Origin: an uncultured Bacilli bacterium
GTDB taxonomy: Bacteria > Bacillota_I > Bacilli_A > RF39 > UBA660
NCBI GenBank assembly: GCA_947625505.1
Contig: CANQON010000002.1
Coordinates: 1-64,000, forward strand
Length of the DNA: 64,000 nt
Direction: 5' to 3'
Numbering within the stretch: the first letter of the stretch is position 1; each line of letters starts with the position of its first letter. Both the position numbers and the translations under genes were made by a program. Shown here one piece after another: positions 1 to 64,000 of the stretch. Below the pieces are notes generated by a model. It saw nothing but the letters and a program-made list of their open reading frames with translations. It had not been told where the DNA came from and made no database searches.

Positions 1-45
1 ATGCGTGTATGAATCTCAAGAAATTTGCGTTACATCATTACGCAT

Positions 46-72
46 AATCTAGGAGAATATCCTAGATTTTTC
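46..72. terminator. Rho-independent terminator-like hairpin
   Basis: AATCTAGGA (46-54) / TCCTAGATT (60-68) followed by T-run. Confidence 0.6.
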
Positions 73-130
73 ATTTTCTGTGAAAAAAAGACAAATAAGT
101 AAAAATATTTACCTATTTGTCAACAGTCTG

Positions 131-160
131 AGATAGTTAATTAATTAACTATCTTTTTTT
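131..160 (+). terminator. Palindromic hairpin plus T-tract upstream of the ylbL-like gene
   Basis: AGATAGTTAATTAATTAACTATCT (perfect palindrome) followed by TTTTTT. Confidence 0.6.
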
Positions 161-198
161 GGGAGTATATGATATCATTGTCTATGTATGGTGATATT

Positions 199-1239
199 AT
201 GGATAAGATAAATGATAGTTTATTTGAAGATAATAAAGAAAAGATAACAGTTAAAAGAATAATTGGTCATGTCTTACTTATAATTTTTGTTTTATTTATT
301 AGTTTTTATGAATTTCCTTATTATATAGATACTCCTGGAGGATTAGATAATCTTAATGAACGTATACCTATTGAAGATGGATATAAAGCTAAAGGATCTA
401 TTAATTTAACTTATGTTAGTGAAGTAAAAGGAACTCTTCCTTTACTTTTAATTGCGGCTATTTTACCTGATTGGGATATTGAGCCAAAAGAAAGTGTTGA
501 TTTGGGAACATTAGATTATAAATCTAATATGGTAAGACAACGTATATTAATGAAACAATCATATACGACTGCTATTAAACTGGCTTATGAAAAAGCTCAT
601 AAAGATATAAAAGTAACGAAAGAAAATTGTTATGTTATTTATGTTTTTGACGAAGCTAAAACTAATTTAGAAGTAGGAGATATGATTGTTAAAATAGATG
701 ATATAGATATTAAATCAGCTACAGATATTACGGATATTCTTTCAAAACATCAAATAGGCGATAAGATTACTATTACCATTTTAAATAATGATAAAGAAAA
801 GAAAAAAGAAGCAACATTAATAGATGATGGAACAGGTAAAGTATCAATTGGCTTACAAGTTACTTCGGAATATATTCTAGAAAGTAATCCTAAGTTTAAA
901 TTAGATTATAATAATATGGAGTTTGGACCTAGTGGAGGCTTAATGATAAGCTTAGCTGTCTATAATTCTTTAGTAAAAGAAGATATTACAGGAGGAAAAG
1001 TTATCGCAGGAACAGGTACTTTAAATGATAATGGATATGTAGGTCCTATTGGAGGTATTGAATACAAATTAAAAGGCGCTGTTAATGCTCATGCTGATAT
1101 CTTTTTTGTACCTAGTGAAGAGAACTATGATGAAGCTATAAAAATAAAAGAAAAGAAACATTATAAAATAAAAATAGTTAAGGTTGATACATTCGATGAT
1201 GCCTTAGAATACCTAGAAAAAAACGTTATGAAAAAATAG
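199..1239 (+). CDS. ylbL: YlbL-like PDZ / Lon-type (S16) serine protease, membrane anchored
   Basis: N-terminal TM, PDZ-like segment (LEVGDMIVKIDDIDIKS), Lon catalytic motif GPSGGLMISLAVYN and conserved K in YVGPIGGIEYKLKGA; GGTGATATT-ATG at 199 preferred over the ORF-track start at 169. Confidence 0.85.
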   Translation: MDKINDSLFEDNKEKITVKRIIGHVLLIIFVLFISFYEFPYYIDTPGGLDNLNERIPIEDGYKAKGSINLTYVSEVKGTLPLLLIAAILPDWDIEPKESVDLGTLDYKSNMVRQRILMKQSYTTAIKLAYEKAHKDIKVTKENCYVIYVFDEAKTNLEVGDMIVKIDDIDIKSATDITDILSKHQIGDKITITILNNDKEKKKEATLIDDGTGKVSIGLQVTSEYILESNPKFKLDYNNMEFGPSGGLMISLAVYNSLVKEDITGGKVIAGTGTLNDNGYVGPIGGIEYKLKGAVNAHADIFFVPSEENYDEAIKIKEKKHYKIKIVKVDTFDDALEYLEKNVMKK

Positions 1240-1284
1240 ACTTTTGTCTATTTTTTATGTTAAAATAATTAATGGTGAGATATT

Positions 1285-3822
1285 ATGAAGATGTCGGATG
1301 TTGATTTAAACAAAATAACGCCTATGATGCGTCAATACATCGATATAAAGAATAAAAATAAAGACATTATTATAATGTTTCGTTTAGGGGATTTCTATGA
1401 AGTCTTTTTTGAAGATGCTGTTACAGTATCACGAGAATTAGAATTAACACTAACAGGTCGTAGTGCAGGATTAGAAGAAAGAGTACCTATGTGTGGAGTT
1501 CCTCATCATGCTGTTAGTATATATATAGAAAAATTAGTTGATAAGGGATATAAAGTAGGTATATGTGAACAATTAGAAGATCCTGCAACAGCTAAAGGAT
1601 TAGTTGATAGGGGATTAATTCAAATAATTAGTAAAGGTACGATGACATCAGGGGAAACATTACAAGAAAATGATTTTAATTATATAGGTAGTGTTTTAGA
1701 TGTTGGTAGTGCATATGCTATTAGTTATACAGATATTACAACAGGAATATTTTATGTAACATTACTTAGTCATAATGCTAGTAATTTAGTTAGTGAAATT
1801 GTTTCTCTTGATTTAAAAGAAGTCGTAACTAATTCTAAGTTAGATAATAATATTATAAATATTCTTAGAAATCAGTTTAAAATAGTTATAAGTATTAATG
1901 ATGAAATAAGTGATAATCAAGACTATTATTATGTATATGAAGATATTACAGATAGTCGTATGGTAGAAGTTATTAAACATTTACTTACTTATATAACAGA
2001 AACACAAATGCGATCTTTGTCCCATATTCAAAAAGCTATTATTAAGGAAAATAAAAATGTTTTAAAGATGGATATTCATACGAAACGTAATCTAGAATTA
2101 ACTGAAACATTAAGACTTAAACAACGTAATTATTCTTTAATATGGGTTCTTGATAAAACGAAAACTGCTATGGGAGCTCGTTTACTTAAAAATTATATTG
2201 AAAATCCTTTAATTAATATTGAAGAAATAAATGCTCGTTATGATATCGTAGATAAATTACTAAAAGAATTTATTTTACGTGAAGATTTAAAAAATCTATT
2301 ATATGAAGTATATGATTTGGAAAGATTATCAGGTAGAGTTGCTTTTGGTAACGCTAATGCTAGAGACTTATTACAACTTAAAACTAGTTTAAAAGTATTA
2401 CCAGATATAACTTTAATTCTTAATAGTTTAGGATATCATACTTTTGAACCTTTAAATGATTTATATGATTTATTAGAACAAAGTATTTATGAGAATCCTC
2501 CAATTGGTTTAAAAGAGGGTTATCTAATTAAAGAAGGCTTTAATAGTGAATTAGATGAGTTAAAAGAATTACGTAAAGGGGGAAAAGACTTTATCGCTCG
2601 CTTTGAAGCTGAAGAAAAAGAGCGTACAGGTATTAAGACATTAAAAGTTGGATATAATAAAGTCTTTGGTTATTATATTGAAATATCTAAAGGCGCTATT
2701 AAAGAAGTAAAAGAAGAATATGGCTATGAAAGAAAGCAAACTTTAACTAATTGTGAAAGATATATAAGTCCTATTCTAAAAGAAAAAGAAGCTTTAATAT
2801 TAAATGCTGAAGAACGTATTATCGAACTTGAATATAATTTATTTGTAGAAATAAGAGATAAAGTAAAGGAATATATTCCTAAATTACAAGAGGCATCACG
2901 TATTATTAGTGAAATAGATGTATTACAGTCTTTTGCAACCATATCTGAAGAAAATAACTATGTAAGACCTACATTAACTAATGAACGTAATCTTTATTTA
3001 AAGGATAATCGTCATGCTGTTGTAGAAAAAGTTTTAGATAGTGAATATGTATGTAATGATATTGTTATGGATGAGAATACCAATATTGAATTAATTACAG
3101 GTCCTAATATGGCAGGTAAAAGTACTTATATGCGTCAACTTGCTATTACAGTTATTATGGCTCAAATAGGATGTTTTGTTCCTTGTAGAGAAGCTATTTT
3201 ACCTATTTTTGATGCTATATATACACGAATAGGTGCTAGTGATGACTTAGTTAGTGGAGAATCTACTTTTATGGTTGAAATGAAAGAAGCTAATTATGCT
3301 ATTAGTAATGCTACTAGTAATAGTTTAGTTTTATTTGATGAATTAGGTAGAGGAACAGCAACCTTTGATGGTATGGCTTTAGCGCAAGCTATTATTGAAT
3401 ATATTCATGATGAGATTAAATGTAAGACATTATTTTCAACCCATTACCATGAATTAACAGATTTAGAGAATAATTTAAAATATTTAAAAAATATTCATGT
3501 TAGTGCTCATGAAGAAGATGGAGAAATTACTTTCTTACATAAGATTAAACCTGGAAGTATTGATAAGAGTTATGGTATTCATGTTGCTGCTTTAGCAAGC
3601 CTACCTAAAAAATTAATTAATCGTGCTTCATCTATTTTAAAAGTATATGAGTCGAAAGAAGAAAAAAGAGATATTCGTATTCAAGAAGCATTACCTATCG
3701 ATGATTTAATTGATAATAAAGAATCAGAAGTAGAGAAAAGAATTAAAGAGATAGATCCTATGAATATTACACCTATGGAGGCTTTAACGATCTTAACAGA
3801 ATTAAAAGAGTTAACGAAATAA
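1285..3822 (+). CDS. mutS: DNA mismatch repair protein MutS
   Basis: N-terminal MMRQYIDIKNKNKDIIIMFRLGDFYEVFFEDA; Walker A GPNMAGKSTYMRQ; FDELGRGTATFDG. Confidence 0.97.
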   Translation: MKMSDVDLNKITPMMRQYIDIKNKNKDIIIMFRLGDFYEVFFEDAVTVSRELELTLTGRSAGLEERVPMCGVPHHAVSIYIEKLVDKGYKVGICEQLEDPATAKGLVDRGLIQIISKGTMTSGETLQENDFNYIGSVLDVGSAYAISYTDITTGIFYVTLLSHNASNLVSEIVSLDLKEVVTNSKLDNNIINILRNQFKIVISINDEISDNQDYYYVYEDITDSRMVEVIKHLLTYITETQMRSLSHIQKAIIKENKNVLKMDIHTKRNLELTETLRLKQRNYSLIWVLDKTKTAMGARLLKNYIENPLINIEEINARYDIVDKLLKEFILREDLKNLLYEVYDLERLSGRVAFGNANARDLLQLKTSLKVLPDITLILNSLGYHTFEPLNDLYDLLEQSIYENPPIGLKEGYLIKEGFNSELDELKELRKGGKDFIARFEAEEKERTGIKTLKVGYNKVFGYYIEISKGAIKEVKEEYGYERKQTLTNCERYISPILKEKEALILNAEERIIELEYNLFVEIRDKVKEYIPKLQEASRIISEIDVLQSFATISEENNYVRPTLTNERNLYLKDNRHAVVEKVLDSEYVCNDIVMDENTNIELITGPNMAGKSTYMRQLAITVIMAQIGCFVPCREAILPIFDAIYTRIGASDDLVSGESTFMVEMKEANYAISNATSNSLVLFDELGRGTATFDGMALAQAIIEYIHDEIKCKTLFSTHYHELTDLENNLKYLKNIHVSAHEEDGEITFLHKIKPGSIDKSYGIHVAALASLPKKLINRASSILKVYESKEEKRDIRIQEALPIDDLIDNKESEVEKRIKEIDPMNITPMEALTILTELKELTK

Positions 3823-3906
3823 CTCTTTTTCTTATTAAATAAGCCTTAATTAGGTAATTTATTTGAAAACCAATTTTATTTTTGTTATAATGATATAGGT
3901 GATGAT

Positions 3907-5817
3907 ATGGCAAAATATGATGAATCTTCAATTAAGATATTAGAGGGCTTAGAAGCAGTAAGAAAAAGACCTGGTATGTATATTGGGTCAACAGATAAAA
4001 AAGGCTTACATCATCTAGTATGGGAGATTGTTGATAACTCTATAGATGAAGTTATTAATGGTTATGGAAATAGAATTAAAATAATTATTCATGCTGATCA
4101 TAGTGTTAGTGTGGAAGATGAAGGAAGAGGTGTTCCTGTAGGTAAACATGCCTCAGGTAAAGATACTCCTGAAGTTATTTATACTGTTTTACATGCTGGA
4201 GGTAAATTTGAATCAAGTGGTTACTCAGTATCTGGAGGACTACATGGTGTAGGTGCATCTGTTGTTAATGCCTTATCTAAATGGATGCAAGTAACAATTA
4301 AAAGAGATGGCTATGAATACTTTATTTCTTTTAAAGATGGAGGTAAAGTAGATCAAAAACTTACAAGATTAGATAAAACATCTAAAACAGGTACTAAAGT
4401 AAGATTTATGCCTGATGATGAAATATTCTCTACAACTAATTTTTCTTTTACAACAATATGTGAAAGAATGCAAGAAAGTGCTTTTTTACTTAAAGGATTA
4501 ACAGTAGAAGTTATTGATGAAGAAGATAAAAAGCAAGAGACATTTCATTATGATAATGGTTTAGAATCTTTTGTTGAATATATTAATGATGATAAGACTC
4601 CTCTTCATAAGGTAGTACAATTTAGTGGTGTTAAAGATAAAATTGAAGTTGAAGTTGCTTTTCAATATACCAATACATATAATGATAATATTGTATCATT
4701 CGTTAATAATGTTAAAACAATTGATGGAGGATCTCATGAGGTAGGATTTAAAACAGCTTTAACGAAAGTATTTAATGATTATGCACGTAATAATGGACAT
4801 TTTAAAACGAAAGATAAAAATTTTGAAGGACCAGATACAAGAGAGGGATTAACAGCTATTTTAAGTTTAAAAATTCCTGAATCTTTATTACAATTTGAAG
4901 GACAAACAAAATCAAAATTAGGTACACCTAGTGCTCGTACTGTTGTGGAAAGTATCACAACTGAAAAGTTACAATTCTTCCTTGAAGAAAATAAAGAAGT
5001 AGCTACAAAGATATTAGAAAAAATGGTAAAGAGTAAAAATGCACGTGAAGCAGCTCGTAAAGCTCGTGATGAAGCACGTAATGGTAAAGATAAAGGTAAA
5101 AAAGAACGTATTATTAGTGGTAAATTAACGCCTGCCCAAACACGTAATCCTAAAATTAATGAATTATTCTTAGTTGAGGGTGATTCAGCAGGAGGAAGTG
5201 CGAAAACAGGACGTGATCGTAAGTATCAAGCTATTTTACCTTTAAGAGGTAAAGTTTTAAATACAGAAAAGGCAAGTCTAGATGAAGCATATAAGAATGA
5301 AGAAATAAATACCATGATTCATGCGATAGGGGCAGGAGCAGGTAGTGACTTTGACATTGAAGATAGTAATTATGATAAAGTTATTATTATGACTGATGCT
5401 GATGTTGATGGATCACATATTCAAATTTTATTACTTACTTTCTTCTATCGTTATATGAAACCATTAATTGAGACAGGACATTTATATATAGCGATGCCTC
5501 CTTTATATAAGATAGAATGTGGTAAAGAAGGAGAATATGCTTGGACAGAAGAAGATCGTAAGTTTTTATTAGAGAAGTATAAAGGTAAGCCAACTAAAAC
5601 CCAAAGATATAAAGGTTTAGGAGAAATGGATGCTACCCAATTATGGGAAACAACAATGGATCCTAAAACACGTAGTTTAATTAAAGTAAGTATTAATGAT
5701 GCTGCTTTAGCTGAAAAGAGAGTATCCGTTTTAATGGGAGATAAAGTTGATCCTAGAAAGGATTGGATAGAAGAAAATGTTGAATTCTCTCTAGAGGATA
5801 ATTATAAAATAAATTAG
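3907..5817 (+). CDS. parE: DNA topoisomerase IV subunit B (type IIA topoisomerase ATPase subunit)
   Basis: RKRPGMYIGSTDKKGLHHLVWEIVDNSIDE, GGLHGVGASVVNALS, EGDSAGGSAKTGRDR, TDADVDGSHIQ; paired with ParC. Confidence 0.93.
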   Translation: MAKYDESSIKILEGLEAVRKRPGMYIGSTDKKGLHHLVWEIVDNSIDEVINGYGNRIKIIIHADHSVSVEDEGRGVPVGKHASGKDTPEVIYTVLHAGGKFESSGYSVSGGLHGVGASVVNALSKWMQVTIKRDGYEYFISFKDGGKVDQKLTRLDKTSKTGTKVRFMPDDEIFSTTNFSFTTICERMQESAFLLKGLTVEVIDEEDKKQETFHYDNGLESFVEYINDDKTPLHKVVQFSGVKDKIEVEVAFQYTNTYNDNIVSFVNNVKTIDGGSHEVGFKTALTKVFNDYARNNGHFKTKDKNFEGPDTREGLTAILSLKIPESLLQFEGQTKSKLGTPSARTVVESITTEKLQFFLEENKEVATKILEKMVKSKNAREAARKARDEARNGKDKGKKERIISGKLTPAQTRNPKINELFLVEGDSAGGSAKTGRDRKYQAILPLRGKVLNTEKASLDEAYKNEEINTMIHAIGAGAGSDFDIEDSNYDKVIIMTDADVDGSHIQILLLTFFYRYMKPLIETGHLYIAMPPLYKIECGKEGEYAWTEEDRKFLLEKYKGKPTKTQRYKGLGEMDATQLWETTMDPKTRSLIKVSINDAALAEKRVSVLMGDKVDPRKDWIEENVEFSLEDNYKIN

Positions 5818-5826
5818 GAGTGAAAT

Positions 5827-8376
5827 ATGAGAAAGAAACAAGATGAAACGGCAGAAGTATTAGGAAAAATTTATGATTATACTTTAGAAGAAATCATGGG
5901 TGAAAGATTTGGAGAGTACGCTAAAGATATTATTCAGAATCGTGCTATACCAGATGTTCGTGATGGCTTAAAACCTGTTCAAAGACGTATCTTATATGCT
6001 ATGTTTAGAGATCATAACACATATGATCGAGCTCATAAAAAGTCTGCAACAGCTGTTGGTAATGTTATGGGACATTATCACCCACATGGTGATTCAAGTA
6101 TATATGAAGCTATGGTTCATATGAGTCAATGGTGGAAACAAAATGAATGTTATATTGATATGCATGGTAATAATGGTTCTATGGATGGTGATGGAGCTGC
6201 TGCTATGCGTTATACAGAAGCAAGACTATCTAAAATAAGTGGGGAACTATTAAAAGATATTGATAAAGATACGATTGAATGGGCGCCTAACTTTGATGAT
6301 ACTTTATATGAACCTACGGTTTTACCTGCTAAATATCCTAATTTACTTGTTAATGGTGCTAAAGGTATTAGTGCAGGATATGCAACAGAAATTCCTCCCC
6401 ATAATTTAGGAGAAGTAATAGAAGCTACAATTAAACGTATTGATAGTCCTAATTGTCGTTTAGATACCATTTTAGATATTATTAAAGGACCTGATTTTCC
6501 AACAGGTGGTATAGTTGAAGGACATAAACAAATAGTTGAAGCTTTAACAACAGGTAAAGGAAGAATTGTTGTTCGTGCTAGTTATGATATCGTCGAAGAA
6601 AAAAGTAAAAAGCAAGTTATTTTTCATAGTATTCCTTTTGAAGTTAATAAAGCTTTACTGGTTAAAAAAATAGCTGATTTAATTTATGATAAAAAGATTG
6701 ATGGAATAATTGAAGTACGTGATGAATCCGATCGTGAAGAAGCTGTACGTATTGTTCTTGATATTCGTCCATCTGCTAATATCGATAATATTTTAAATTA
6801 TTTATTTAAAAATACAGAGTTACAGATTAATTATACTTATAATATGGTTGCGATTGTTAACCGTCGCCCAATGTTAGTTGGTATTATGGATATTTTAGAT
6901 GCATATATTAAACATCAAAAAGAAGTTATCTTAAGAAGAACACGTTTTGATTTAGAACATGCTAAAGCTCGTATGCATATTGTTGAAGGTTTAATTAAAG
7001 CTTTAGATATATTAGATGAAGTAATTCATACTATTCGTAAAAGTAAAAATAAGGCTGACGCTATTGAAAATTTAGTTAAAGAATATGAATTTACTAGTGC
7101 TCAAGCTGAAGCTATTGTTAATTTACAATTATATCGTTTAACTAATACGGATGTTAATACTTTAATAGAAGAACGTAATAATTTATTATTAATTATTAAA
7201 GGATTAGAAGAAATATTAGCTAGTGAGGAACGCTTAAAAGGTGTTATGAAGGAAGAATTACGTAAGATTAAAAATGAATATGCAACGCCTCGTATTACAG
7301 AAATACGAGATGAAATAACTGAAATAAAAGTCGATACAACAGCTATGATACCTAAGGAAGATTGTATAGTTGCTGTTACTAAAGAGGGATACGTAAAAAG
7401 AGTATCACTAAGAAGTTATTCGGCTAGTGATGATATTACAAATTTAAAAGAGGGAGACTATCTATTAGGTTTATATACGCTTAATACGATGGATACTATT
7501 TTACTATTTACTAATCTAGGTAATTATTTATATCTTCCTGTTTATGAACTTCCTGATATGAAATGGAAAGATTTAGGTAAACATGTTAGTAATATAATAA
7601 AGGTAAGTTCTGATGAAAGTATTGTGGAGTGTTTACCTGTCATTAATTTTGATGAAGAAAAATATATTACGTTATTTAGTAAAAATGGTATGGTTAAGAA
7701 AACATTATTATCTGAGTTTAAAGTTCAACGTTATACGAAACCTATTACTTGTATGAAGTTAAAAGCTGATGATGAAGTTGTTAGTGTTGACTTTAATAAT
7801 GGAGAGAATGTCTTTATTACTTCCCATTATGGATATGGTTTAAAATATTTGGCTTCTGAAATACCTGTTACAGGTTTACGTAGTGCAGGTGTTAAAGCTA
7901 TTTCTTTAAAGAATGACTTTGTTGTTAGTGCTTGTACATATCATGATGAAGATATGTTAACGGTTATTACATCTAAAGGTACAGGTAAGAGAGTACGTTT
8001 AAGTGAATTTGAACAGACTAGTCGTGCTCGTAAAGGTGTATTAGTCATAAGAGATGTTAAGACTAATCCATATTATGTCTTTAAAACGTTTATCTTAAAT
8101 AATCATCATCATTTAATGTATAAGACAAAAGATGAGATTGTAGAAATGAAGATTACAGAGCTTCCAATTGTTGATCGTTATAGTACAGGATCACAATTTA
8201 CAAAACAAGCTTTATTAGATGCCTTTATAAAGAAAGAACTAGAAAATCCTAGTGAAGTAATATCTGATATTCCTAAAGAAGTAAAGGAGAATAAAGAAGT
8301 ATCTTTAGAAACAATTGATGAGAGAATTATGACAATAGATGATTTTCTTGATAATTTTGATATAAAAAGTGATTAA
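5827..8376 (+). CDS. parC: DNA topoisomerase IV subunit A
   Basis: RAIPDVRDGLKPVQRRILYAM, catalytic region AAAMRYTEARLS, C-terminal beta-pinwheel-like repeats; adjacent to parE. Confidence 0.93.
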   Translation: MRKKQDETAEVLGKIYDYTLEEIMGERFGEYAKDIIQNRAIPDVRDGLKPVQRRILYAMFRDHNTYDRAHKKSATAVGNVMGHYHPHGDSSIYEAMVHMSQWWKQNECYIDMHGNNGSMDGDGAAAMRYTEARLSKISGELLKDIDKDTIEWAPNFDDTLYEPTVLPAKYPNLLVNGAKGISAGYATEIPPHNLGEVIEATIKRIDSPNCRLDTILDIIKGPDFPTGGIVEGHKQIVEALTTGKGRIVVRASYDIVEEKSKKQVIFHSIPFEVNKALLVKKIADLIYDKKIDGIIEVRDESDREEAVRIVLDIRPSANIDNILNYLFKNTELQINYTYNMVAIVNRRPMLVGIMDILDAYIKHQKEVILRRTRFDLEHAKARMHIVEGLIKALDILDEVIHTIRKSKNKADAIENLVKEYEFTSAQAEAIVNLQLYRLTNTDVNTLIEERNNLLLIIKGLEEILASEERLKGVMKEELRKIKNEYATPRITEIRDEITEIKVDTTAMIPKEDCIVAVTKEGYVKRVSLRSYSASDDITNLKEGDYLLGLYTLNTMDTILLFTNLGNYLYLPVYELPDMKWKDLGKHVSNIIKVSSDESIVECLPVINFDEEKYITLFSKNGMVKKTLLSEFKVQRYTKPITCMKLKADDEVVSVDFNNGENVFITSHYGYGLKYLASEIPVTGLRSAGVKAISLKNDFVVSACTYHDEDMLTVITSKGTGKRVRLSEFEQTSRARKGVLVIRDVKTNPYYVFKTFILNNHHHLMYKTKDEIVEMKITELPIVDRYSTGSQFTKQALLDAFIKKELENPSEVISDIPKEVKENKEVSLETIDERIMTIDDFLDNFDIKSD

Positions 8377-8437
8377 TATCACTTTTTTCTTTGACATATG
8401 ATATACTATTGGTAGTTTTTTTAGAAAGGTGACTTGT

Positions 8438-10621
8438 ATGAGACGTTTACGTTTAACAGGAATACAACAAATGGATAACTTATCTAATGATGAATTATTA
8501 GATTTTATGATGATGCCTAACTTTCGTATACTAGGTAGTATGAGTCATCAACGTTTAATTTCCTTTATTAATGATTTAAGAGTAAAAAACTTTTTATTTG
8601 AAAATATTACTTATTATAGTTCAACATCAGCTCTTAGTAAATTATTAAGAAGATTAAGTAATGAAGAGTTTAATCATTTTATAGATAGTGAATCTTTAAA
8701 TATAATTAATAATTCACCTAGAAAGTTTGTTTTAATTCAAACAATCTTTTTAAATGATAATCCAGCTATAGCTGAAAGTTTAAAGGATTCAGCTTTAGCT
8801 AGTTATATCTTAGATAATTTTCATATTTATAGTAGTTTTATTGAACAGATGAATGAAGAAAAAGCTATTAGTTTATTTCAAAATATTATGCAAAAGCATC
8901 CTGAAAAGGTAGGATATATTGTACATTTAAATACGCGTAATCAATTAGCTGTTATTAAATATATAGGTATTTATAATTTTTATCATATTTGTGAAAATGA
9001 AAATATTTTTCTTTATTTAGCTAATGAAGTTATAAGTACTTTAATATGTAAGGAACCTTTCTATCAATATTTTGCTGATTTACCTACTAATAAGATTATA
9101 GAATTAATAAATAGGGGATTAATATTACCTGCTGTTTTTTCAAGTAATAAAGAATTTATTAAGAAGATAGCAACACTTAAAGATCCTAATGAATATCGTT
9201 TATTAGATTGTTCGATTATGAATTATGCTTATAATAATTTTCGTCGTAGTCGTTTATTACATTTAGAACAATGTATTACTTATTTAGAAGAGAATGGAAG
9301 AACATATAATGAAAGTGATATATTACCTTATTATTTAATAGAACCTACTTTAAGTGCTGAAATTTATGATCATTTATTTTATGATGATCATTTAGAAGCA
9401 GCACGTGAAAAATACTATGATGAACAAGTTAGTCTTATTCCTAATTGCTTTGGTTTATTAAAAGAATATTACGATTATTATATGAATCCAAATAGTGATG
9501 TACAAGCTATTGATAGTAATGTTAATTTTCAATCAAGTATGCGTATGTGGCAAACAAGTGGTGGAAGTAAAGAAGAGTTATATCAAATATTATTAAAAGC
9601 AAGTACTAAAAGATTTGAAGAAATACTTATTGATCGTTATTATAAAGATGTCGCTTATAACTTCTTAGCTAACTTATCTAATGCTTTAGCGTTTTTAAAA
9701 AGAGCATCACAAAGTGATTTAAAATTAAATGATGAAGAATATGCATCTTTAAAAGAAAGATTACAAAGATATGAAACAATACTTAATTTTCCTAATCTCT
9801 CATTAGAAGAACAATTAGCTTTCTATTATAGTTTTGATCCTAGTATTAATTATGCCTACTTATTTTATGAAGATTATCGTTTAGCTAAAGATACATCATA
9901 TGAAGATATGAATAGGGAAGTATTTAAACCTAGTCATACTTCTAATTTATATAATGAAGAACTATCTCAAAAATTAGGTATTGATATATATGAATTAAAG
10001 GGAGAACCATTCTATGCTTTTATTCATTTAACATCAATTAAGAGATCAGAAGCTAGTCGTGATAGTGGTTTATGGCAAGATAGAATTAGTATTTTCCTTG
10101 AAGATCCTTTAAGTGATATTGAATTTCCTATAGGGTCATCTATTTCTTTAGCCAGTGATCGTAAATTAGAAGCTTTAAGATCGGTTAATGAATATGTTAC
10201 TTTTGGCTATAATCATTTAGAGCCAAATCGTATTGCGCATGTATATCATGCTGATTCATATTCTTCTTTTAGAAGATCTGGTGTTGGTATGTGTAAAATT
10301 TGTGATATTGATACAGCAGAAGACCTAACTAGTAAAACAAGAAGATATAGTGAAATACTATATCAGGAAGTATCTAATATTGTTTTAGATCCTGATGTTT
10401 TAGCGCGTTATTCTAAATTTAAACCTAATTATTTATATTGTTATGATGAAATAACAATTTGGGATATGAGCGTTGCTCAAAGATTAGGTATACCTATCTT
10501 ACTTGTACATACTAATTGTTATTATCAAGAAATAGATGATTATATTGATTATAATCGCGATAATGAATATATTACATCATTAGATCAAGCAATGAAAATT
10601 AAGAGTTATCAAAGAAAATGA
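8438..10621 (+). CDS. Large uncharacterised protein (~727 aa)
   Basis: Single long ORF with SD (AAAGGTG) before ATG at 8438; no family recognised with confidence. Confidence 0.75.
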   Translation: MRRLRLTGIQQMDNLSNDELLDFMMMPNFRILGSMSHQRLISFINDLRVKNFLFENITYYSSTSALSKLLRRLSNEEFNHFIDSESLNIINNSPRKFVLIQTIFLNDNPAIAESLKDSALASYILDNFHIYSSFIEQMNEEKAISLFQNIMQKHPEKVGYIVHLNTRNQLAVIKYIGIYNFYHICENENIFLYLANEVISTLICKEPFYQYFADLPTNKIIELINRGLILPAVFSSNKEFIKKIATLKDPNEYRLLDCSIMNYAYNNFRRSRLLHLEQCITYLEENGRTYNESDILPYYLIEPTLSAEIYDHLFYDDHLEAAREKYYDEQVSLIPNCFGLLKEYYDYYMNPNSDVQAIDSNVNFQSSMRMWQTSGGSKEELYQILLKASTKRFEEILIDRYYKDVAYNFLANLSNALAFLKRASQSDLKLNDEEYASLKERLQRYETILNFPNLSLEEQLAFYYSFDPSINYAYLFYEDYRLAKDTSYEDMNREVFKPSHTSNLYNEELSQKLGIDIYELKGEPFYAFIHLTSIKRSEASRDSGLWQDRISIFLEDPLSDIEFPIGSSISLASDRKLEALRSVNEYVTFGYNHLEPNRIAHVYHADSYSSFRRSGVGMCKICDIDTAEDLTSKTRRYSEILYQEVSNIVLDPDVLARYSKFKPNYLYCYDEITIWDMSVAQRLGIPILLVHTNCYYQEIDDYIDYNRDNEYITSLDQAMKIKSYQRK

Positions 10622-10671
10622 ATTTATTTCATTTTTTTTCATTTTAATATATAATTGATATGGGTGATGAC

Positions 10672-11880
10672 ATGAAAGTATTTATTATTGGTGGAGGAGC
10701 TTCAGGACTTGTATGCGCTATTAAAAGTAAAACAAGTAATAACGAAGTAACAATATTAGAAAGAAATAATAAATGTGGCAAAAAAATATTAATGACAGGT
10801 AATGGACACTGTAATTATTTTAATGAAGATTTTACTACTAGTCATTACCATAGTTCTAATTTAGATATATTAGGTAAGATAATTAATGATGAAAATAAAA
10901 AAGAAATATTATCTTTCTTTGATAGTATAGGAATTGTTCCTAAAATACAAAACAATTATTATTATCCAATAACTAATCAAGCTATTACGATTCAAGAATC
11001 TTTAGTTAGAGAAGCTAAAAGAGTAGGTGTTAATATTATTAATGATGTCTTAGTAAGTAAGATTACTTATAAAGATAAATATTATATTGAAACAAATAAA
11101 GGTATTTATGAAAGTGATATTGTTGTTTTAGCTTCAGGATCTAAAGCTGCCCCTAAGACAGGATCAGATGGTATAGGTTATGAAATATCTTCATCATTTA
11201 ATCATCATATTCTTAAACCTTTACCTAGTTTAGTTCAGTTAAAAGGTAGTGAACATTATTTAAAAGAATGGCAAGGTATTAGAACAGACGCTAAATTATC
11301 TTTAGTCATTGATAATAAAGTTGTAAAAGAAGAGGTAGGAGAAATCCAATTAACTGATTATGGTATAAGTGGCATAGTTACATACCAATTAAGTAGTATA
11401 GCTATTAGAGCTTTAAAGGAACATCAAGTATGGATTAATATTAACTTTTTACCTTGGATAGATGATATTAAAGCGTATTTAGATGAAAGAGATAAAAAGT
11501 TAGATTTAAATATTAGTGAATTATTAGATGGAATCTTAAATTATAAATTAAGCAATTTAATATTAAAAAAGAATAAAATTAATTATGAAAAAAAATATCA
11601 TGAACTTAGTGATATAGAAAAGAATAATTTAATTCGTGATTTAACCAGTTTTAGATTTGTAGTTCAAGGCTATAATGACTTTGATAGTGCTCAAGTATGT
11701 TCAGGAGGTATTCCTCTTAAGGAAATAAATATAAATACGATGGAATCTTTATATCAAACTAATTTATATATTATAGGTGAATTATTAGATGTCGATGGTG
11801 AATGTGGAGGATATAATCTAGGCTTTGCTTGGCTTACAGGTATATTAGCTTCATTAGATATAAGGAGTAAACATGATTAG
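10672..11880 (+). CDS. HI0933/YhiN-family NAD(P)/FAD-dependent oxidoreductase
   Basis: MKVFIIGGGASGLVCAIKS dinucleotide-binding motif, KKILMTGNGHCNYFN, C-terminal LYIIGELLDVDGECGGYNLGFAWLTG; start moved to ATG 10672 after GGGTGATGAC. Confidence 0.9.
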   Translation: MKVFIIGGGASGLVCAIKSKTSNNEVTILERNNKCGKKILMTGNGHCNYFNEDFTTSHYHSSNLDILGKIINDENKKEILSFFDSIGIVPKIQNNYYYPITNQAITIQESLVREAKRVGVNIINDVLVSKITYKDKYYIETNKGIYESDIVVLASGSKAAPKTGSDGIGYEISSSFNHHILKPLPSLVQLKGSEHYLKEWQGIRTDAKLSLVIDNKVVKEEVGEIQLTDYGISGIVTYQLSSIAIRALKEHQVWININFLPWIDDIKAYLDERDKKLDLNISELLDGILNYKLSNLILKKNKINYEKKYHELSDIEKNNLIRDLTSFRFVVQGYNDFDSAQVCSGGIPLKEININTMESLYQTNLYIIGELLDVDGECGGYNLGFAWLTGILASLDIRSKHD

Positions 11881-13447
11881 ATTAAGAGAAATTAAGCTTA
11901 ATATTAATGAAGATATAAGTTTGTTAAAAAAGAAATGTGCAGCTAAGTTAAAGATTAAAGAAGAAGATATCTTAAAGATAAATATTCATAGTGAATCATT
12001 AGATGCTAGACATAAGCCTAACTTATATTTCGTTTATACTATTGATATAAAAACTAATAAAGAAGATGAATTACTAAAAAAGAATAAAGATTTAATCGTA
12101 ACTCCTAAAGAAGAATATATTTTTCAGGTTGAAGGTAACACGAAATTAAAACATCAACCTATTATTGTAGGATCAGGTCCTGCAGGATTACTATGTGCTT
12201 ATTTACTTGCTTCTCATGGCTATCATCCTCTTATTATTGAAAGAGGAGAAGAAATTAGTAAGCGTATTCAAACAGTTGAAACTTTCTTTAATACAGGTAA
12301 GCTTAATCCTGAATCAAACGTTCAGTTTGGTGAAGGAGGAGCAGGAACATTCTCTGATGGTAAACTAGTATCCCAAGTAAAAGATACTTCTTATCGTCGT
12401 AAAAAAGTATTTGATTTTTTTATCAAATGTGGAGCAGATAATTGTATTGCTTATCAAAGTAAACCCCATATTGGTACGGATAAACTTAGAGTTATCGTTA
12501 AAAAGATGCGTGAAGAAATTATCCGTTTAGGAGGAGAATTTCGCTTTAATACTTGTTTAACAGATATTGAAGTAGTAGATAACCAAATAAAAAAGATAGA
12601 AATAAATCATAAAGATTGGATAGAAACAGATGTCTTAGTTTTAGCACTTGGACATAGTGCTCGTGATACTTTTGAAATGTTATATAATCATAATATTAAT
12701 ATGGAGGGTAAACCTTTCGCAATGGGTATTAGAATTCAACACCCTCAAAGTTTAATAAATAAAAATCAGTATGGTATAAATCATCCTAAATTAGGAGCAG
12801 CTAGTTATAAATTAACATATAAAGCTAGTAATAATAGAGGTGTATATAGTTTTTGTATGTGCCCTGGAGGCTTTGTCGTTAATGCTTCATCGGAATTAGG
12901 ACGTCTTGCCATAAATGGGATGAGTAATGCTAATCGTGATGAAGAAAATGCGAATAGCGCTATTGTTGTAACAGTTAGCCCTAATGACTTTGGAAATCAT
13001 CCTTTAGATGGTATGAAATTTCAAAGAGAATTAGAAGAAAAAGCTTACCTTTTAGGACAAGGTAATATACCTATACAATTATTTAAAGATTATAAAAATA
13101 ATCAAGTATCAACAAGTTTAGGAAGTATTAAGCCTATTTTTAAAGGAAACTATTCTTTAACGAATCTTAATACTATTTTTCCTAATTATATTAATGATGC
13201 TTTAAAAGAAGCTATTACATCATTTGATCATCAAATAAAAGGATATGCTTGTGATGACGCTATTATAGCTGCTATAGAAAGTCGTACTTCATCACCTATA
13301 AGGATTATTCGTGATGATAATGGAGAATCTAATATTAAAGGGATATACCCTTGTGGTGAAGGAGCAGGTTATGCTGGAGGTATAACAAGTGCTAGTATCG
13401 ATGGAATTAAAGTAGCAGAATGGATAGCTAAAAAATACATTCCATAA
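11873..13447 (+). CDS. FAD-dependent oxidoreductase (YtfP/Gid-like dehydrogenase)
   Basis: PIIVGSGPAGLLCAYLLASHGYHPLIIERG; C-terminal IYPCGEGAGYAGGITSASIDGIKVAE. Confidence 0.88.
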   Translation: MIRLREIKLNINEDISLLKKKCAAKLKIKEEDILKINIHSESLDARHKPNLYFVYTIDIKTNKEDELLKKNKDLIVTPKEEYIFQVEGNTKLKHQPIIVGSGPAGLLCAYLLASHGYHPLIIERGEEISKRIQTVETFFNTGKLNPESNVQFGEGGAGTFSDGKLVSQVKDTSYRRKKVFDFFIKCGADNCIAYQSKPHIGTDKLRVIVKKMREEIIRLGGEFRFNTCLTDIEVVDNQIKKIEINHKDWIETDVLVLALGHSARDTFEMLYNHNINMEGKPFAMGIRIQHPQSLINKNQYGINHPKLGAASYKLTYKASNNRGVYSFCMCPGGFVVNASSELGRLAINGMSNANRDEENANSAIVVTVSPNDFGNHPLDGMKFQRELEEKAYLLGQGNIPIQLFKDYKNNQVSTSLGSIKPIFKGNYSLTNLNTIFPNYINDALKEAITSFDHQIKGYACDDAIIAAIESRTSSPIRIIRDDNGESNIKGIYPCGEGAGYAGGITSASIDGIKVAEWIAKKYIP

Positions 13448-13456
13448 AGGAGTAAT

Positions 13457-14674
13457 ATGAAAAAGAAAATAATAATTATTGTTAGTAGTATCGTTATATT
13501 AGTTATTTTACTTCTTACAATTTATTTTTTATATCAAAAAAATAAGAAGCAAAAAGAAATCGAAGAAGCAAAAGAATCTTTAATCGTTAATAAAGAAATT
13601 AAAGTATCTTTTAATAGTAAGAGTAAAGTGTCAGATAATATCGAATCTATCGATGGAGAAATAATTGATGATTATGATATCGATACAACTAAATTAGGTA
13701 AACAAACGATTAATTTTAAGTTTAAAACTAGTAATGATATAGAAATACCTTATAGTTATAATATTGAAGTAGTAGATAATACACCTCCTGTTATTTGGGT
13801 AAGTAATAGTTATAGTGTTAAAAAAGGTAGTAGTAAAGATTTCTATAAAAAAATATTATGTGGTGATGATACTGATCCTAATCCTAATTGTTATATAGAA
13901 GGGGATTATGATTTAAATAAAGTAGGTAATTATCCTGTTGTTTTTAAAGCTATTGATAAAAGTGGTAATATTAAAGAAGAACCTATTACTTTAAAAGTAT
14001 ATGAAAGTAAAGGTAGTAGCTCAAGCAGTTCTAAACCTAAACTATTAATTCAAGATGTCATAAAAAATTATAAAACAGAAAATACCAGAATAGGTATTGA
14101 TGTTTCATCATGGCAAGGCGATATTGATTATCAAAAAGTAAAAGATGCAGGAATAGAATTTGTTATTATTCGTGTTGGAAGTACAAGAGGCACTAATGGT
14201 GAATACTTTGTTGATAGTAAATTTAAACGTAATATTGAAGAAGCTAAAGCTCATGGTTTATTAGTTGGTTTATACTTTTATTCTTATGCTGATAGTGAAG
14301 AATCTGCTAAAAAAGATGCTCTATGGCTTATTGATCAAATAAAAGGTTATGATATAGATTTACCTATTGCTTTTGATTGGGAAGATTGGTCACACTTTAA
14401 TACCTATAATATAAGTTTTTATACTTTAACTAATATGTCTCAAGTATTTACTGATACCTTAGAAGCTCATGGATATCAAGGTATGTTATATGGTAGTAAA
14501 TTATATTTAGAACAACTTTTCTTACCTAATAATCAAATTAAATGGTTAGCGCATTATACTAATAAAACGAATTATCAAGAAGACTATTTATTTTGGCAAA
14601 TGTCTAGTGTTGGAAAAGTAGATGGTATTAAAGGAAATGTTGATATCGATATTATGTATTTAAAAAATAGTTAA
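13457..14674 (+). CDS. GH25 lysozyme with N-terminal membrane anchor and Ig-like (DUF5011-type) domains
   Basis: IGIDVSSWQGDIDYQKVKDAGIEFVIIRVG, AKAHGLLVGLYFYSYA, PIAFDWEDWS. Confidence 0.88.
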   Translation: MKKKIIIIVSSIVILVILLLTIYFLYQKNKKQKEIEEAKESLIVNKEIKVSFNSKSKVSDNIESIDGEIIDDYDIDTTKLGKQTINFKFKTSNDIEIPYSYNIEVVDNTPPVIWVSNSYSVKKGSSKDFYKKILCGDDTDPNPNCYIEGDYDLNKVGNYPVVFKAIDKSGNIKEEPITLKVYESKGSSSSSSKPKLLIQDVIKNYKTENTRIGIDVSSWQGDIDYQKVKDAGIEFVIIRVGSTRGTNGEYFVDSKFKRNIEEAKAHGLLVGLYFYSYADSEESAKKDALWLIDQIKGYDIDLPIAFDWEDWSHFNTYNISFYTLTNMSQVFTDTLEAHGYQGMLYGSKLYLEQLFLPNNQIKWLAHYTNKTNYQEDYLFWQMSSVGKVDGIKGNVDIDIMYLKNS

Positions 14675-14690
14675 AATAACTATTTTTTTT
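14664..14690 (+). terminator. Terminator incorporating the stop codon of the GH25 gene
   Basis: AAAATAGTTAAAATAACTATTTTTTTT; the TAA of the CDS lies in the stem. Confidence 0.7.
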
Positions 14691-14713
14691 CATATAATAT
14701 GTTAGGTGATATT

Positions 14714-15052
14714 ATGGCTAAAGAAGAGTTTAAAAAATTTGTTAGTAATAATCCCCATTTAATTAAATATATTAAAAATAATGAAATGACATGGCAATCT
14801 TTTTATGAAATGTATGATATGTATGGTGAAAATGAAGAAATATGGAAACCTTATCTAAAAGAAGAAAAAGTAACTAATAAAGGGAGTATTGATTTTATGA
14901 GTTATTTAAAAAGTATTGATCTTGATGCTTTACAAGAATCCATTAATAGTATTCAAAGAGTACTAGGTGTGGTAAGTGATCTATCATCTAGTAATAAAAC
15001 AAGTAATCCAGAATATGAAACTAAACCTTTATACCAACATTTGGATGATTAA
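14714..15052 (+). CDS. ylbD: YlbD-like protein
   Basis: EEFKKFVSNNPHLIKYIKNNEMTWQSFYEMYDMYGENEEIWKPY; followed by ylbE-like and rsmD as in Bacillus; start moved to 14714 (GGTGATATT-ATG). Confidence 0.75.
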   Translation: MAKEEFKKFVSNNPHLIKYIKNNEMTWQSFYEMYDMYGENEEIWKPYLKEEKVTNKGSIDFMSYLKSIDLDALQESINSIQRVLGVVSDLSSSNKTSNPEYETKPLYQHLDD

Positions 15053-15273
15053 TGCCTTTAGAAGTTCAATTTAAATTAAAAGAAAATCCTTTATATATAA
15101 AATATTTAAGGGAACATAATATATGGTATAAAAGGTTAATACGTCATCCTGAGGACTTTAAAATATTTGTGGAAGAAATGAAAACTAATTATAAATTAAG
15201 AACAAGTGATAAAATAAATAAAGTTGTTGATACAATTAACATCATTAGTAATTTATTTAGTAATATGGTATAA
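15052..15273 (+). CDS. ylbE: YlbE-like protein
   Basis: KENPLYIKYLREHNIWYKRLIRHPEDFKIFVEE resembles YlbE; synteny ylbD-ylbE-rsmD. Confidence 0.75.
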   Translation: MPLEVQFKLKENPLYIKYLREHNIWYKRLIRHPEDFKIFVEEMKTNYKLRTSDKINKVVDTINIISNLFSNMV

Positions 15274-15289
15274 TTTTTTTGGTGATATT

Positions 15290-15826
15290 ATGCGTGTTAT
15301 TAGTGGTAAATATAAAGGTAAAAAATTAAATGGATTCGATATTGATGGTACTCGTCCAACTATGGATCGCATAAAAGAATCACTATTTGCTAGCATCCAA
15401 AAATATATACCTAATAGTAAAGTCTTAGATCTTTTTGCGGGAAGTGGCTCTTTAGGTATCGAAGCATTATCTAATGGTAGTAAAGAATGTATATTTGTTG
15501 ATAATAATAAAACAGTAATAAAAATATTAACTCTTAATACAGCTAATATGGAAGGTGTTAAAATAATCCATAGTGATTATCAAGACGCTTTAAATAAATT
15601 TAATAAGGAAAAAACAAGATTTGATTTAATTTTATTAGATCCTCCATACAAAGATAATCTTATTAATGACTGTTTAGATAAAATATATCAATATGATTTA
15701 TTAAATATTAATGGAATAATAGTTTGTGAATTTGAATTTGAGCCTGTTCAAACTGATCATTTTGAAGAAATAAAAAGGAAAAAAATAGCAAGTAAATGTA
15801 TAGTAGTGTATAAAAGAGTAAAGTAA
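15290..15826 (+). CDS. rsmD: 16S rRNA (guanine(966)-N(2))-methyltransferase RsmD
   Basis: MRVISGKYKGKKLNG, TRPTMDRIKESLFASI, VLDLFAGSGSLGIEALSNG, LDPPY; start moved to 15290 (GGTGATATT-ATG). Confidence 0.95.
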   Translation: MRVISGKYKGKKLNGFDIDGTRPTMDRIKESLFASIQKYIPNSKVLDLFAGSGSLGIEALSNGSKECIFVDNNKTVIKILTLNTANMEGVKIIHSDYQDALNKFNKEKTRFDLILLDPPYKDNLINDCLDKIYQYDLLNINGIIVCEFEFEPVQTDHFEEIKRKKIASKCIVVYKRVK

Positions 15827-15880
15827 GTTTTATTATTTACTCTTTTTTTGATATAATATATAGGAGAGTAGGTGATTAAG

Positions 15881-17983
15881 ATGACTAAAAAGAAAATAAT
15901 ATTTATCTTTGTTTTCATAGTATCTTTTTTCACTTTTTATAAAAATGTAAGTGCTGATTATTTAGCAACTTTCTATTCAGATAATAAGTGTGCTTTAACA
16001 AAAGGCGCAACAGGAAATTGCTTTTATAAAAATACTTCTTTTACTAGTGCAGGACCAATATGGTTAGATACAGGAGATATGATAACAGTTCATACTAATG
16101 TAACACCTATTCCTGCTCCAACTAAAGGTAATGGTAGTGAATGTAAAACAACATTCTCATATGTATCTAATACTTATAAAAATAAAACATATAATGGATA
16201 TGTATGTACTGCTAATATACGTAGAATTGATAGTACGGATGGTATATCAGAAGAAATAAAAACAGAATTTAAAAATAATAAATTACCTGAAAGTTATTGG
16301 GCTAAATTAGCCATATTAAAAGAAAAACATCCAAATTGGACTTTTGTAGGTATTGATACAGGTTTAGATTTTAATACAGCAGTATCTAAGGAAGATTCTG
16401 GTAAAAAAAGTTTAATTCAATCAACTAGTACAGCATCTCAAGGATATTTATCTACTAAAGAAACAAATTATAATTGGAAAACGAATAAATTTACAGCTTA
16501 TGATGGTAGTACTTGGTTTGCTGCTAATAAAGAAACAATAGCTTATTATATGGATCCACGTAATTTCTTTTCCGAAATGTATATCTTCCAATTTGAATTA
16601 TTATCATATGATCCTAATATTCATACTTTAGAAGGAGTTAAAGAAGTACTTGGTAATTCTTATATAAGTAAATTTGCAGAATTATTTATTAAAGCAGGAG
16701 AACAAGAAAAAGTAAATCCTATTTATTTAGCTTCTTTATCAAGGCAAGAAGTAGGAGGAGGTACGACAGCAGGACGTGCTGTATCAGGAAAAGCTTTTAC
16801 TTATAATGGTGTTACCTATAATCATGCTGTTTATAATTTCTATAATATTGGAGCAACTAGTGGTAGTGATGGCTTGTCAGCTATTAGAGGATTAGTATAT
16901 GCTAATGGAGGAGAAAATAAATCAGGAGGTTATGGCTCTAATACTTCTTATAAGTTACCTTGGACGACTGAAGAAAAAGCTATTATTGGAGGAGCTGCCT
17001 GGATATCTAAAGGATATATAAGTAGAGGACAAGATACAAGTTATTTTAAAAAATGGGATGTTCAATCTATAAAAAGAGATGGTTCTAAATATACAGATCT
17101 ATATAGTCATCAATATATGCAAAATATTATGGCTCCATACTCTGAAGCTATTACATCATTTAATTCATATTATGATCGTAAAGCTTTAGATTCTAATTTT
17201 ACTTTTTATATTCCTGTTTATTCTCATATGCCTGAATCGACTAGTTTACCTCCACAAGGAAATCCTAATAATTATTTATCTACTCTTCAATATAATGATG
17301 GTACTGGAAATAAAAACGTTAATAACTTTAGTGGTGATGTAACTATTTATGAATTCCATGTCGCTAATGGTGTTACTAATGTTACTTTTACAGCTAAAGC
17401 TATTGCTAGTACTTCTAAGGTTGCTATTAGTGGAGGAACTAATTTAGTAGTAGGAGATAATACGGCTACTATTAAAGTAACAGCAGGTAATGGTAGTGTT
17501 AAAAATTATACGATTAAAATTATTCGTGATGAAGCATTAGGTGATATTAAACCTTTAAAACAAATTATTGAAGAATCTAAATTCAATATTGATGGTGAAT
17601 ATTTAACAGGATTAACACTTACAACATCAGTTGATAATATTAAAGCTGTTATTAATAAAGTTGAATCAAGAGCTAGTGTAACTATTAAACGTAGTGATAA
17701 AGAAATTACATCAGGAAATGTAGTAACAGGTGATATTGTAACAATATCTAATGGAAATGAAAGTATTAACTATACAGTTGTTTTATATGGTGATACTAAT
17801 AGTGATGGTAAAATTAATGCTTTAGATTTATTAAGAGTTCAAAAACATATTTTAGGAACTAATAAATTAACAGGTGTTTATTATAAAGCAGCTGATGTTA
17901 GTAAAGATGGTAATATAAATGCTTTAGATTTATTAAAAGTTCAAAAACATATTTTAGGTAGTGCTTTTATAGTACAACAATAG
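15881..17983 (+). CDS. Secreted N-acetylglucosaminidase-type peptidoglycan hydrolase with cadherin-like domain and C-terminal type I dockerin
   Basis: Signal peptide; LAILKEKHPNWTFVGIDTGLDF, YYMDPRNFF and GlcNAcase core; two dockerin repeats GDTNSDGKINALDLLRVQKHILG / ADVSKDGNINALDLLKVQKHILG. Confidence 0.9.
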   Translation: MTKKKIIFIFVFIVSFFTFYKNVSADYLATFYSDNKCALTKGATGNCFYKNTSFTSAGPIWLDTGDMITVHTNVTPIPAPTKGNGSECKTTFSYVSNTYKNKTYNGYVCTANIRRIDSTDGISEEIKTEFKNNKLPESYWAKLAILKEKHPNWTFVGIDTGLDFNTAVSKEDSGKKSLIQSTSTASQGYLSTKETNYNWKTNKFTAYDGSTWFAANKETIAYYMDPRNFFSEMYIFQFELLSYDPNIHTLEGVKEVLGNSYISKFAELFIKAGEQEKVNPIYLASLSRQEVGGGTTAGRAVSGKAFTYNGVTYNHAVYNFYNIGATSGSDGLSAIRGLVYANGGENKSGGYGSNTSYKLPWTTEEKAIIGGAAWISKGYISRGQDTSYFKKWDVQSIKRDGSKYTDLYSHQYMQNIMAPYSEAITSFNSYYDRKALDSNFTFYIPVYSHMPESTSLPPQGNPNNYLSTLQYNDGTGNKNVNNFSGDVTIYEFHVANGVTNVTFTAKAIASTSKVAISGGTNLVVGDNTATIKVTAGNGSVKNYTIKIIRDEALGDIKPLKQIIEESKFNIDGEYLTGLTLTTSVDNIKAVINKVESRASVTIKRSDKEITSGNVVTGDIVTISNGNESINYTVVLYGDTNSDGKINALDLLRVQKHILGTNKLTGVYYKAADVSKDGNINALDLLKVQKHILGSAFIVQQ

Positions 17984-17992
17984 GAGGTTTAT

Positions 17993-19321
17993 ATGAAAAA
18001 GATATTTAAAATTATAAGTTTTTCGATAACGTTCTTTATATCCTTTTTATTTATTAATAATGTTTATGCAGCTACAGCTAATATTAAAATTAAAACTAAT
18101 AAATCAACCTATATAGTAGGTGATACGGTTACAGCAACGATAACATTATCTTCAAGTCAAGCATTAGGTTCTTGGGATTTTGTTGTTAAATATGATAGTG
18201 CTTATCTAACCTTTCAATCATCTAATTTAGAGGGTAGTGATCAAGCTGTTAATACAGTTTATAATAATACAACGAAATCTAAAAGTTATACGATGAAATT
18301 TAAAGTAAAAAAAGCAGGAACGACTAAATTATCTATTCAAAGTGGAGGAGAAGTATATGCTTATAATGAATCAAAAATGACGATTTCTTCTAATTCTGTT
18401 TCATTAAAAGCTATAACGCGTACTGATTATGAAAATTCTCTTTCTAAAGATAATACTTTGAAGAGTCTATCAGTTGATGGATATGAATTAACGCCTAAAT
18501 TTGATAAGAATACTACTAGTTATAGCTTAACAGTACCTAATGATGTTCGAAGTATTAAAGTAAACGCTACTAAAAATGATAGTAAAGCTACCTTACATGG
18601 TGGAGGTACTATAAAGTTAAATGAAGGAGTTAATAAAGTATCTATTGAAGTAGAAGCTGAAAATGGTAATTCTAAAACTTATGTTATTAATGTTACTGTA
18701 GCTGAATTAGATCCTATTGAAGTAGAAGTAGATGGTAAGACATATACTATTGTAAGAAAAAGAGAAAACATGACAGCTCCATCTAATTATAGTGAAGCAA
18801 TAACTACAATTGATGGTGAAGAAGTACCTAGTTATGAAAGTGAGATTACAGGTTTTACTTTAGTAGGTCTTCTAGATAGTGATGGTAATATTAATTTATA
18901 TATTTATAAAGATAATAATTATACATTATATAATGAAATTAAATTTAATGGGGTAATTTTATATTCTAGTAAGATAGATGATATTCCCTTTGATGATTAT
19001 AAAACCCAAAAAGTAACGATAGGTAATGAAGAGTTAGATGGTGTTATCTTAGAAGGATTAAATTATCCTTTAGTATATGGCATGAATGTTGAAACGGGTA
19101 AAAGTGATTGGTATACGTTTGATGAAAAAGAAAATACGTTACAGAGATATGTTGCTACAGAAGTAAAAAAAGTAGTAGCAAATGATAAATATCAGACTTT
19201 AGCGATTATTTTAGGTTGTACTTCAGGATTACTTTTCATCTTTCTTATCATATTAACTATTAAGCTTTCCCATTCTAAAAAAAATATTAATGTAGAAAGC
19301 AAAATAAAAGAAGAAAAATAA
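17993..19321 (+). CDS. Cohesin-domain-like surface protein with cadherin-like domain and C-terminal TM anchor
   Basis: Signal peptide; ANIKIKTNKSTYIVGDTVTATITLSSSQALGSWDFVVKYDSAYLTF cohesin-like fold; LKSLSVDGYELTPKFDKNTTSYSLTVP cadherin-like; TM TLAIILGCTSGLLFIFLIILTIKL plus basic tail. Confidence 0.8.
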   Translation: MKKIFKIISFSITFFISFLFINNVYAATANIKIKTNKSTYIVGDTVTATITLSSSQALGSWDFVVKYDSAYLTFQSSNLEGSDQAVNTVYNNTTKSKSYTMKFKVKKAGTTKLSIQSGGEVYAYNESKMTISSNSVSLKAITRTDYENSLSKDNTLKSLSVDGYELTPKFDKNTTSYSLTVPNDVRSIKVNATKNDSKATLHGGGTIKLNEGVNKVSIEVEAENGNSKTYVINVTVAELDPIEVEVDGKTYTIVRKRENMTAPSNYSEAITTIDGEEVPSYESEITGFTLVGLLDSDGNINLYIYKDNNYTLYNEIKFNGVILYSSKIDDIPFDDYKTQKVTIGNEELDGVILEGLNYPLVYGMNVETGKSDWYTFDEKENTLQRYVATEVKKVVANDKYQTLAIILGCTSGLLFIFLIILTIKLSHSKKNINVESKIKEEK

Positions 19322-19335
19322 TTTTCTTCTTTTTT
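19306..19335. terminator. Bidirectional terminator between convergent genes
   Basis: AAAAGAAGAAAA-ATAA-TTTTCTTCTTTT; stop codon of the cohesin gene in the loop/stem and of the LysM gene in the T-tract. Confidence 0.8.
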
Positions 19336-20104
19336 AATATACTTTTGTTTCTGTATCTTCACTTTGATGATAGCCTAACTTTAATGATTCTTCTAATTTT
19401 TCTTTTAATTGTTCAATTTCGACTTTTAGTTTTCCACGTTCAGGATTTACAATATAGATTGTTGTTCCATCACGTAAGAAAGAATTACTTAAGTTATTTT
19501 TTCTCATGATTTGATCTTTTATTGCGTAGGCTTCGTTGGTATTACCTGCTCCTAAATAGGCTAATCCTAAAATTGAATCGCCTGGTTCAACAACATATTC
19601 AACCCATTCAGGCAGTTGTTCTAATTCAGCTCTTTTAGCATTTATCTGTGTTAAAAAGATATTATCTTCGTTAATTAAAGCAGGTATTTGTAAACTTTGA
19701 TAAGGAGTTATATGTCCTCCTTTAGCGTTATTTAATTCCTTAATATCATCTACATAATCATTAAAACTTTCATAATATGAATCATAGAGTTCAGCATCAT
19801 AATATTCTTTAGCAATATCATATATCGTATCTCCACGTTCTACTTGATATGATGCATATACTTGTTGATATCCCTCAGGCATAACAGGATTAAATGGTTC
19901 TTTACCATGACTAAATAATCCTGTAATAGCGCCTATTGATATAACTGATGCTGCTGCAATAGCGATAAATCTATTTCTTCTTTGAATACGAAGTCTTTCT
20001 TTTCTTCTTAAACGAGCTTGATTAAGCTTTCTTAAACGTATGCGTTCTTCTTCAGAAACTCTTTGATAAGTATCTTCAAATGTTTCTCTTTCTCTATATT
20101 CCAT
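19334..20104 (-). CDS. LysM-domain single-pass membrane protein with long basic cytoplasmic N-terminus
   Basis: YQVERGDTIYDIAKEYYD and YVVEPGDSILGLAYLGAGNTNEAYAIKDQIMRKNNL LysM-type repeats; Arg-rich N-terminus before TM. Confidence 0.8.
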   Translation of the reverse strand: MEYRERETFEDTYQRVSEEERIRLRKLNQARLRRKERLRIQRRNRFIAIAAASVISIGAITGLFSHGKEPFNPVMPEGYQQVYASYQVERGDTIYDIAKEYYDAELYDSYYESFNDYVDDIKELNNAKGGHITPYQSLQIPALINEDNIFLTQINAKRAELEQLPEWVEYVVEPGDSILGLAYLGAGNTNEAYAIKDQIMRKNNLSNSFLRDGTTIYIVNPERGKLKVEIEQLKEKLEESLKLGYHQSEDTETKVY

Positions 20105-20164
20105 AAAACACCTCTATCTTACTAATATCATTATATAATATTATCTAAGATTATTAAAGCTTTT

Positions 20165-21463
20165 TTACTTTTTTTGACATTTTATTTGTTTATTAATAAT
20201 AAGGTATGAATAAAAACATGTAAAAATGATATTTATAGATAATACAATTATTAAACTATATATGCCTATATTTAAAGAAGTAAAGAATATTAATCCTAAG
20301 GTTCTAATTAACATATTAACTATAGATATTTTAAGATTTATTTTAGCTTTATTCATAGCTTGTAAGGTACTTAGTAAAGGCTGTTCTAAATAGTGAAAGA
20401 TAAAGATGGGTAATAAAATTAATAAATAGTTATAGCCTTGATTAGTTTTATATAATACTTTTAATAGAAAAGAACCTGAGAAAAAGAAAAGAGATGTAAA
20501 TGTTATTCCTAGTATTAAAGCAATAAATAATGCTTGATTTAATTTTCTTTTTACTTCTTTTATATTACCTTTCGCATAATTAGAACTTATATTAGGTATT
20601 AAAGCTTGAGATATGGCATTAGTAAAAAATGAAGGTAATAAAATAATAGGTAAGACATATCCATTAATAATACCATATTCAGTAATTATATAGTTATTAT
20701 TATATCCTAGTTTAAGTAATATTGTTGTTAAAATAATAGGTTCAAAAAAGTAAGATATTGATCCTATTAATCTTGATATAACAGTAGGTATAGATATATT
20801 AAAGATAGCTTTTAAATTATGAATATTTAATTTTAAGTCATCTTTCGTAATATTAAATTTGGGAAAACAAGTAAGAAAGATAATAATTGAAGATGATTCA
20901 CAGAAGATATTAGTTAAAAGAATAAAAGTTAGTGTTTTTTCAAAACTATCTAAAAAGTATTTAGTAAAGAAGATAATTAATAATAATTTAATTAAATCTT
21001 CTAAAACATTACTTATGACATGAGGATACATTCTTTCTTTAGCGAAATAATAACTTCTAAATATATTTGAAATTGTTATAAATGGTAGGATAAATCCCAT
21101 CGATATAATAGGATAATAAAATATACTATTTTTTAGTAAGTTATGTGCAATTACATGTCCAAAGAGTATTAGTAAAATAATTAAGATAAAGTCTATAGTT
21201 AAAGAAAGAAGTAAAGAATAAAAGATTAAGTTTTTATTATTGTATTTATTAGATGCTATTAAGACATTTAAAGAGGTAGTAAGTCCCATACCACTTATGG
21301 ATATTAATAATCCAAAAGTGGGACTTAAAAGGGAATATAAGCCTATTCCTTGGGTACCTATTTGTCTTGTTAGGATAATTTTAATTAACATTCCTAGTAT
21401 TTTAGTACAAAATCCTCCAATAATTAGAATGATACTAGATTTAATAAATTTGCTTTTTTTCAT
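20165..21463 (-). CDS. SpoVB/MurJ-like polysaccharide (lipid) flippase, MATE/MVF superfamily
   Basis: Polytopic; FIKSSIILIIGGFCTKILGMLIKIILTRQIGTQGIGLYSLLSPTFGLL; next to comN-like and secDF as in Bacillus. Confidence 0.85.
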   Translation of the reverse strand: MKKSKFIKSSIILIIGGFCTKILGMLIKIILTRQIGTQGIGLYSLLSPTFGLLISISGMGLTTSLNVLIASNKYNNKNLIFYSLLLSLTIDFILIILLILFGHVIAHNLLKNSIFYYPIISMGFILPFITISNIFRSYYFAKERMYPHVISNVLEDLIKLLLIIFFTKYFLDSFEKTLTFILLTNIFCESSSIIIFLTCFPKFNITKDDLKLNIHNLKAIFNISIPTVISRLIGSISYFFEPIILTTILLKLGYNNNYIITEYGIINGYVLPIILLPSFFTNAISQALIPNISSNYAKGNIKEVKRKLNQALFIALILGITFTSLFFFSGSFLLKVLYKTNQGYNYLLILLPIFIFHYLEQPLLSTLQAMNKAKINLKISIVNMLIRTLGLIFFTSLNIGIYSLIIVLSINIIFTCFYSYLIINKQIKCQKK

Positions 21464-21530
21464 TATTCTCCTTTAAAAATAAAGTTATTTGATATATAAT
21501 AGTGTATGTGAAAAGTTGAGGGAATAGTCT

Positions 21531-21764
21531 ATGGATTTAAAAAATAAAGATATTGATGAAGTATATGACTTTTTATTACCTGCTTTAGAAGTTAAAGAAA
21601 TTAACTTAAGAAGAAATGATTATTTAGGTATAACAAAAAAAGATATATGGCAATATCTTTTAGAGACTAAATGGCATAATAAGACTGATGGACATTTATA
21701 TCAAATGGTAGATGATATTATGTCTGCTGATAATGAAGCTATAAGTCGTCATAATGAATATTAG
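21531..21764 (+). CDS. comN: ComN-like post-transcriptional regulator
   Basis: Small acidic protein between spoVB-like and secDF; KKDIWQYLLETKW...HLYQMVDDIMS; synteny with B. subtilis spoVB-comN(yrzD)-secDF. Confidence 0.7.
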   Translation: MDLKNKDIDEVYDFLLPALEVKEINLRRNDYLGITKKDIWQYLLETKWHNKTDGHLYQMVDDIMSADNEAISRHNEY

Positions 21765-21776
21765 AGGAGGGTACTT

Positions 21777-24191
21777 ATGAGTAAAAAAACAACAAAAAGT
21801 GATGTTAAAGTAAATACTTCAACTAAAGAAGTAAAAAGTAAGAAAAAGACATCAGTAAAAAAAGAAGTTGAAGAAACAAAAAAAGAAGATGTAGTTACTT
21901 TATCAAAAAAAGATAAACGTGATAAAAGTAAAAAGAAAGCTATTCGTAAGAAGTTTTCGGTAGCGTTAGTTATTTCCTTAATTATTTTAATAATATCAGG
22001 TAGTTTATTATATCCAATGCTTACCAATACAAAATTTGGATTAGACTTACAAGGAGGATTTGAAATACTATATCGTGTTGAAAATCCTGATGGAAGTGCT
22101 GCTGATAAGAGCGCTGTAGAAAGTACTTATCGTACTATTTTAAAGCGTATTGATATCTTAGGTGTTAGTGAGCCTGAAATAACAATAGAAGATAAGAATA
22201 TTCGTATTCAACTTGCAGGTGTAACTGATAAAGAAGAGGCTAAACAAACATTAAGTAGTATGGCAAGACTTTCTTTTGCTACTACTGATAATAAAGAAGT
22301 TATGACTGCTGATGTATTAAAGCCTAATCGAGCTAGAGTACAAAATAATCCTGATGTTCCAGGTCAGTACATTATATCATTAGAGGTTAAAGATACAGAT
22401 AAGTTCTATGAAGAAACAGAAAAGATTCGTAAATCTGATAATCCTATTATGGTAACTTGGTTAGATTTTGATCCAGAAGTAGATAAATATGAAGAGGGAA
22501 AATGTGGAGCACTAGGAGATAGTAAATGTATTTCAGCTGCGCAAATAATTAATCCTCTTACAACATCAGATATTATGATTACAGGTGACTTTAGTTATGA
22601 TGAAGCTAAAAGTTTAGCTGATTTAATTAATTCTGGTAGTTTAGATACAAAATTAGTAGAATTATCTAGTAAAACAGTTGATGCTTCATTTGGTGATGAT
22701 GCCTTACGTAATACTTTTATTGCTGGTATTATTGCTGTAACATTAATTATCTTATATATGATTTATATTTATCGTTTTAGTGGCTTTATTGCTTCTATTG
22801 GTATTATTACATATACAATGTTAATCTTTATGGTTTTTAACTTAGTTGGAGGAAGACTTACTCTTCCATCTATTGCCGCTGTTGTTATTGGTATTGGTAT
22901 GGCAGTAGATGCAACTGTCTTAAGTTTTGAAAGAATTAAAGATGAATTACGCGATAAAAATAATTTAGATCATGCCTTTAAACAAGGTAATAAAGGATCA
23001 TTAGTATCTATTATTGATGCTAATATAACAACTTTAATTGCGGCTGTTATCTTATTTATCTTTGGTGAAAGTAGTGTTAAAGGTTTCGCCACAATGTTGA
23101 TTATTAGTATTGCTGTTACAATGTTAGTTATGGTTTATCTTGTACGTTTCTTATTAAGAAAGTTTGTTAATAGTAATATGTTTGAAGATCACCCTAAAGC
23201 TTTTATAGGTTTAAAATCATTAGATAATAAACCATATGTTACAAAGCTTAATTATGTTAAACATAACTTTAAATTTGCGATGTTAAGCTTATTAATTATA
23301 TGTGGAGGTATGATTTACTTATACTTTAATGGCTTAAACTTAAGTATTGATTTTAAAGGAGGATCTAGTATTACTTTAATAGCTGAAGATAAATTAGATA
23401 CTAAAGTAATATCTAAAGAATTAAAAGAACTAGGATATGAAGTAGAAAATATTGATGCTTTAGAAGATAATCAAGTGTATGCTACTTTAAATAATACTTT
23501 AGAAAGTAAAGATAATGAAAAAATAGAAAAATATTTTAGTGAGCATTATAAAAAGGCGACAGCTAGTATTGGTTCTGTGTCACCTGAAGTTAAGAAAGCA
23601 TTAGTTCGTAATGCAATTATGGCTCTTATTTATGCTGCTATTGGTATTATCATTTATGTATCTTTACGTTTTACTTTAAGATATGGTATATCAGCTATTA
23701 TTACTTTACTACATGATGCTTTAATTGTTGTTGTATTATTTACAATCTTCAAATTAGAAGTATCATCAATCTTTATTGCTGCTATTTTATCAATTATTGG
23801 ATATTCAATTAATGATACAATTGTTATCTTTGATCATATTCGTGAAAATCGTAAAAATGTTTTCCATGGTAAGATTAATACATATAAAGAATTAAAAGAA
23901 TTAGTTAATATGAGTGTTAAAGGTACTGTCGTTCGTAGTATTGTTACATCTATTACAACGATTATTCCTGTAGTATGTTTATTAATATTAGGATCTCATG
24001 AAATTAATACCTTCAATTATGCTTTATTAATTGGTTTAGTAGCAGGTACTTATTCATCAATCTTTATTGCTCCTTATATTTGGATGTTATTAGAAAAGAA
24101 ACATGTTGGTAAAGAAGAAAAGAAAAAATGGTATGAAGTTGATGATAAGGATGAAGTTGAAGAGTTAAAAATAAAAGGAATTAATTGCTAA
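21777..24191 (+). CDS. secDF: Fused protein translocase subunit SecDF
   Basis: FGLDLQGGFEILYRV, AVVIGIGMAVDATVLSFERIKDE, second SecF half IDFKGGSSITLIAE, SIIGYSINDTIVIFDHIREN. Confidence 0.97.
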   Translation: MSKKTTKSDVKVNTSTKEVKSKKKTSVKKEVEETKKEDVVTLSKKDKRDKSKKKAIRKKFSVALVISLIILIISGSLLYPMLTNTKFGLDLQGGFEILYRVENPDGSAADKSAVESTYRTILKRIDILGVSEPEITIEDKNIRIQLAGVTDKEEAKQTLSSMARLSFATTDNKEVMTADVLKPNRARVQNNPDVPGQYIISLEVKDTDKFYEETEKIRKSDNPIMVTWLDFDPEVDKYEEGKCGALGDSKCISAAQIINPLTTSDIMITGDFSYDEAKSLADLINSGSLDTKLVELSSKTVDASFGDDALRNTFIAGIIAVTLIILYMIYIYRFSGFIASIGIITYTMLIFMVFNLVGGRLTLPSIAAVVIGIGMAVDATVLSFERIKDELRDKNNLDHAFKQGNKGSLVSIIDANITTLIAAVILFIFGESSVKGFATMLIISIAVTMLVMVYLVRFLLRKFVNSNMFEDHPKAFIGLKSLDNKPYVTKLNYVKHNFKFAMLSLLIICGGMIYLYFNGLNLSIDFKGGSSITLIAEDKLDTKVISKELKELGYEVENIDALEDNQVYATLNNTLESKDNEKIEKYFSEHYKKATASIGSVSPEVKKALVRNAIMALIYAAIGIIIYVSLRFTLRYGISAIITLLHDALIVVVLFTIFKLEVSSIFIAAILSIIGYSINDTIVIFDHIRENRKNVFHGKINTYKELKELVNMSVKGTVVRSIVTSITTIIPVVCLLILGSHEINTFNYALLIGLVAGTYSSIFIAPYIWMLLEKKHVGKEEKKKWYEVDDKDEVEELKIKGINC

Positions 24192-24202
24192 TTCCTTTTT
24201 TA
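24173..24202. terminator. Bidirectional terminator secDF / ATP-grasp gene
   Basis: AAAAGGAATTA-ATTGC-TAATTCCTTTTTTA spanning both stop codons. Confidence 0.75.
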
Positions 24203-25186
24203 TTTTAAATATTTTTGAAATTGGGGAAGAACACCAATACCATTAGTACGATGTTCTGGAAGTTGATAGATATCATGTCCTGGAAAGTCATTTCCTTCAA
24301 TTAAGCAAGGCCCTTTCGTAGATAAAGCGACATCCCAACCTATATATCTTACTTCAGGTACTATTTTGCTTGCTTCAGTTACAAGTTTTTTTACTTCATC
24401 AAACATCGGTATTTTAAAACCAACAATACTTGTATTAGTAGTAGGATGTTTAGGATAAACATTACGGGCTTTATCAACAGCAGGATATTTTATAGTAGCG
24501 TCTGTTACATCGATAGGGACTACCATACCTCCACCATTAAAATTATCAACAACTCGATTATTACCAATACGTAAATAAGCTACAACAACATGAATATCAT
24601 TGTGATCATTTAAAGTTATAACTCTTATGGTATTAACACTACTAGGATTTAATTTATTCATTTCTGGTACTTGTTCAATTACTTCTTCAACTAATGTTGT
24701 TTTATTATTCAGTAATTCTTGATAAGTATTTTTATTAGGTTTGATTTTTCTTATACCATCACCATGGGTTCCATTAGTTGGTTTAACAATAATTTCTTTT
24801 TTATTTTTAACAAATTTATTAAATTCTTCTTCATTATTCCCATCAATAATCATCCAATCTCTTTTAATGAAGTCTTTAAATTTCTCATTAAAACAATCTT
24901 TATTTAAGAAAATAGGAGTAAATGAAGGATCATTATATTTTTTGACAAAATGATTATTGATGCCTCTTGTTAAAATCGTTTTTCTTTGATTATGATTTAA
25001 AGTATACATTTCAAATAATTCATAGTCTAAGTATCCTGCTTGATATTTTAATCCACATATAATAATATCAAAAAATAAATATAAACGATTTTTACCTGTC
25101 TTCTTATGAATACGATTAATAACTGTAAAAAATAATTTATAGTTCATATTGAATATTCTTTTCATTAAGTATTTTATTTTTTCCAT
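24200..25186 (-). CDS. Sugar-transfer-associated ATP-grasp protein
   Basis: IIVKPTNGTHGDGIRKI, SSVNTIRVITLN, YIGWDVALSTKGPCLIEGNDFPGHDIYQLPE. Confidence 0.75.
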   Translation of the reverse strand: MEKIKYLMKRIFNMNYKLFFTVINRIHKKTGKNRLYLFFDIIICGLKYQAGYLDYELFEMYTLNHNQRKTILTRGINNHFVKKYNDPSFTPIFLNKDCFNEKFKDFIKRDWMIIDGNNEEEFNKFVKNKKEIIVKPTNGTHGDGIRKIKPNKNTYQELLNNKTTLVEEVIEQVPEMNKLNPSSVNTIRVITLNDHNDIHVVVAYLRIGNNRVVDNFNGGGMVVPIDVTDATIKYPAVDKARNVYPKHPTTNTSIVGFKIPMFDEVKKLVTEASKIVPEVRYIGWDVALSTKGPCLIEGNDFPGHDIYQLPEHRTNGIGVLPQFQKYLK

Positions 25187-25322
25187 TTTTTAGCACCTAC
25201 TTCTTGATAAAGTATAACATATCTAAAATAGAAAATAAAGTAAGAAAAATGTTTGCTATAGAGTTTGAATACGTGATATAATTTGATTGTATAATTAATA
25301 AATATGAATAGAGTGTGATATT

Positions 25323-27491
25323 ATGCGAAAGGATAATCCTAATATAACTTTTGATGAATTATATGAAAAAGTTAATACATATATAACTGATGAAAAAGAA
25401 TTAAAACAACTATCTAGTGCTTATTTATTTGCTTATGAAAAGCATTTTGGACAGAAGAGATTAACAGGTGAAGATTATATAACACACCCTTTAAATGTAG
25501 CTTATATCTTAGCTGAGATAAATGCTGATTCTAGTACTTTATGTGCAGCTTTATTACATGATACAATCGAAGATTGTGATGTAACAGAAGAAGAATTAAT
25601 AGATAAGTTTGGTAAAGAAATAGCTAGTCTTGTTAATGGGGTAACCAAAATTAATAAGTTAAAATTTACTTGTGATAATGAAGCTGTAATTGCTAATCAT
25701 CGTAAGATTTTAGTTGGATTATGTGAAGATGTACGTATTTTAATTTTAAAACTTGCTGATCGTTTACATAATATGCGTACCTTATGGATATTATCTGAAA
25801 AGTCACAAAAAGAGAATGCTAAAGAAACATTAGATATTTTAACACCTATTGCGCATCGCTTAGGTATGAATAAAATAAAAAGTGAATTAGAAGATTTATC
25901 ACTTCGATATTTAAAACCTGATGTTTATTTTTCCATTGTTGAGAAATTAAATCAAACACGTAAAGAAAGAGATCGTATTGTCAATGAAATGATGGAAAAA
26001 GTATCAGAATTACTTAATGCTCATAATATTAAGCATGAGATTAAAGGTCGAGCTAAAAGTATTTATAGTATTTATAAGAAACTTGATAAAGGTAAACGTT
26101 TTAGTGATATTTATGATTTGCTTGCCTTAAGAGTATTTGTTGATTCTGTTGAAGAATGTTATCAATGTTTAGGTATTATTCATTCAAAATATCGTCCTAT
26201 ACCTAAAAGATTTAAAGACTATATTGCGATGCCTAAAACAAATATGTATCAATCATTACATACAACGGTTTTTGGCTTAGAAGGTTACTTATTTGAAATT
26301 CAAATACGTACTTATGAAATGGATCAAGTAGCTGAACATGGTATCGCATCCCACTGGTCTTATAAAGAGCATGGAAGTAATGTTAAAGCTAGTATGCAGA
26401 GTGCTATGGAACAAAAACTTCAATTCTTTAGAGAAATAATGGAATTAAAAGAAGAAAAAAATGATGAGTTATTTGTCCATAATGTTCAAGAAGAAGTCTT
26501 AAGTAATACAATATACGTCTTTACACCTAAAGGAGATGTTATTGAGCTTCCTCAAGGATCAACTCCTATTGACTTTGCTTATCGCGTACATAGTGGTGTA
26601 GGAGATACCATGGTTGGAGCTTTAGTAAATGGTAATATTGTATCATTAGATTATCAATTAAATGATGGGGATATTATTAAGATAAATACTAATAAGAATT
26701 CATCAGGGCCTTCTCGTGAATGGATAGATATGGCTTTTACAGCGCAAGCTAAGAATAAAATAAAAAGTTTCTTTAATAAGATTGATAAGGAAGAAAATCT
26801 TAAAAAGGGAACAGAAATGCTCCAAAAAGAGGTAAAGAAACGTAAGATACCATATGCCGAATTTTATAGTAATGATAATATTGAAAAAATATTAGATGAA
26901 TTAAAATTCAATGATATGACTGATTTACATATTAATATTGGTAATGGCAAAATAACACCTACTCAAGTTATTAATACGATATATAACGATGCTAAATCAA
27001 AACAAGAAATGGTTTTAGATCGTGTCATTAATAATGATGAGAAAAGTGTTATTGTTAAAGGAGATATCGTTGTTGATAATATCGATAATATTAAAATTAA
27101 TGTAGCATCTTGTTGTAAACCGATACCAGGTGATGATATTGTTGGATATATAAGTAAGGGACATGGTATCAACGTTCACCGTACGACATGTCCTAATATA
27201 GCTGAATTAGAAGAACGTATTATTGATGTTAAATGGAATACAGAAATAGGTAAAAAATACGCTACTAATATTTTAATTACAGCTAATGAAAATCAAAATT
27301 TACTAATTAATATTATTAATAAAACATCTAATAGTGATATAACAATTCAAAGTATTAATACAATTAATACATCAGGTAGATATATGTTTGATATTAATTT
27401 ACTTGTTGATAATGTTGAACGCTTAGATAAATTTATCAATGATATTTATTCTATTAGTGGTGTTGTAAATGTTGAAAGGATTATAAAATAA
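25323..27491 (+). CDS. relA: Bifunctional (p)ppGpp synthetase/hydrolase RelA/SpoT
   Basis: HD domain (AALLHDTIEDCDVT), synthetase YQSLHTTVFGLEGYLFEIQIRT, TGS domain IYVFTPKGDVIELPQGSTPIDFAYRVHS, ACT. Confidence 0.96.
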   Translation: MRKDNPNITFDELYEKVNTYITDEKELKQLSSAYLFAYEKHFGQKRLTGEDYITHPLNVAYILAEINADSSTLCAALLHDTIEDCDVTEEELIDKFGKEIASLVNGVTKINKLKFTCDNEAVIANHRKILVGLCEDVRILILKLADRLHNMRTLWILSEKSQKENAKETLDILTPIAHRLGMNKIKSELEDLSLRYLKPDVYFSIVEKLNQTRKERDRIVNEMMEKVSELLNAHNIKHEIKGRAKSIYSIYKKLDKGKRFSDIYDLLALRVFVDSVEECYQCLGIIHSKYRPIPKRFKDYIAMPKTNMYQSLHTTVFGLEGYLFEIQIRTYEMDQVAEHGIASHWSYKEHGSNVKASMQSAMEQKLQFFREIMELKEEKNDELFVHNVQEEVLSNTIYVFTPKGDVIELPQGSTPIDFAYRVHSGVGDTMVGALVNGNIVSLDYQLNDGDIIKINTNKNSSGPSREWIDMAFTAQAKNKIKSFFNKIDKEENLKKGTEMLQKEVKKRKIPYAEFYSNDNIEKILDELKFNDMTDLHINIGNGKITPTQVINTIYNDAKSKQEMVLDRVINNDEKSVIVKGDIVVDNIDNIKINVASCCKPIPGDDIVGYISKGHGINVHRTTCPNIAELEERIIDVKWNTEIGKKYATNILITANENQNLLINIINKTSNSDITIQSINTINTSGRYMFDINLLVDNVERLDKFINDIYSISGVVNVERIIK

Positions 27492-27934
27492 TGCGTGTTT
27501 TAGTACAAAGAAGTAAAGAATCAAAAGTAACAATTGATGGTAAAGTAAATGGTAAAATTGATAAAGGATTAGTCCTATTGGTAGGATTTACTGATGGTGA
27601 TAATATAAATAATATTAAGTATCTAGCTCGTAAAGTAGTTAACTTAAGAATATTTGATGATGAAAATGGTGTGATGAATAAATCTATTTTAGATGTTGGA
27701 GGTAAAATCTTATCCATATCCCAATTTACTTTATATGGAGATGCTACTAAAGGCAATAGACCTAGTTATATTAAAGCCATGAAAGGGGAATTAGCTACCA
27801 AGTTATATGATGACTTTAATAATGAATTAAGAGAATATAATATTGAGGTTGAAACAGGTATTTTTGGTGCTGATATGTTAGTTAATATAAATAATGATGG
27901 ACCAATAACAATTTGGTTAGAAAGTGAGGAATAA
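27491..27934 (+). CDS. dtd: D-aminoacyl-tRNA deacylase
   Basis: MRVLVQRSKESKVTIDGK, LSISQFTLYGDATKGNRPSYIKAM; adjacent to relA as in Bacillus. Confidence 0.95.
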   Translation: MRVLVQRSKESKVTIDGKVNGKIDKGLVLLVGFTDGDNINNIKYLARKVVNLRIFDDENGVMNKSILDVGGKILSISQFTLYGDATKGNRPSYIKAMKGELATKLYDDFNNELREYNIEVETGIFGADMLVNINNDGPITIWLESEE

Positions 27935-27935
27935 T

Positions 27936-29018
27936 ATGTTAAAAAAAGATAGTATTGATTATAAATTAGTTAATTTAGGTATTCTTGCTTTAATCGTTTA
28001 TCTAATGTATCATACAGGTCATTTATGGATAGGAATATTTAATAAGATTATTGCGATAGTTATGCCATTTATCATCGGATTTGCTGTTGCTTATGCAATT
28101 CATCCTTTAGTTTTGAAATTACGTAATAAAGGGATACCTAAAGGAATATCGGTAGCTATTGTCATTATAGGTTTAGTATTAGTATTTGGTTTTACAGGCT
28201 ATTTAGTAAGTAAAACTTGTGTATCACAAATATCAACTTTATTTGAAAGTATTAATACTTTTATTACTGAATTATCTACCCATGACTTTAATATTAATAT
28301 CAGTAGTATTCAAGAAACGATTAATGGATCTTTTCAAGATATTTTAAATGGCCTTACCAAATATGTATCTGATGGCGCTATTAATTTAGTATCGTCATCT
28401 ATTAATTTCTTAGGTAACTTGTTAATAGGTTTTGCGGCATTTATTTATTTCTTAATTGATATGGATAAAATAAGAGCTGCTGTTAAAAAATTCTTTAAAG
28501 GAAGAAGTAAAAAAACATATCGCTTTGTTAAAGTATTAGATACTGAAATGCGTAATTACTTAGGAGGACTTGTCCAAGTAGTCATAATATCTATGTTTGA
28601 ATATGGTATTGCTTATTCTATTATTGGACATCCTAATGCTATTATGTTAGGCTTTTTAGCAGGTATGGCTAACTTTATACCTTACTTTGGAGGTATTGCT
28701 AATAACATAGTTGCAGCTATTACAGCCTTTATTATTAGTCCTGCGTTATTTATACGTACTTTAATAGTTTTCTTCTTATTATCTAGTTTAGATAGTTATG
28801 TTATTAATCCTCATGTATATGGTAAAACAAATTCAATGCATCCATTAGTAACTATCTTTGCTTTATTTGCTGGAGGTATTATCTTTGGACTAATGGGAGT
28901 CTTAATCTCATTCCCACTTGCAATATTTATTGTATCTTTATTTAAATTTTATAAAGCTGATATTAGTTCAGGAATTGAAAAGATAAAAGAGAATTCTAAG
29001 AAAGAAGCAACTTCATAA
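27936..29018 (+). CDS. AI-2E-family transporter / permease
   Basis: Polytopic; GFLAGMANFIPYFGGIANNIVAAI, SLDSYVINPHVYGKTNSMHPLVTIFALFAGG; ATG at 27936 after GAGGAATA. Confidence 0.85.
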   Translation: MLKKDSIDYKLVNLGILALIVYLMYHTGHLWIGIFNKIIAIVMPFIIGFAVAYAIHPLVLKLRNKGIPKGISVAIVIIGLVLVFGFTGYLVSKTCVSQISTLFESINTFITELSTHDFNINISSIQETINGSFQDILNGLTKYVSDGAINLVSSSINFLGNLLIGFAAFIYFLIDMDKIRAAVKKFFKGRSKKTYRFVKVLDTEMRNYLGGLVQVVIISMFEYGIAYSIIGHPNAIMLGFLAGMANFIPYFGGIANNIVAAITAFIISPALFIRTLIVFFLLSSLDSYVINPHVYGKTNSMHPLVTIFALFAGGIIFGLMGVLISFPLAIFIVSLFKFYKADISSGIEKIKENSKKEATS

Positions 29019-29031
29019 GTTACTTCTTTTT
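29001..29031 (+). terminator. Terminator incorporating the stop region of the AI-2E permease gene
   Basis: AAGAAGCAACTT-CAT-AAGTTACTTCTTTTTT. Confidence 0.65.
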
Positions 29032-29085
29032 TATTGTAAAAATAAAGAAAAAATGATATTATTATGCATATGGAGATGATAGTAT

Positions 29086-30399
29086 ATGGCAAATAAAGTA
29101 CAACCTAAGATATTACCAGGTTTTATGGAATTATTACCTGAAGATCAAATTTTATTTAATAGTATGGTAGATAAAATAAGAAGTGTCTATGAAAAATTTG
29201 GCTTTTTACCTTTAGATACTCCTGTAATTGAATATTCGGAAATATTATTAGCCAAAGCAGGAGGAGAAACAGAAAAACAAATATATCGTTTTAATAAAGG
29301 CGATAATGATTTATCATTACGTTTTGATTTAACGGTTCCTTTAGCACGTTATGTTGCGCAACGATATCCTTATTTAACTTTTCCATTTAAAAGATATCAA
29401 ATTGGTAAAGTTTTTAGAGGAGAAAGGCCTCAAAAAGGACGTTTTAGAGAATTTTATCAATGTGATATTGATGTAATTGGTAATGAAAATTTACCATTAG
29501 TTTATGATGCTGAAATACCTGCTATTATATATGCTATATTTAAAGAATTAGATTTTGGACCTTTTATTATTCGAATTAATAATCGTAAAGTTTTAAATGG
29601 CTTCTTTAAATCATTAGACTTAACTGATGAAGCAACAGAAATTCTACGTATTATTGATAAAATAGATAAAATAGGTGAAGATAATGTTAAAGAAGAATTA
29701 ACTGATATGCATATAGATGCTCAAAAAATAGAAACAATACTATCATTTATTCGTATTAAAGGTAGTAATGAAGAAATTATTAAGTCTTTAAAAAATAATG
29801 GTATTAATGATGAAACTTATTTAGAAGGTGTTAATGAATTAGAAGAAGTAATTAAATTAATTAGTTCTTTTGGTTTAGATAAAGATGCATACACTATTGA
29901 TTTAACTATTGCACGTGGATTAGACTATTATACAGGCACAGTCTATGAAACTAATTTAAAAGAATATCCCAAACTAGGAAGTATATGTTCTGGAGGAAGA
30001 TATGAGAATTTAACGGGCTATTATACTGATCAAAAACTACCAGGAATTGGAATATCTATTGGATTAACAAGATTATTTTCCCAACTAAAAGAAGAAGGAA
30101 TAATATCTACTACTAAAAAAAGTTTAATTGATACTTTAATCGTACCTTTAGATGAAGAAAATATGGATTATGTTCTAGAGGTTGCTAACAGATTAAGAGA
30201 TAAAGGACTTAAAGCTGATGTATACTATGGTACTAAAGGTATGAAACAAAAAATGAAATATGCTGATAAATTAGGTGTACCATATGTTATTGTTATAGGT
30301 TCTGATGAAGTAAGTAATAAAGTTGTAACTTTAAAAAATATGGTTACAGGGGAGCAAGAAGTTGTTCAAATTGACAGCCTTACCTCTAAATTTTGTTAA
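29086..30399 (+). CDS. hisS: Histidyl-tRNA synthetase
   Basis: SLRFDLTVPLARYVA, FRGERPQKGRFREFYQCDIDVIG, ARGLDYYTGTVYE. Confidence 0.96.
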   Translation: MANKVQPKILPGFMELLPEDQILFNSMVDKIRSVYEKFGFLPLDTPVIEYSEILLAKAGGETEKQIYRFNKGDNDLSLRFDLTVPLARYVAQRYPYLTFPFKRYQIGKVFRGERPQKGRFREFYQCDIDVIGNENLPLVYDAEIPAIIYAIFKELDFGPFIIRINNRKVLNGFFKSLDLTDEATEILRIIDKIDKIGEDNVKEELTDMHIDAQKIETILSFIRIKGSNEEIIKSLKNNGINDETYLEGVNELEEVIKLISSFGLDKDAYTIDLTIARGLDYYTGTVYETNLKEYPKLGSICSGGRYENLTGYYTDQKLPGIGISIGLTRLFSQLKEEGIISTTKKSLIDTLIVPLDEENMDYVLEVANRLRDKGLKADVYYGTKGMKQKMKYADKLGVPYVIVIGSDEVSNKVVTLKNMVTGEQEVVQIDSLTSKFC

Positions 30400-30453
30400 A
30401 ATGCTTTATCTTATTTAAAAAATATGTTATAAGTATATTAGGAGGATATGAAT

Positions 30454-31095
30454 ATGTCTTGGTATAGTAATTTCGTAACACATACAAGTGATGATTTAGA
30501 AGATGAAGAAGAATTAGAAAGAGAAGATAGTGAAGAAAGTACTAAACCTAAAAAACCTGGTTTAGGGAAAAAAATCGCTATTAAATTTAGAGAAACACCT
30601 AAAACAAAATTTGCCTTGAGACAAGTAAAAGATACAGTTATAGCGGGATCTGCTACATTACTTTTAGCTACAACAGTCTTTTCACCTAGTGCTTTAGGTA
30701 TGGTTGTTATTGGTGCTGCATCTTTTGCTGCTACAAAATTAGTTCGTGCAGGATATAATTTTGGTAAAAAACATATTATAAAATCACGTGAAAAAGCATC
30801 TTTAGGCTCAGCAATTGCGGGAAAAGTAGTAGCAACTACAATTACAGCTGCAGGAGCTGTATTACCACTTACTATGGCAGGCTTAACGCCACCAGGTATC
30901 ATTGCTGCAGGAACAGCAGCCTTAGTTTTAGCTAAAGCGACACATTTATTTAAAAAACCAAATGTCAAGAAAAGAGAAAAAAAAGCAAAAGAGTCAAAAA
31001 AGGAAAAACGCAAAAGAAGTGAAGACGATGAGTATGCTGATTCTGCTACTGAAAAAGCTGAAGATGAACATGGACACGGCATGCATCGTGGTTAG
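30454..31095 (+). CDS. Hypothetical membrane protein with charged termini
   Basis: GGAGG SD; two or three hydrophobic Ala/Gly-rich segments flanked by acidic N-terminus and Lys-rich C-terminus. Confidence 0.65.
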   Translation: MSWYSNFVTHTSDDLEDEEELEREDSEESTKPKKPGLGKKIAIKFRETPKTKFALRQVKDTVIAGSATLLLATTVFSPSALGMVVIGAASFAATKLVRAGYNFGKKHIIKSREKASLGSAIAGKVVATTITAAGAVLPLTMAGLTPPGIIAAGTAALVLAKATHLFKKPNVKKREKKAKESKKEKRKRSEDDEYADSATEKAEDEHGHGMHRG

Positions 31096-31104
31096 GAGGA
31101 TAAT

Positions 31105-31338
31105 ATGATTGAACAAGGGGAAATACTTACATTAGAAGATGATGTAAAATATGTAGCAGTTGCTACAACAATGCTAGATGGTATTAATTATGTTTATTTA
31201 ATGTGCCCAGATGATTATAGTAAATTTATGTTTTGTGCTTTTGATCAAGCTGATGGGTTATATGAAGTTGAAGATGAAGAACTTTTAAATAAACTATTAG
31301 AAATATTTAATGAACAACTAAATGGCAATAAAGAATAA
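31105..31338 (+). CDS. Small acidic DUF1292-like protein
   Basis: SD AGGAGG, translation GEILTLEDDVKYVAVATTMLDGINYVYLM...; family assignment tentative. Confidence 0.5.
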   Translation: MIEQGEILTLEDDVKYVAVATTMLDGINYVYLMCPDDYSKFMFCAFDQADGLYEVEDEELLNKLLEIFNEQLNGNKE

Positions 31339-31449
31339 GAATCTATAATATAGAAGAATCTATAATATAGATTCTTTTTTTCTAGACTTTATAAAATTAC
31401 TGATGTAAAATATAGATGTTGGTGATTCAATAAATAGTGGAGGAATAAA

Positions 31450-33192
31450 ATGAAGAAGATAGAAAATAATTCTTTATCCATAAAGAATGTTGGAGAAGAA
31501 GTAGAATTATATGGATTTGTTAGTAAAAAAAGAAATCTTGGAGGATTAATATTTATTGATTTACGTGATCGAAGTGGCATTGTTCAATTAGTTATTAGAC
31601 CTGAGGATAATGCTTATACTATAGCGGAAGAATTGCGTAATGAATATGTTATTAAAGTAATAGGAACAGTATCTGAAAGAGAAAGTAAAAATGATAAATT
31701 AGCAACTGGAGAAATTGAAATAATTGTTAAAGAATTAACTTTATTAAATACATCTTTAGAGGTACCTTTTACTATTAGTGATGATACGACAGCCTTAGAA
31801 GATACTAGATTAAAATATCGTTATTTAGATTTAAGACGTAATAGCTTACAAAATAATTTAAAAATTAGGCATAAAATAACTATGGCTACTCGAAATTATT
31901 TAGATAGTATTGGATTTATTGAAGTAGAAACACCTGTTTTATGTAAATCAACTCCTGAAGGAGCAAGAGATTATCTTGTACCATCAAGAGTTAATGAAGG
32001 TAAATTTTATGCATTACCTCAATCACCTCAGATATTTAAACAATTATTAATGGTTGGAGGATTAGAAAAATATTTCCAAATTGCTAAATGTTTCCGTGAT
32101 GAAGATTTAAGAGCTGATCGTCAACCTGAATTTACACAAATAGATATAGAAGCTAGTTATGTTGATGAAAATGATGTAATGACTATTGGTGAAGGATTAG
32201 TTGCCCATATATTTAAAGAGATTAAAAATATTGATATAGAATTACCACTTCGTCGTATGCCATATAAAGAAGCTATGGATACTTATGGAAGTGATAAACC
32301 TGATTTAAGATTTGAAATGCCTATTATGGATATAACAGAAATATTTAATAATACATCGTTATCTTTTATTAAAGATGTTATTGATAATGGAGGTATTGTT
32401 AATTGTTTAGTTGCTAAAGGATGCGCTTCTAAATATTCTCGTAAAGAATTAGATAAACTAACAGAATATGTTAAAACATACAAGGCTTCAGGTTTAGCTT
32501 ATTTAAAAGTTGAAGAAGAATTAACAGGTAGTATTGCTAAAGGACTAAATGATAAGGAAATAAATTCTTTAAAAGATAAGTTAAATCTTAGTAAAGATGA
32601 TTTAGTATTAATTATTTGTGGTAAATATAATATAGTTAAAGTAAGCTTAGGTGCTTTAAGATGTAAATTAGGTCGTGACTTAGATTTAATTAAAAAAGGT
32701 GATTATAAGTTATTATGGGTTACAGACTTTCCAACTTTTGAATATAGTGAAGAAGAGGGAAGATATGTATCATGCCATCATCCATTTACTGCTCCTAAAG
32801 ATAGCGATGTTGATAAATTAATTGATGATAAAGCTAATTGTTATTCTAAAGCTTATGATATCGTTATTAATGGATATGAAGCAGGAGGAGGAAGCATAAG
32901 AATTCATAATCAAGAAGTACAATCTAAAGTATTTGAAGCTTTAGGCTTATCTGATGAAGAAATACGTGAAAAGTTTGGATTCTTTGTTGATGCTTTAAAA
33001 TATGGAACACCACCACATGGAGGAATGGCTTTTGGGTTAGATCGTCTTGTTATGCTATTAACGGAAACAGATAATATTCGTGATGTTATCGCATTTCCTA
33101 AAACAGCTTCAGCTTCATGTTTAATGAGTGAAGCTCCAAATACGGTTTCTGAAAGTCAATTAAAAGAACTACATATAAAATTAGATAAATAA
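31450..33192 (+). CDS. aspS: Aspartyl-tRNA synthetase
   Basis: VELYGFVSKKRNLGGLIFIDLRDRSGIVQLV, CFRDEDLRADRQPEFTQIDIE, GMAFGLDRLVMLL. Confidence 0.96.
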   Translation: MKKIENNSLSIKNVGEEVELYGFVSKKRNLGGLIFIDLRDRSGIVQLVIRPEDNAYTIAEELRNEYVIKVIGTVSERESKNDKLATGEIEIIVKELTLLNTSLEVPFTISDDTTALEDTRLKYRYLDLRRNSLQNNLKIRHKITMATRNYLDSIGFIEVETPVLCKSTPEGARDYLVPSRVNEGKFYALPQSPQIFKQLLMVGGLEKYFQIAKCFRDEDLRADRQPEFTQIDIEASYVDENDVMTIGEGLVAHIFKEIKNIDIELPLRRMPYKEAMDTYGSDKPDLRFEMPIMDITEIFNNTSLSFIKDVIDNGGIVNCLVAKGCASKYSRKELDKLTEYVKTYKASGLAYLKVEEELTGSIAKGLNDKEINSLKDKLNLSKDDLVLIICGKYNIVKVSLGALRCKLGRDLDLIKKGDYKLLWVTDFPTFEYSEEEGRYVSCHHPFTAPKDSDVDKLIDDKANCYSKAYDIVINGYEAGGGSIRIHNQEVQSKVFEALGLSDEEIREKFGFFVDALKYGTPPHGGMAFGLDRLVMLLTETDNIRDVIAFPKTASASCLMSEAPNTVSESQLKELHIKLDK

Positions 33193-33200
33193 AATGCAAG

Positions 33201-33228
33201 AACATGTTTATAATTAAACATGTTTTTT
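33201..33228 (+). terminator. Terminator after aspS
   Basis: AACATGTTTA-TAAT-TAAACATGTTTTTT. Confidence 0.75.
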
Positions 33229-33288
33229 ATTGAATTCAAGATAAATTTATGGTAAACTATGTATAGTGTAGAATAGTGGGATGGTAAT

Positions 33289-35418
33289 GTGACTAGTTAT
33301 GTAGTTAGTTTTCTTAGACTCATTGATGAAAATATTATTATTGTCATAGCGTTAGCACTGATTTTTTATATTATTGTTTCCACTTCTTTATACTTTATAT
33401 ATGGAAAGGTTGGAATAGATAAGAAAAAGGCTATAGCTCCAATTTATAATATCATTAGTTTTTTGAAATTAGTATCTCTTCCAACTTGGATGATTATCTT
33501 AATATTTATACCTTATATTAATTATATTGGTATATTTGCTATGAGCTTATTAATGGGTTGGCGTGTAGGAAAAGTCTTTAAACAATCATTATTATTCCGT
33601 ATTGGCTTATGCTTATTACCTTTTATCTTTTTACCTATACTAGCTAAGAAGGATTTAGTTTATCAAAAGTATTCTGAATCAGCTAAATTAATAGGTGAAA
33701 AAAAGGTTATTATAGAAGATAATAAAGAAGTTGTTGTTGATATACCAGAATATGAAATTGAAATTGACGAAGATGTTTCAGCCATAGATATTAATGAATA
33801 TATCGATAAAAAACTTTATTTATCTAATAAGACTATTAAGCAAATTAAAAAAGAAGAAAATAATGAAGTAGCAGATTTAACATATAATTATAATGATTTG
33901 TATAATAAAAAAGAGTCAGAAGATAATCATGAACAAAATATTGATTTAGAAGGTGAGTTAGAGATGAATCAAGATTTAAATACAATGCCAGAAAATGTTA
34001 ATCAAGATTTTCCTGTTCCTTTTACACCTGTTATTCCTAATGTTATTGGTGATCCAGTAGTTAATCAAAATCAAACAGGTATGATGACAGATAATATTAA
34101 TAATGAAATGCCACAAAGTGTATCTGAAGTAAGTACTGTTCCAGAAGTACCAATGGCACCAGTTCCTGATATGAATATGGTAGCTACTCCAGAAGTAGCA
34201 ATGCCTCAAGTTATGCCACAAAGTGTACCTGAAGTAAATGCAGTGCCAGATGTACCAATGGCACCAGCTCCAAATATGAATATGGGTGTTACTCCAGAAG
34301 TACCAATGCCTCAGGCAGTACCACAAAGTGTACCTGAAGTAAGTACTGTTCCAGAAGTATCAATGGCACCAGCTCCTGATATGAATATGGGTGTTACTCC
34401 AGAAGTGCCAATGCCTCAAGTTATGCCACAAAGTGTACCTGAAGTAAGTACTGTTCCAGAAGTACCAATGACACCAGTTCCTGATATGAATATGGTAGCT
34501 GCTTCAGAAATGCCAGTAGCACCAGTTCCAAATATGAATATGGTAGCTGCTTCAGAAATGCCAGTAGCACCAGTTCCTGATATGAATATGGGTGTTACTC
34601 CAAGTAATGATGTGGTAGCTCCTGTACAAGAAATAGCTGATGTATCAAATATGGTTGATAGTACACCTGGTGTATCAGTTATGTCATCACAAGAGTCATT
34701 TAATACTTTACAGATGGCAGCACCTCCTAGCTTTGAAGTAATAGAAGAAAAGGTGGAAGAGCCTGAAGTTCAAGCAGCTCCTCCAATACCTGAAGTAAGT
34801 AAAGAAGATTTAGTTAGTATTGATATAGTAGAGCCTGATGCTTTACCTGTTGGAAATGCTGTTAAAAATAGTATGAATGAAAAGCCAATTGATTATAATG
34901 ATATTATGGGACCTAGTAATACTATACAAAGTAGTGTTGTAGAACCAACTCTTGATCCTGCTACGCAAATGAATCCATTTAGTTCTAGTAGTAATATGAC
35001 TAATCAAGAAGTTGTTCCTACACCACAAGTTACAAATACCTTAATGAATAATAATGAGTTTGTAAATAATGAACCATTGTTAAGAGAAAACGCTGAAGAT
35101 CGTGCTGCTATGAGTGCTGAAAAGCCTCCAGCTAATTCTAAATTTATTGTTAATGAAGAAACTAAATATACATTACCTAAAGAAGAACCTATTCCTGTAG
35201 CAATGCCTACTGATCCTACGTTGGTAGCTGATCCAATGGCTATATTTGGTTCTACGCAAGGAGCTCTTAGACCTACAGCTAGTGAGGCCTTACAGGAGGT
35301 AAAGAAAGAAGAACAACCAAAGAAACAAGAAAAAATTTCTGTATGTCCAAATTGTGGATTTGTTGTAAAAGAAGGACAACCTTCGTGTGTTGTTTGTGGA
35401 TATAGGTTTGATAAATAA
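33289..35418 (+). CDS. Membrane protein (DUF5684-like N-terminus) with Pro/Met/Val-rich repeat region and C-terminal zinc ribbon
   Basis: N-terminal TMs (KKAIAPIYNIISFLKLVSLPTWMIILIFIPYINYIGIFAMSLLMGWRVGKVF); tandem repeats; CPNCGFVVKEGQPSCVVCG. Confidence 0.75.
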   Translation: MTSYVVSFLRLIDENIIIVIALALIFYIIVSTSLYFIYGKVGIDKKKAIAPIYNIISFLKLVSLPTWMIILIFIPYINYIGIFAMSLLMGWRVGKVFKQSLLFRIGLCLLPFIFLPILAKKDLVYQKYSESAKLIGEKKVIIEDNKEVVVDIPEYEIEIDEDVSAIDINEYIDKKLYLSNKTIKQIKKEENNEVADLTYNYNDLYNKKESEDNHEQNIDLEGELEMNQDLNTMPENVNQDFPVPFTPVIPNVIGDPVVNQNQTGMMTDNINNEMPQSVSEVSTVPEVPMAPVPDMNMVATPEVAMPQVMPQSVPEVNAVPDVPMAPAPNMNMGVTPEVPMPQAVPQSVPEVSTVPEVSMAPAPDMNMGVTPEVPMPQVMPQSVPEVSTVPEVPMTPVPDMNMVAASEMPVAPVPNMNMVAASEMPVAPVPDMNMGVTPSNDVVAPVQEIADVSNMVDSTPGVSVMSSQESFNTLQMAAPPSFEVIEEKVEEPEVQAAPPIPEVSKEDLVSIDIVEPDALPVGNAVKNSMNEKPIDYNDIMGPSNTIQSSVVEPTLDPATQMNPFSSSSNMTNQEVVPTPQVTNTLMNNNEFVNNEPLLRENAEDRAAMSAEKPPANSKFIVNEETKYTLPKEEPIPVAMPTDPTLVADPMAIFGSTQGALRPTASEALQEVKKEEQPKKQEKISVCPNCGFVVKEGQPSCVVCGYRFDK
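34108..34605 (+). repeat. In-frame tandem repeat: 105-bp (35 aa) units, then 48-bp (16 aa) sub-units
   Basis: Unit starts at 34108, 34213, 34318 and 34423 (MPQSVPEVSTVPEVPMAPVPDMNMGVTPEVPMPQV consensus), followed by VAASEMPVAPVPNMNM / VAASEMPVAPVPDMNM. Confidence 0.92.
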
Positions 35419-36173
35419 TGATGAATGCATTAATTATCTTTCTAGGTGTTGTTATTGGTATAATTTTATTCCTTGGAATTATAGCCTTAATAATATGGTC
35501 AAAAATAAAAGCATCAGCTCGTGCTGTGGGTATTAATGATGTAAGTATCAAAAATATTACAAGACAGATGCATCAAATCAAAGAAGAAGATAGTACAAGA
35601 CATCGTAGTGCATCTGGTATGACCGAATTACTTTTACCAAATATTATAAGAGATTTTCCTGAATTTAATGAAAATCAAATATATAATATGACGGAAAGTA
35701 GTTTACGTACAATATTTGAAAGTATAACTAATAAAGATACAAGTGGATTAAATAAAGTACCTTTATTAAAAGAAAGTCTTAATAGTTTAATAAATGATTA
35801 TCGTAATAATGGTATTGATGTTGAATATCGTGATATAATATTTCATGAGTTTGCTATTAAAGATTATACTAAAGAACAAGGAGTTGCGACAGTAACCATT
35901 AGTACAACTTTAGAATATTATTATAAGAAAACAAATAATGGAAATGTTGTTATTGATGATAGATATAAAAAACAAACAAGGTATGCTTGTAAGTTTATTT
36001 ATATATATAATGAATCTTTATTTAAAGATTATGAAAAAGTAATAGTTACTAATTGTCCAAACTGTGGTGCAGTAATTAAAGGCCTGGGTCATAAATACTG
36101 TGAGTATTGTGGTACTGCAATTAAAGAAATAAATTTAAAAGCTTGGACATTTAGTAATTATGAAGAGTATTAA
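35418..36173 (+). CDS. Single-TM protein with Tim44-like segment and C-terminal zinc ribbon
   Basis: N-terminal TM IIFLGVVIGIILFLGIIALIIW; CPNCGAVIKGLGHKYCEYCG; start overlaps the preceding stop. Confidence 0.7.
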   Translation: MMNALIIFLGVVIGIILFLGIIALIIWSKIKASARAVGINDVSIKNITRQMHQIKEEDSTRHRSASGMTELLLPNIIRDFPEFNENQIYNMTESSLRTIFESITNKDTSGLNKVPLLKESLNSLINDYRNNGIDVEYRDIIFHEFAIKDYTKEQGVATVTISTTLEYYYKKTNNGNVVIDDRYKKQTRYACKFIYIYNESLFKDYEKVIVTNCPNCGAVIKGLGHKYCEYCGTAIKEINLKAWTFSNYEEY

Positions 36174-36190
36174 GAAAGAAGGTTATTTTA

Positions 36191-37375
36191 ATGGGATTAA
36201 TTAAAGCTGCAATTGATGCTGCAAAATCAACTCTCCAAGATCAATGGGAGGATTATATTACATGTGATAGCATGGATAATAATACTTTAGTTGTTAAGAA
36301 AACAACTAAATCTGGACAAATTTCTGCTAAAAGTAGAATTCAAGTTAATCCAGGACAAGTAGCTATTATTTTTGACTCAGGAAAAATATTAGATGCTACT
36401 GCTGAAGATGGAATTTATACATTTGATGCTTCATCATCTCCATCATTCTTTGCTGGACAATTTGGACAACCTTTTGTTGAATTTGCTCAAAGATTTACAT
36501 ATAATGGTACACCTGCAAAGGAACAAGCTATTTATTATGTAAATGTTAAGGAAATTATGGATAATAAATTTGGTTCATCATCTCCAATTCCTTATGATGA
36601 TCCAATTTATCATGATATTAGAATTAAATACCATGGACAATATACATTTAAGATTACTAATCCATTAGTTTTCTTCCAAAATGTTGTAGGAAATGTTACT
36701 TCTGTATTCACAAAAGAACAATTAATGGAACAAGCTGATGCTGAATTCTTACAAAGTATTGCAGGAGCACTAGGTAGATGTGCTGCTGATGGTATTAAAT
36801 ATAGCGCTCTTACTGTTGAACAAGAGAGAATTGCTAATTACATGAATGATGCCTTAGATGAAAAATGGCGTAATTTAAGGGGTATGGAAGTTGTATCTGT
36901 TGCTTTAGATACTCCAGTACCTGATGATAAATCAGCTGAAAGAATTGAAAAATTTGCTGATTCTAGATTCTATAGTGTTCAAGAAAATGCTGCAGGACGT
37001 ATGGTTACTGCTACAGCTAATGCTATGGAAAATGCTGCTAGTAACGAAAATGGTGCTGCTACAGGATTTATGGGATTAGGAATGATGAATATGGCTGCAG
37101 GTAATATGATGGGAGGACAATCTCCATTAGCATATACAACTCCTGCTGCTGCCACTACTCCTGCTACACCAGCTCCAGCAGCTGCTACAGAAACTGCTCC
37201 AGCTAATGAAAAACATTGTACTAATTGTGGAAGTGTTGTAACTGGTAAGTTCTGTGCTAACTGTGGTACAAAAGTAGAAGAAGAGGTACCAGAAGTTAAA
37301 AAGTGTCCTAACTGTGGAGCTGAAGCCCAAGATGGAGCTAAGTTCTGTGGTGAATGTGGTACTGCTTTAAATTAA
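36191..37375 (+). CDS. SPFH-domain protein (YdjI / virion-core-protein-like) with two C-terminal zinc ribbons
   Basis: SRIQVNPGQVAIIFDSGKILDATAEDGIYTFDASSSPSFF; CTNCGSVVTGKFCANCG and CPNCGAEAQDGAKFCGECG. Confidence 0.85.
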   Translation: MGLIKAAIDAAKSTLQDQWEDYITCDSMDNNTLVVKKTTKSGQISAKSRIQVNPGQVAIIFDSGKILDATAEDGIYTFDASSSPSFFAGQFGQPFVEFAQRFTYNGTPAKEQAIYYVNVKEIMDNKFGSSSPIPYDDPIYHDIRIKYHGQYTFKITNPLVFFQNVVGNVTSVFTKEQLMEQADAEFLQSIAGALGRCAADGIKYSALTVEQERIANYMNDALDEKWRNLRGMEVVSVALDTPVPDDKSAERIEKFADSRFYSVQENAAGRMVTATANAMENAASNENGAATGFMGLGMMNMAAGNMMGGQSPLAYTTPAAATTPATPAPAAATETAPANEKHCTNCGSVVTGKFCANCGTKVEEEVPEVKKCPNCGAEAQDGAKFCGECGTALN

Positions 37376-37381
37376 TAATTA

Positions 37382-37407
37382 ACTACTTCAAAAGAAGTAG
37401 TTTTTTA
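37382..37407 (+). terminator. Terminator after the SPFH gene
   Basis: ACTACTTC-AAAA-GAAGTAGTTTTTT. Confidence 0.8.
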
Positions 37408-37444
37408 TTGATAAGGTATGTTATAATTTTATTATGGTGATAAT

Positions 37445-38317
37445 ATGAATGGAGTTTTCTTAATTGATAAAGACATGGACTGTACAAGTCGTGATGTTGT
37501 TAATGAGATTGTTAAGAAAGTAGAAACTAGTAAAGTAGGGCATACAGGTACGCTTGATCCTATGGCAACAGGTGTTTTAATGGTATGTGTTGGTAAAGCT
37601 ACAAAACTAGTAGATATATTAACAAGTAAGACAAAAGAGTATGAAGCAGAAATTACTTTAGGAATAGATACCGATACTTATGATATTACAGGTAATGTCT
37701 TAAAAAGAGAAAGACCTAATGTTAGTGATGATGAAATAATTAATACTTTAAAATCTTTTATTGGTGAATATAATCAAGAAGTTCCTATTTATTCGGCTGT
37801 TAAAGTAAATGGTAAAAAATTATATGAATATGCAAGAGAAGGTATAAAAGTTGATTTACCTAAAAGATTAGTATCTATTTATAACTTAGATTTAATTAGT
37901 CCTATAAAAAGAGAAAATAATCAAATTATTTTTAAGATAAAAGTCTTAGTAAGTAAGGGTACTTATATTCGGTCTTTAGTTCATGATATTGCTTTAAAAT
38001 TAGGAACTTGTGGTATTATGAGTTCCTTAAGAAGAACTAAATTAGGTAATATATCCATAGATCAATGTAAAAAAATTGATGATTTAAGATTAAGTGATAT
38101 GTTATCCTTAAAAGAAGTATTAGCTGATTATCCTTGTATCCTAACTGATGAGCTATTGAAAAAAGATATATTAAATGGTAAAATTATAGAGAATACATAT
38201 GGTAAAGACTATATTGTTTTTATGGATAATGAAGAAAATATTTTAGCGCTTTATCATACATATGAAAAAGATCATACAAAGTTAAAACCTTTAGTAATGT
38301 TAGGAGGAATAAAGTGA
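37445..38317 (+). CDS. truB: tRNA pseudouridine(55) synthase TruB
   Basis: GVFLIDKDMDCTSRDVVNEI, KVGHTGTLDPMATGVLMVCVGKATK, GTYIRSLVHDI. Confidence 0.95.
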   Translation: MNGVFLIDKDMDCTSRDVVNEIVKKVETSKVGHTGTLDPMATGVLMVCVGKATKLVDILTSKTKEYEAEITLGIDTDTYDITGNVLKRERPNVSDDEIINTLKSFIGEYNQEVPIYSAVKVNGKKLYEYAREGIKVDLPKRLVSIYNLDLISPIKRENNQIIFKIKVLVSKGTYIRSLVHDIALKLGTCGIMSSLRRTKLGNISIDQCKKIDDLRLSDMLSLKEVLADYPCILTDELLKKDILNGKIIENTYGKDYIVFMDNEENILALYHTYEKDHTKLKPLVMLGGIK

Positions 38318-39201
38318 CATTAGTTATATTAGCGGCAGGATTGGGAAGCCGTTTTGGAGGATTAAAACAAATTACACCTGTTGGTCCAAATGGGGAATTT
38401 ATTATTGATTATTCAATATATGATGCTATAAAAGCAGGATTTAATAAAGTTGTCTTTATAATTAAAGAAGAAAACTATGAATTATTTAGAACAACAATAG
38501 GTAAAAGAGTAGAAAATAAGATTGATGTAGAATATGTATTTCAAAGTAATGATACATTACCTATTGATATAAAGATACCTGAAGAAAGAGGAGCTAAACC
38601 TCTTGGAACAGCTCATGCTATATACTGTTGTAAAGATACTGTAACTGAGCCATTCTTAGTTATCAATGCTGATGATTTCTATGGCTATGATGCATATGCC
38701 AAAGCTAGTGAATTTATTAAAAATAACACTGATGATCATAATTATGCCTTAATTGGTTACAAAGTAATTAATACTTTAAGTGAGCATGGCTTTGTTAAAA
38801 GGGGAGTTATTACTACTGAGGGTAATCAATTAGTAAGTATTACTGAATCTAAAGTAGAATTAATTAATGATGAGTTAGTTGCTGAACCTTTATCTGGAAA
38901 GCCTAAATTTATTGTTCCAAAAGATGGCAAAGCTGCAGTTAATTTATTTGTTTTTTATCCTAACATTTTTAATTATTTAGAACAGGATTTAATTAAATTT
39001 TTACAAACAGAGGATTTAACTAAAGAAGAAATATATCTTCCTATGCAAGTGTTTGAACATACTAAAACGCATGATATAACTTGTGAAGTTATTGATACTG
39101 ATGCAGTATGGAAGGGTATTACTTATGCTGATGATTTAGATAGCTTTAAAGCTTTTATTAAAGATGAGATAGAAAGGGGAGTCTACCCTGTAGACTTATG
39201 A
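38314..39201 (+). CDS. NDP-sugar nucleotidyltransferase-like protein
   Basis: MTLVILAAGLGSRFGGLKQITPVGPNGEFIIDYSI, AHAIYCCKDTVTEPFLVINADDFYG; GTG start overlapping truB stop. Confidence 0.8.
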   Translation: MTLVILAAGLGSRFGGLKQITPVGPNGEFIIDYSIYDAIKAGFNKVVFIIKEENYELFRTTIGKRVENKIDVEYVFQSNDTLPIDIKIPEERGAKPLGTAHAIYCCKDTVTEPFLVINADDFYGYDAYAKASEFIKNNTDDHNYALIGYKVINTLSEHGFVKRGVITTEGNQLVSITESKVELINDELVAEPLSGKPKFIVPKDGKAAVNLFVFYPNIFNYLEQDLIKFLQTEDLTKEEIYLPMQVFEHTKTHDITCEVIDTDAVWKGITYADDLDSFKAFIKDEIERGVYPVDL

Positions 39202-39205
39202 TGAT

Positions 39206-40192
39206 ATGTTTACTGATATAGAATTATTTAAAGAAGAACGTCAAAAATTTTTTGATAAATTACGTGAATTAAATGAATCTAATGTATCTGATAAAGATGT
39301 TAGAGTAAGAGAGTTAAACGTTAAATTTCGTGACGATATAAGAAAATATTTGCCTACTTGTTTAAATATTATTAATACTAATTATAATTGTCATTTTTCC
39401 ATATATAAAGTAGGTAAAGATTATGATTCATCATTTAATGTTATTGAAACTAACGTTAAGAAAACTAGAGGAGAAATAGAATGTGAACTTACGAATTATC
39501 GTAGTTTATTAAATACTAATGCTTTAACCGAAACAGAACAAGAAAAATTAGATTTAGCTACAGAGATTATCTTAACTTATGTAGATGATCCTACAGATCC
39601 TAAAAATAAAGAAGATAAATTTTTAGAGAATGCTACACCTACAGCTAGTAGTATTATTAATACAACTCCTCGTATGGCTCCTTCTTTAGTTGAAAAACAA
39701 GAAGAACAAGGAGGAGAAATACAATATAATCCATATGCTAATCAACCTATTAATTTTGATGAAGGTAATGATACTAGTGAAGATAATAATAATTTAAATA
39801 TTTTTGCTAATATGATGTCAGGTGATACAACTACTGATGTTAATACTTTACTTAGTAGTAATGAACCTGCACCACAACCTCAAGAAACTAGTAATATGGG
39901 AATATTCTTTGATCAAGATTATATTAATCAACCTCCTGATGTACAAACGGTTGAACAAACAACTAGTACAAGTCGTTTCTTTAATATGATGGATGAACCA
40001 CGTAATGAAGCTACTGATGATGCTATATTTGAGGGACCAAAACCTTATATAGCTAGTAATAATCAAGCTATGTTAAGTGCTGCTGAACCTCAGGAAACAA
40101 CAGGAGCAGGTATGGAATTAGGAATGAATAATCCTGATTTATCACCTAAAAAGGATATTAATGATTTATTAGCGCCTATGAGTGGACAATAA
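39206..40192 (+). CDS. Hypothetical protein with low-complexity acidic/Asn/Gln-rich C-terminal half
   Basis: Long ORF following the nucleotidyltransferase; no recognised domain. Confidence 0.6.
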   Translation: MFTDIELFKEERQKFFDKLRELNESNVSDKDVRVRELNVKFRDDIRKYLPTCLNIINTNYNCHFSIYKVGKDYDSSFNVIETNVKKTRGEIECELTNYRSLLNTNALTETEQEKLDLATEIILTYVDDPTDPKNKEDKFLENATPTASSIINTTPRMAPSLVEKQEEQGGEIQYNPYANQPINFDEGNDTSEDNNNLNIFANMMSGDTTTDVNTLLSSNEPAPQPQETSNMGIFFDQDYINQPPDVQTVEQTTSTSRFFNMMDEPRNEATDDAIFEGPKPYIASNNQAMLSAAEPQETTGAGMELGMNNPDLSPKKDINDLLAPMSGQ

Positions 40193-40220
40193 AAAAATTA
40201 GAAAATTTTCTAATTTTTTT
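40191..40220. terminator. Bidirectional palindromic terminator
   Basis: AAAAAAATTAGAAAATTTTCTAATTTTTTT between convergent genes. Confidence 0.75.
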
Positions 40221-40871
40221 TTATTTTGCTTTAACACATGTCATTTGATATAACTCTTCATCATGTAACTTATCATAATATAAGAGTTTATTATCAATAA
40301 TATCTTTATATTTATTAATATCTATATCATCAATATTATATGTATAAGTAAGAGTTATATCATCATTAATATTTATCTCACCATATATAGCTTCTGTATC
40401 TTGATATTTTTCATTAAAAGCTAATACTTCGTTATTTAATTTATCTTCTTGTCCTAATGGATAAGTATAAGTATATATAATATTATTAATATTATTATTA
40501 GTATATGTAACATCTATTTTGGTATTATCATAAGAACAAGTAATACTTCTTTTTATTGCAACTTCTTTAGGTGTTTCTTTAGGTTCTTCTTTTTCTTCTT
40601 TAGGTATAAAATCCATAATAGTTAGTCCTATTAAAAATAAGATGATGATGAAGTCAAAGATATTAAAAAATAATGATATACTTTTATTAGTTACGATTGT
40701 GAGACCAAGTCCTAATAACGCAACAAAAAATAAAATTAATTTAAATAGATTTACTTTATTATTGAAATCATAATCAGTAGTAATATAACTATAAATAAAA
40801 TAGATAAAATAACTAATTATAAGAACAAATAAACATATTTTGGATATTAAATCATTTTTCTTATCATTCAT
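40221..40871 (-). CDS. Hypothetical membrane protein
   Basis: Three or four hydrophobic segments in the N-terminal half; minus-strand GGTGATAAT-ATG start at 40871 and TATAAT at 40892-40887. Confidence 0.6.
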   Translation of the reverse strand: MNDKKNDLISKICLFVLIISYFIYFIYSYITTDYDFNNKVNLFKLILFFVALLGLGLTIVTNKSISLFFNIFDFIIILFLIGLTIMDFIPKEEKEEPKETPKEVAIKRSITCSYDNTKIDVTYTNNNINNIIYTYTYPLGQEDKLNNEVLAFNEKYQDTEAIYGEININDDITLTYTYNIDDIDINKYKDIIDNKLLYYDKLHDEELYQMTCVKAK

Positions 40872-40966
40872 ATTATCACCATACTCATTATACAATATTT
40901 TAAGTTATAAATATAGTATTGCTTTTAAAAATATGCTATCATATAGTTAGTGAAAGAAGTGTATTT

Positions 40967-42010
40967 ATGGAAAAAGAAATATTAATTAAGATTATGGAAT
41001 TAATTTTAGTACCTTTCTTAGTTGTAGCGCTTATAATGCCTTTTATTAAGAAAATAGCTATTCATGTTGATGCTTTAGATAAACCTGATGAACGTAAAGT
41101 TCATAAAGTGCCTATTCCCCGTTTAGGAGGATTAGGGGTTTATATCGGATTCTTAGTAGGATATATGCTATTTGGAGAAGCAACACCTATTATGAATTCT
41201 ATATTAATAGGTAGTTTCTTAATTATTATTACAGGTGTTATTGATGATATCAAACCTTTAAAACCTCTTACGAAATTTATAGGCCAATTAGGTGCTGCTT
41301 TAGTAGTGGTTTTATATGGAGGATTAATAATAAAAGATATTAGTGCTTTTGGTATCTATCTTAATTTTGGAATATTTGCTTATCCATTAACTATTTTCTT
41401 TATCTTAGGATGTATTAATTGTATGAATTTAATTGATGGTTTAGATGGATTATCTAGTGGTATATCTGCTATCTTCTTTTTAGCTATAGGTATTGTAGCT
41501 GCTTGTCGTTTTCAAACAGATTTATCATTTACTTTAACATTTATTATGTTAGGATGTTGTATAGGATTTTTATTACATAATTTTCATCCAGCTTCTATAT
41601 TTATTGGTGATTCAGGATCAATGTTTTTAGGATTTATTATTTCTGTAATTACTATGTTAGGATATAAGAATGTTATGATGTCTTCTTTAATTATTCCTTT
41701 ATTAATACTTAGTGTTCCTATATTTGATACTTTATTTGCTATTGTAAGAAGAAAACTTAAAGGAGAAAGTATTTCTAAACCTGATAAATCACATATTCAT
41801 CATCAGTTTTTAAAAAGAGGATTTAGTCATGTTGGAACTGTTTTAACTTTATATCTAATTACTTTCTTATTTGCTACAGCATCAGTTATTTATGTCTTAG
41901 TTAATGCTGTGTTAGGATATATTATCTATGGTATATTGTTATTTGCTTTAATTATATTTGCTTTAAAGACTGATATATTATTACCTAATCGTAAAAAGAA
42001 AGATAAATAA
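40967..42010 (+). CDS. tagO: TagO/WecA-like undecaprenyl-phosphate N-acetylglucosaminyl/MraY-family phosphotransferase
   Basis: DKPDERKVHKVPIPRLGGLGVYIGF, NCMNLIDGLDGLSSGISAI, FIGDSGSMFLGF, DKSHIHHQFLKRGFSH. Confidence 0.92.
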   Translation: MEKEILIKIMELILVPFLVVALIMPFIKKIAIHVDALDKPDERKVHKVPIPRLGGLGVYIGFLVGYMLFGEATPIMNSILIGSFLIIITGVIDDIKPLKPLTKFIGQLGAALVVVLYGGLIIKDISAFGIYLNFGIFAYPLTIFFILGCINCMNLIDGLDGLSSGISAIFFLAIGIVAACRFQTDLSFTLTFIMLGCCIGFLLHNFHPASIFIGDSGSMFLGFIISVITMLGYKNVMMSSLIIPLLILSVPIFDTLFAIVRRKLKGESISKPDKSHIHHQFLKRGFSHVGTVLTLYLITFLFATASVIYVLVNAVLGYIIYGILLFALIIFALKTDILLPNRKKKDK

Positions 42011-42033
42011 AGTTCTTAAAAAGAACTTTTTTT
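42009..42033 (+). terminator. Terminator after tagO-like gene
   Basis: AAAGTTCTT-AAA-AAGAACTTTTTTT. Confidence 0.75.
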
Positions 42034-42096
42034 ATTGAATTTACTATGATAAATCTATTATAATATTTGTATAGGGAAAGTGAGTGATTAGGAATA

Positions 42097-43056
42097 ATGA
42101 AAAAGCAAATATCTATTAAAACATTATATTTAGTTATTCCTTGTTATAATGAGGAAGATACTATTGATGTATCAGCTCAAGTCTTTAAAGAAAAAATGCA
42201 TACTTTAATTTTAGATAAGAAGATATCTAAAGATAGTAAAGTATTATTTGTTGATGATGGATCTAAAGATAAGACATGGAATCTTATTGAAAAGTTACAC
42301 GATGATGATAAAATGTTTATAGGGCTTAAATTAGCTCATAATGCAGGGCAACAGAATGCATTATTAGCAGGTTTACATTTTGCTAAAGAACATAGTGATA
42401 TTGCAATTACAATGGATGTTGATTTACAAGATGATATAAGTGTTATAGATGATATGTTAAAACAAAATATGGATGGTTCAGACATTGTTTATGGTGTTCG
42501 TAGTTCACGTAAAAAAGATTCCTTTTTTAAAAAGTTTCCTGCCTTATCTTTTTATAAATTAATGCATCTTATGGGTATAGATATAGTTTATAATCATGCT
42601 GAATGCCGTTTGATGAGTAGAAGAACTATTGAGGCATTAGAAGAGTATACAGAGGTTAATTTATTCTTAAGAGGTATAGTTCCCCAGTTAGGATTTAAGA
42701 CTTCTATTGCTTATTATGAAAGACAAAAAAGAGTGGCAGGTAAAACAAAATATTCTTTAAAGAAAATGATTAAGCTCGCTATTGAATGTATTACATCTTT
42801 TAGTATTAAACCTTTAACTATGATTACTTTTGTTGGACTTATGATGTTTTTAGTAAGTTTAGGTATGTTGGCTTATTGTCTTTTTGTTAAAGTAACAGGT
42901 AATACTATTGATGGATGGACGTTTATTGTATCTTCTATTTGGTTAGTAGGAGGAATACAATTATTATCTTTAGGTGTGATTGGTGAATATATTGGAAAGA
43001 TATATACTGAAACCAAAAGAAGACCTAGATATATTATTGAAAAAGAATTAAATTAA
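42097..43056 (+). CDS. GtrB/DPM1-type family 2 glycosyltransferase with two C-terminal TM helices
   Basis: LVIPCYNEEDTIDVSAQVF, LFVDDGSKDKTWNLIE, MDVDLQDDISVI. Confidence 0.9.
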   Translation: MKKQISIKTLYLVIPCYNEEDTIDVSAQVFKEKMHTLILDKKISKDSKVLFVDDGSKDKTWNLIEKLHDDDKMFIGLKLAHNAGQQNALLAGLHFAKEHSDIAITMDVDLQDDISVIDDMLKQNMDGSDIVYGVRSSRKKDSFFKKFPALSFYKLMHLMGIDIVYNHAECRLMSRRTIEALEEYTEVNLFLRGIVPQLGFKTSIAYYERQKRVAGKTKYSLKKMIKLAIECITSFSIKPLTMITFVGLMMFLVSLGMLAYCLFVKVTGNTIDGWTFIVSSIWLVGGIQLLSLGVIGEYIGKIYTETKRRPRYIIEKELN

Positions 43057-43070
43057 AAGGGAAGAAAAAA

Positions 43071-43505
43071 ATGAATTTAATTAAAAAAGTTTATCAAAAA
43101 AATGAAGAAGTAATTAGATATTTAATTGTAGGAGTTTGTACAACTATTATTTCTTTATTAGTTAAATATTTATTATTATTTACCATTTTAAATCCTAAAG
43201 AAGCTTTAGAACTTCAAATTGCTGTTGTTACTTCTTGGATTATATCGGTTTTATTTGCCTATATAACTAATAAAATTTTTGTTTTTAAGAGTAAAGAAAA
43301 TAAAATCATAAAAGAAATATTCCTTTTTTTTAGTTCTAGAATTGTAACTTTACTTATGGAATCATTTATAATGTGGTTTTTTGTTACTTTACTTAAATTA
43401 AATAGCAATATTTTTATAATTATTTGGAGTTTATTTGCTCAATTAATTGTTATAGTAGGTAATTACATTTTAAGTAAATTTTTCGTTTTTACTAGAAAAA
43501 AATAA
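43071..43505 (+). CDS. GtrA-family membrane protein
   Basis: IRYLIVGVCTTIISLLVKYLLLF...SWIISVLFAYITNKIFVFKSK; adjacent to GtrB-like GT. Confidence 0.85.
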   Translation: MNLIKKVYQKNEEVIRYLIVGVCTTIISLLVKYLLLFTILNPKEALELQIAVVTSWIISVLFAYITNKIFVFKSKENKIIKEIFLFFSSRIVTLLMESFIMWFFVTLLKLNSNIFIIIWSLFAQLIVIVGNYILSKFFVFTRKK

Positions 43506-43523
43506 AGAGCAGGAGGTATGGGG

Positions 43524-44621
43524 ATGAAAAAGAAAGAAGAAAAAAGACATAATGGAAATATTAGTATTTGGAAGTTTATATTTGCGTTACTAATACTTAC
43601 TCATCATTGTACCTATTTGTATGGTTATAATAGTAAATTGTTTGCAGCGGCTTCTATTGGTGTTGAATTTTTCTTTATTGTTTCAGGCTATTTATTAGCT
43701 AAAAAGGTTTACCAAGAAGATTTACATAAAGATAAGAGAACTTTATATCAAGCTACCTTACAATATATATTTAAGAAAATTAAATCATTCCTACCATATT
43801 TATTATTTGCTTATTTTATATATGTTCTTATCGATATTATTTTTACATCTCATGGTTTAACTTATTGGCTTCAAACTCTTTATTCGATTAGTCTTATTCA
43901 AATGGCAGGTACGAGTGAACCATCGTTTGTATCAGCTTTTTGGTATTTATCTGGTTTAATTCTTGGTATGAGTATCATTTATCCTCTTTTAAAAAAATAT
44001 AAAAAGAATTTTTCTTGTTTATGGGCACCCATTATCGCTATCTTTATTCTAGGTTTCTTACTTCATCCGATTAATGGAAGATATTATTTAAGATCATATT
44101 ATTATTGGTATGGTTTTGCTTACGTAGGAATGCTAAGAGCTATTATGGAACTACTTTTAGGTGTTGTTGCTTATGAACTATGTGAAAAACTTAAAACAAT
44201 TAAATTTTCAAAGATAGGGTTATTGATGTTATCATTAATTCAAATAGGTTGTTTTGGATTTGTAATAATTGCGAATTCCTTATGGGATAAACGTAGTCTA
44301 GATGGTATATATATCCTGCTAATTTTGATAGGAGTAATTATTGGTTTCAGTGAAAATACACTTTTCTTTGAAAAGTGTAATAATAAAATATTTTATTATC
44401 TTGAAAAACTTTCACTTCCAATATTCTTAAATACTTTTATTTTTCAAAGAATACTAAGTTATCTTAAACTAGCTGATATAATTAATATCTGGTATGTTGT
44501 AATATTAAATATTGTTTTAACAATATTATTTGCTATCTTTGAATTATGGATTTTGCCTTATATATTGAAATTATTAAATTATATTAAAAATAAATTTTTA
44601 AAAGTTATAATACTTAACTAG
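43524..44621 (+). CDS. Acyltransferase 3 family membrane protein
   Basis: NGNISIWKFIFALLILTHHCTYLYGY, ASIGVEFFFIVSGYLLAKKVYQ; SD AGGAGG before ATG at 43524. Confidence 0.8.
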   Translation: MKKKEEKRHNGNISIWKFIFALLILTHHCTYLYGYNSKLFAAASIGVEFFFIVSGYLLAKKVYQEDLHKDKRTLYQATLQYIFKKIKSFLPYLLFAYFIYVLIDIIFTSHGLTYWLQTLYSISLIQMAGTSEPSFVSAFWYLSGLILGMSIIYPLLKKYKKNFSCLWAPIIAIFILGFLLHPINGRYYLRSYYYWYGFAYVGMLRAIMELLLGVVAYELCEKLKTIKFSKIGLLMLSLIQIGCFGFVIIANSLWDKRSLDGIYILLILIGVIIGFSENTLFFEKCNNKIFYYLEKLSLPIFLNTFIFQRILSYLKLADIINIWYVVILNIVLTILFAIFELWILPYILKLLNYIKNKFLKVIILN

Positions 44622-44675
44622 TTTGCACATCTTAAAGTCAAATGTTATAATGAGAAAAGGAGTGTGATTAATAAT

Positions 44676-46361
44676 ATGAAATTTGCATATGATATATCTA
44701 TTATTATTCCGTGTTATAATTGCAGTAAGTTTGTAGATGAGACAATGAAATCATTAAGAGAACAAACTTATGATTATAATAAGATGGAAATATTATTAAT
44801 TAATGATGGTTCGAAAGATAACACTTTGGATGTTTTAAAAAAGTATGATGACAAAAATGTTATTGTTATAGATAAAGAAAACGAAGGCGTAAGTAAAACT
44901 AGAAACTTAGGAATTCAAAAATCGCATGGTAAATATTTACTGTTTTTGGATCCTGATGATTATTTATCTAAAAATGCGATTGAAGATATTATTAAATTTT
45001 TTGATAAACATTATGATGAAATAGATATGGTTACTTATCCTATGATATTATTCTATCCTAATGGACGTAAGAAGATGCACTCTCGTTATAAAAAAGATTT
45101 TGATAATTCAAATCATATATATGATTTAAATGATAACTATTTACTAGTTCAAGCTACAATCAATGTATGTATTAAAAATAATAAAGAATATGCCTTTGAT
45201 ACTAATCAATTCTATTCTGAAGATGAACAATTTAATACAAAAATTTTAATGAATAAGAAAAAATTAGGTTATGTAGCATCTGCTAAATACTTTTATCGAC
45301 AACATGCTAGTAGTATTACAGCTCGTAAAGAAAATTTTGATTTTGAAGGTGTCTATTCCTTTCATGATGAATATTTAAGAAAGTATAATAATCATCCTTA
45401 TGTTCAAAGCGTTGTAATCAATAATTTACGTTGGCGTATTAATGAGGATTGCTTATATCCTTATGATTTGAAAAAAAATAAAATTGATAAATATTTAGAA
45501 TCCGTAACTAATAGACTATCTAATATAGATTTTTCTTTATATAAGGAATATTTAAAAGAAAGAATGTTACTTAATTTAATATCTTTATCAAGGCAAAAAT
45601 GTGTTGTTAAAAAGAATGATGATAGTTATTCTTTATTATGTAATGATAAAGTTGTAATAGACGAAATAACATCTAATAATTATATTTATTCTTATGAATT
45701 AAATAATGATAAATTAAAATTATATGGAAGAGTAGATACAGCTTTATATTATTATGATAATGTTAGATTAATGGCAAAGTTTTACTATAAAGATAAACAG
45801 GTTATTGAAAGAGAAATACCTTTATCATATACCATTGATGCTTTTAAATATTATGAAAGAGAATATGTTTTAAACCTTGATTTAACAAGAATAAAAAAAA
45901 TAAGTTTTTATTTATTAGTTAATGATGAAAGAGTAAAATTAAATACTCTACCAGAAGATTGGTGTTCTAAAAATAAAGTAATAAATAAATACAATATGAA
46001 AATTAAGAATGGTATTAAATTTAAAAATAAACTTTTAAGAAAATTTACTAATCGTTTTGTTTGGTCAAAGAACCTTAATTTTTATATTATTAATTTTTTA
46101 AGTTTCTTTATGTTTAAATATTATCATAAAGTTGTATACTTTGGTGATAAAGATTCTCTTATATATGAAATGTATCGTAAAGATAAAGATACTAATAAAA
46201 TCTTTATTAGTAACGCTAAAGGAATTAAATATAAACTTTTAATATTAAGTTGTCAAAAAGTGATTACAAATAAAAAATATAAGGAAGTATTGCCTTTTGG
46301 TGGTATGTGTGAAAAATATGTTCAAGCTAGTCGCTTTATTGTAGAAATAGTTGGTGAATAA
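44676..46361 (+). CDS. Family 2 glycosyltransferase with C-terminal extension resembling a truncated CDP-glycerol glycerophosphotransferase region
   Basis: ISIIIPCYNCSKFVDETMKSLREQTYDYNKMEILLINDGSKDNTL, FLDPDDYLSKNAIEDI; SD AAAGGAG. Confidence 0.82.
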   Translation: MKFAYDISIIIPCYNCSKFVDETMKSLREQTYDYNKMEILLINDGSKDNTLDVLKKYDDKNVIVIDKENEGVSKTRNLGIQKSHGKYLLFLDPDDYLSKNAIEDIIKFFDKHYDEIDMVTYPMILFYPNGRKKMHSRYKKDFDNSNHIYDLNDNYLLVQATINVCIKNNKEYAFDTNQFYSEDEQFNTKILMNKKKLGYVASAKYFYRQHASSITARKENFDFEGVYSFHDEYLRKYNNHPYVQSVVINNLRWRINEDCLYPYDLKKNKIDKYLESVTNRLSNIDFSLYKEYLKERMLLNLISLSRQKCVVKKNDDSYSLLCNDKVVIDEITSNNYIYSYELNNDKLKLYGRVDTALYYYDNVRLMAKFYYKDKQVIEREIPLSYTIDAFKYYEREYVLNLDLTRIKKISFYLLVNDERVKLNTLPEDWCSKNKVINKYNMKIKNGIKFKNKLLRKFTNRFVWSKNLNFYIINFLSFFMFKYYHKVVYFGDKDSLIYEMYRKDKDTNKIFISNAKGIKYKLLILSCQKVITNKKYKEVLPFGGMCEKYVQASRFIVEIVGE

Positions 46362-47516
46362 ATGTATAAAAAAGATCATGTAAGAATTATTCTTCAAACC
46401 ATAAGAATGGGTTTTTATGTTATAATGTATCCTATTGTTCAGTTGTTTGTTAGAACTAACGATAAGTATGTTTTGTTTTTATCTGATTCGCGAAATGATT
46501 TTTCAGGTAATTTTGCTTTTGTACGTGATGAGTTAGTCAAAAGAAATAAGTATAAAATCATTGGCATTTTTAAAAAATCTTTGAAAAAGAAAAGAAATAT
46601 TAAAGATATTTTTAGACTTTTATATTATTTTGCTAAATGCAAATATATCTTTGTAGATGACTTTTATCCTGCTATATATCCTGTTCATTTTAGAAAAAAC
46701 AAACGTATTGTTCAGTTATGGCATGCCATGGGAGCATATAAAACAGTAGGGTATGCTCGTATGGGAAAACCAGGAGGTCCTAAAGGATTAACTTTAACGC
46801 ATCGTAATTATACTGATACTATAGTTAGTAGTGAATCAATTAGAAAAGATTATGCTAAAGCGTTTGGTATAAGTATAGATAAAGTACATGCTTGGGGTAT
46901 ACCAAGAACAGATATCTTTTTTGATGAAGAATATGCTAAGAATATTAAAAAATCATTATATAAAAAATATCCAAAATTAAAAAATAAGAAAGTTATTTTG
47001 TTTGCTCCTACATTTAGAGGAGTAGGGCAAGGAAGTGCTTATTATGATTTTAATTGGATTGATCTAAAAAGAATAAAAAAAGAATATAACAAAGATTATG
47101 TTTGTATTTTTAAATTACATCCTTTTATTAAGAATCGTCCTGAATATGATTTTACAAAAGATGATTTTTATCTTGATTTAAGTAGTGAAAGAGAAATTAA
47201 TGATTTGTTATTTATTACCGATGTTTTAATTACTGATTATTCATCTGTTATCTTTGAATATAGTTTATTTGAAAGACCTGTTATTTTCTTTACACCTGAT
47301 TATGATGATTATATAGCGCATCGTGATTTCTTCTATGATTTTGATAAATATAATTATGGTATTAAAGCTACTAATATGGATGAGTTAATAGAGGCTTTAA
47401 GAGTTAAGAAAGTTGATACAAAAAAAATAAAAGAATTTAAAGATTACTTTTGTTCAGCATGTGATGGTAAGGCAACTAAAAGAGTTGTTGATTCAATATT
47501 AGGTGATGAAAAATGA
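46362..47516 (+). CDS. CDP-glycerol glycerophosphotransferase family (TagB/TagF-like)
   Basis: KRIVQLWHAMGAYKTVGYARMG, VILFAPTFRGVGQ, IFKLHPFI, VLITDYSSVIFEYSLFERPVIFFTPD. Confidence 0.88.
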   Translation: MYKKDHVRIILQTIRMGFYVIMYPIVQLFVRTNDKYVLFLSDSRNDFSGNFAFVRDELVKRNKYKIIGIFKKSLKKKRNIKDIFRLLYYFAKCKYIFVDDFYPAIYPVHFRKNKRIVQLWHAMGAYKTVGYARMGKPGGPKGLTLTHRNYTDTIVSSESIRKDYAKAFGISIDKVHAWGIPRTDIFFDEEYAKNIKKSLYKKYPKLKNKKVILFAPTFRGVGQGSAYYDFNWIDLKRIKKEYNKDYVCIFKLHPFIKNRPEYDFTKDDFYLDLSSEREINDLLFITDVLITDYSSVIFEYSLFERPVIFFTPDYDDYIAHRDFFYDFDKYNYGIKATNMDELIEALRVKKVDTKKIKEFKDYFCSACDGKATKRVVDSILGDEK

Positions 47517-48664
47517 TGTTACTAATATTAAAGCTAGCTATAGTGTTTTTAAATATTATTTATTTCTTTATTAAATTATTTCCAACGAAAAATAAAATTA
47601 CTATGATTAGTAGACAATCAGATAAGATTACGACAGATTTTAAGTTATTAAAAAAGGAAATAAATAAATGTACTGATTATCAAGTTGTTATTTTAACTAA
47701 AAAGTTAAAGCCTGGTATTAAAAATAAGATAAGTTATGTTTTTCATATGTTTAAACAAATGTATCATATAGCTACTTCTAAATGTGTTATTTTAGATAGT
47801 TATTGTATACCTATTAGTTTATTAAAGCATAAGAAAAAGTTAGTTGTTATTCAAATGTGGCATGCTATGGGATGTCTTAAAAAGTTTGGATATAGTATTG
47901 AAGAAACAAATAGTTCAACATCTGCTTTTGATAAAGAAATGACTATTGAAAAGAAAAAGAAAATAAATAAAGTTATGCGTATGCATAAAGGATATAATTA
48001 TATTTTTGCCAGTAGTGAGAGTTCAGCACCACATTTTGCTGAAGCATTTGGTTATGATATAGATAGTATGGTAGTAATGCCATTACCTATAGTAGACTTA
48101 TTAACAGATTCTAATTATAAAGAAGAAGTTAATAAAAGGATAAAAAATACTTATCCTATAATGAAAAAGAAGAAGAATATAGTTTATGTTCCTACTTTTA
48201 GGCCAGAAGAAAAAGAAGAAAAAATACAAGAATTAATTGATTCTATTGATTATAAAAAATATAATTTAATTATTAAATTACATCCTTTAACTAATTTAAG
48301 TAATTATGATGAACGTGTTATATGGGATAAAAAGTTTTCATCACAAGATATGATGATTGCAGGAAACTATATAATTACTGATTATTCAGCTATTGTATAT
48401 GAAGCTTCTTTACTTAATAAACCATTATTCTTTTATACTTATGATTATGATGAATATGTTAATAAAAGAGATTTTTATACAGATTTTAAAAAAGAACTAC
48501 CTGGATTTATAAGTACTAATTCTAAGGATATTATTGAAGCCATAGAACATGATAATTATGATTTAACAAGAATACATAAGTTTAGAAACGAATATATCGA
48601 TATGAATAATGATACAGTGTGTCATCGTATTGTTTTATTTATTAAGAAAGTTATTAAAAGATAA
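47513..48664 (+). CDS. CDP-glycerol glycerophosphotransferase family (TagB/TagF-like)
   Basis: VIQMWHAMGCLKKFGYS, IVYVPTFRPEEK, IIKLHPLTN, YIITDYSAIVYEASLLNKPLFFYTYD. Confidence 0.86.
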   Translation: MMLLILKLAIVFLNIIYFFIKLFPTKNKITMISRQSDKITTDFKLLKKEINKCTDYQVVILTKKLKPGIKNKISYVFHMFKQMYHIATSKCVILDSYCIPISLLKHKKKLVVIQMWHAMGCLKKFGYSIEETNSSTSAFDKEMTIEKKKKINKVMRMHKGYNYIFASSESSAPHFAEAFGYDIDSMVVMPLPIVDLLTDSNYKEEVNKRIKNTYPIMKKKKNIVYVPTFRPEEKEEKIQELIDSIDYKKYNLIIKLHPLTNLSNYDERVIWDKKFSSQDMMIAGNYIITDYSAIVYEASLLNKPLFFYTYDYDEYVNKRDFYTDFKKELPGFISTNSKDIIEAIEHDNYDLTRIHKFRNEYIDMNNDTVCHRIVLFIKKVIKR

Positions 48665-48777
48665 AAGAAATTTTATCTTTTTTTGATAGCTTTATATTTT
48701 ATTTCATTTTTGATATAATGAATTTAGTCGTAATGAAGAATATAAGCAAAAAAACATATAGTAGAGGGTGATATAAA

Positions 48778-51426
48778 ATGCAGAAATTTAAATACAATAT
48801 GTCAGTAATTATCCCAATATACAATATGGGTAAATATTTAAGAGAATGTTTGAATTCAATTATTAACCAAGATACAGATTTAAATAAGATAGAAATAATT
48901 GCTATTAATGATGGTTCTTCTGATGATAGTTTAAATATTTTAGAAGAATATGCAGATAAGTATGATAACATAGTTGTTATTAATCAAGAAAATCAAGGAT
49001 TATCAAAAACACGAAATAATGGAATTAAAATTGCTCAAGGTAAGTATATAATGTGCTTAGATCCTGATGATACGATTAGTAAGGATACAGTTGGAAGTTT
49101 AGTTGAGTTCTTTGATAAACATTATGATGAAATTGATTTATTAGCTTACAAGATAATACCTGTTACCAATGGTAAATTAAGTAAGAAGTTACACTATCGA
49201 TACCAATATTTAAATCATGATGGTATATATGATTTAAATAAATATATTTATGCATGTATAACAACTATTAATCATTGCGTAAAAAATTTAGGTAAGGATA
49301 GAATTTATTTTGATGAGACTCCTGGCTTTAGACAAGAAGATCAAAAATATGCTTTAGATGTTATTAATAGAAAAATGAAAATAGGTTATATTACCAAGGG
49401 TACATATTATTATTTGCAGCATGAAAGTAGTGTAGTTCATTCAAAATTTCATGCCTATTATGTTTGGGATAAATCCATTGCTTTTTGGGAAAAAGAATTT
49501 TTAAGAAATCCTTGTTCTTATTTACAAGCAATGTTTATGCATGATTTATCATGGAAGATGAGTCAAAATAAATTATTTCCTTATCAATATGAGGGAGAAG
49601 AATACGATAAGCAAATTATTCGCTTACAAAAATTATTGAATCAAGTATCTGATGATGTTATTTTGAATCATCCTGGAATACCTAATGATTATAAATATTT
49701 TTTTATAAACATGAAGACTAATAATCATTTCATTATATCTTTAGATAATAATCTTTTTGCAGTAGCAAATAATGATAAAATAATCTATTCTACTAATAAG
49801 TTAAAGTTAAATATTTTAAAGATGAAAATAGAGGAAAAGTGTATTAAATTAATTGGTTATATATATGATCCTATTTTTAGTTATACATCTAAACCACAGC
49901 TATTTTTAGTAGATGCCTATGAATCAAACAAGAAGAAAGAAGTAGCGCTACGAGAATCATCTTATTCTTATATTAATTCTAGTAATAAAATAGGTAATGC
50001 ATTTATGTTTGAAACAATAATTAATACGGATGAAACAAAAGGATTTAATTTTGAAGTTTGTATTGATGAAAAAATAATTAATTGTGAATTTTGGGTTAAA
50101 ACAAGTATATGCCCATTTGGTTCTGATATTGGTCGTAATGTTATATTTAAATATCATAAAAAATATGAACTTACACGTGATAGAAAAAGTATTTTAATTA
50201 CTAATTATCGATTGAAAGAAAAAATATATAATAGAAGAATTATTAATAATTATTATTTTTATAATGATATTAAAAGATATATTTTTCGTAAAATAATATT
50301 ATTATTTAAATTTTTTAAACATAAAAATACATGGTTATATTATGATTGTAAGGGTGTTGAAAAAGATAATGCCTATTATCAATTTATTCATGATATAAAT
50401 AAAAAAGATGGTGTTAAAAGGTATTATGTAAGCGCTAATACTAAAGAGGATATAAACAAATTATTTAGTTTTAAGAATAGAAGAAAAGTAATTCGTTTTA
50501 AATCTTTAAAACATAAACTATATTATACTATAGCTAGTAAGATTATAACTGCTTACTCAGAAGACTATAACTGTCAACCATATACCCAATCTTCTTTAAA
50601 AAAATATAATGATCTTTTTGAGCAACCAGAAATAATTTATTTACAACATGGTATATTACATGCTCACACACCAGATAAATATCACTTTGATCGTTTGTTT
50701 ATTGATAAAGAAGTAATATCATCTAATTATGAAAAAGAAAATTTAATTAATAATTATGGCTTTACTCTAGAACATTTAATATTATCTGGTATGCCACGTT
50801 ATGACTTTATTTCACAAAATAATGAATCTAAAAAAGTTATATTATTTGCTCCTTCATGGCGATCATGGTTAATCGGTAGAATAAAAAATGAATGGAAACC
50901 TACCATAGATATATTTAAAGATTCATCTTTTTATGATGAAGTAAATGCTTTTTTAAATTCTAAAGAGTTAAATGAATTACTTGAAAAATATGATTATATC
51001 TTAAATTTCCAATTACATCCAATATTTAAGCCATACAAAAAGTTATTTAATATTAATAATAGTCGTATTAAAATTAATGATAATAGTTTTAAGGAATCTG
51101 ATTATAAAGTTTTTATTACTGACTTTTCAAGTTATGTATTCGATTTTGTATATTTAAAAAGGTCTATTTTATATTTTTTCCCTGATTATGATTTATTTAA
51201 AGCTGGATTTAATTATTATCGCGAACTTGATTTAAAGTTTGAAGATGGCTTTGGGCCATTTACCAAAACTGCTAATGAATTAATAAGTAATTTGGAAAAG
51301 TTATTAAAAAATGATGGTAAGCCAGAAAAAAAATATTATGATAGAGCTAATAACTTCTTTTTATACAATGATAATAATCAAAGAGAACGTATATATGAAG
51401 AACTTATTAAAAGTGAAGAAAGATAA
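48778..51426 (+). CDS. Bifunctional GT2 plus CDP-polyol phosphotransferase fusion
   Basis: N-terminal MSVIIPIYNMGKYLRECLNSIINQDTDLNKIEIIAINDGSSDDS; C-terminal IIYLQHGILHAHTPDKYHFDR, LFAPSWRSWL, FQLHPIF, VFITDFSSYVFDFVYLKRSILYFFPDYD. Confidence 0.87.
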   Translation: MQKFKYNMSVIIPIYNMGKYLRECLNSIINQDTDLNKIEIIAINDGSSDDSLNILEEYADKYDNIVVINQENQGLSKTRNNGIKIAQGKYIMCLDPDDTISKDTVGSLVEFFDKHYDEIDLLAYKIIPVTNGKLSKKLHYRYQYLNHDGIYDLNKYIYACITTINHCVKNLGKDRIYFDETPGFRQEDQKYALDVINRKMKIGYITKGTYYYLQHESSVVHSKFHAYYVWDKSIAFWEKEFLRNPCSYLQAMFMHDLSWKMSQNKLFPYQYEGEEYDKQIIRLQKLLNQVSDDVILNHPGIPNDYKYFFINMKTNNHFIISLDNNLFAVANNDKIIYSTNKLKLNILKMKIEEKCIKLIGYIYDPIFSYTSKPQLFLVDAYESNKKKEVALRESSYSYINSSNKIGNAFMFETIINTDETKGFNFEVCIDEKIINCEFWVKTSICPFGSDIGRNVIFKYHKKYELTRDRKSILITNYRLKEKIYNRRIINNYYFYNDIKRYIFRKIILLFKFFKHKNTWLYYDCKGVEKDNAYYQFIHDINKKDGVKRYYVSANTKEDINKLFSFKNRRKVIRFKSLKHKLYYTIASKIITAYSEDYNCQPYTQSSLKKYNDLFEQPEIIYLQHGILHAHTPDKYHFDRLFIDKEVISSNYEKENLINNYGFTLEHLILSGMPRYDFISQNNESKKVILFAPSWRSWLIGRIKNEWKPTIDIFKDSSFYDEVNAFLNSKELNELLEKYDYILNFQLHPIFKPYKKLFNINNSRIKINDNSFKESDYKVFITDFSSYVFDFVYLKRSILYFFPDYDLFKAGFNYYRELDLKFEDGFGPFTKTANELISNLEKLLKNDGKPEKKYYDRANNFFLYNDNNQRERIYEELIKSEER

Positions 51427-51504
51427 AAGAAATTTTATCTTTTTTTGATAACTTTATTATTTAATTCATTTTTGATATAATGGATTTAGAAAGAAGTTGA
51501 TTAG

Positions 51505-52221
51505 ATGATATATGCAGAAATACTTGCTGGTGGAGTAGGTAAAAGAATGGGTAATACAGATATGCCCAAACAATTTTTAATGTTAGGAAATAAACCTATT
51601 ATCATTCATACACTAGAACAATTTTTATTAGCTAATGAAATAGCTAAAATAATTATTGGATGCCCAAAAGATTGGATGGGATATATGAATGATTTAGTTG
51701 CAAAATATATTGGTAAAGATGATCATATCGTAGTTATTGAAGGAGGAGCAGATCGTAATGGTACAATTATGAATGCTTGTCATTATATCGAAGATAACTA
51801 TGGATTAACAGATAAAGATATTATTATAACTCATGATGCTGTTAGACCTTTTGTTGATTATCGTATTATTGAGGATAATATTAAGGCTGCTAAAAAGTTT
51901 GATGCTGTTGATACTATTATTCCTGCTGCGGATACAATTGTAGAATCAACAGATGGTAAGGTTTTAAGTAGTATTCCTGTAAGAGATTATTTATATTTAG
52001 GACAAACACCACAAACTTTTAAAATTAAAGAATTAGTTGAAACTTATGATTCATTAACAGATGATGAAAAGAAAATTTTAACAGATGCATGTAAGATGTT
52101 TGTTATTAAAGATAAAAAAGTAGGTTTCATACGTGGTGAAGAATATAATATGAAAGTTACAACTATGCATGATTTAAAATTAGCTAATGCCATATTGGAA
52201 GTTGGTTTAAATCATGATTAA
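51505..52221 (+). CDS. tarI: Ribitol-5-phosphate cytidylyltransferase (TarI/IspD family)
   Basis: IYAEILAGGVGKRMGNTDMPKQFLMLGNKPIIIHTLEQF, ITHDAVRPFVDYRI; adjacent tarJ favours TarI over IspD. Confidence 0.88.
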   Translation: MIYAEILAGGVGKRMGNTDMPKQFLMLGNKPIIIHTLEQFLLANEIAKIIIGCPKDWMGYMNDLVAKYIGKDDHIVVIEGGADRNGTIMNACHYIEDNYGLTDKDIIITHDAVRPFVDYRIIEDNIKAAKKFDAVDTIIPAADTIVESTDGKVLSSIPVRDYLYLGQTPQTFKIKELVETYDSLTDDEKKILTDACKMFVIKDKKVGFIRGEEYNMKVTTMHDLKLANAILEVGLNHD

Positions 52222-53233
52222 TTGTCATTATCGATTACATTCACCTAAAAGAATAGGTGTCGACTTTGTTGAAGAAGAACTTACTGATGATAAAGTAATA
52301 GTTAAACCATTATATTTATCTATATGTGCTGCTGATGAAAGATATTATCAAGGAAAAAGAGATCCTAAGGTATTAGCTAAAAAATTACCTATGTCATTAA
52401 TTCATGAGGCCGTAGGTGAGGTATTAAAAGATCCTAAAGGAGAGTTTAAACCTGGTACTAAAGTTGTATTAATACCTAATACACCTGTTGAAACAGATGA
52501 TATAGTAAAAGAAAATTATTTAAGAAGCAGTAAATTTAGAGCCAGTGGTTTTGATGGTTTCATGCAAAGTATTGTTCTAATGGATCGTGGACGTATTATT
52601 CCTTATGAAAATGTTGAAGATCGTGTAGCTGTTCTATTAGAATTAATGAGTGTTACAATGAATGCTTTAGAGCATTTTGATAAATATAGTCATTTAAAAA
52701 AACAAACTATTGGTGTATGGGGATGTGGTAACGTTGGATATGTTACTTCCTTAATATTAAAAAAACTATATCCAAATGCCAAAATAATTGTTTTTGGTAC
52801 TAATACTAATAAGCTACATTATTTTCAATTTGCTGATGCAACTTATTTAGTAAGTGATATTCCAGAAGATTTAACTGTTGATCATGCCTTTGAATGTGTT
52901 GGAGGTAGGGGAGCAGAATCAGCTATTAATCAAATGATAGATATTATAAACCCTCAAGGATCTATTGCTCTTATGGGTGTATCTGAAGAGTTAGTAGGCA
53001 TTAATACTAGAATGGTATTAGAAAAAGGTATTACTTTATTAGGTAATAGTCGTAGTGGCTATGAAGACTTTGATGCTGCTATTAAGTTTTTAAATAATTT
53101 CCCAGAAACAATTGATTACTTAAAGAGAATTATTTCTGAGGAAGTTGTTGTACATTCTATTGGTGATATGACAAAAGCTTTCGAACTTGATAGTAATGTT
53201 GATTTTAAAACAATTATGAAGTGGGAAATATAA
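52214..53233 (+). CDS. tarJ: Ribulose-5-phosphate reductase / zinc-type alcohol dehydrogenase (TarJ)
   Basis: KPLYLSICAADERYYQGKRDP, GVWGCGNVGYVTSLILKKLYP; overlaps tarI. Confidence 0.85.
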   Translation: MINCHYRLHSPKRIGVDFVEEELTDDKVIVKPLYLSICAADERYYQGKRDPKVLAKKLPMSLIHEAVGEVLKDPKGEFKPGTKVVLIPNTPVETDDIVKENYLRSSKFRASGFDGFMQSIVLMDRGRIIPYENVEDRVAVLLELMSVTMNALEHFDKYSHLKKQTIGVWGCGNVGYVTSLILKKLYPNAKIIVFGTNTNKLHYFQFADATYLVSDIPEDLTVDHAFECVGGRGAESAINQMIDIINPQGSIALMGVSEELVGINTRMVLEKGITLLGNSRSGYEDFDAAIKFLNNFPETIDYLKRIISEEVVVHSIGDMTKAFELDSNVDFKTIMKWEI

Positions 53234-53262
53234 AAAATAAATAGAAACAGGAGGATTAATAA

Positions 53263-55905
53263 ATGAATAATAAATTTAAGATATCCGTCATTGTTCCTAT
53301 ATATAATGTTGAGAAATATTTAGAAGAATGTATTGAAAGCGTAATACATCAAACAATTGGATTCAAAGAGAATATTCAACTGATATTAGTTAATGATGGA
53401 TCACCTGATAATAGCGAGCAAATATGCTTAAAATACAAAGAAAAATACCCAAATAATGTTATTTATATTAAGCAAAAAAATGCAGGGGTATCAGCTGCTA
53501 GAAACAACGGTTTGAAGCATGCTGAAGGAAAATATGTTAACTTTTTAGACTCTGATGATAAATGGGATTATGGAGCCTTACAAAAAGGTTACAATATGTT
53601 AGAAGAGAATGATGAAATAGATTTAGTAGGCTTTCGTTTAAAATTTTTTGATCATCAAAAAGGTTATCATGCTCTTGATTATAAATTTACTAAAGACGGC
53701 ATAATAGACATTAATGATGAACCTGAAAATATTTTATTACATATTAATTCTGCATTAATAAGAAAAGATGCTTTAAATGGTAAAGAATTTTGTGAGAGTT
53801 TAAAAATAAGTGAAGATACAAGACTTCTTTATGAAATTATTTTTGAAAAAGAAAAATATGGTATTATTTCAAGTTTAAATTATAACTATCGTAAGAGAAG
53901 TGATGAATCAAGTGCTATTCAAACGTCAAAGACTAAAAAATATTGGTATTTAGATACATTAGAATTGGCTCATAAATACTTAATGGACTATTCTATCAAG
54001 AAGTTTAAGGTTGTTCATCCTTATCTACAACATTTTTTAGCATATGATTTGTTTTGGCGTATATATGCTCAGATTGCTATTAAACTTTCTGATGAAGAAC
54101 GAAAAAAATATATTGATTCTATTAAATATTTAATCGATAATATTGATGATAAAGTACTAGCTTTTCAATTTAAAAATCGTGTTGATAGATTATTAATGGT
54201 ATATCAAATTAAATATGGAAAGAATCTTGAAGAAAAACTGGTATTTAAAGATAATGCAATCTACATTGATAATGATAAAGTTATCGATTATGCTCAATTT
54301 CAAAATACGATTAATTTATTTGAAATGCATGATGATAAGTTAATGATAGTTGGAGAAGTAAATAGTACTTTACCTATATCTTTGTTTTATACTTATGATA
54401 ATAAAAAAATTAATATTGAAACATTTTTAATGACTAATGAAGAAGATTTTGGAATAAATAATCAAAAATATGGTTATCGTATCTATATCAATCTTGATCA
54501 ATCTAGTACATTATCTTTTTCTATGAATTTATTTGGACATGATATTCCTTTAACAAATTATTTTACGCATTTTTCACGTCTAAATGAATTAAAAAAAGGA
54601 TATTATTATGAAAATAAGTACTTGTTTGTTAAAAGTAAAAATCATCAGAGTATTATTATTGAACGAAAACCATCAGTGTTTAAAATTATAAAACATGAAT
54701 TAATTTATTTAATTTCTATTTTATGCAGTTTTAAATTGAAAGCTTTTATTATTCGCTTTCTTTATTGGATAACTAAACCTTTTATTAGAAAAAATATTTG
54801 GTTGTTTTGTGATAGAGAGTTTATGGGAGAAGATAGTGGTGAAATCTTCTTTAGATACTTCAATAATCATAATAAAGATAAAAAAATTAAAACTTATTTC
54901 ATCATAGATAAACATTATGATGATTATAAAAGAATGCAACAATATGGTAATGTTGTTAGTTATCATACTTTTAAATTTATGTTGTTATTTTTACATTCAA
55001 AAGTTTTAATTTCATCACATGCTGATGGATATATTAATAATCCTTTTGGTTCTTTTAGACCTTATTATGTAGATTTATATCGTTTTAAGTATATTTATTT
55101 AACACATGGAATATTGTTACATGATTCTTCTAGTTGGTTAAATAGAATTAATAAGAATTTTGCTTTAAATGTTACTACTAGTCCTATGGAATATGAAAGT
55201 ATTATTAAAGGTAAATATTATTTTGAAGATGATGAATTATTAAAGACAGGTATACCTAGATATGATAATTTAAAAAATTTAGATATCAAGGAAGAGAATA
55301 AAATATTATTTATGCCTAGTTGGCGTAGTTTGTTAGTTCCTAATATTATACCTGGAACTCAAAGGAGAGAATATAATCCTGAATTTAAAGATAGTGAATA
55401 TTATAAATTTTATGATCGATTACTTAATGATAAAAAATTACTTGATGTTCTTAAAGAAAAAAATCTAAAAATTAAATTCTGCGTTCATCCAAGTTTTCGA
55501 GCTCAATTTAAAGACTTTATTGGTAATGATTATGTTGAATTTGCTATTGATGTAAATTCACAATATGAAACATTATCTAGTAAAATGTTAGTAACTGATT
55601 ACTCATCAGCTGCTTGTGATTTTGCTTATTTAAATAAACCTGTTATATATGCTAACTTTGATTTAGATCATATCTATGATGTACATTATTATAATAAAGG
55701 ATATTTTGATTATGATAGAGATGGATTTGGCCCAAATTGTCAAAGTTATGATGAAACATTAAACGAAATAATCAAAGTAATTAATAATAATTTTAAAGTT
55801 GAAGAAAAATATAAAAAACGAATGAAAAATTTCTTCTTTTATCGAGATAATAAAAATTGTGAACGTATTTATAATGAAATTATTAAACGTTTACATAATA
55901 AATAA
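53263..55905 (+). CDS. Bifunctional GT2 plus CDP-ribitol/CDP-glycerol phosphotransferase (TarL-like) fusion
   Basis: ISVIVPIYNVEKYLEECIESVIHQTIGFKENIQLILVNDGSPDNS; C-terminal YIYLTHGILLHDSSSWLNR, LFMPSWRSLLVPN, VTDYSSAACDFAYLNKPVIYANFDLDH. Confidence 0.87.
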   Translation: MNNKFKISVIVPIYNVEKYLEECIESVIHQTIGFKENIQLILVNDGSPDNSEQICLKYKEKYPNNVIYIKQKNAGVSAARNNGLKHAEGKYVNFLDSDDKWDYGALQKGYNMLEENDEIDLVGFRLKFFDHQKGYHALDYKFTKDGIIDINDEPENILLHINSALIRKDALNGKEFCESLKISEDTRLLYEIIFEKEKYGIISSLNYNYRKRSDESSAIQTSKTKKYWYLDTLELAHKYLMDYSIKKFKVVHPYLQHFLAYDLFWRIYAQIAIKLSDEERKKYIDSIKYLIDNIDDKVLAFQFKNRVDRLLMVYQIKYGKNLEEKLVFKDNAIYIDNDKVIDYAQFQNTINLFEMHDDKLMIVGEVNSTLPISLFYTYDNKKINIETFLMTNEEDFGINNQKYGYRIYINLDQSSTLSFSMNLFGHDIPLTNYFTHFSRLNELKKGYYYENKYLFVKSKNHQSIIIERKPSVFKIIKHELIYLISILCSFKLKAFIIRFLYWITKPFIRKNIWLFCDREFMGEDSGEIFFRYFNNHNKDKKIKTYFIIDKHYDDYKRMQQYGNVVSYHTFKFMLLFLHSKVLISSHADGYINNPFGSFRPYYVDLYRFKYIYLTHGILLHDSSSWLNRINKNFALNVTTSPMEYESIIKGKYYFEDDELLKTGIPRYDNLKNLDIKEENKILFMPSWRSLLVPNIIPGTQRREYNPEFKDSEYYKFYDRLLNDKKLLDVLKEKNLKIKFCVHPSFRAQFKDFIGNDYVEFAIDVNSQYETLSSKMLVTDYSSAACDFAYLNKPVIYANFDLDHIYDVHYYNKGYFDYDRDGFGPNCQSYDETLNEIIKVINNNFKVEEKYKKRMKNFFFYRDNKNCERIYNEIIKRLHNK

Positions 55906-55912
55906 TTGTAAT

Positions 55913-55932
55913 AGCATTAAAATATGCTTTTT
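55913..55932 (+). terminator. Probable terminator after the tarL-like fusion gene
   Basis: AGCAT-TAAAAT-ATGCTTTTTG. Confidence 0.6.
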
Positions 55933-55951
55933 GCATATACTATAAGTGAAT

Positions 55952-55980
55952 TTGACTTTTATAGGCAAATTTGCTATAAT
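55952..55980 (+). promoter_or_regulatory. Sigma70/SigA-type promoter for the large non-coding RNA
   Basis: TTGACT (55952-55957), 17-nt spacer, TATAAT (55975-55980); predicted TSS about 55987. Confidence 0.88.
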
Positions 55981-55986
55981 GTATCT

Positions 55987-56606
55987 CGTTAATGGCGCAT
56001 TATTCTAGTCAATAACATTTGTTACGAAGGCGGGGGTAAAAGACCGCAAAAGAGCATATCTGTGAAACTTTTGGTGTTTGCTTTTTACGCCCAGTTTAGG
56101 GTGAATGCTGGAAGGTAGAGTGTTGGGCATCCACAATGGCATGTGCAAATGACCCACCATTCATGGAGACCTATTTATGTGTTAAGCCTATACGTACCAT
56201 ACTGATGGACTTAATATGGAATAGGATTGAACCTATCATGTGACGCAAGTTATGGGTAGTGTAGCTTGTCTTGAGTGGTTATTGGGGATAACTCTAGTGT
56301 TAATAATAACCGTAGCTAAGTTTTATTAACGAATTACTGATTTGAAACAATAATTGCAAAAAAGAACTATGAACAAGTGTGTTGGGGAGGAAATCTCCTA
56401 GAGTGTTTGTTAACGTGGGATTCCAGTGCGTACTTAGTGGTAATCAAGCCATACATACAGTGATGTAGTATTGATTTCTTTAAAGGGGAACCGCAATTTG
56501 GTAACGAATTGTAGAAATTAGAGAAACTCTGCTTGACCTATGACGTAAAGTTAACTATGTTAATTGCCATATAATAAGATAAGAAGAAAGGACTTAGTCC
56601 TTTTTT
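55987..56606 (+). ncRNA. Large structured non-coding RNA, candidate OLE (ornate large extremophilic) RNA
   Basis: About 620-nt non-coding gap with own promoter and terminator; less AT-rich than flanks; multiple complementary segments (56032-56042/56081-56092; 56221-56225/56232-56236; 56277-56283/56305-56311; 56494-56498/56507-56511; 56520-56530); immediately upstream of an OapA-like gene. Confidence 0.8.
56587..56606 (+). terminator. Terminator at the 3' end of the large ncRNA
   Basis: AAAGGAC-TTA-GTCCTTTTTT. Confidence 0.8.
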
Positions 56607-56612
56607 GTTTCG

Positions 56613-56641
56613 TTGACAAATATTACTAAATAAGATAAAAT
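56613..56641 (+). promoter_or_regulatory. Separate promoter for the OapA-like gene
   Basis: TTGACA (56613-56618), 17-nt spacer, TAAAAT (56636-56641), downstream of the ncRNA terminator. Confidence 0.8.
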
Positions 56642-56661
56642 TATTATGGTTAGGAGTTAGT

Positions 56662-57231
56662 ATGAAAAAGGAAATAAAAAATCAACTAGAGGACAAGAAA
56701 AAAGCTAAACTTAAAGCTAATTTAAAATGGAGTTTAAGTTTAACTGTAGTAGCAGCTATTATATCTGTTACTTTATCATTTATATCGGAAATAGCTATGA
56801 AAGATGTAAGTTTATTAATTGGTGTTATTGTTATATTATCTTTCATTGGTATTGGTATTATATTTGATATGGTAGGTGTTGCTGTTACATCAGCTGATGA
56901 AGCACCTTTTCATGCTATGCGTTCTAAAAGAGTTAAGGGTGCTAATATGGCAGTTACTTTAAAGAAAAGTGCTAATAAAGTATCATCATTTTGTTGTGAT
57001 GTTATTGGTGATATCTGTGGTATTATATCAGGTGCTGCAGGAGTAGCTGTTGCAGCCCAAATAACTAAAATATTTGGTATATCTACTTTAGTTAGTAGTT
57101 TAATTGTTACAGGTATGATTGCTGCTTTAACGATAGGTGGAAAATCATTAGAAAAGCCTGCAGCTATAAATAATGGAAATAAAATATTATATCAATTTGC
57201 TAAAATCCTTAGTATATTTAGTAAAGCTTAA
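56662..57231 (+). CDS. oapA: OapA-like (OLE-associated protein A / CorB-DUF21-like) integral membrane protein
   Basis: 189 aa, about four TM segments; IGIIFDMVGVAVTSADEAPFHAMRSKRVKGA, VSSFCCDVIGDICGIISGAAG, ALTIGGKSLEKPAAINNGNKI; position directly after a large ncRNA. Confidence 0.78.
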   Translation: MKKEIKNQLEDKKKAKLKANLKWSLSLTVVAAIISVTLSFISEIAMKDVSLLIGVIVILSFIGIGIIFDMVGVAVTSADEAPFHAMRSKRVKGANMAVTLKKSANKVSSFCCDVIGDICGIISGAAGVAVAAQITKIFGISTLVSSLIVTGMIAALTIGGKSLEKPAAINNGNKILYQFAKILSIFSKA

Positions 57232-57242
57232 TGGAGGATTAT

Positions 57243-58043
57243 ATGAGAAAGTTTTTTTATAACATTAGAAAGTATTTTAAATATGCCATTTATTCAGCTA
57301 AAGCAGAATTAAAAAGTGAAGTTGCTGACTCATATCTTAACTGGTTATGGTGGGTAATTGAACCAATCTGTTTTATGTTAATATATTACTTTGTTTTTGG
57401 TGTTATATTTCCAAATAATGAAAAGTATTTTGCATCTTTTGTTTTTATTGGTTTATCAGCCTGGGAATTTTTTAATCGAATGATTAATGGTAGTGTTAAA
57501 TTAATAATTAATAATCGTGATTTAGTTACTAAAGTATATATTCCTAAATATATATTATTACTATCTAAATCATTTACTTATTTATTTAAATTAGGTATTT
57601 CTTTATTAATTGCGTTTGCTCTTATGCTTTATCAAGGAGTACCATTTACTTGGCATTTCTTACTATTTATACCAATTTTAATAATATTATATCTTTTATC
57701 TTTTGGCATTGGATTATTATTAATGCATTTTGGTGTTTCATTTAATGACTTAGCTAATTTAACAGAAATTGGTTTAAGAATGGTATTCTATGTATCTGGT
57801 GTCTTCTATAATATAACATCACGTTTAGGTAATAGACATGTTGGACCTATTAAGATAGGTGGCTTTTTACTTAAAGCTAATCCAGTAGCTTTTTGTATGG
57901 ATTCATTACGTAGAGTCATGTTATATGCTAAATTACCTGATTTTAAATTTTTACTTATATGGTTAGTGATTAGTATATTATTATGTGCATGGGGAGTACA
58001 TGTAATTCATAAGAATGAAAATAGTTATGCGAAGGTGATATAA
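57243..58043 (+). CDS. tagG: Teichoic acid / polysaccharide ABC exporter permease (TagG-like)
   Basis: SEVADSYLNWLWWVIEPICFMLIYYFVFGVIF, ABC-2 type permease; followed by TagH-like ATPase; ATG 57243 after TGGAGG. Confidence 0.88.
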   Translation: MRKFFYNIRKYFKYAIYSAKAELKSEVADSYLNWLWWVIEPICFMLIYYFVFGVIFPNNEKYFASFVFIGLSAWEFFNRMINGSVKLIINNRDLVTKVYIPKYILLLSKSFTYLFKLGISLLIAFALMLYQGVPFTWHFLLFIPILIILYLLSFGIGLLLMHFGVSFNDLANLTEIGLRMVFYVSGVFYNITSRLGNRHVGPIKIGGFLLKANPVAFCMDSLRRVMLYAKLPDFKFLLIWLVISILLCAWGVHVIHKNENSYAKVI

Positions 58044-58044
58044 A

Positions 58045-58782
58045 GTGGCAGATAAAAAAAAGATTGCCGTTACGGTTAAAGATCTTCATATTACATATCG
58101 TGGACTTAAGAAGACATCCATTCGTGCTTCTTGGAAAAACTTTGGTAATAAAATCGAATTGTTTCATGCTTTAAAAGGTGTAAGCTTTGAGATAGAAGAG
58201 GGTAAAATATTAGGTATTATTGGTACTAATGGTGCTGGTAAATCAACTATGTTACGTGCTATAGCAGGTATCTTCTCTCCTGATAAAGGTAAAATTGATT
58301 TACATGGTAATACAATTTCTTTACTATCAATAGGTGTTGGTTTTAATAAAAAGTTAACAGGACGTGAAAATATTTTCTTATCAGGTATGTTACTTGGGTT
58401 CTCTGAAGATGATATTAGAAAAAAAGAAAAAGATATAATTGAATTTGCTGATATAGGTGATTTTATTGATAAACCTGTTAAGACTTATTCATCAGGTATG
58501 TATTCTAAATTAGCATTTGCTATTACAGCTATTTTAGAGACTGATATTATGCTTATTGATGAAGTATTATCAGTAGGAGATGCTAAATTTAAAGAGAAAA
58601 GCTATAATAAAATGAAAGAGTTAATTAGCGATGAACATCGTACCGTTATTATTGTTTCTCATAGTCTTGATACTATTGAAGAGTTATGTGATGAAGTATT
58701 ATGGCTAAATGAAGGTGAAGTTGTTAAAATAGGAAAACCTAAAGATATTTTACCTGAATATCGTGAATTTATGAAAGACTAA
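58045..58782 (+). CDS. tagH: Teichoic acid / polysaccharide ABC exporter ATP-binding protein (TagH-like)
   Basis: Walker A GTNGAGKSTMLRAIAG, KTYSSGMYSKLAFAI signature, IMLIDEVLSVGD. Confidence 0.92.
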   Translation: MADKKKIAVTVKDLHITYRGLKKTSIRASWKNFGNKIELFHALKGVSFEIEEGKILGIIGTNGAGKSTMLRAIAGIFSPDKGKIDLHGNTISLLSIGVGFNKKLTGRENIFLSGMLLGFSEDDIRKKEKDIIEFADIGDFIDKPVKTYSSGMYSKLAFAITAILETDIMLIDEVLSVGDAKFKEKSYNKMKELISDEHRTVIIVSHSLDTIEELCDEVLWLNEGEVVKIGKPKDILPEYREFMKD

Positions 58783-58796
58783 TATAGTCTTTTTTC
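58774..58796 (+). terminator. Terminator incorporating the tagH stop codon
   Basis: AAAGACTA-ATA-TAGTCTTTTTTC. Confidence 0.7.
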
Positions 58797-58921
58797 TTTA
58801 CACTATTTTATGTAAAATTTTGTAAAATTAACGATTTTTGTTTGAAACTTAAGTAAATTTGCTATAATTAAGTTAGTGATAGGGTATTAGAAGCCTACAC
58901 AAATTATAATGAGGTGAAATA

Positions 58922-59761
58922 ATGAGTGTTATTATAGATGGAAAAGAAGTAAGTGCTAAGGTACAAGAAAATGTTAAAGCTGAAATTAAAAATTGTATGA
59001 TTAGACCTAGTGTTGCTGTTATTCAAGTGGGGGATAATCCAGCTAGTAACTCTTATATAAGTAATAAAGAAAAAGTATGTGGTGCAGTAGGTATTTACTT
59101 TAGATTATATAAATTTGATGATGGAACTCCTGAACTTACAATTATTAATAAGATAAAAGAATTAAATAATGATGAATATGTTAATGGTATTATGGTTCAA
59201 TTACCTTTACCTCCTCAATATAATGAAAAAAGATTACTTAATACGATAAGTAATGCTAAAGATGTTGATGGTTTAACAGATATTAATACAGGAAGATTTA
59301 TTAATGGTAAGAAAACATTAATACCTTGTACAGCTTTAGCTGTTATGCGTGTTTTAGAGGAGTATGGTATTGATGTAGCAGGTAAAGATGTTGTTATTGT
59401 AGGACGTAGTCGTTTAGTAGGAAGACCTTTAGCGACTTTAATGCTTAATAATAATGCAACAGTAACGACTTGTCATAGTGCTACTACTAATTTAAAAGAA
59501 CATACTAAAAGAGCTGATATTTTAGTTGTTGCTACAGGTGTACCTAAATTAATTACAGAAGATATGGTTAAAGATGGAGCTGTTGTTATTGATGTAGGTA
59601 TAAATCGTGTTGATGGTAAATTATGTGGTGATGTTGATTTTGCTAAAGTAGAAAAGAAAGCATCATATATTACTCCAGTACCTGGGGGAATAGGTCCTAT
59701 GACTGTGGCAATGTTATTAGAAAATATCTTATTATGTTATAATGCTAAAAATAGTAAATAA
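58922..59761 (+). CDS. folD: Methylenetetrahydrofolate dehydrogenase/cyclohydrolase
   Basis: VGDNPASNSYISNKEKVC, VQLPLPPQYNEKRLL, KDVDGLTDINTGRF, VIVGRSRLVGRPLATLM, PVPGGIGPMTVAMLLENI. Confidence 0.96.
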   Translation: MSVIIDGKEVSAKVQENVKAEIKNCMIRPSVAVIQVGDNPASNSYISNKEKVCGAVGIYFRLYKFDDGTPELTIINKIKELNNDEYVNGIMVQLPLPPQYNEKRLLNTISNAKDVDGLTDINTGRFINGKKTLIPCTALAVMRVLEEYGIDVAGKDVVIVGRSRLVGRPLATLMLNNNATVTTCHSATTNLKEHTKRADILVVATGVPKLITEDMVKDGAVVIDVGINRVDGKLCGDVDFAKVEKKASYITPVPGGIGPMTVAMLLENILLCYNAKNSK

Positions 59762-59788
59762 AAAGAGCTAAGTTTTCTTAGTTCTTTT
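59761..59788. terminator. Bidirectional terminator folD / lexA
   Basis: AAAAGAGCTAAG-TTTT-CTTAGTTCTTTT. Confidence 0.7.
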
Positions 59789-60404
59789 ATATTTTACGAT
59801 ATAAACCAATAGCTTTACCTAGAATAAAGACATTATCTAAGATAATAGGTTCCATAGTCTTATTTTCAGGTTGTAATCGAAAATGATCTTTTTCTTTATA
59901 ATATCTTTTTAATGTTACTTCATTATCTTCTGTCATAGCGACAACAATTTCACCATTATGGGCATTTTTACATTTTTCAACGATAACAATATCACCATCT
60001 AATATACCTGCATCAATCATACTTTCACCACTGACATTTAAAGTAAATACTTCTTTATTTTTAGGAATTAAATAAGCAGGTAGGGAAAAGAATTCATTAG
60101 GATTTTCAATAGCTTCAATAGGAGAACCTGCAGTTACTTTACCTAAAAGAGGAACCTCAATAACATTCTCACTAACAGGCATAAATTCATTTTCTACCAT
60201 TAATTCAATAGTACGATTTTTATTAGATCCTTTCTTAATATATCCTTTATCTGCTAATTGATCAAGATGTGCTTGAACAGTTGCAGGTGATGATACATCT
60301 ATAGCTTGAGCTATTTCTCTTACAGTTGGTGGATACCCATGTGATACAATATATTCTTTAATATATTTTAAAGTATCTTCTTGACGTTTCGTTAGTTTTT
60401 CCAT
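59787..60404 (-). CDS. lexA: SOS repressor LexA
   Basis: TKRQEDTLKYIKEYIVSHGYPPTVREIAQAI wHTH, SPIEAIENPNEFFSLP (cleavage-site region, here AGSP), NVSGESMIDAGILDGDIVIV; ATG 60404 preceded by GGAGG. Confidence 0.93.
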   Translation of the reverse strand: MEKLTKRQEDTLKYIKEYIVSHGYPPTVREIAQAIDVSSPATVQAHLDQLADKGYIKKGSNKNRTIELMVENEFMPVSENVIEVPLLGKVTAGSPIEAIENPNEFFSLPAYLIPKNKEVFTLNVSGESMIDAGILDGDIVIVEKCKNAHNGEIVVAMTEDNEVTLKRYYKEKDHFRLQPENKTMEPIILDNVFILGKAIGLYRKI

Positions 60405-60456
60405 AAATACCTCCATTTTTATCTACTAAAATTTTATCATATCTTGTTGTTAATGT

Positions 60457-60470
60457 CAAACATTTGTTTG
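60457..60470. promoter_or_regulatory. Candidate LexA (SOS) box between lexA and tkt
   Basis: CAAACATTTGTTTG, near-palindrome close to Bacillus-type CGAACATATGTTCG. Confidence 0.65.
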
Positions 60471-60521
60471 TTTAAATAACAAGGGATATTTGTTATAATA
60501 AATTGTAAGATAGGTGATTGT

Positions 60522-62504
60522 ATGAATGATAATGAAATAATAGCTAATATAAAGTGTTTAGGTATAGATATGATTGATCATGCTAGAAGTGGACATCCTG
60601 GTATTGTTTTAGGAGCAGCGCCAATTCTTTATAGTTTATATGCTAATCATTTAAATATTAATGTTAAAGATCCTAATTGGTTCTCCCGTGATCGTTTTGT
60701 TATGTCAGCAGGACATGGTTCTGCTTTACTATATGCTACATTATTTATGTGTGGTTATTCTTTAGATATTGATGATTTAAAAGCTTTTCGTCATATTAAT
60801 TCTAAAACACCTGGACATCCTGAAGTAGGAGTAACTCCTGGTGTCGATTGTACAACAGGTCCTTTAGGACAAGGTATAGCGACTTCTGTAGGTATGGCTT
60901 TAGGTGAAAAGATATTAAAAGAAAGATATCGTATTACCTCTAAAGATAGTTTAATCGATTATAAAGTATATTGTTTAGTTGGTGATGGCGATTTAATGGA
61001 GGGTATCTCTTATGAAGCTTGTTCTTTAGCAGGTACTTTAAAATTAAATAATTTAATCGTTTTATATGATTCTAATGATGTATCTTTAGATGGACCTACT
61101 GATAAAACTTTTAAAGAAAATGTAAGAGGACGCTTTGAAGCGATGGGATGGACGACTTATCTAGTTCGTGATGGAAATAACTTATCAGAATTAAATCGCG
61201 CTATTAATAAAGCTAAAAATGCTAAAACACCTGCCTTTATTGAGGTTAAAACTAAAATTGGTTATGGATCATTATTAGAAGGTAAATCAGATGTTCATGG
61301 TAAATGTTTAACGAAAGAAGATATTGCTCAGTTAAAAGCTAAATTAGGAGTAACAAGTGAACCTTTTGGATATAATACGGAATATATTGATTATTTAAGA
61401 GGTAAAATAAGTGAACGTGTCGATACTAAATATAAAAAATCAACAGAAGAATATAATAAATATATATCTAGTATGGGTGATGAAAGTAAAACTTTAGCTA
61501 GTTATATGTTTAATAATGAATTTCATTATAACTTATTAGATATAACTTGGCCTATGGATGAACATCAAAAAGAAGCTACTCGTGATACTAATAATATGTT
61601 TATGGATTATTTAACACATCATATTAAAACTTTTGTTGGAGGAAGTGCTGATTTAGGTAGTTCTACCAAAACATATGTCAAATACTCTAATGATATTAGT
61701 GCTGACAACTTTGATGGCAATAATATTTGGTTTGGCGTTAGAGAACATGCTATGGGAGCTATATGTAATGGTTTAGCGCTTGTTAACTTAAAACCTTATT
61801 GTTCAACTTTCTTAAGTTTTAGTGATTATGTAAAACCTGCAATGCGTATGTCTAGTTTAATGCATTTACCTGTTACATATATCTTTTCTCATGATTCTAT
61901 TAATGTAGGACCTGATGGACCTACTCATCAACCAATTGAACAATTAGCGATGATAAGATCTATACCAGGTATGAAAGTATTTAGACCTGCTGATGTTAAT
62001 GAACTTTTAGGATGTTGGCAAGTAATACTAAATTCTAATCATAATCCTAGTACTTTAGTATTAAGTCGTAATGAAGTAGAAAGACATCCTAATACTAATC
62101 CTAAAATGAGTATTTTAGGAGGATATATTTACTATAATGAAAAAGAAAAGTTAGATACGATAATTATAGCCAGTGGAACAGAACTTTCTTATGCTCGTAA
62201 TATTGGTTATGAATTAGCTACTAAAGGATATAAAAACTTCCGTATTGTTAGTATGCCTTCTATTGAACAATTCTTAGAATGTGATGAAGAATATCGTCAA
62301 AATGTTTTACCAAATAATGTTCGTAAAATTGTTATTGAAGCTGACTCATCTTTTGGATGGCATCGTATATGTCAAAATAATACTTATTATTTAACAGTTG
62401 ATTCTTTTGGTAAAAGTGGTAGTAAAGAAGAAGTATTAGAGTATATGCATTATACTTTAGATGATATTAAAGAAAAAGTCTTTAATATTATGAATATTAA
62501 ATAA
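60522..62504 (+). CDS. tkt: Transketolase
   Basis: GHPGIVLGAAPILYSLY, CTTGPLGQGIATSVGMALGEK, GDGDLMEGISYEA, FVGGSADLGSS, SHDSINVGPDGPTHQPIEQLA. Confidence 0.96.
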   Translation: MNDNEIIANIKCLGIDMIDHARSGHPGIVLGAAPILYSLYANHLNINVKDPNWFSRDRFVMSAGHGSALLYATLFMCGYSLDIDDLKAFRHINSKTPGHPEVGVTPGVDCTTGPLGQGIATSVGMALGEKILKERYRITSKDSLIDYKVYCLVGDGDLMEGISYEACSLAGTLKLNNLIVLYDSNDVSLDGPTDKTFKENVRGRFEAMGWTTYLVRDGNNLSELNRAINKAKNAKTPAFIEVKTKIGYGSLLEGKSDVHGKCLTKEDIAQLKAKLGVTSEPFGYNTEYIDYLRGKISERVDTKYKKSTEEYNKYISSMGDESKTLASYMFNNEFHYNLLDITWPMDEHQKEATRDTNNMFMDYLTHHIKTFVGGSADLGSSTKTYVKYSNDISADNFDGNNIWFGVREHAMGAICNGLALVNLKPYCSTFLSFSDYVKPAMRMSSLMHLPVTYIFSHDSINVGPDGPTHQPIEQLAMIRSIPGMKVFRPADVNELLGCWQVILNSNHNPSTLVLSRNEVERHPNTNPKMSILGGYIYYNEKEKLDTIIIASGTELSYARNIGYELATKGYKNFRIVSMPSIEQFLECDEEYRQNVLPNNVRKIVIEADSSFGWHRICQNNTYYLTVDSFGKSGSKEEVLEYMHYTLDDIKEKVFNIMNIK

Positions 62505-62584
62505 TTAATAGTATATAATTTACTAAGTCTTGTAATTTTAGTCATTATCTAGTAAAATAACTTATATATGAAAGGACTGATATC

Positions 62585-62806
62585 GTGGGAGCATTTCTAA
62601 TCGATATGTTACAAGTATTAGTAGGAGTATTAATTGGAGGAGTAATTGGTTTCTTTGTAGCTCGTCATTATATGCAAAAGATGATGAAGAAAAATTCACC
62701 AATTAATGAACAAATGATTAAAGCAATGATGACACAAATGGGTAGAACACCAAGTCAAAAACAAGTTAATCAAATGATGAAACAAATGACTAAGTACATG
62801 GACTAG
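62585..62806 (+). CDS. yneF: YneF/UPF0154 family membrane protein
   Basis: [55 protein letters not shown]; follows lexA/tkt as in Bacillus. Confidence 0.88.
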
Positions 62807-62827
62807 TCATTTTTTTTAGGAGGAAAG

Positions 62828-64000
62828 ATGTTTTTATCAGAAATTTATAATTTATTAGGAAAAGAATTTCAAGGTAATGATAAAAATATTAAAGGTATTA
62901 AAATTGATAGTAAAGAGTTAAAAAAAGGGGATGTATTTGTTTGTATTAATAAAGGATATTTATATATTAAGGAAGCAATCAAGAAGAAGGTATCTTTAAT
63001 TATTATGGATAAAGATATTTCTATTGATAAGTCTATTAATGTTATACAAGTTAAGGATGCTGTTAAAACTTTAGGAATGCTTGCTTCTTTTATGAGAGAT
63101 AAATATCAAGGAAAAGTGATTGCTATTACAGGTAGTAATGGAAAAAGTACAACTAAAGAAATAATTAGTCATATATTAAAAGGTAAATATAAAGTACTAA
63201 GTAATATAGGTAGTGAAAATAATCATATTGGTGTACCTAAAACATTACTTAAATTAAATAATAGCTATGATTATGTCGTATTAGAATTAGGTACTAATCA
63301 TCCAGGGGAGATAACATACCTAAGTGATATTGTTAAACCAGATATAGCGATTATCACAAATATTGGTAATGCCCATATTGGCAATTTTGGTAGTAAAAGA
63401 AAAATCTTAAAAGAAAAATTATGTATTAAAAAAGATAAGACTATTTTATTTGTTAATGCTAAAGATAAATTATTAAAAGATGTAGAGGGAATAAAAGTTG
63501 ATTATACAAAATACTCTTTTGATAATGAAGATATATGTTTAGCTTATGTATTATGTCTATATCTTGGTATGACGAAAGAAGAAATAAATAAGCGTTTAAA
63601 ATCATTAAAGTTATTACCATCTAGAATGTATCACTATAATATTAATAATATAACAATCATTGATGACGCTTATAACGCTTCTTATGAATCATTTATTTAT
63701 GGAATAAATAAGTTAGATAAAATAAAAAGAAAGATTATTATTTATGGTGACATGTTAGAACTAGGTAGATATAGTAATTTATTACATAAAAAAGTCTATA
63801 AAGAGTTATTAAAACTAGATAATAAAATTATTATAACGATAGGAAGTAATACTAAGAAGTTAAATAATAAGTTACATTTTAATACTTTAGAAGAAATAAT
63901 TAATTATTTTAAAGACTTTAATTTTGAGGATAATGATATCATTTATCTTAAAGGATCACATAAGATGGAATTGTTTAAATTAGTTGATCCTTTAAAGAAA
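62828..64000 (+). CDS. murF: UDP-N-acetylmuramoyl-tripeptide--D-alanyl-D-alanine ligase (MurF), truncated by window end
   Basis: IKGIKIDSKELKKGDVFVCI, IAITGSNGKSTTKEIISHIL, VLELGTNHPGEITYLSDIVKPDIAIITNIGNAHIG; frame open to the end, absent from the ORF track. Confidence 0.85.
   Translation, partial: MFLSEIYNLLGKEFQGNDKNIKGIKIDSKELKKGDVFVCINKGYLYIKEAIKKKVSLIIMDKDISIDKSINVIQVKDAVKTLGMLASFMRDKYQGKVIAITGSNGKSTTKEIISHILKGKYKVLSNIGSENNHIGVPKTLLKLNNSYDYVVLELGTNHPGEITYLSDIVKPDIAIITNIGNAHIGNFGSKRKILKEKLCIKKDKTILFVNAKDKLLKDVEGIKVDYTKYSFDNEDICLAYVLCLYLGMTKEEINKRLKSLKLLPSRMYHYNINNITIIDDAYNASYESFIYGINKLDKIKRKIIIYGDMLELGRYSNLLHKKVYKELLKLDNKIIITIGSNTKKLNNKLHFNTLEEIINYFKDFNFEDNDIIYLKGSHKMELFKLVDPLKK

Follow-up and report, generated by a model that had tools for sequence, protein, structure and literature searches.

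A predicted full-length OLE RNA gene beside an oapA-like gene in the genome of an uncultured gut Bacilli lineage

OLE is a large, elaborately folded and membrane-associated bacterial RNA, and among structured RNAs of bacteria it is one of the largest for which no biochemical function is known. The proteins OapB and OapC are essential in H. halodurans; as partners of OLE they are common, not universal. OLE has been found in 2,822 Bacillota genomes including those of the uncultured gut clade RF39, shortened forms among them (Fernando and Breaker, 2024; PMC11332333), and the same work describes OLE variants as 'commonly found in RF39 organisms', reports an anticorrelation between OLE and MpfA, and names a DxxxD motif as distinctive of OapA. 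A CNNM-like fold has also been published for the OapA of H. halodurans, and a homodimeric kissing loop of OLE was observed by cryo-EM (PMC12286853, PMC12265935).

The locus described here lies within positions 1 to 64,000 of contig CANQON010000002.1 (assembly GCA_947625505.1), hereafter called the window, in a 1.66-Mb MAG. The closest relatives that carry a name are 'uncultured Bacilli' of the rabbit and ruminant gut. The initial annotation had implied that an OLE RNP would be a surprise in an AT-rich lineage with a cell wall, which it is not, as OLE in RF39 was reported in 2024 (PMC11332333); the window OLE is confirmatory in this respect.

Like the OLE RNAs of H. halodurans and C. acetobutylicum behind Rfam RF01071, the window RNA has the full consensus (1-616), a length of ~600 nt and oapA directly downstream, together with the A-rich P4 loop, the L5.1 and L6.1 loops and a palindromic P9 loop. 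It differs from them in having lost the P11 hairpin, in a genome without OapC and apparently without OapB, and in its teichoic-acid-type neighbours. The Shine-Dalgarno mimic CCUCC at the bS21 site in P6 of the H. halodurans RNA is not visible in the window RNA (GACCCACCAUUC); the bS21 gene is present in the genome. The RF39 'variant 2' (PMC11332333) probably comes from the same order of bacteria, and about 30 of 96 sampled relatives of the window genome have shortened forms as well, whereas the window RNA retains P7 and P8 and is thus of the full-length form. A mix of full-length and P7/P8-less OLE, with OapB and OapC absent, is likewise shared with the published RF39 description, which makes RF39 the likely placement of the window genome.

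Identity and fold of the RNA

The initial annotation had pointed to a gap of about 755 nt without a credible ORF and had assigned about 620 nt of it to the OLE class. The gap measures 756 nt, from the stop at 55905 of a TagF-like glycosyl/glycerophosphotransferase gene to the ATG at 56662, and the only ORF of at least 40 aa inside it has 51 aa and lies on the minus strand. A cmscan of the whole window against all 4,227 families of Rfam 15 returned OLE as the sole family above threshold: RF01071 (gathering cut-off 50 bits) matched 55976-56586 on the plus strand over its full length, model positions 1-616, with 353.9 bits (E 2e-100), and the runner-up was a 9-bit tmRNA fragment below its cut-off. 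Both the class assignment and the predicted length were therefore right. Size alone would also suit another large ornate RNA, whether ROOL, GOLLD, HEARO, raiA or an unknown class, and the same search refutes this reading, which is left with next to no probability; the four named classes were ruled out by it. The first ~11 nt of the Rfam match overlap the OLE promoter, and I infer a transcription start near 55987. Coordinates of all features are collected in Table 1.

Table 1. Positions of predicted features in the window, followed by the shortest OLE forms found in related genomes
Feature	Position	Strand	Remarks
OLE promoter, TTGACT-17-TATAAT	55952-55980	+	11/12 consensus; TG before the -10
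OLE RNA	55987-56586	+	Rfam match 55976-56586, 353.9 bits, model 1-616 complete; covariation
P3, 5' arm CAUUUGUU	56016-56023	+	pairs with 56372-56379
P4 hairpin, A-rich loop	56029-56048	+	covariation; dimer bridge B1 from PMC12286853
L5.1 loop, GCCCA	56089-56093	+	invariant or nearly; dimer bridge B2 (PMC12286853, PMC12265935)
L6.1 loop AAUGGCAU	56135-56142	+	from the alignment; dimer bridge B2 (PMC12286853, PMC12265935)
P9 apical loop AGCU, self-complementary	56314-56317	+	dimer bridge B3; palindromic in 37/38 relatives
P3, 3' arm AACAAGUG	56372-56379	+	pairs with 56016-56023; covariation
Intrinsic terminator of the OLE gene	56584-56606	+	10 pairs and a U run
Second promoter, TTGACA-17-TAAAAT, upstream of oapA	56613-56641	+	between terminator and oapA
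oapA, OLE-associated membrane protein A, 189 aa	56662-57231	+	DxxxD at residues 113-117
ABC-2 permease, TagG-like	57243-58043	+	probably co-transcribed with oapA (window genus only)
ABC ATPase, TagH-like	58045-58782	+	
mini-OLE, genome G078	L133:4169-4546		
mini-OLE, genome G084	L134:4163-4543		
mini-OLE, genome G305	G305:C9:18515-18892		

The fold was assessed in an alignment of 38 full-length relatives, for which the Rfam pairs were transferred to the window RNA and supplemented with P3 and a short hairpin of 3 bp. Paired cells amounted to 87.6%, compared with 75.0% after shuffling and 36-46% when the partner was slid, two-sided changes occurred at 117 of the 164 pairs, and two-sided cells numbered 868 against 289 in the shuffled control, all of these being pair counts that control for relatedness only partly. 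Comparison of the aligned relatives thus shows the Rfam consensus structure to be upheld by strong covariation. Many core columns show no variation, and the long upper stem of P9 aligns poorly (41% paired). P3, which is missing from Rfam's structure line and was added by hand, also covaries; its inner six pairs are 96.9% paired with two-sided changes at all six.

Four helices had been proposed from the window sequence, and half of them stand. CAAUU/AAUUG (56494/56507) and the hairpin GAG-AAA-CUC (56521-56529) are backed by the OLE model or by covariation, whereas GGGGGUAAAAG and CUUUUUACGCCC do not pair in OLE, the first lying in P4 and the second in P5.1, and GGUUAUU at 56277-56283 has its partner at 56349-56355 and not in the AAUAACC at 56305.

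The P9 loop was palindromic in 37 of the 38 relatives, in the form of four different palindromes (GGCC, AGCU, GUAC and GCGC), compared with a mean self-complementarity of 5.5% across other ungapped columns. That the palindrome is kept despite sequence change fits a homodimer joined by kissing loops, as in the cryo-EM structures; the window RNA has the features for dimerisation, namely the self-complementary P9 loop and the L5.1 and L6.1 loops, and dimerisation itself is predicted.

The folding energy of the region is unremarkable (z -1.7) and was discarded as uninformative about a structured RNA; the OLE identity is drawn from homology and covariation instead. On these grounds it is practically certain that a genuine OLE RNA is encoded here.

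The oapA-like gene and the transcription of the locus

The start of the downstream gene lies 75 nt from the end of the Rfam OLE match. Pfam and NCBIfam recognised no family in its 189-aa product and a sequence profile search of the PDB found no relative, so a comparison of folds was used. The AlphaFold2 model is all-helical (pLDDT 87), and its six best PDB fold matches are all CNNM/CorB/CorC Mg2+ transporters, the best Foldseek match having an E of 2.9e-3, which misses 0.001, with TM up to 0.55. D113 and D117 were invariant in 25 aligned relatives. Set against the description of OapA, the protein agrees as a ~21 kDa four-helix membrane protein that has DxxxD and is CNNM-like. The neighbour is OapA-like, as the initial annotation had claimed, and its predicted fold is CNNM-like. 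The model resembles the membrane domain of the MpfA / CorC / CNNM Mg2+ transporters, but the protein differs from these in its length of 189 aa, in having DxxxD and in having neither CBS nor CorC_HlyC.

The near-consensus promoter and the strong terminator noted at the outset were both recovered. Most of 45 relatives have, at a similar distance from a conserved CUAGU, a promoter matching at least 10/12 positions with a spacing of 16-18 nt, and by this comparison the putative OLE promoter is conserved and sigma-70-type. A second promoter downstream of OLE is likewise found in the relatives L011, L012 and L016. Because a terminator follows OLE and oapA has its own promoter, the two look like separate transcription units here, in contrast to H. 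halodurans, in which OLE is polycistronic. A clear terminator between OLE and oapA is absent in many relatives, in which OLE runs on into oapA; this, and the position of the RNA directly 5' of oapA, would suit a riboswitch-like cis-regulatory leader of oapA and tagG-tagH in place of a free-standing RNA. Such a leader is very improbable given the terminator and the separate oapA promoter in the window genus, the kilobases that separate OLE from oapA in some relatives (e.g. 123838-124401 and 128546-129137 in genome G001), and the established standing of OLE as a class of trans-acting ncRNA. The locus is very probably best explained as an OLE RNA gene accompanied by oapA, the gene of its partner.

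A wall-polymer gene cluster surrounds OLE and oapA at 48778-58782 of the window, in the order of two fused glycosyltransferase/TagF-like proteins, ribitol-5-phosphate cytidylyltransferase-like and dehydrogenase genes, OLE-oapA, and the TagG/TagH-like pair. The tagG-tagH neighbours suggest a wall link, but the neighbourhood is limited to the genus. A cell-wall-specific role, in which the OLE-OapA locus would serve the assembly of teichoic-acid-type polymers, could be read from the TagF-like, TarI-like, TagG and TagH neighbours and from the almost contiguous oapA and tagG; it appears unlikely, as TagG lies beside oapA in only 10 of 121 loci, apparently of one genus and with some loci from the same genome, and other members have different neighbours. 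That OLE is generally linked to teichoic acid genes was rejected, the association being limited to the window genus. By eye, SpoIIR-like and MntP-like genes were recognised a few kb upstream of a short OLE (L152, genome G023), which fits published neighbourhood links of OLE to sporulation and metal ions.

Co-occurrence with OapA and absence of other partners

Of 386 genomes of the order, 216 had OLE; 14 control genomes had none. Among 146 genomes of the order, 96 had OLE, 97 had OapA and 95 had both, leaving three discordant cases. In the two OapA-only genomes, oapA sits at the end of contigs 2,940 and 5,088 nt long that stop immediately upstream of the gene, and both were dismissed as counter-examples since they are contig-end artefacts; in the OLE-positive genome G112, which has a full-length OLE (G112:C19:42076-42678, 359 bits), OapA was not detected. 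The co-occurrence of predicted OLE and OapA genes is thus shown to be near-perfect in the order. Neither was present in 48 of the 146 genomes, and those sampled among them were also without MpfA-type transporters.

The OapC family (L7Ae) was absent from all 34 genomes of the same family, compared with its presence in 20 of 23 from other families of the class. A candidate for OapB was not found in genome G000, which has only two KOW proteins, of 108 and 179 aa, whose sizes fit ribosomal L24 and NusG; the genome is apparently without OapB, and a diverged copy is possible. These absences could mark the RNA as a degenerate, non-functional relic, yet this has very little probability: covariation maintains the structure, which is evidence of purifying selection, many core columns are invariant, and the locus has an intact promoter, terminator and OapA. 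Retention of OLE after loss of OapB and OapC has moreover been published for RF39 and TANB77 (PMC11332333), and absence of the two is therefore not disqualifying for the OLE class.

The domain CorC_HlyC, a hallmark of MpfA-type transporters, was found in 0/34 genomes of the same family and 20/23 of other families, against 23/34 and 0/23 for OLE. This MpfA contrast reproduces the published anticorrelation (PMC11332333), but it is a single phylogenetic one, and MpfA is also missing from family members that have no OLE.

The mechanism proposed for OLE and OapA is drawn from work in H. halodurans and the cryo-EM papers, and as a whole it has roughly an even chance of being correct. OLE RNA would be transcribed alone at about 600 nt, fold, and dimerise via L4, L5.1-L6.1 and P9 loop contacts, and OapA, a relative of MpfA/CorC Mg2+ transporters, would anchor the dimer at the membrane. 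The OLE RNP may then take over the work of MpfA-type exporters under Mg2+, cold, alcohol or carbon stress, and in the window lineage it would do so with no recognisable OapC and, apparently, no OapB.

Shortened forms in the order

OLE RNAs of the order fall into lengths of about 540-617 nt and about 480-520 nt, with three of ~380 nt. The three mini-OLEs, from three genomes of two genera, are without P5, P6, P7 and P8 but keep a promoter-like sequence, P3, P4 and all of domain 2; an OapA gene lies just 3' of each, and P9 is a short hairpin with a palindromic UGAUCA loop. They are mutually 90-95% identical, and this identity among copies from two genera makes an assembly fault unlikely. Partial hits in G237, G249, G283 and G402, whose matches do not start before model position ~280 and in G237 and G249 begin at a contig end, were excluded from this count.

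The 480-520-nt forms (L135-L152) kept L5/L6 and have mostly lost the palindromic P9 loop, whereas forms of 534-562 nt (L145-L148) are without P7/P8 and kept the palindrome. Dimer contacts appear to have been lost independently among shortened OLE forms. It is rather likely that the mini-OLE is a pared-down OLE in which, if it is functional, L5.1-L6.1 contacts and the OapC/bS21 site would be dispensable and P3-P4, OapA and domain 2 would form the core, with dimer contacts being modular in the order. The literature consulted describes OLE variants 1 and 2 only; as far as it shows, the mini-OLE falls outside both types and is the one part considered new here.

The window locus adds a full-length OLE from a gut lineage whose reduced genome has no OapC and apparently no OapB, and the natural OLE deletions of this clade, including the ~380-nt form, point to an indispensable part of the RNA and to one protein, OapA.

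Follow-up and report, generated by a model that had tools for sequence, protein, structure and literature searches.

OLE RNA and OapA in described systems

OLE RNA ranks with the largest of the structured bacterial RNAs that have no known biochemical function. OapA is a membrane protein whose known role is to keep OLE RNA at the bacterial membrane, and MpfA has been reported to anticorrelate with OLE.

In Fernando and Breaker (2024; PMC11332333), OLE and OapA are described as almost mutually inclusive, and OapA as having four transmembrane (TM) segments and a distinctive DxxxD motif that is missing from CNNM domains. In Halalkalibacterium halodurans, the ole gene cluster is one polycistronic transcript (PMC12265935), and OLE is processed at its 3' end (PMC11332333). 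OapB and OapC are reported there as missing in RF39 and TANB77, reduced gut clades in which bS21 is present. That these gut clades have both OLE and OapA is already published.

The window analysed here is a stretch of 64,000 nucleotides from an uncultured Bacilli bacterium of the RF39 lineage (GenBank CANQON010000002.1, positions 1 to 64,000), and all coordinates refer to it unless a contig or locus is named. As a whole, its ole-oapA locus is best explained by a CNNM-like, OLE-binding membrane protein encoded by oapA, with separate promoters for ole and oapA, a reading to which we give a probability of about 90%. The protein shares with OapA of the OLE complex of H. halodurans and Clostridium botulinum an adjoining ole gene, four TM helices, DxxxD, a basic N-terminus, a CNNM-like core and co-occurrence with OLE. 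Unlike in those systems, the host oapA appears to have its own promoter behind the ole terminator, and no OapB or OapC was found in the host. The locus resembles the RF39/TANB77 systems of Fernando and Breaker (2024) in its reduced gut genome, missing OapB and OapC and retained OapA; the consulted text of PMC11332333 contains no discussion of transcription signals between ole and oapA. No earlier description was found of the terminator-promoter layout or of its conservation, of genomes in which ole and oapA are apart, or of an OapA arm and part of OLE being lost together. For the layout, the search covered the open-access literature.

The ole gene

OLE RNA (RF01071) occupies positions 55976–56586 of the forward strand. 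The match to the covariance model scores 353.9 bits, where the gathering score is 50, and takes in all 616 model positions (1–616). At 611 nt the host RNA is full-length and thus differs from the variant without P7/P8 that PMC11332333 calls common in RF39. The ole promoter at 55952–55980 (+) reads TTGACT-17-TATAAT, its -10 hexamer being preceded by TG, and judged from it transcription probably starts near 55987. A promoter of the same kind was found at nearly the same place in 61 of 70 loci, vs 9% of shuffles; across loci its form is near-consensus, mostly TTGACA-17-TATAAT, again with TG before -10. The gene ends in an intrinsic terminator (56584–56606, +) with a 10-pair stem, a 3-nt loop and a T-tract. 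Since its promoter is near-consensus and it has a terminator of its own, ole may be read as a monocistronic gene.

Identity of the protein encoded after ole

The oapA open reading frame (ORF; 56662–57231, +) has an ATG start, encodes 189 aa and begins 75 nt after the 3' end of OLE RNA. A ribosome-binding site, AGGAG (56652–56656, +), was read directly from the sequence 5 nt before the ATG. The first-pass annotation, made from the DNA letters, had described a 189-aa protein with a basic N-terminus, about four TM segments and a motif, and each of these features was borne out. The N-terminus is basic, and the whole protein holds 23 K+R vs 11 D+E. The motif SADEAPFHAMRSKRVKGA spans residues 77–94 (56890–56943, +); in the family alignment its M86 and G93 are invariant and E80, F83, H84, K90 and A94 nearly so. 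The AlphaFold2 model (mean pLDDT 85.6), which answered the call for a structural prediction, has four long helices at residues 21–46, 51–77, 104–138 and 142–170, corresponding to four predicted TM helices. The DxxxD hallmark is present as DVIGD at residues 113–117 (56998–57012, +), and DxxxD was found in 108 of 108 OapA proteins.

Linkage to OLE was assessed in 80 related loci drawn by the protein alone. In 78 of them OLE lies upstream of oapA on the same strand, with a median gap of 53 nt. Among 117 genomes of the family, OLE was found in 77 and OapA in 77; 75 have both, 38 have neither and four are discordant. In three of these four (G018, G085 and G087) a contig end interrupts the locus, and the fourth (G034) has OLE without an adjoining oapA. 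In a Clostridia MAG, the protein next to a classical, 543-bit OLE shares 44% identity with the window protein. When 295 genomes of the phylum were searched for OapA, strong matches were confined to the family.

No curated family matched the window ORF in Pfam and NCBIfam at 1e-3, and membership was therefore judged by the defining features of OapA. A search of the PDB with the OapA sequence profile returned nothing meaningful. Linkage, phylogenetic co-occurrence, DxxxD, the four predicted TM helices and a CNNM-like fold agree, and on this basis the ORF product is OapA, as the first-pass annotation had proposed; the refuting outcome named there, closest kinship with an unrelated family that has no tie to OLE, did not occur.

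In the discordant genome G034, contig C19 carries a full-length OLE (L153) with no oapA adjoining, and no oapA was found in this 93%-complete assembly. It is possibly a lone OLE.

Relation to CNNM/CorB/MpfA transporters

The top structural match of the OapA model was MtCorB 7m1t (Z 13.8, 2.3 Å over 130 residues, with a Foldseek E-value of just 0.009), and since Z up to 13 may reflect a common arrangement of helical proteins, weight was placed on the distance to the unrelated structures below it: 7m1u and then bacterial CorC 7cff followed, and the first non-CNNM chain came at Z 8.1 and 6.6 Å. At the sequence level, PF01595 matches 32 of 37 OapA members at E up to 1, the best at 1.7e-6. Comparison of the OapA profile with a profile of five CNNM proteins gave a probability of 2.6%, which does not confirm homology; this comparison being uninformative, the CNNM link rests on the PF01595 matches and the fold. 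The proposed kinship with DUF21/CorB proteins is thus right by fold and by PF01595, and it is remote: the window protein itself matches PF01595 at E 0.009 and 16.1 bits, below the cut-off of 28.4.

The likeness to the Mg2+ transporters MpfA, CorB and CorC (CNNM, PF01595) lies in the fold of the membrane core. OapA differs from them in having an extra first TM helix and DxxxD and in lacking the CBS and CorC domains, neither of which was matched in the 189-aa window protein. It may also lack the conserved proline of the CNNM proteins. When alignment columns were compared as lists and not jointly aligned, P122 was fully conserved among the CNNM proteins, and the OapA family showed no proline at or close to full conservation.

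The core that superposes on MtCorB and bacterial CorC, together with PF01595 as the only family matched by most members, would also suit a stripped-down CNNM/CorB-type metal transporter, a relative of MpfA that stands beside OLE by chance and works without it. We consider this very improbable. The window protein has no CBS or CorC domain and falls under the PF01595 cut-off, and DxxxD, which CNNM domains are reported to lack (PMC11332333), is kept in all 108 OapA proteins. A transporter placed there by chance is further opposed by the agreement between OapA and OLE, present or absent together in 113 of 117 genomes, and by a separate MpfA-type protein, containing both CNNM and CBS domains, that is encoded at another place in the host genome (G000, contig C17:4027–4596, locus L091; contamination of the draft is possible). 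OapA as an OLE partner with a CNNM-like core is the reading retained.

The anticorrelation of MpfA with OLE is not visible within the family, where MpfA-type proteins occur in 4 of 77 OLE-plus and 1 of 40 OLE-minus genomes. MpfA-type proteins were found in only five of the 117 family genomes, and nearly all OLE-minus genomes also lack one.

Terminator and promoter between ole and oapA

A second promoter, TTGACA-17-TAAAAT, had been placed downstream of the RNA terminator in the first-pass annotation, and it is present at 56613–56641 (+). The DNA around the locus has 27% GC and holds nine promoter-like matches in 1.45 kb, vs 7.9 expected from shuffles. At such an AT content a lone match carries no significance, and conservation was therefore examined. 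Comparison of the window with its six nearest relatives shows 100% identity in both hexamers and a spacing fixed at 17 nt; identity is 67% in the spacer, 61% in the upstream flank and 53% in the downstream flank. Invariant hexamers and spacing amid flanks of 53–67% identity make the match significant.

Across the wider group, gaps of 35–250 nt between the genes contain a terminator-like hairpin in 53 of 58 loci, vs 8% of shuffles, and a promoter in 42 of 58, vs 16% of shuffles. These promoters mostly have an extended -10 and stand close behind the T-tract. When 81 proteins were sorted by locus, 54 had a terminator and/or promoter between ole and oapA. Twelve had no terminator ahead of oapA and, wherever the sequence reaches the 5' end of ole, a promoter for ole; some lineages thus seem to be transcribed straight from ole into oapA, and the terminator-promoter layout is not universal. 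Nine were without an ole promoter, namely three Clostridia loci and one Bacilli subclade, and in the remaining six ole and oapA were separated or ole was not upstream. The layout labels cluster on the OapA tree, with 13 changes vs 25.7 in shuffles. The nine loci without an ole promoter resemble the polycistronic arrangement of H. halodurans (PMC12265935).

Could the window locus also be a single transcript, as in H. halodurans, its hairpin a mark of 3' processing and its promoter a coincidence of AT-rich sequence? Promoter-like matches are indeed no more frequent around the locus than in shuffles, some relatives have gaps of 3–20 nt without terminator or promoter, and 3' processing of OLE is known in H. 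halodurans (PMC11332333). Chance does not readily account for two hexamers that stay invariant in seven loci despite diverged flanks, for the excess of terminators and promoters over shuffles where the gap is 35 nt or more, or for an oapA promoter that persists intact in locus L006, where an Rpn-like gene takes the place of ole. In genome G003, moreover, ole and oapA lie on two separate contigs, both away from the contig ends. A single transcript is accordingly judged unlikely, and separate promoters are preferred. Judged from these signals, independent expression of RNA and protein is well supported at the level of sequence; the first-pass annotation had claimed it for this genome, and it is the commonest state in the group and not peculiar to the host. 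Read-through past the ole terminator into oapA is possible.

Several loci depart from the usual gene order. In L006 (1–1120), an Rpn-type nuclease gene stands directly upstream of oapA, and the search of its draft genome for OLE found none. In L096 and L097 (both G003), L078, L033 and L072, ole and oapA are on different contigs or separated by at least one gene. In the Clostridia loci L065, L068 and L075, oapA is followed by dxs, instead of which the host has an exporter permease gene.

Partners and proposed mechanism

The host draft genome comprises 1.66 Mb in 59 contigs and is 94.9% complete and 4.0% contaminated. A search for OapB and OapC, suggested in the first-pass annotation, found neither in this draft, which agrees with the published loss in RF39 and TANB77 (PMC11332333); at about 95% completeness the absence is no proof. 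bS21 is present, and a search for Nramp in the host genome found nothing. KOW matches over the cut-off, taken as OapB candidates, were ribosomal protein L24 and NusG, and an OapC candidate (L7Ae match, E 0.03) was a small ORF between L21 and L27, read as a Prp-type protease.

By analogy with H. halodurans, the four-helix OapA, probably as a dimer, would bind OLE RNA and hold it at the membrane. The host particle is likely reduced to OLE RNA and OapA, perhaps with bS21, and without OapB or OapC. After the end of ole, transcription would restart at the oapA promoter, and the ABC exporter genes behind oapA are likely under the control of this promoter as well. Two promoters would allow the levels of RNA and protein to be set separately. 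A physiological role of the host OLE/OapA in Mg2+ and stress homeostasis may be supposed. These loci offer a natural minimal version, OLE RNA and OapA under separate promoters with OapB and OapC not found, convenient for reconstitution and for asking which ratio of RNA to OapA is needed.

Short OLE and the basic arm of OapA

One clade (L116–L135) has short OLE RNAs of 380–520 nt, and its OapA proteins have 2–6 residues before the first TM helix (18/18). Most full-length OLE RNAs (L002–L081) are paired with OapA proteins having K/R-rich arms of 12–37 residues. Short OLE goes with short arms at a Mann-Whitney p of 3e-11, a value that is no evidence of coupling since the short forms are one clade and hence a single evolutionary event. 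That the basic arm and part of OLE were lost together is a lead only, and it offers a contact that can be tested.

Exporter genes and surroundings

An ABC-2 exporter permease gene directly follows oapA (57231–58043, +), with a better start at 57243 behind GGAGG, and is found directly downstream of oapA in seven of seven clade members. The permease gene is likely co-transcribed with oapA. Next comes a TagH/Wzt-like exporter ATPase (58045–58782, +), matched by models of the teichoic acid export ATP-binding subunit at E 2.6e-65, below their cut-offs.

A broader and rather doubtful proposal, put forward tentatively, is that the OLE particle has been rewired in this gut lineage. RNA and OapA would be separate units with an independently tuned ratio, and oapA of the window clade would be transcriptionally tied to a teichoic-acid-type exporter, linking OLE to envelope-polymer export. 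In the sister clade, an OLE about 110 nt shorter and the lost basic arm of OapA would point to contact between the arm and the lost RNA region. If true, the exporter tie would link OLE function to the export of cell-envelope polymers.

The ole-oapA pair lies within a teichoic-acid-type cluster (51505–58782). Upstream of ole are genes for D-ribitol-5-phosphate cytidylyltransferase, a TarJ-like dehydrogenase and a glycosyltransferase fused to CDP-glycerol glycerophosphotransferase, followed in order by ole, oapA and the ABC exporter pair. Downstream of oapA, the exporter pair and folD recur in each of the seven clade members.
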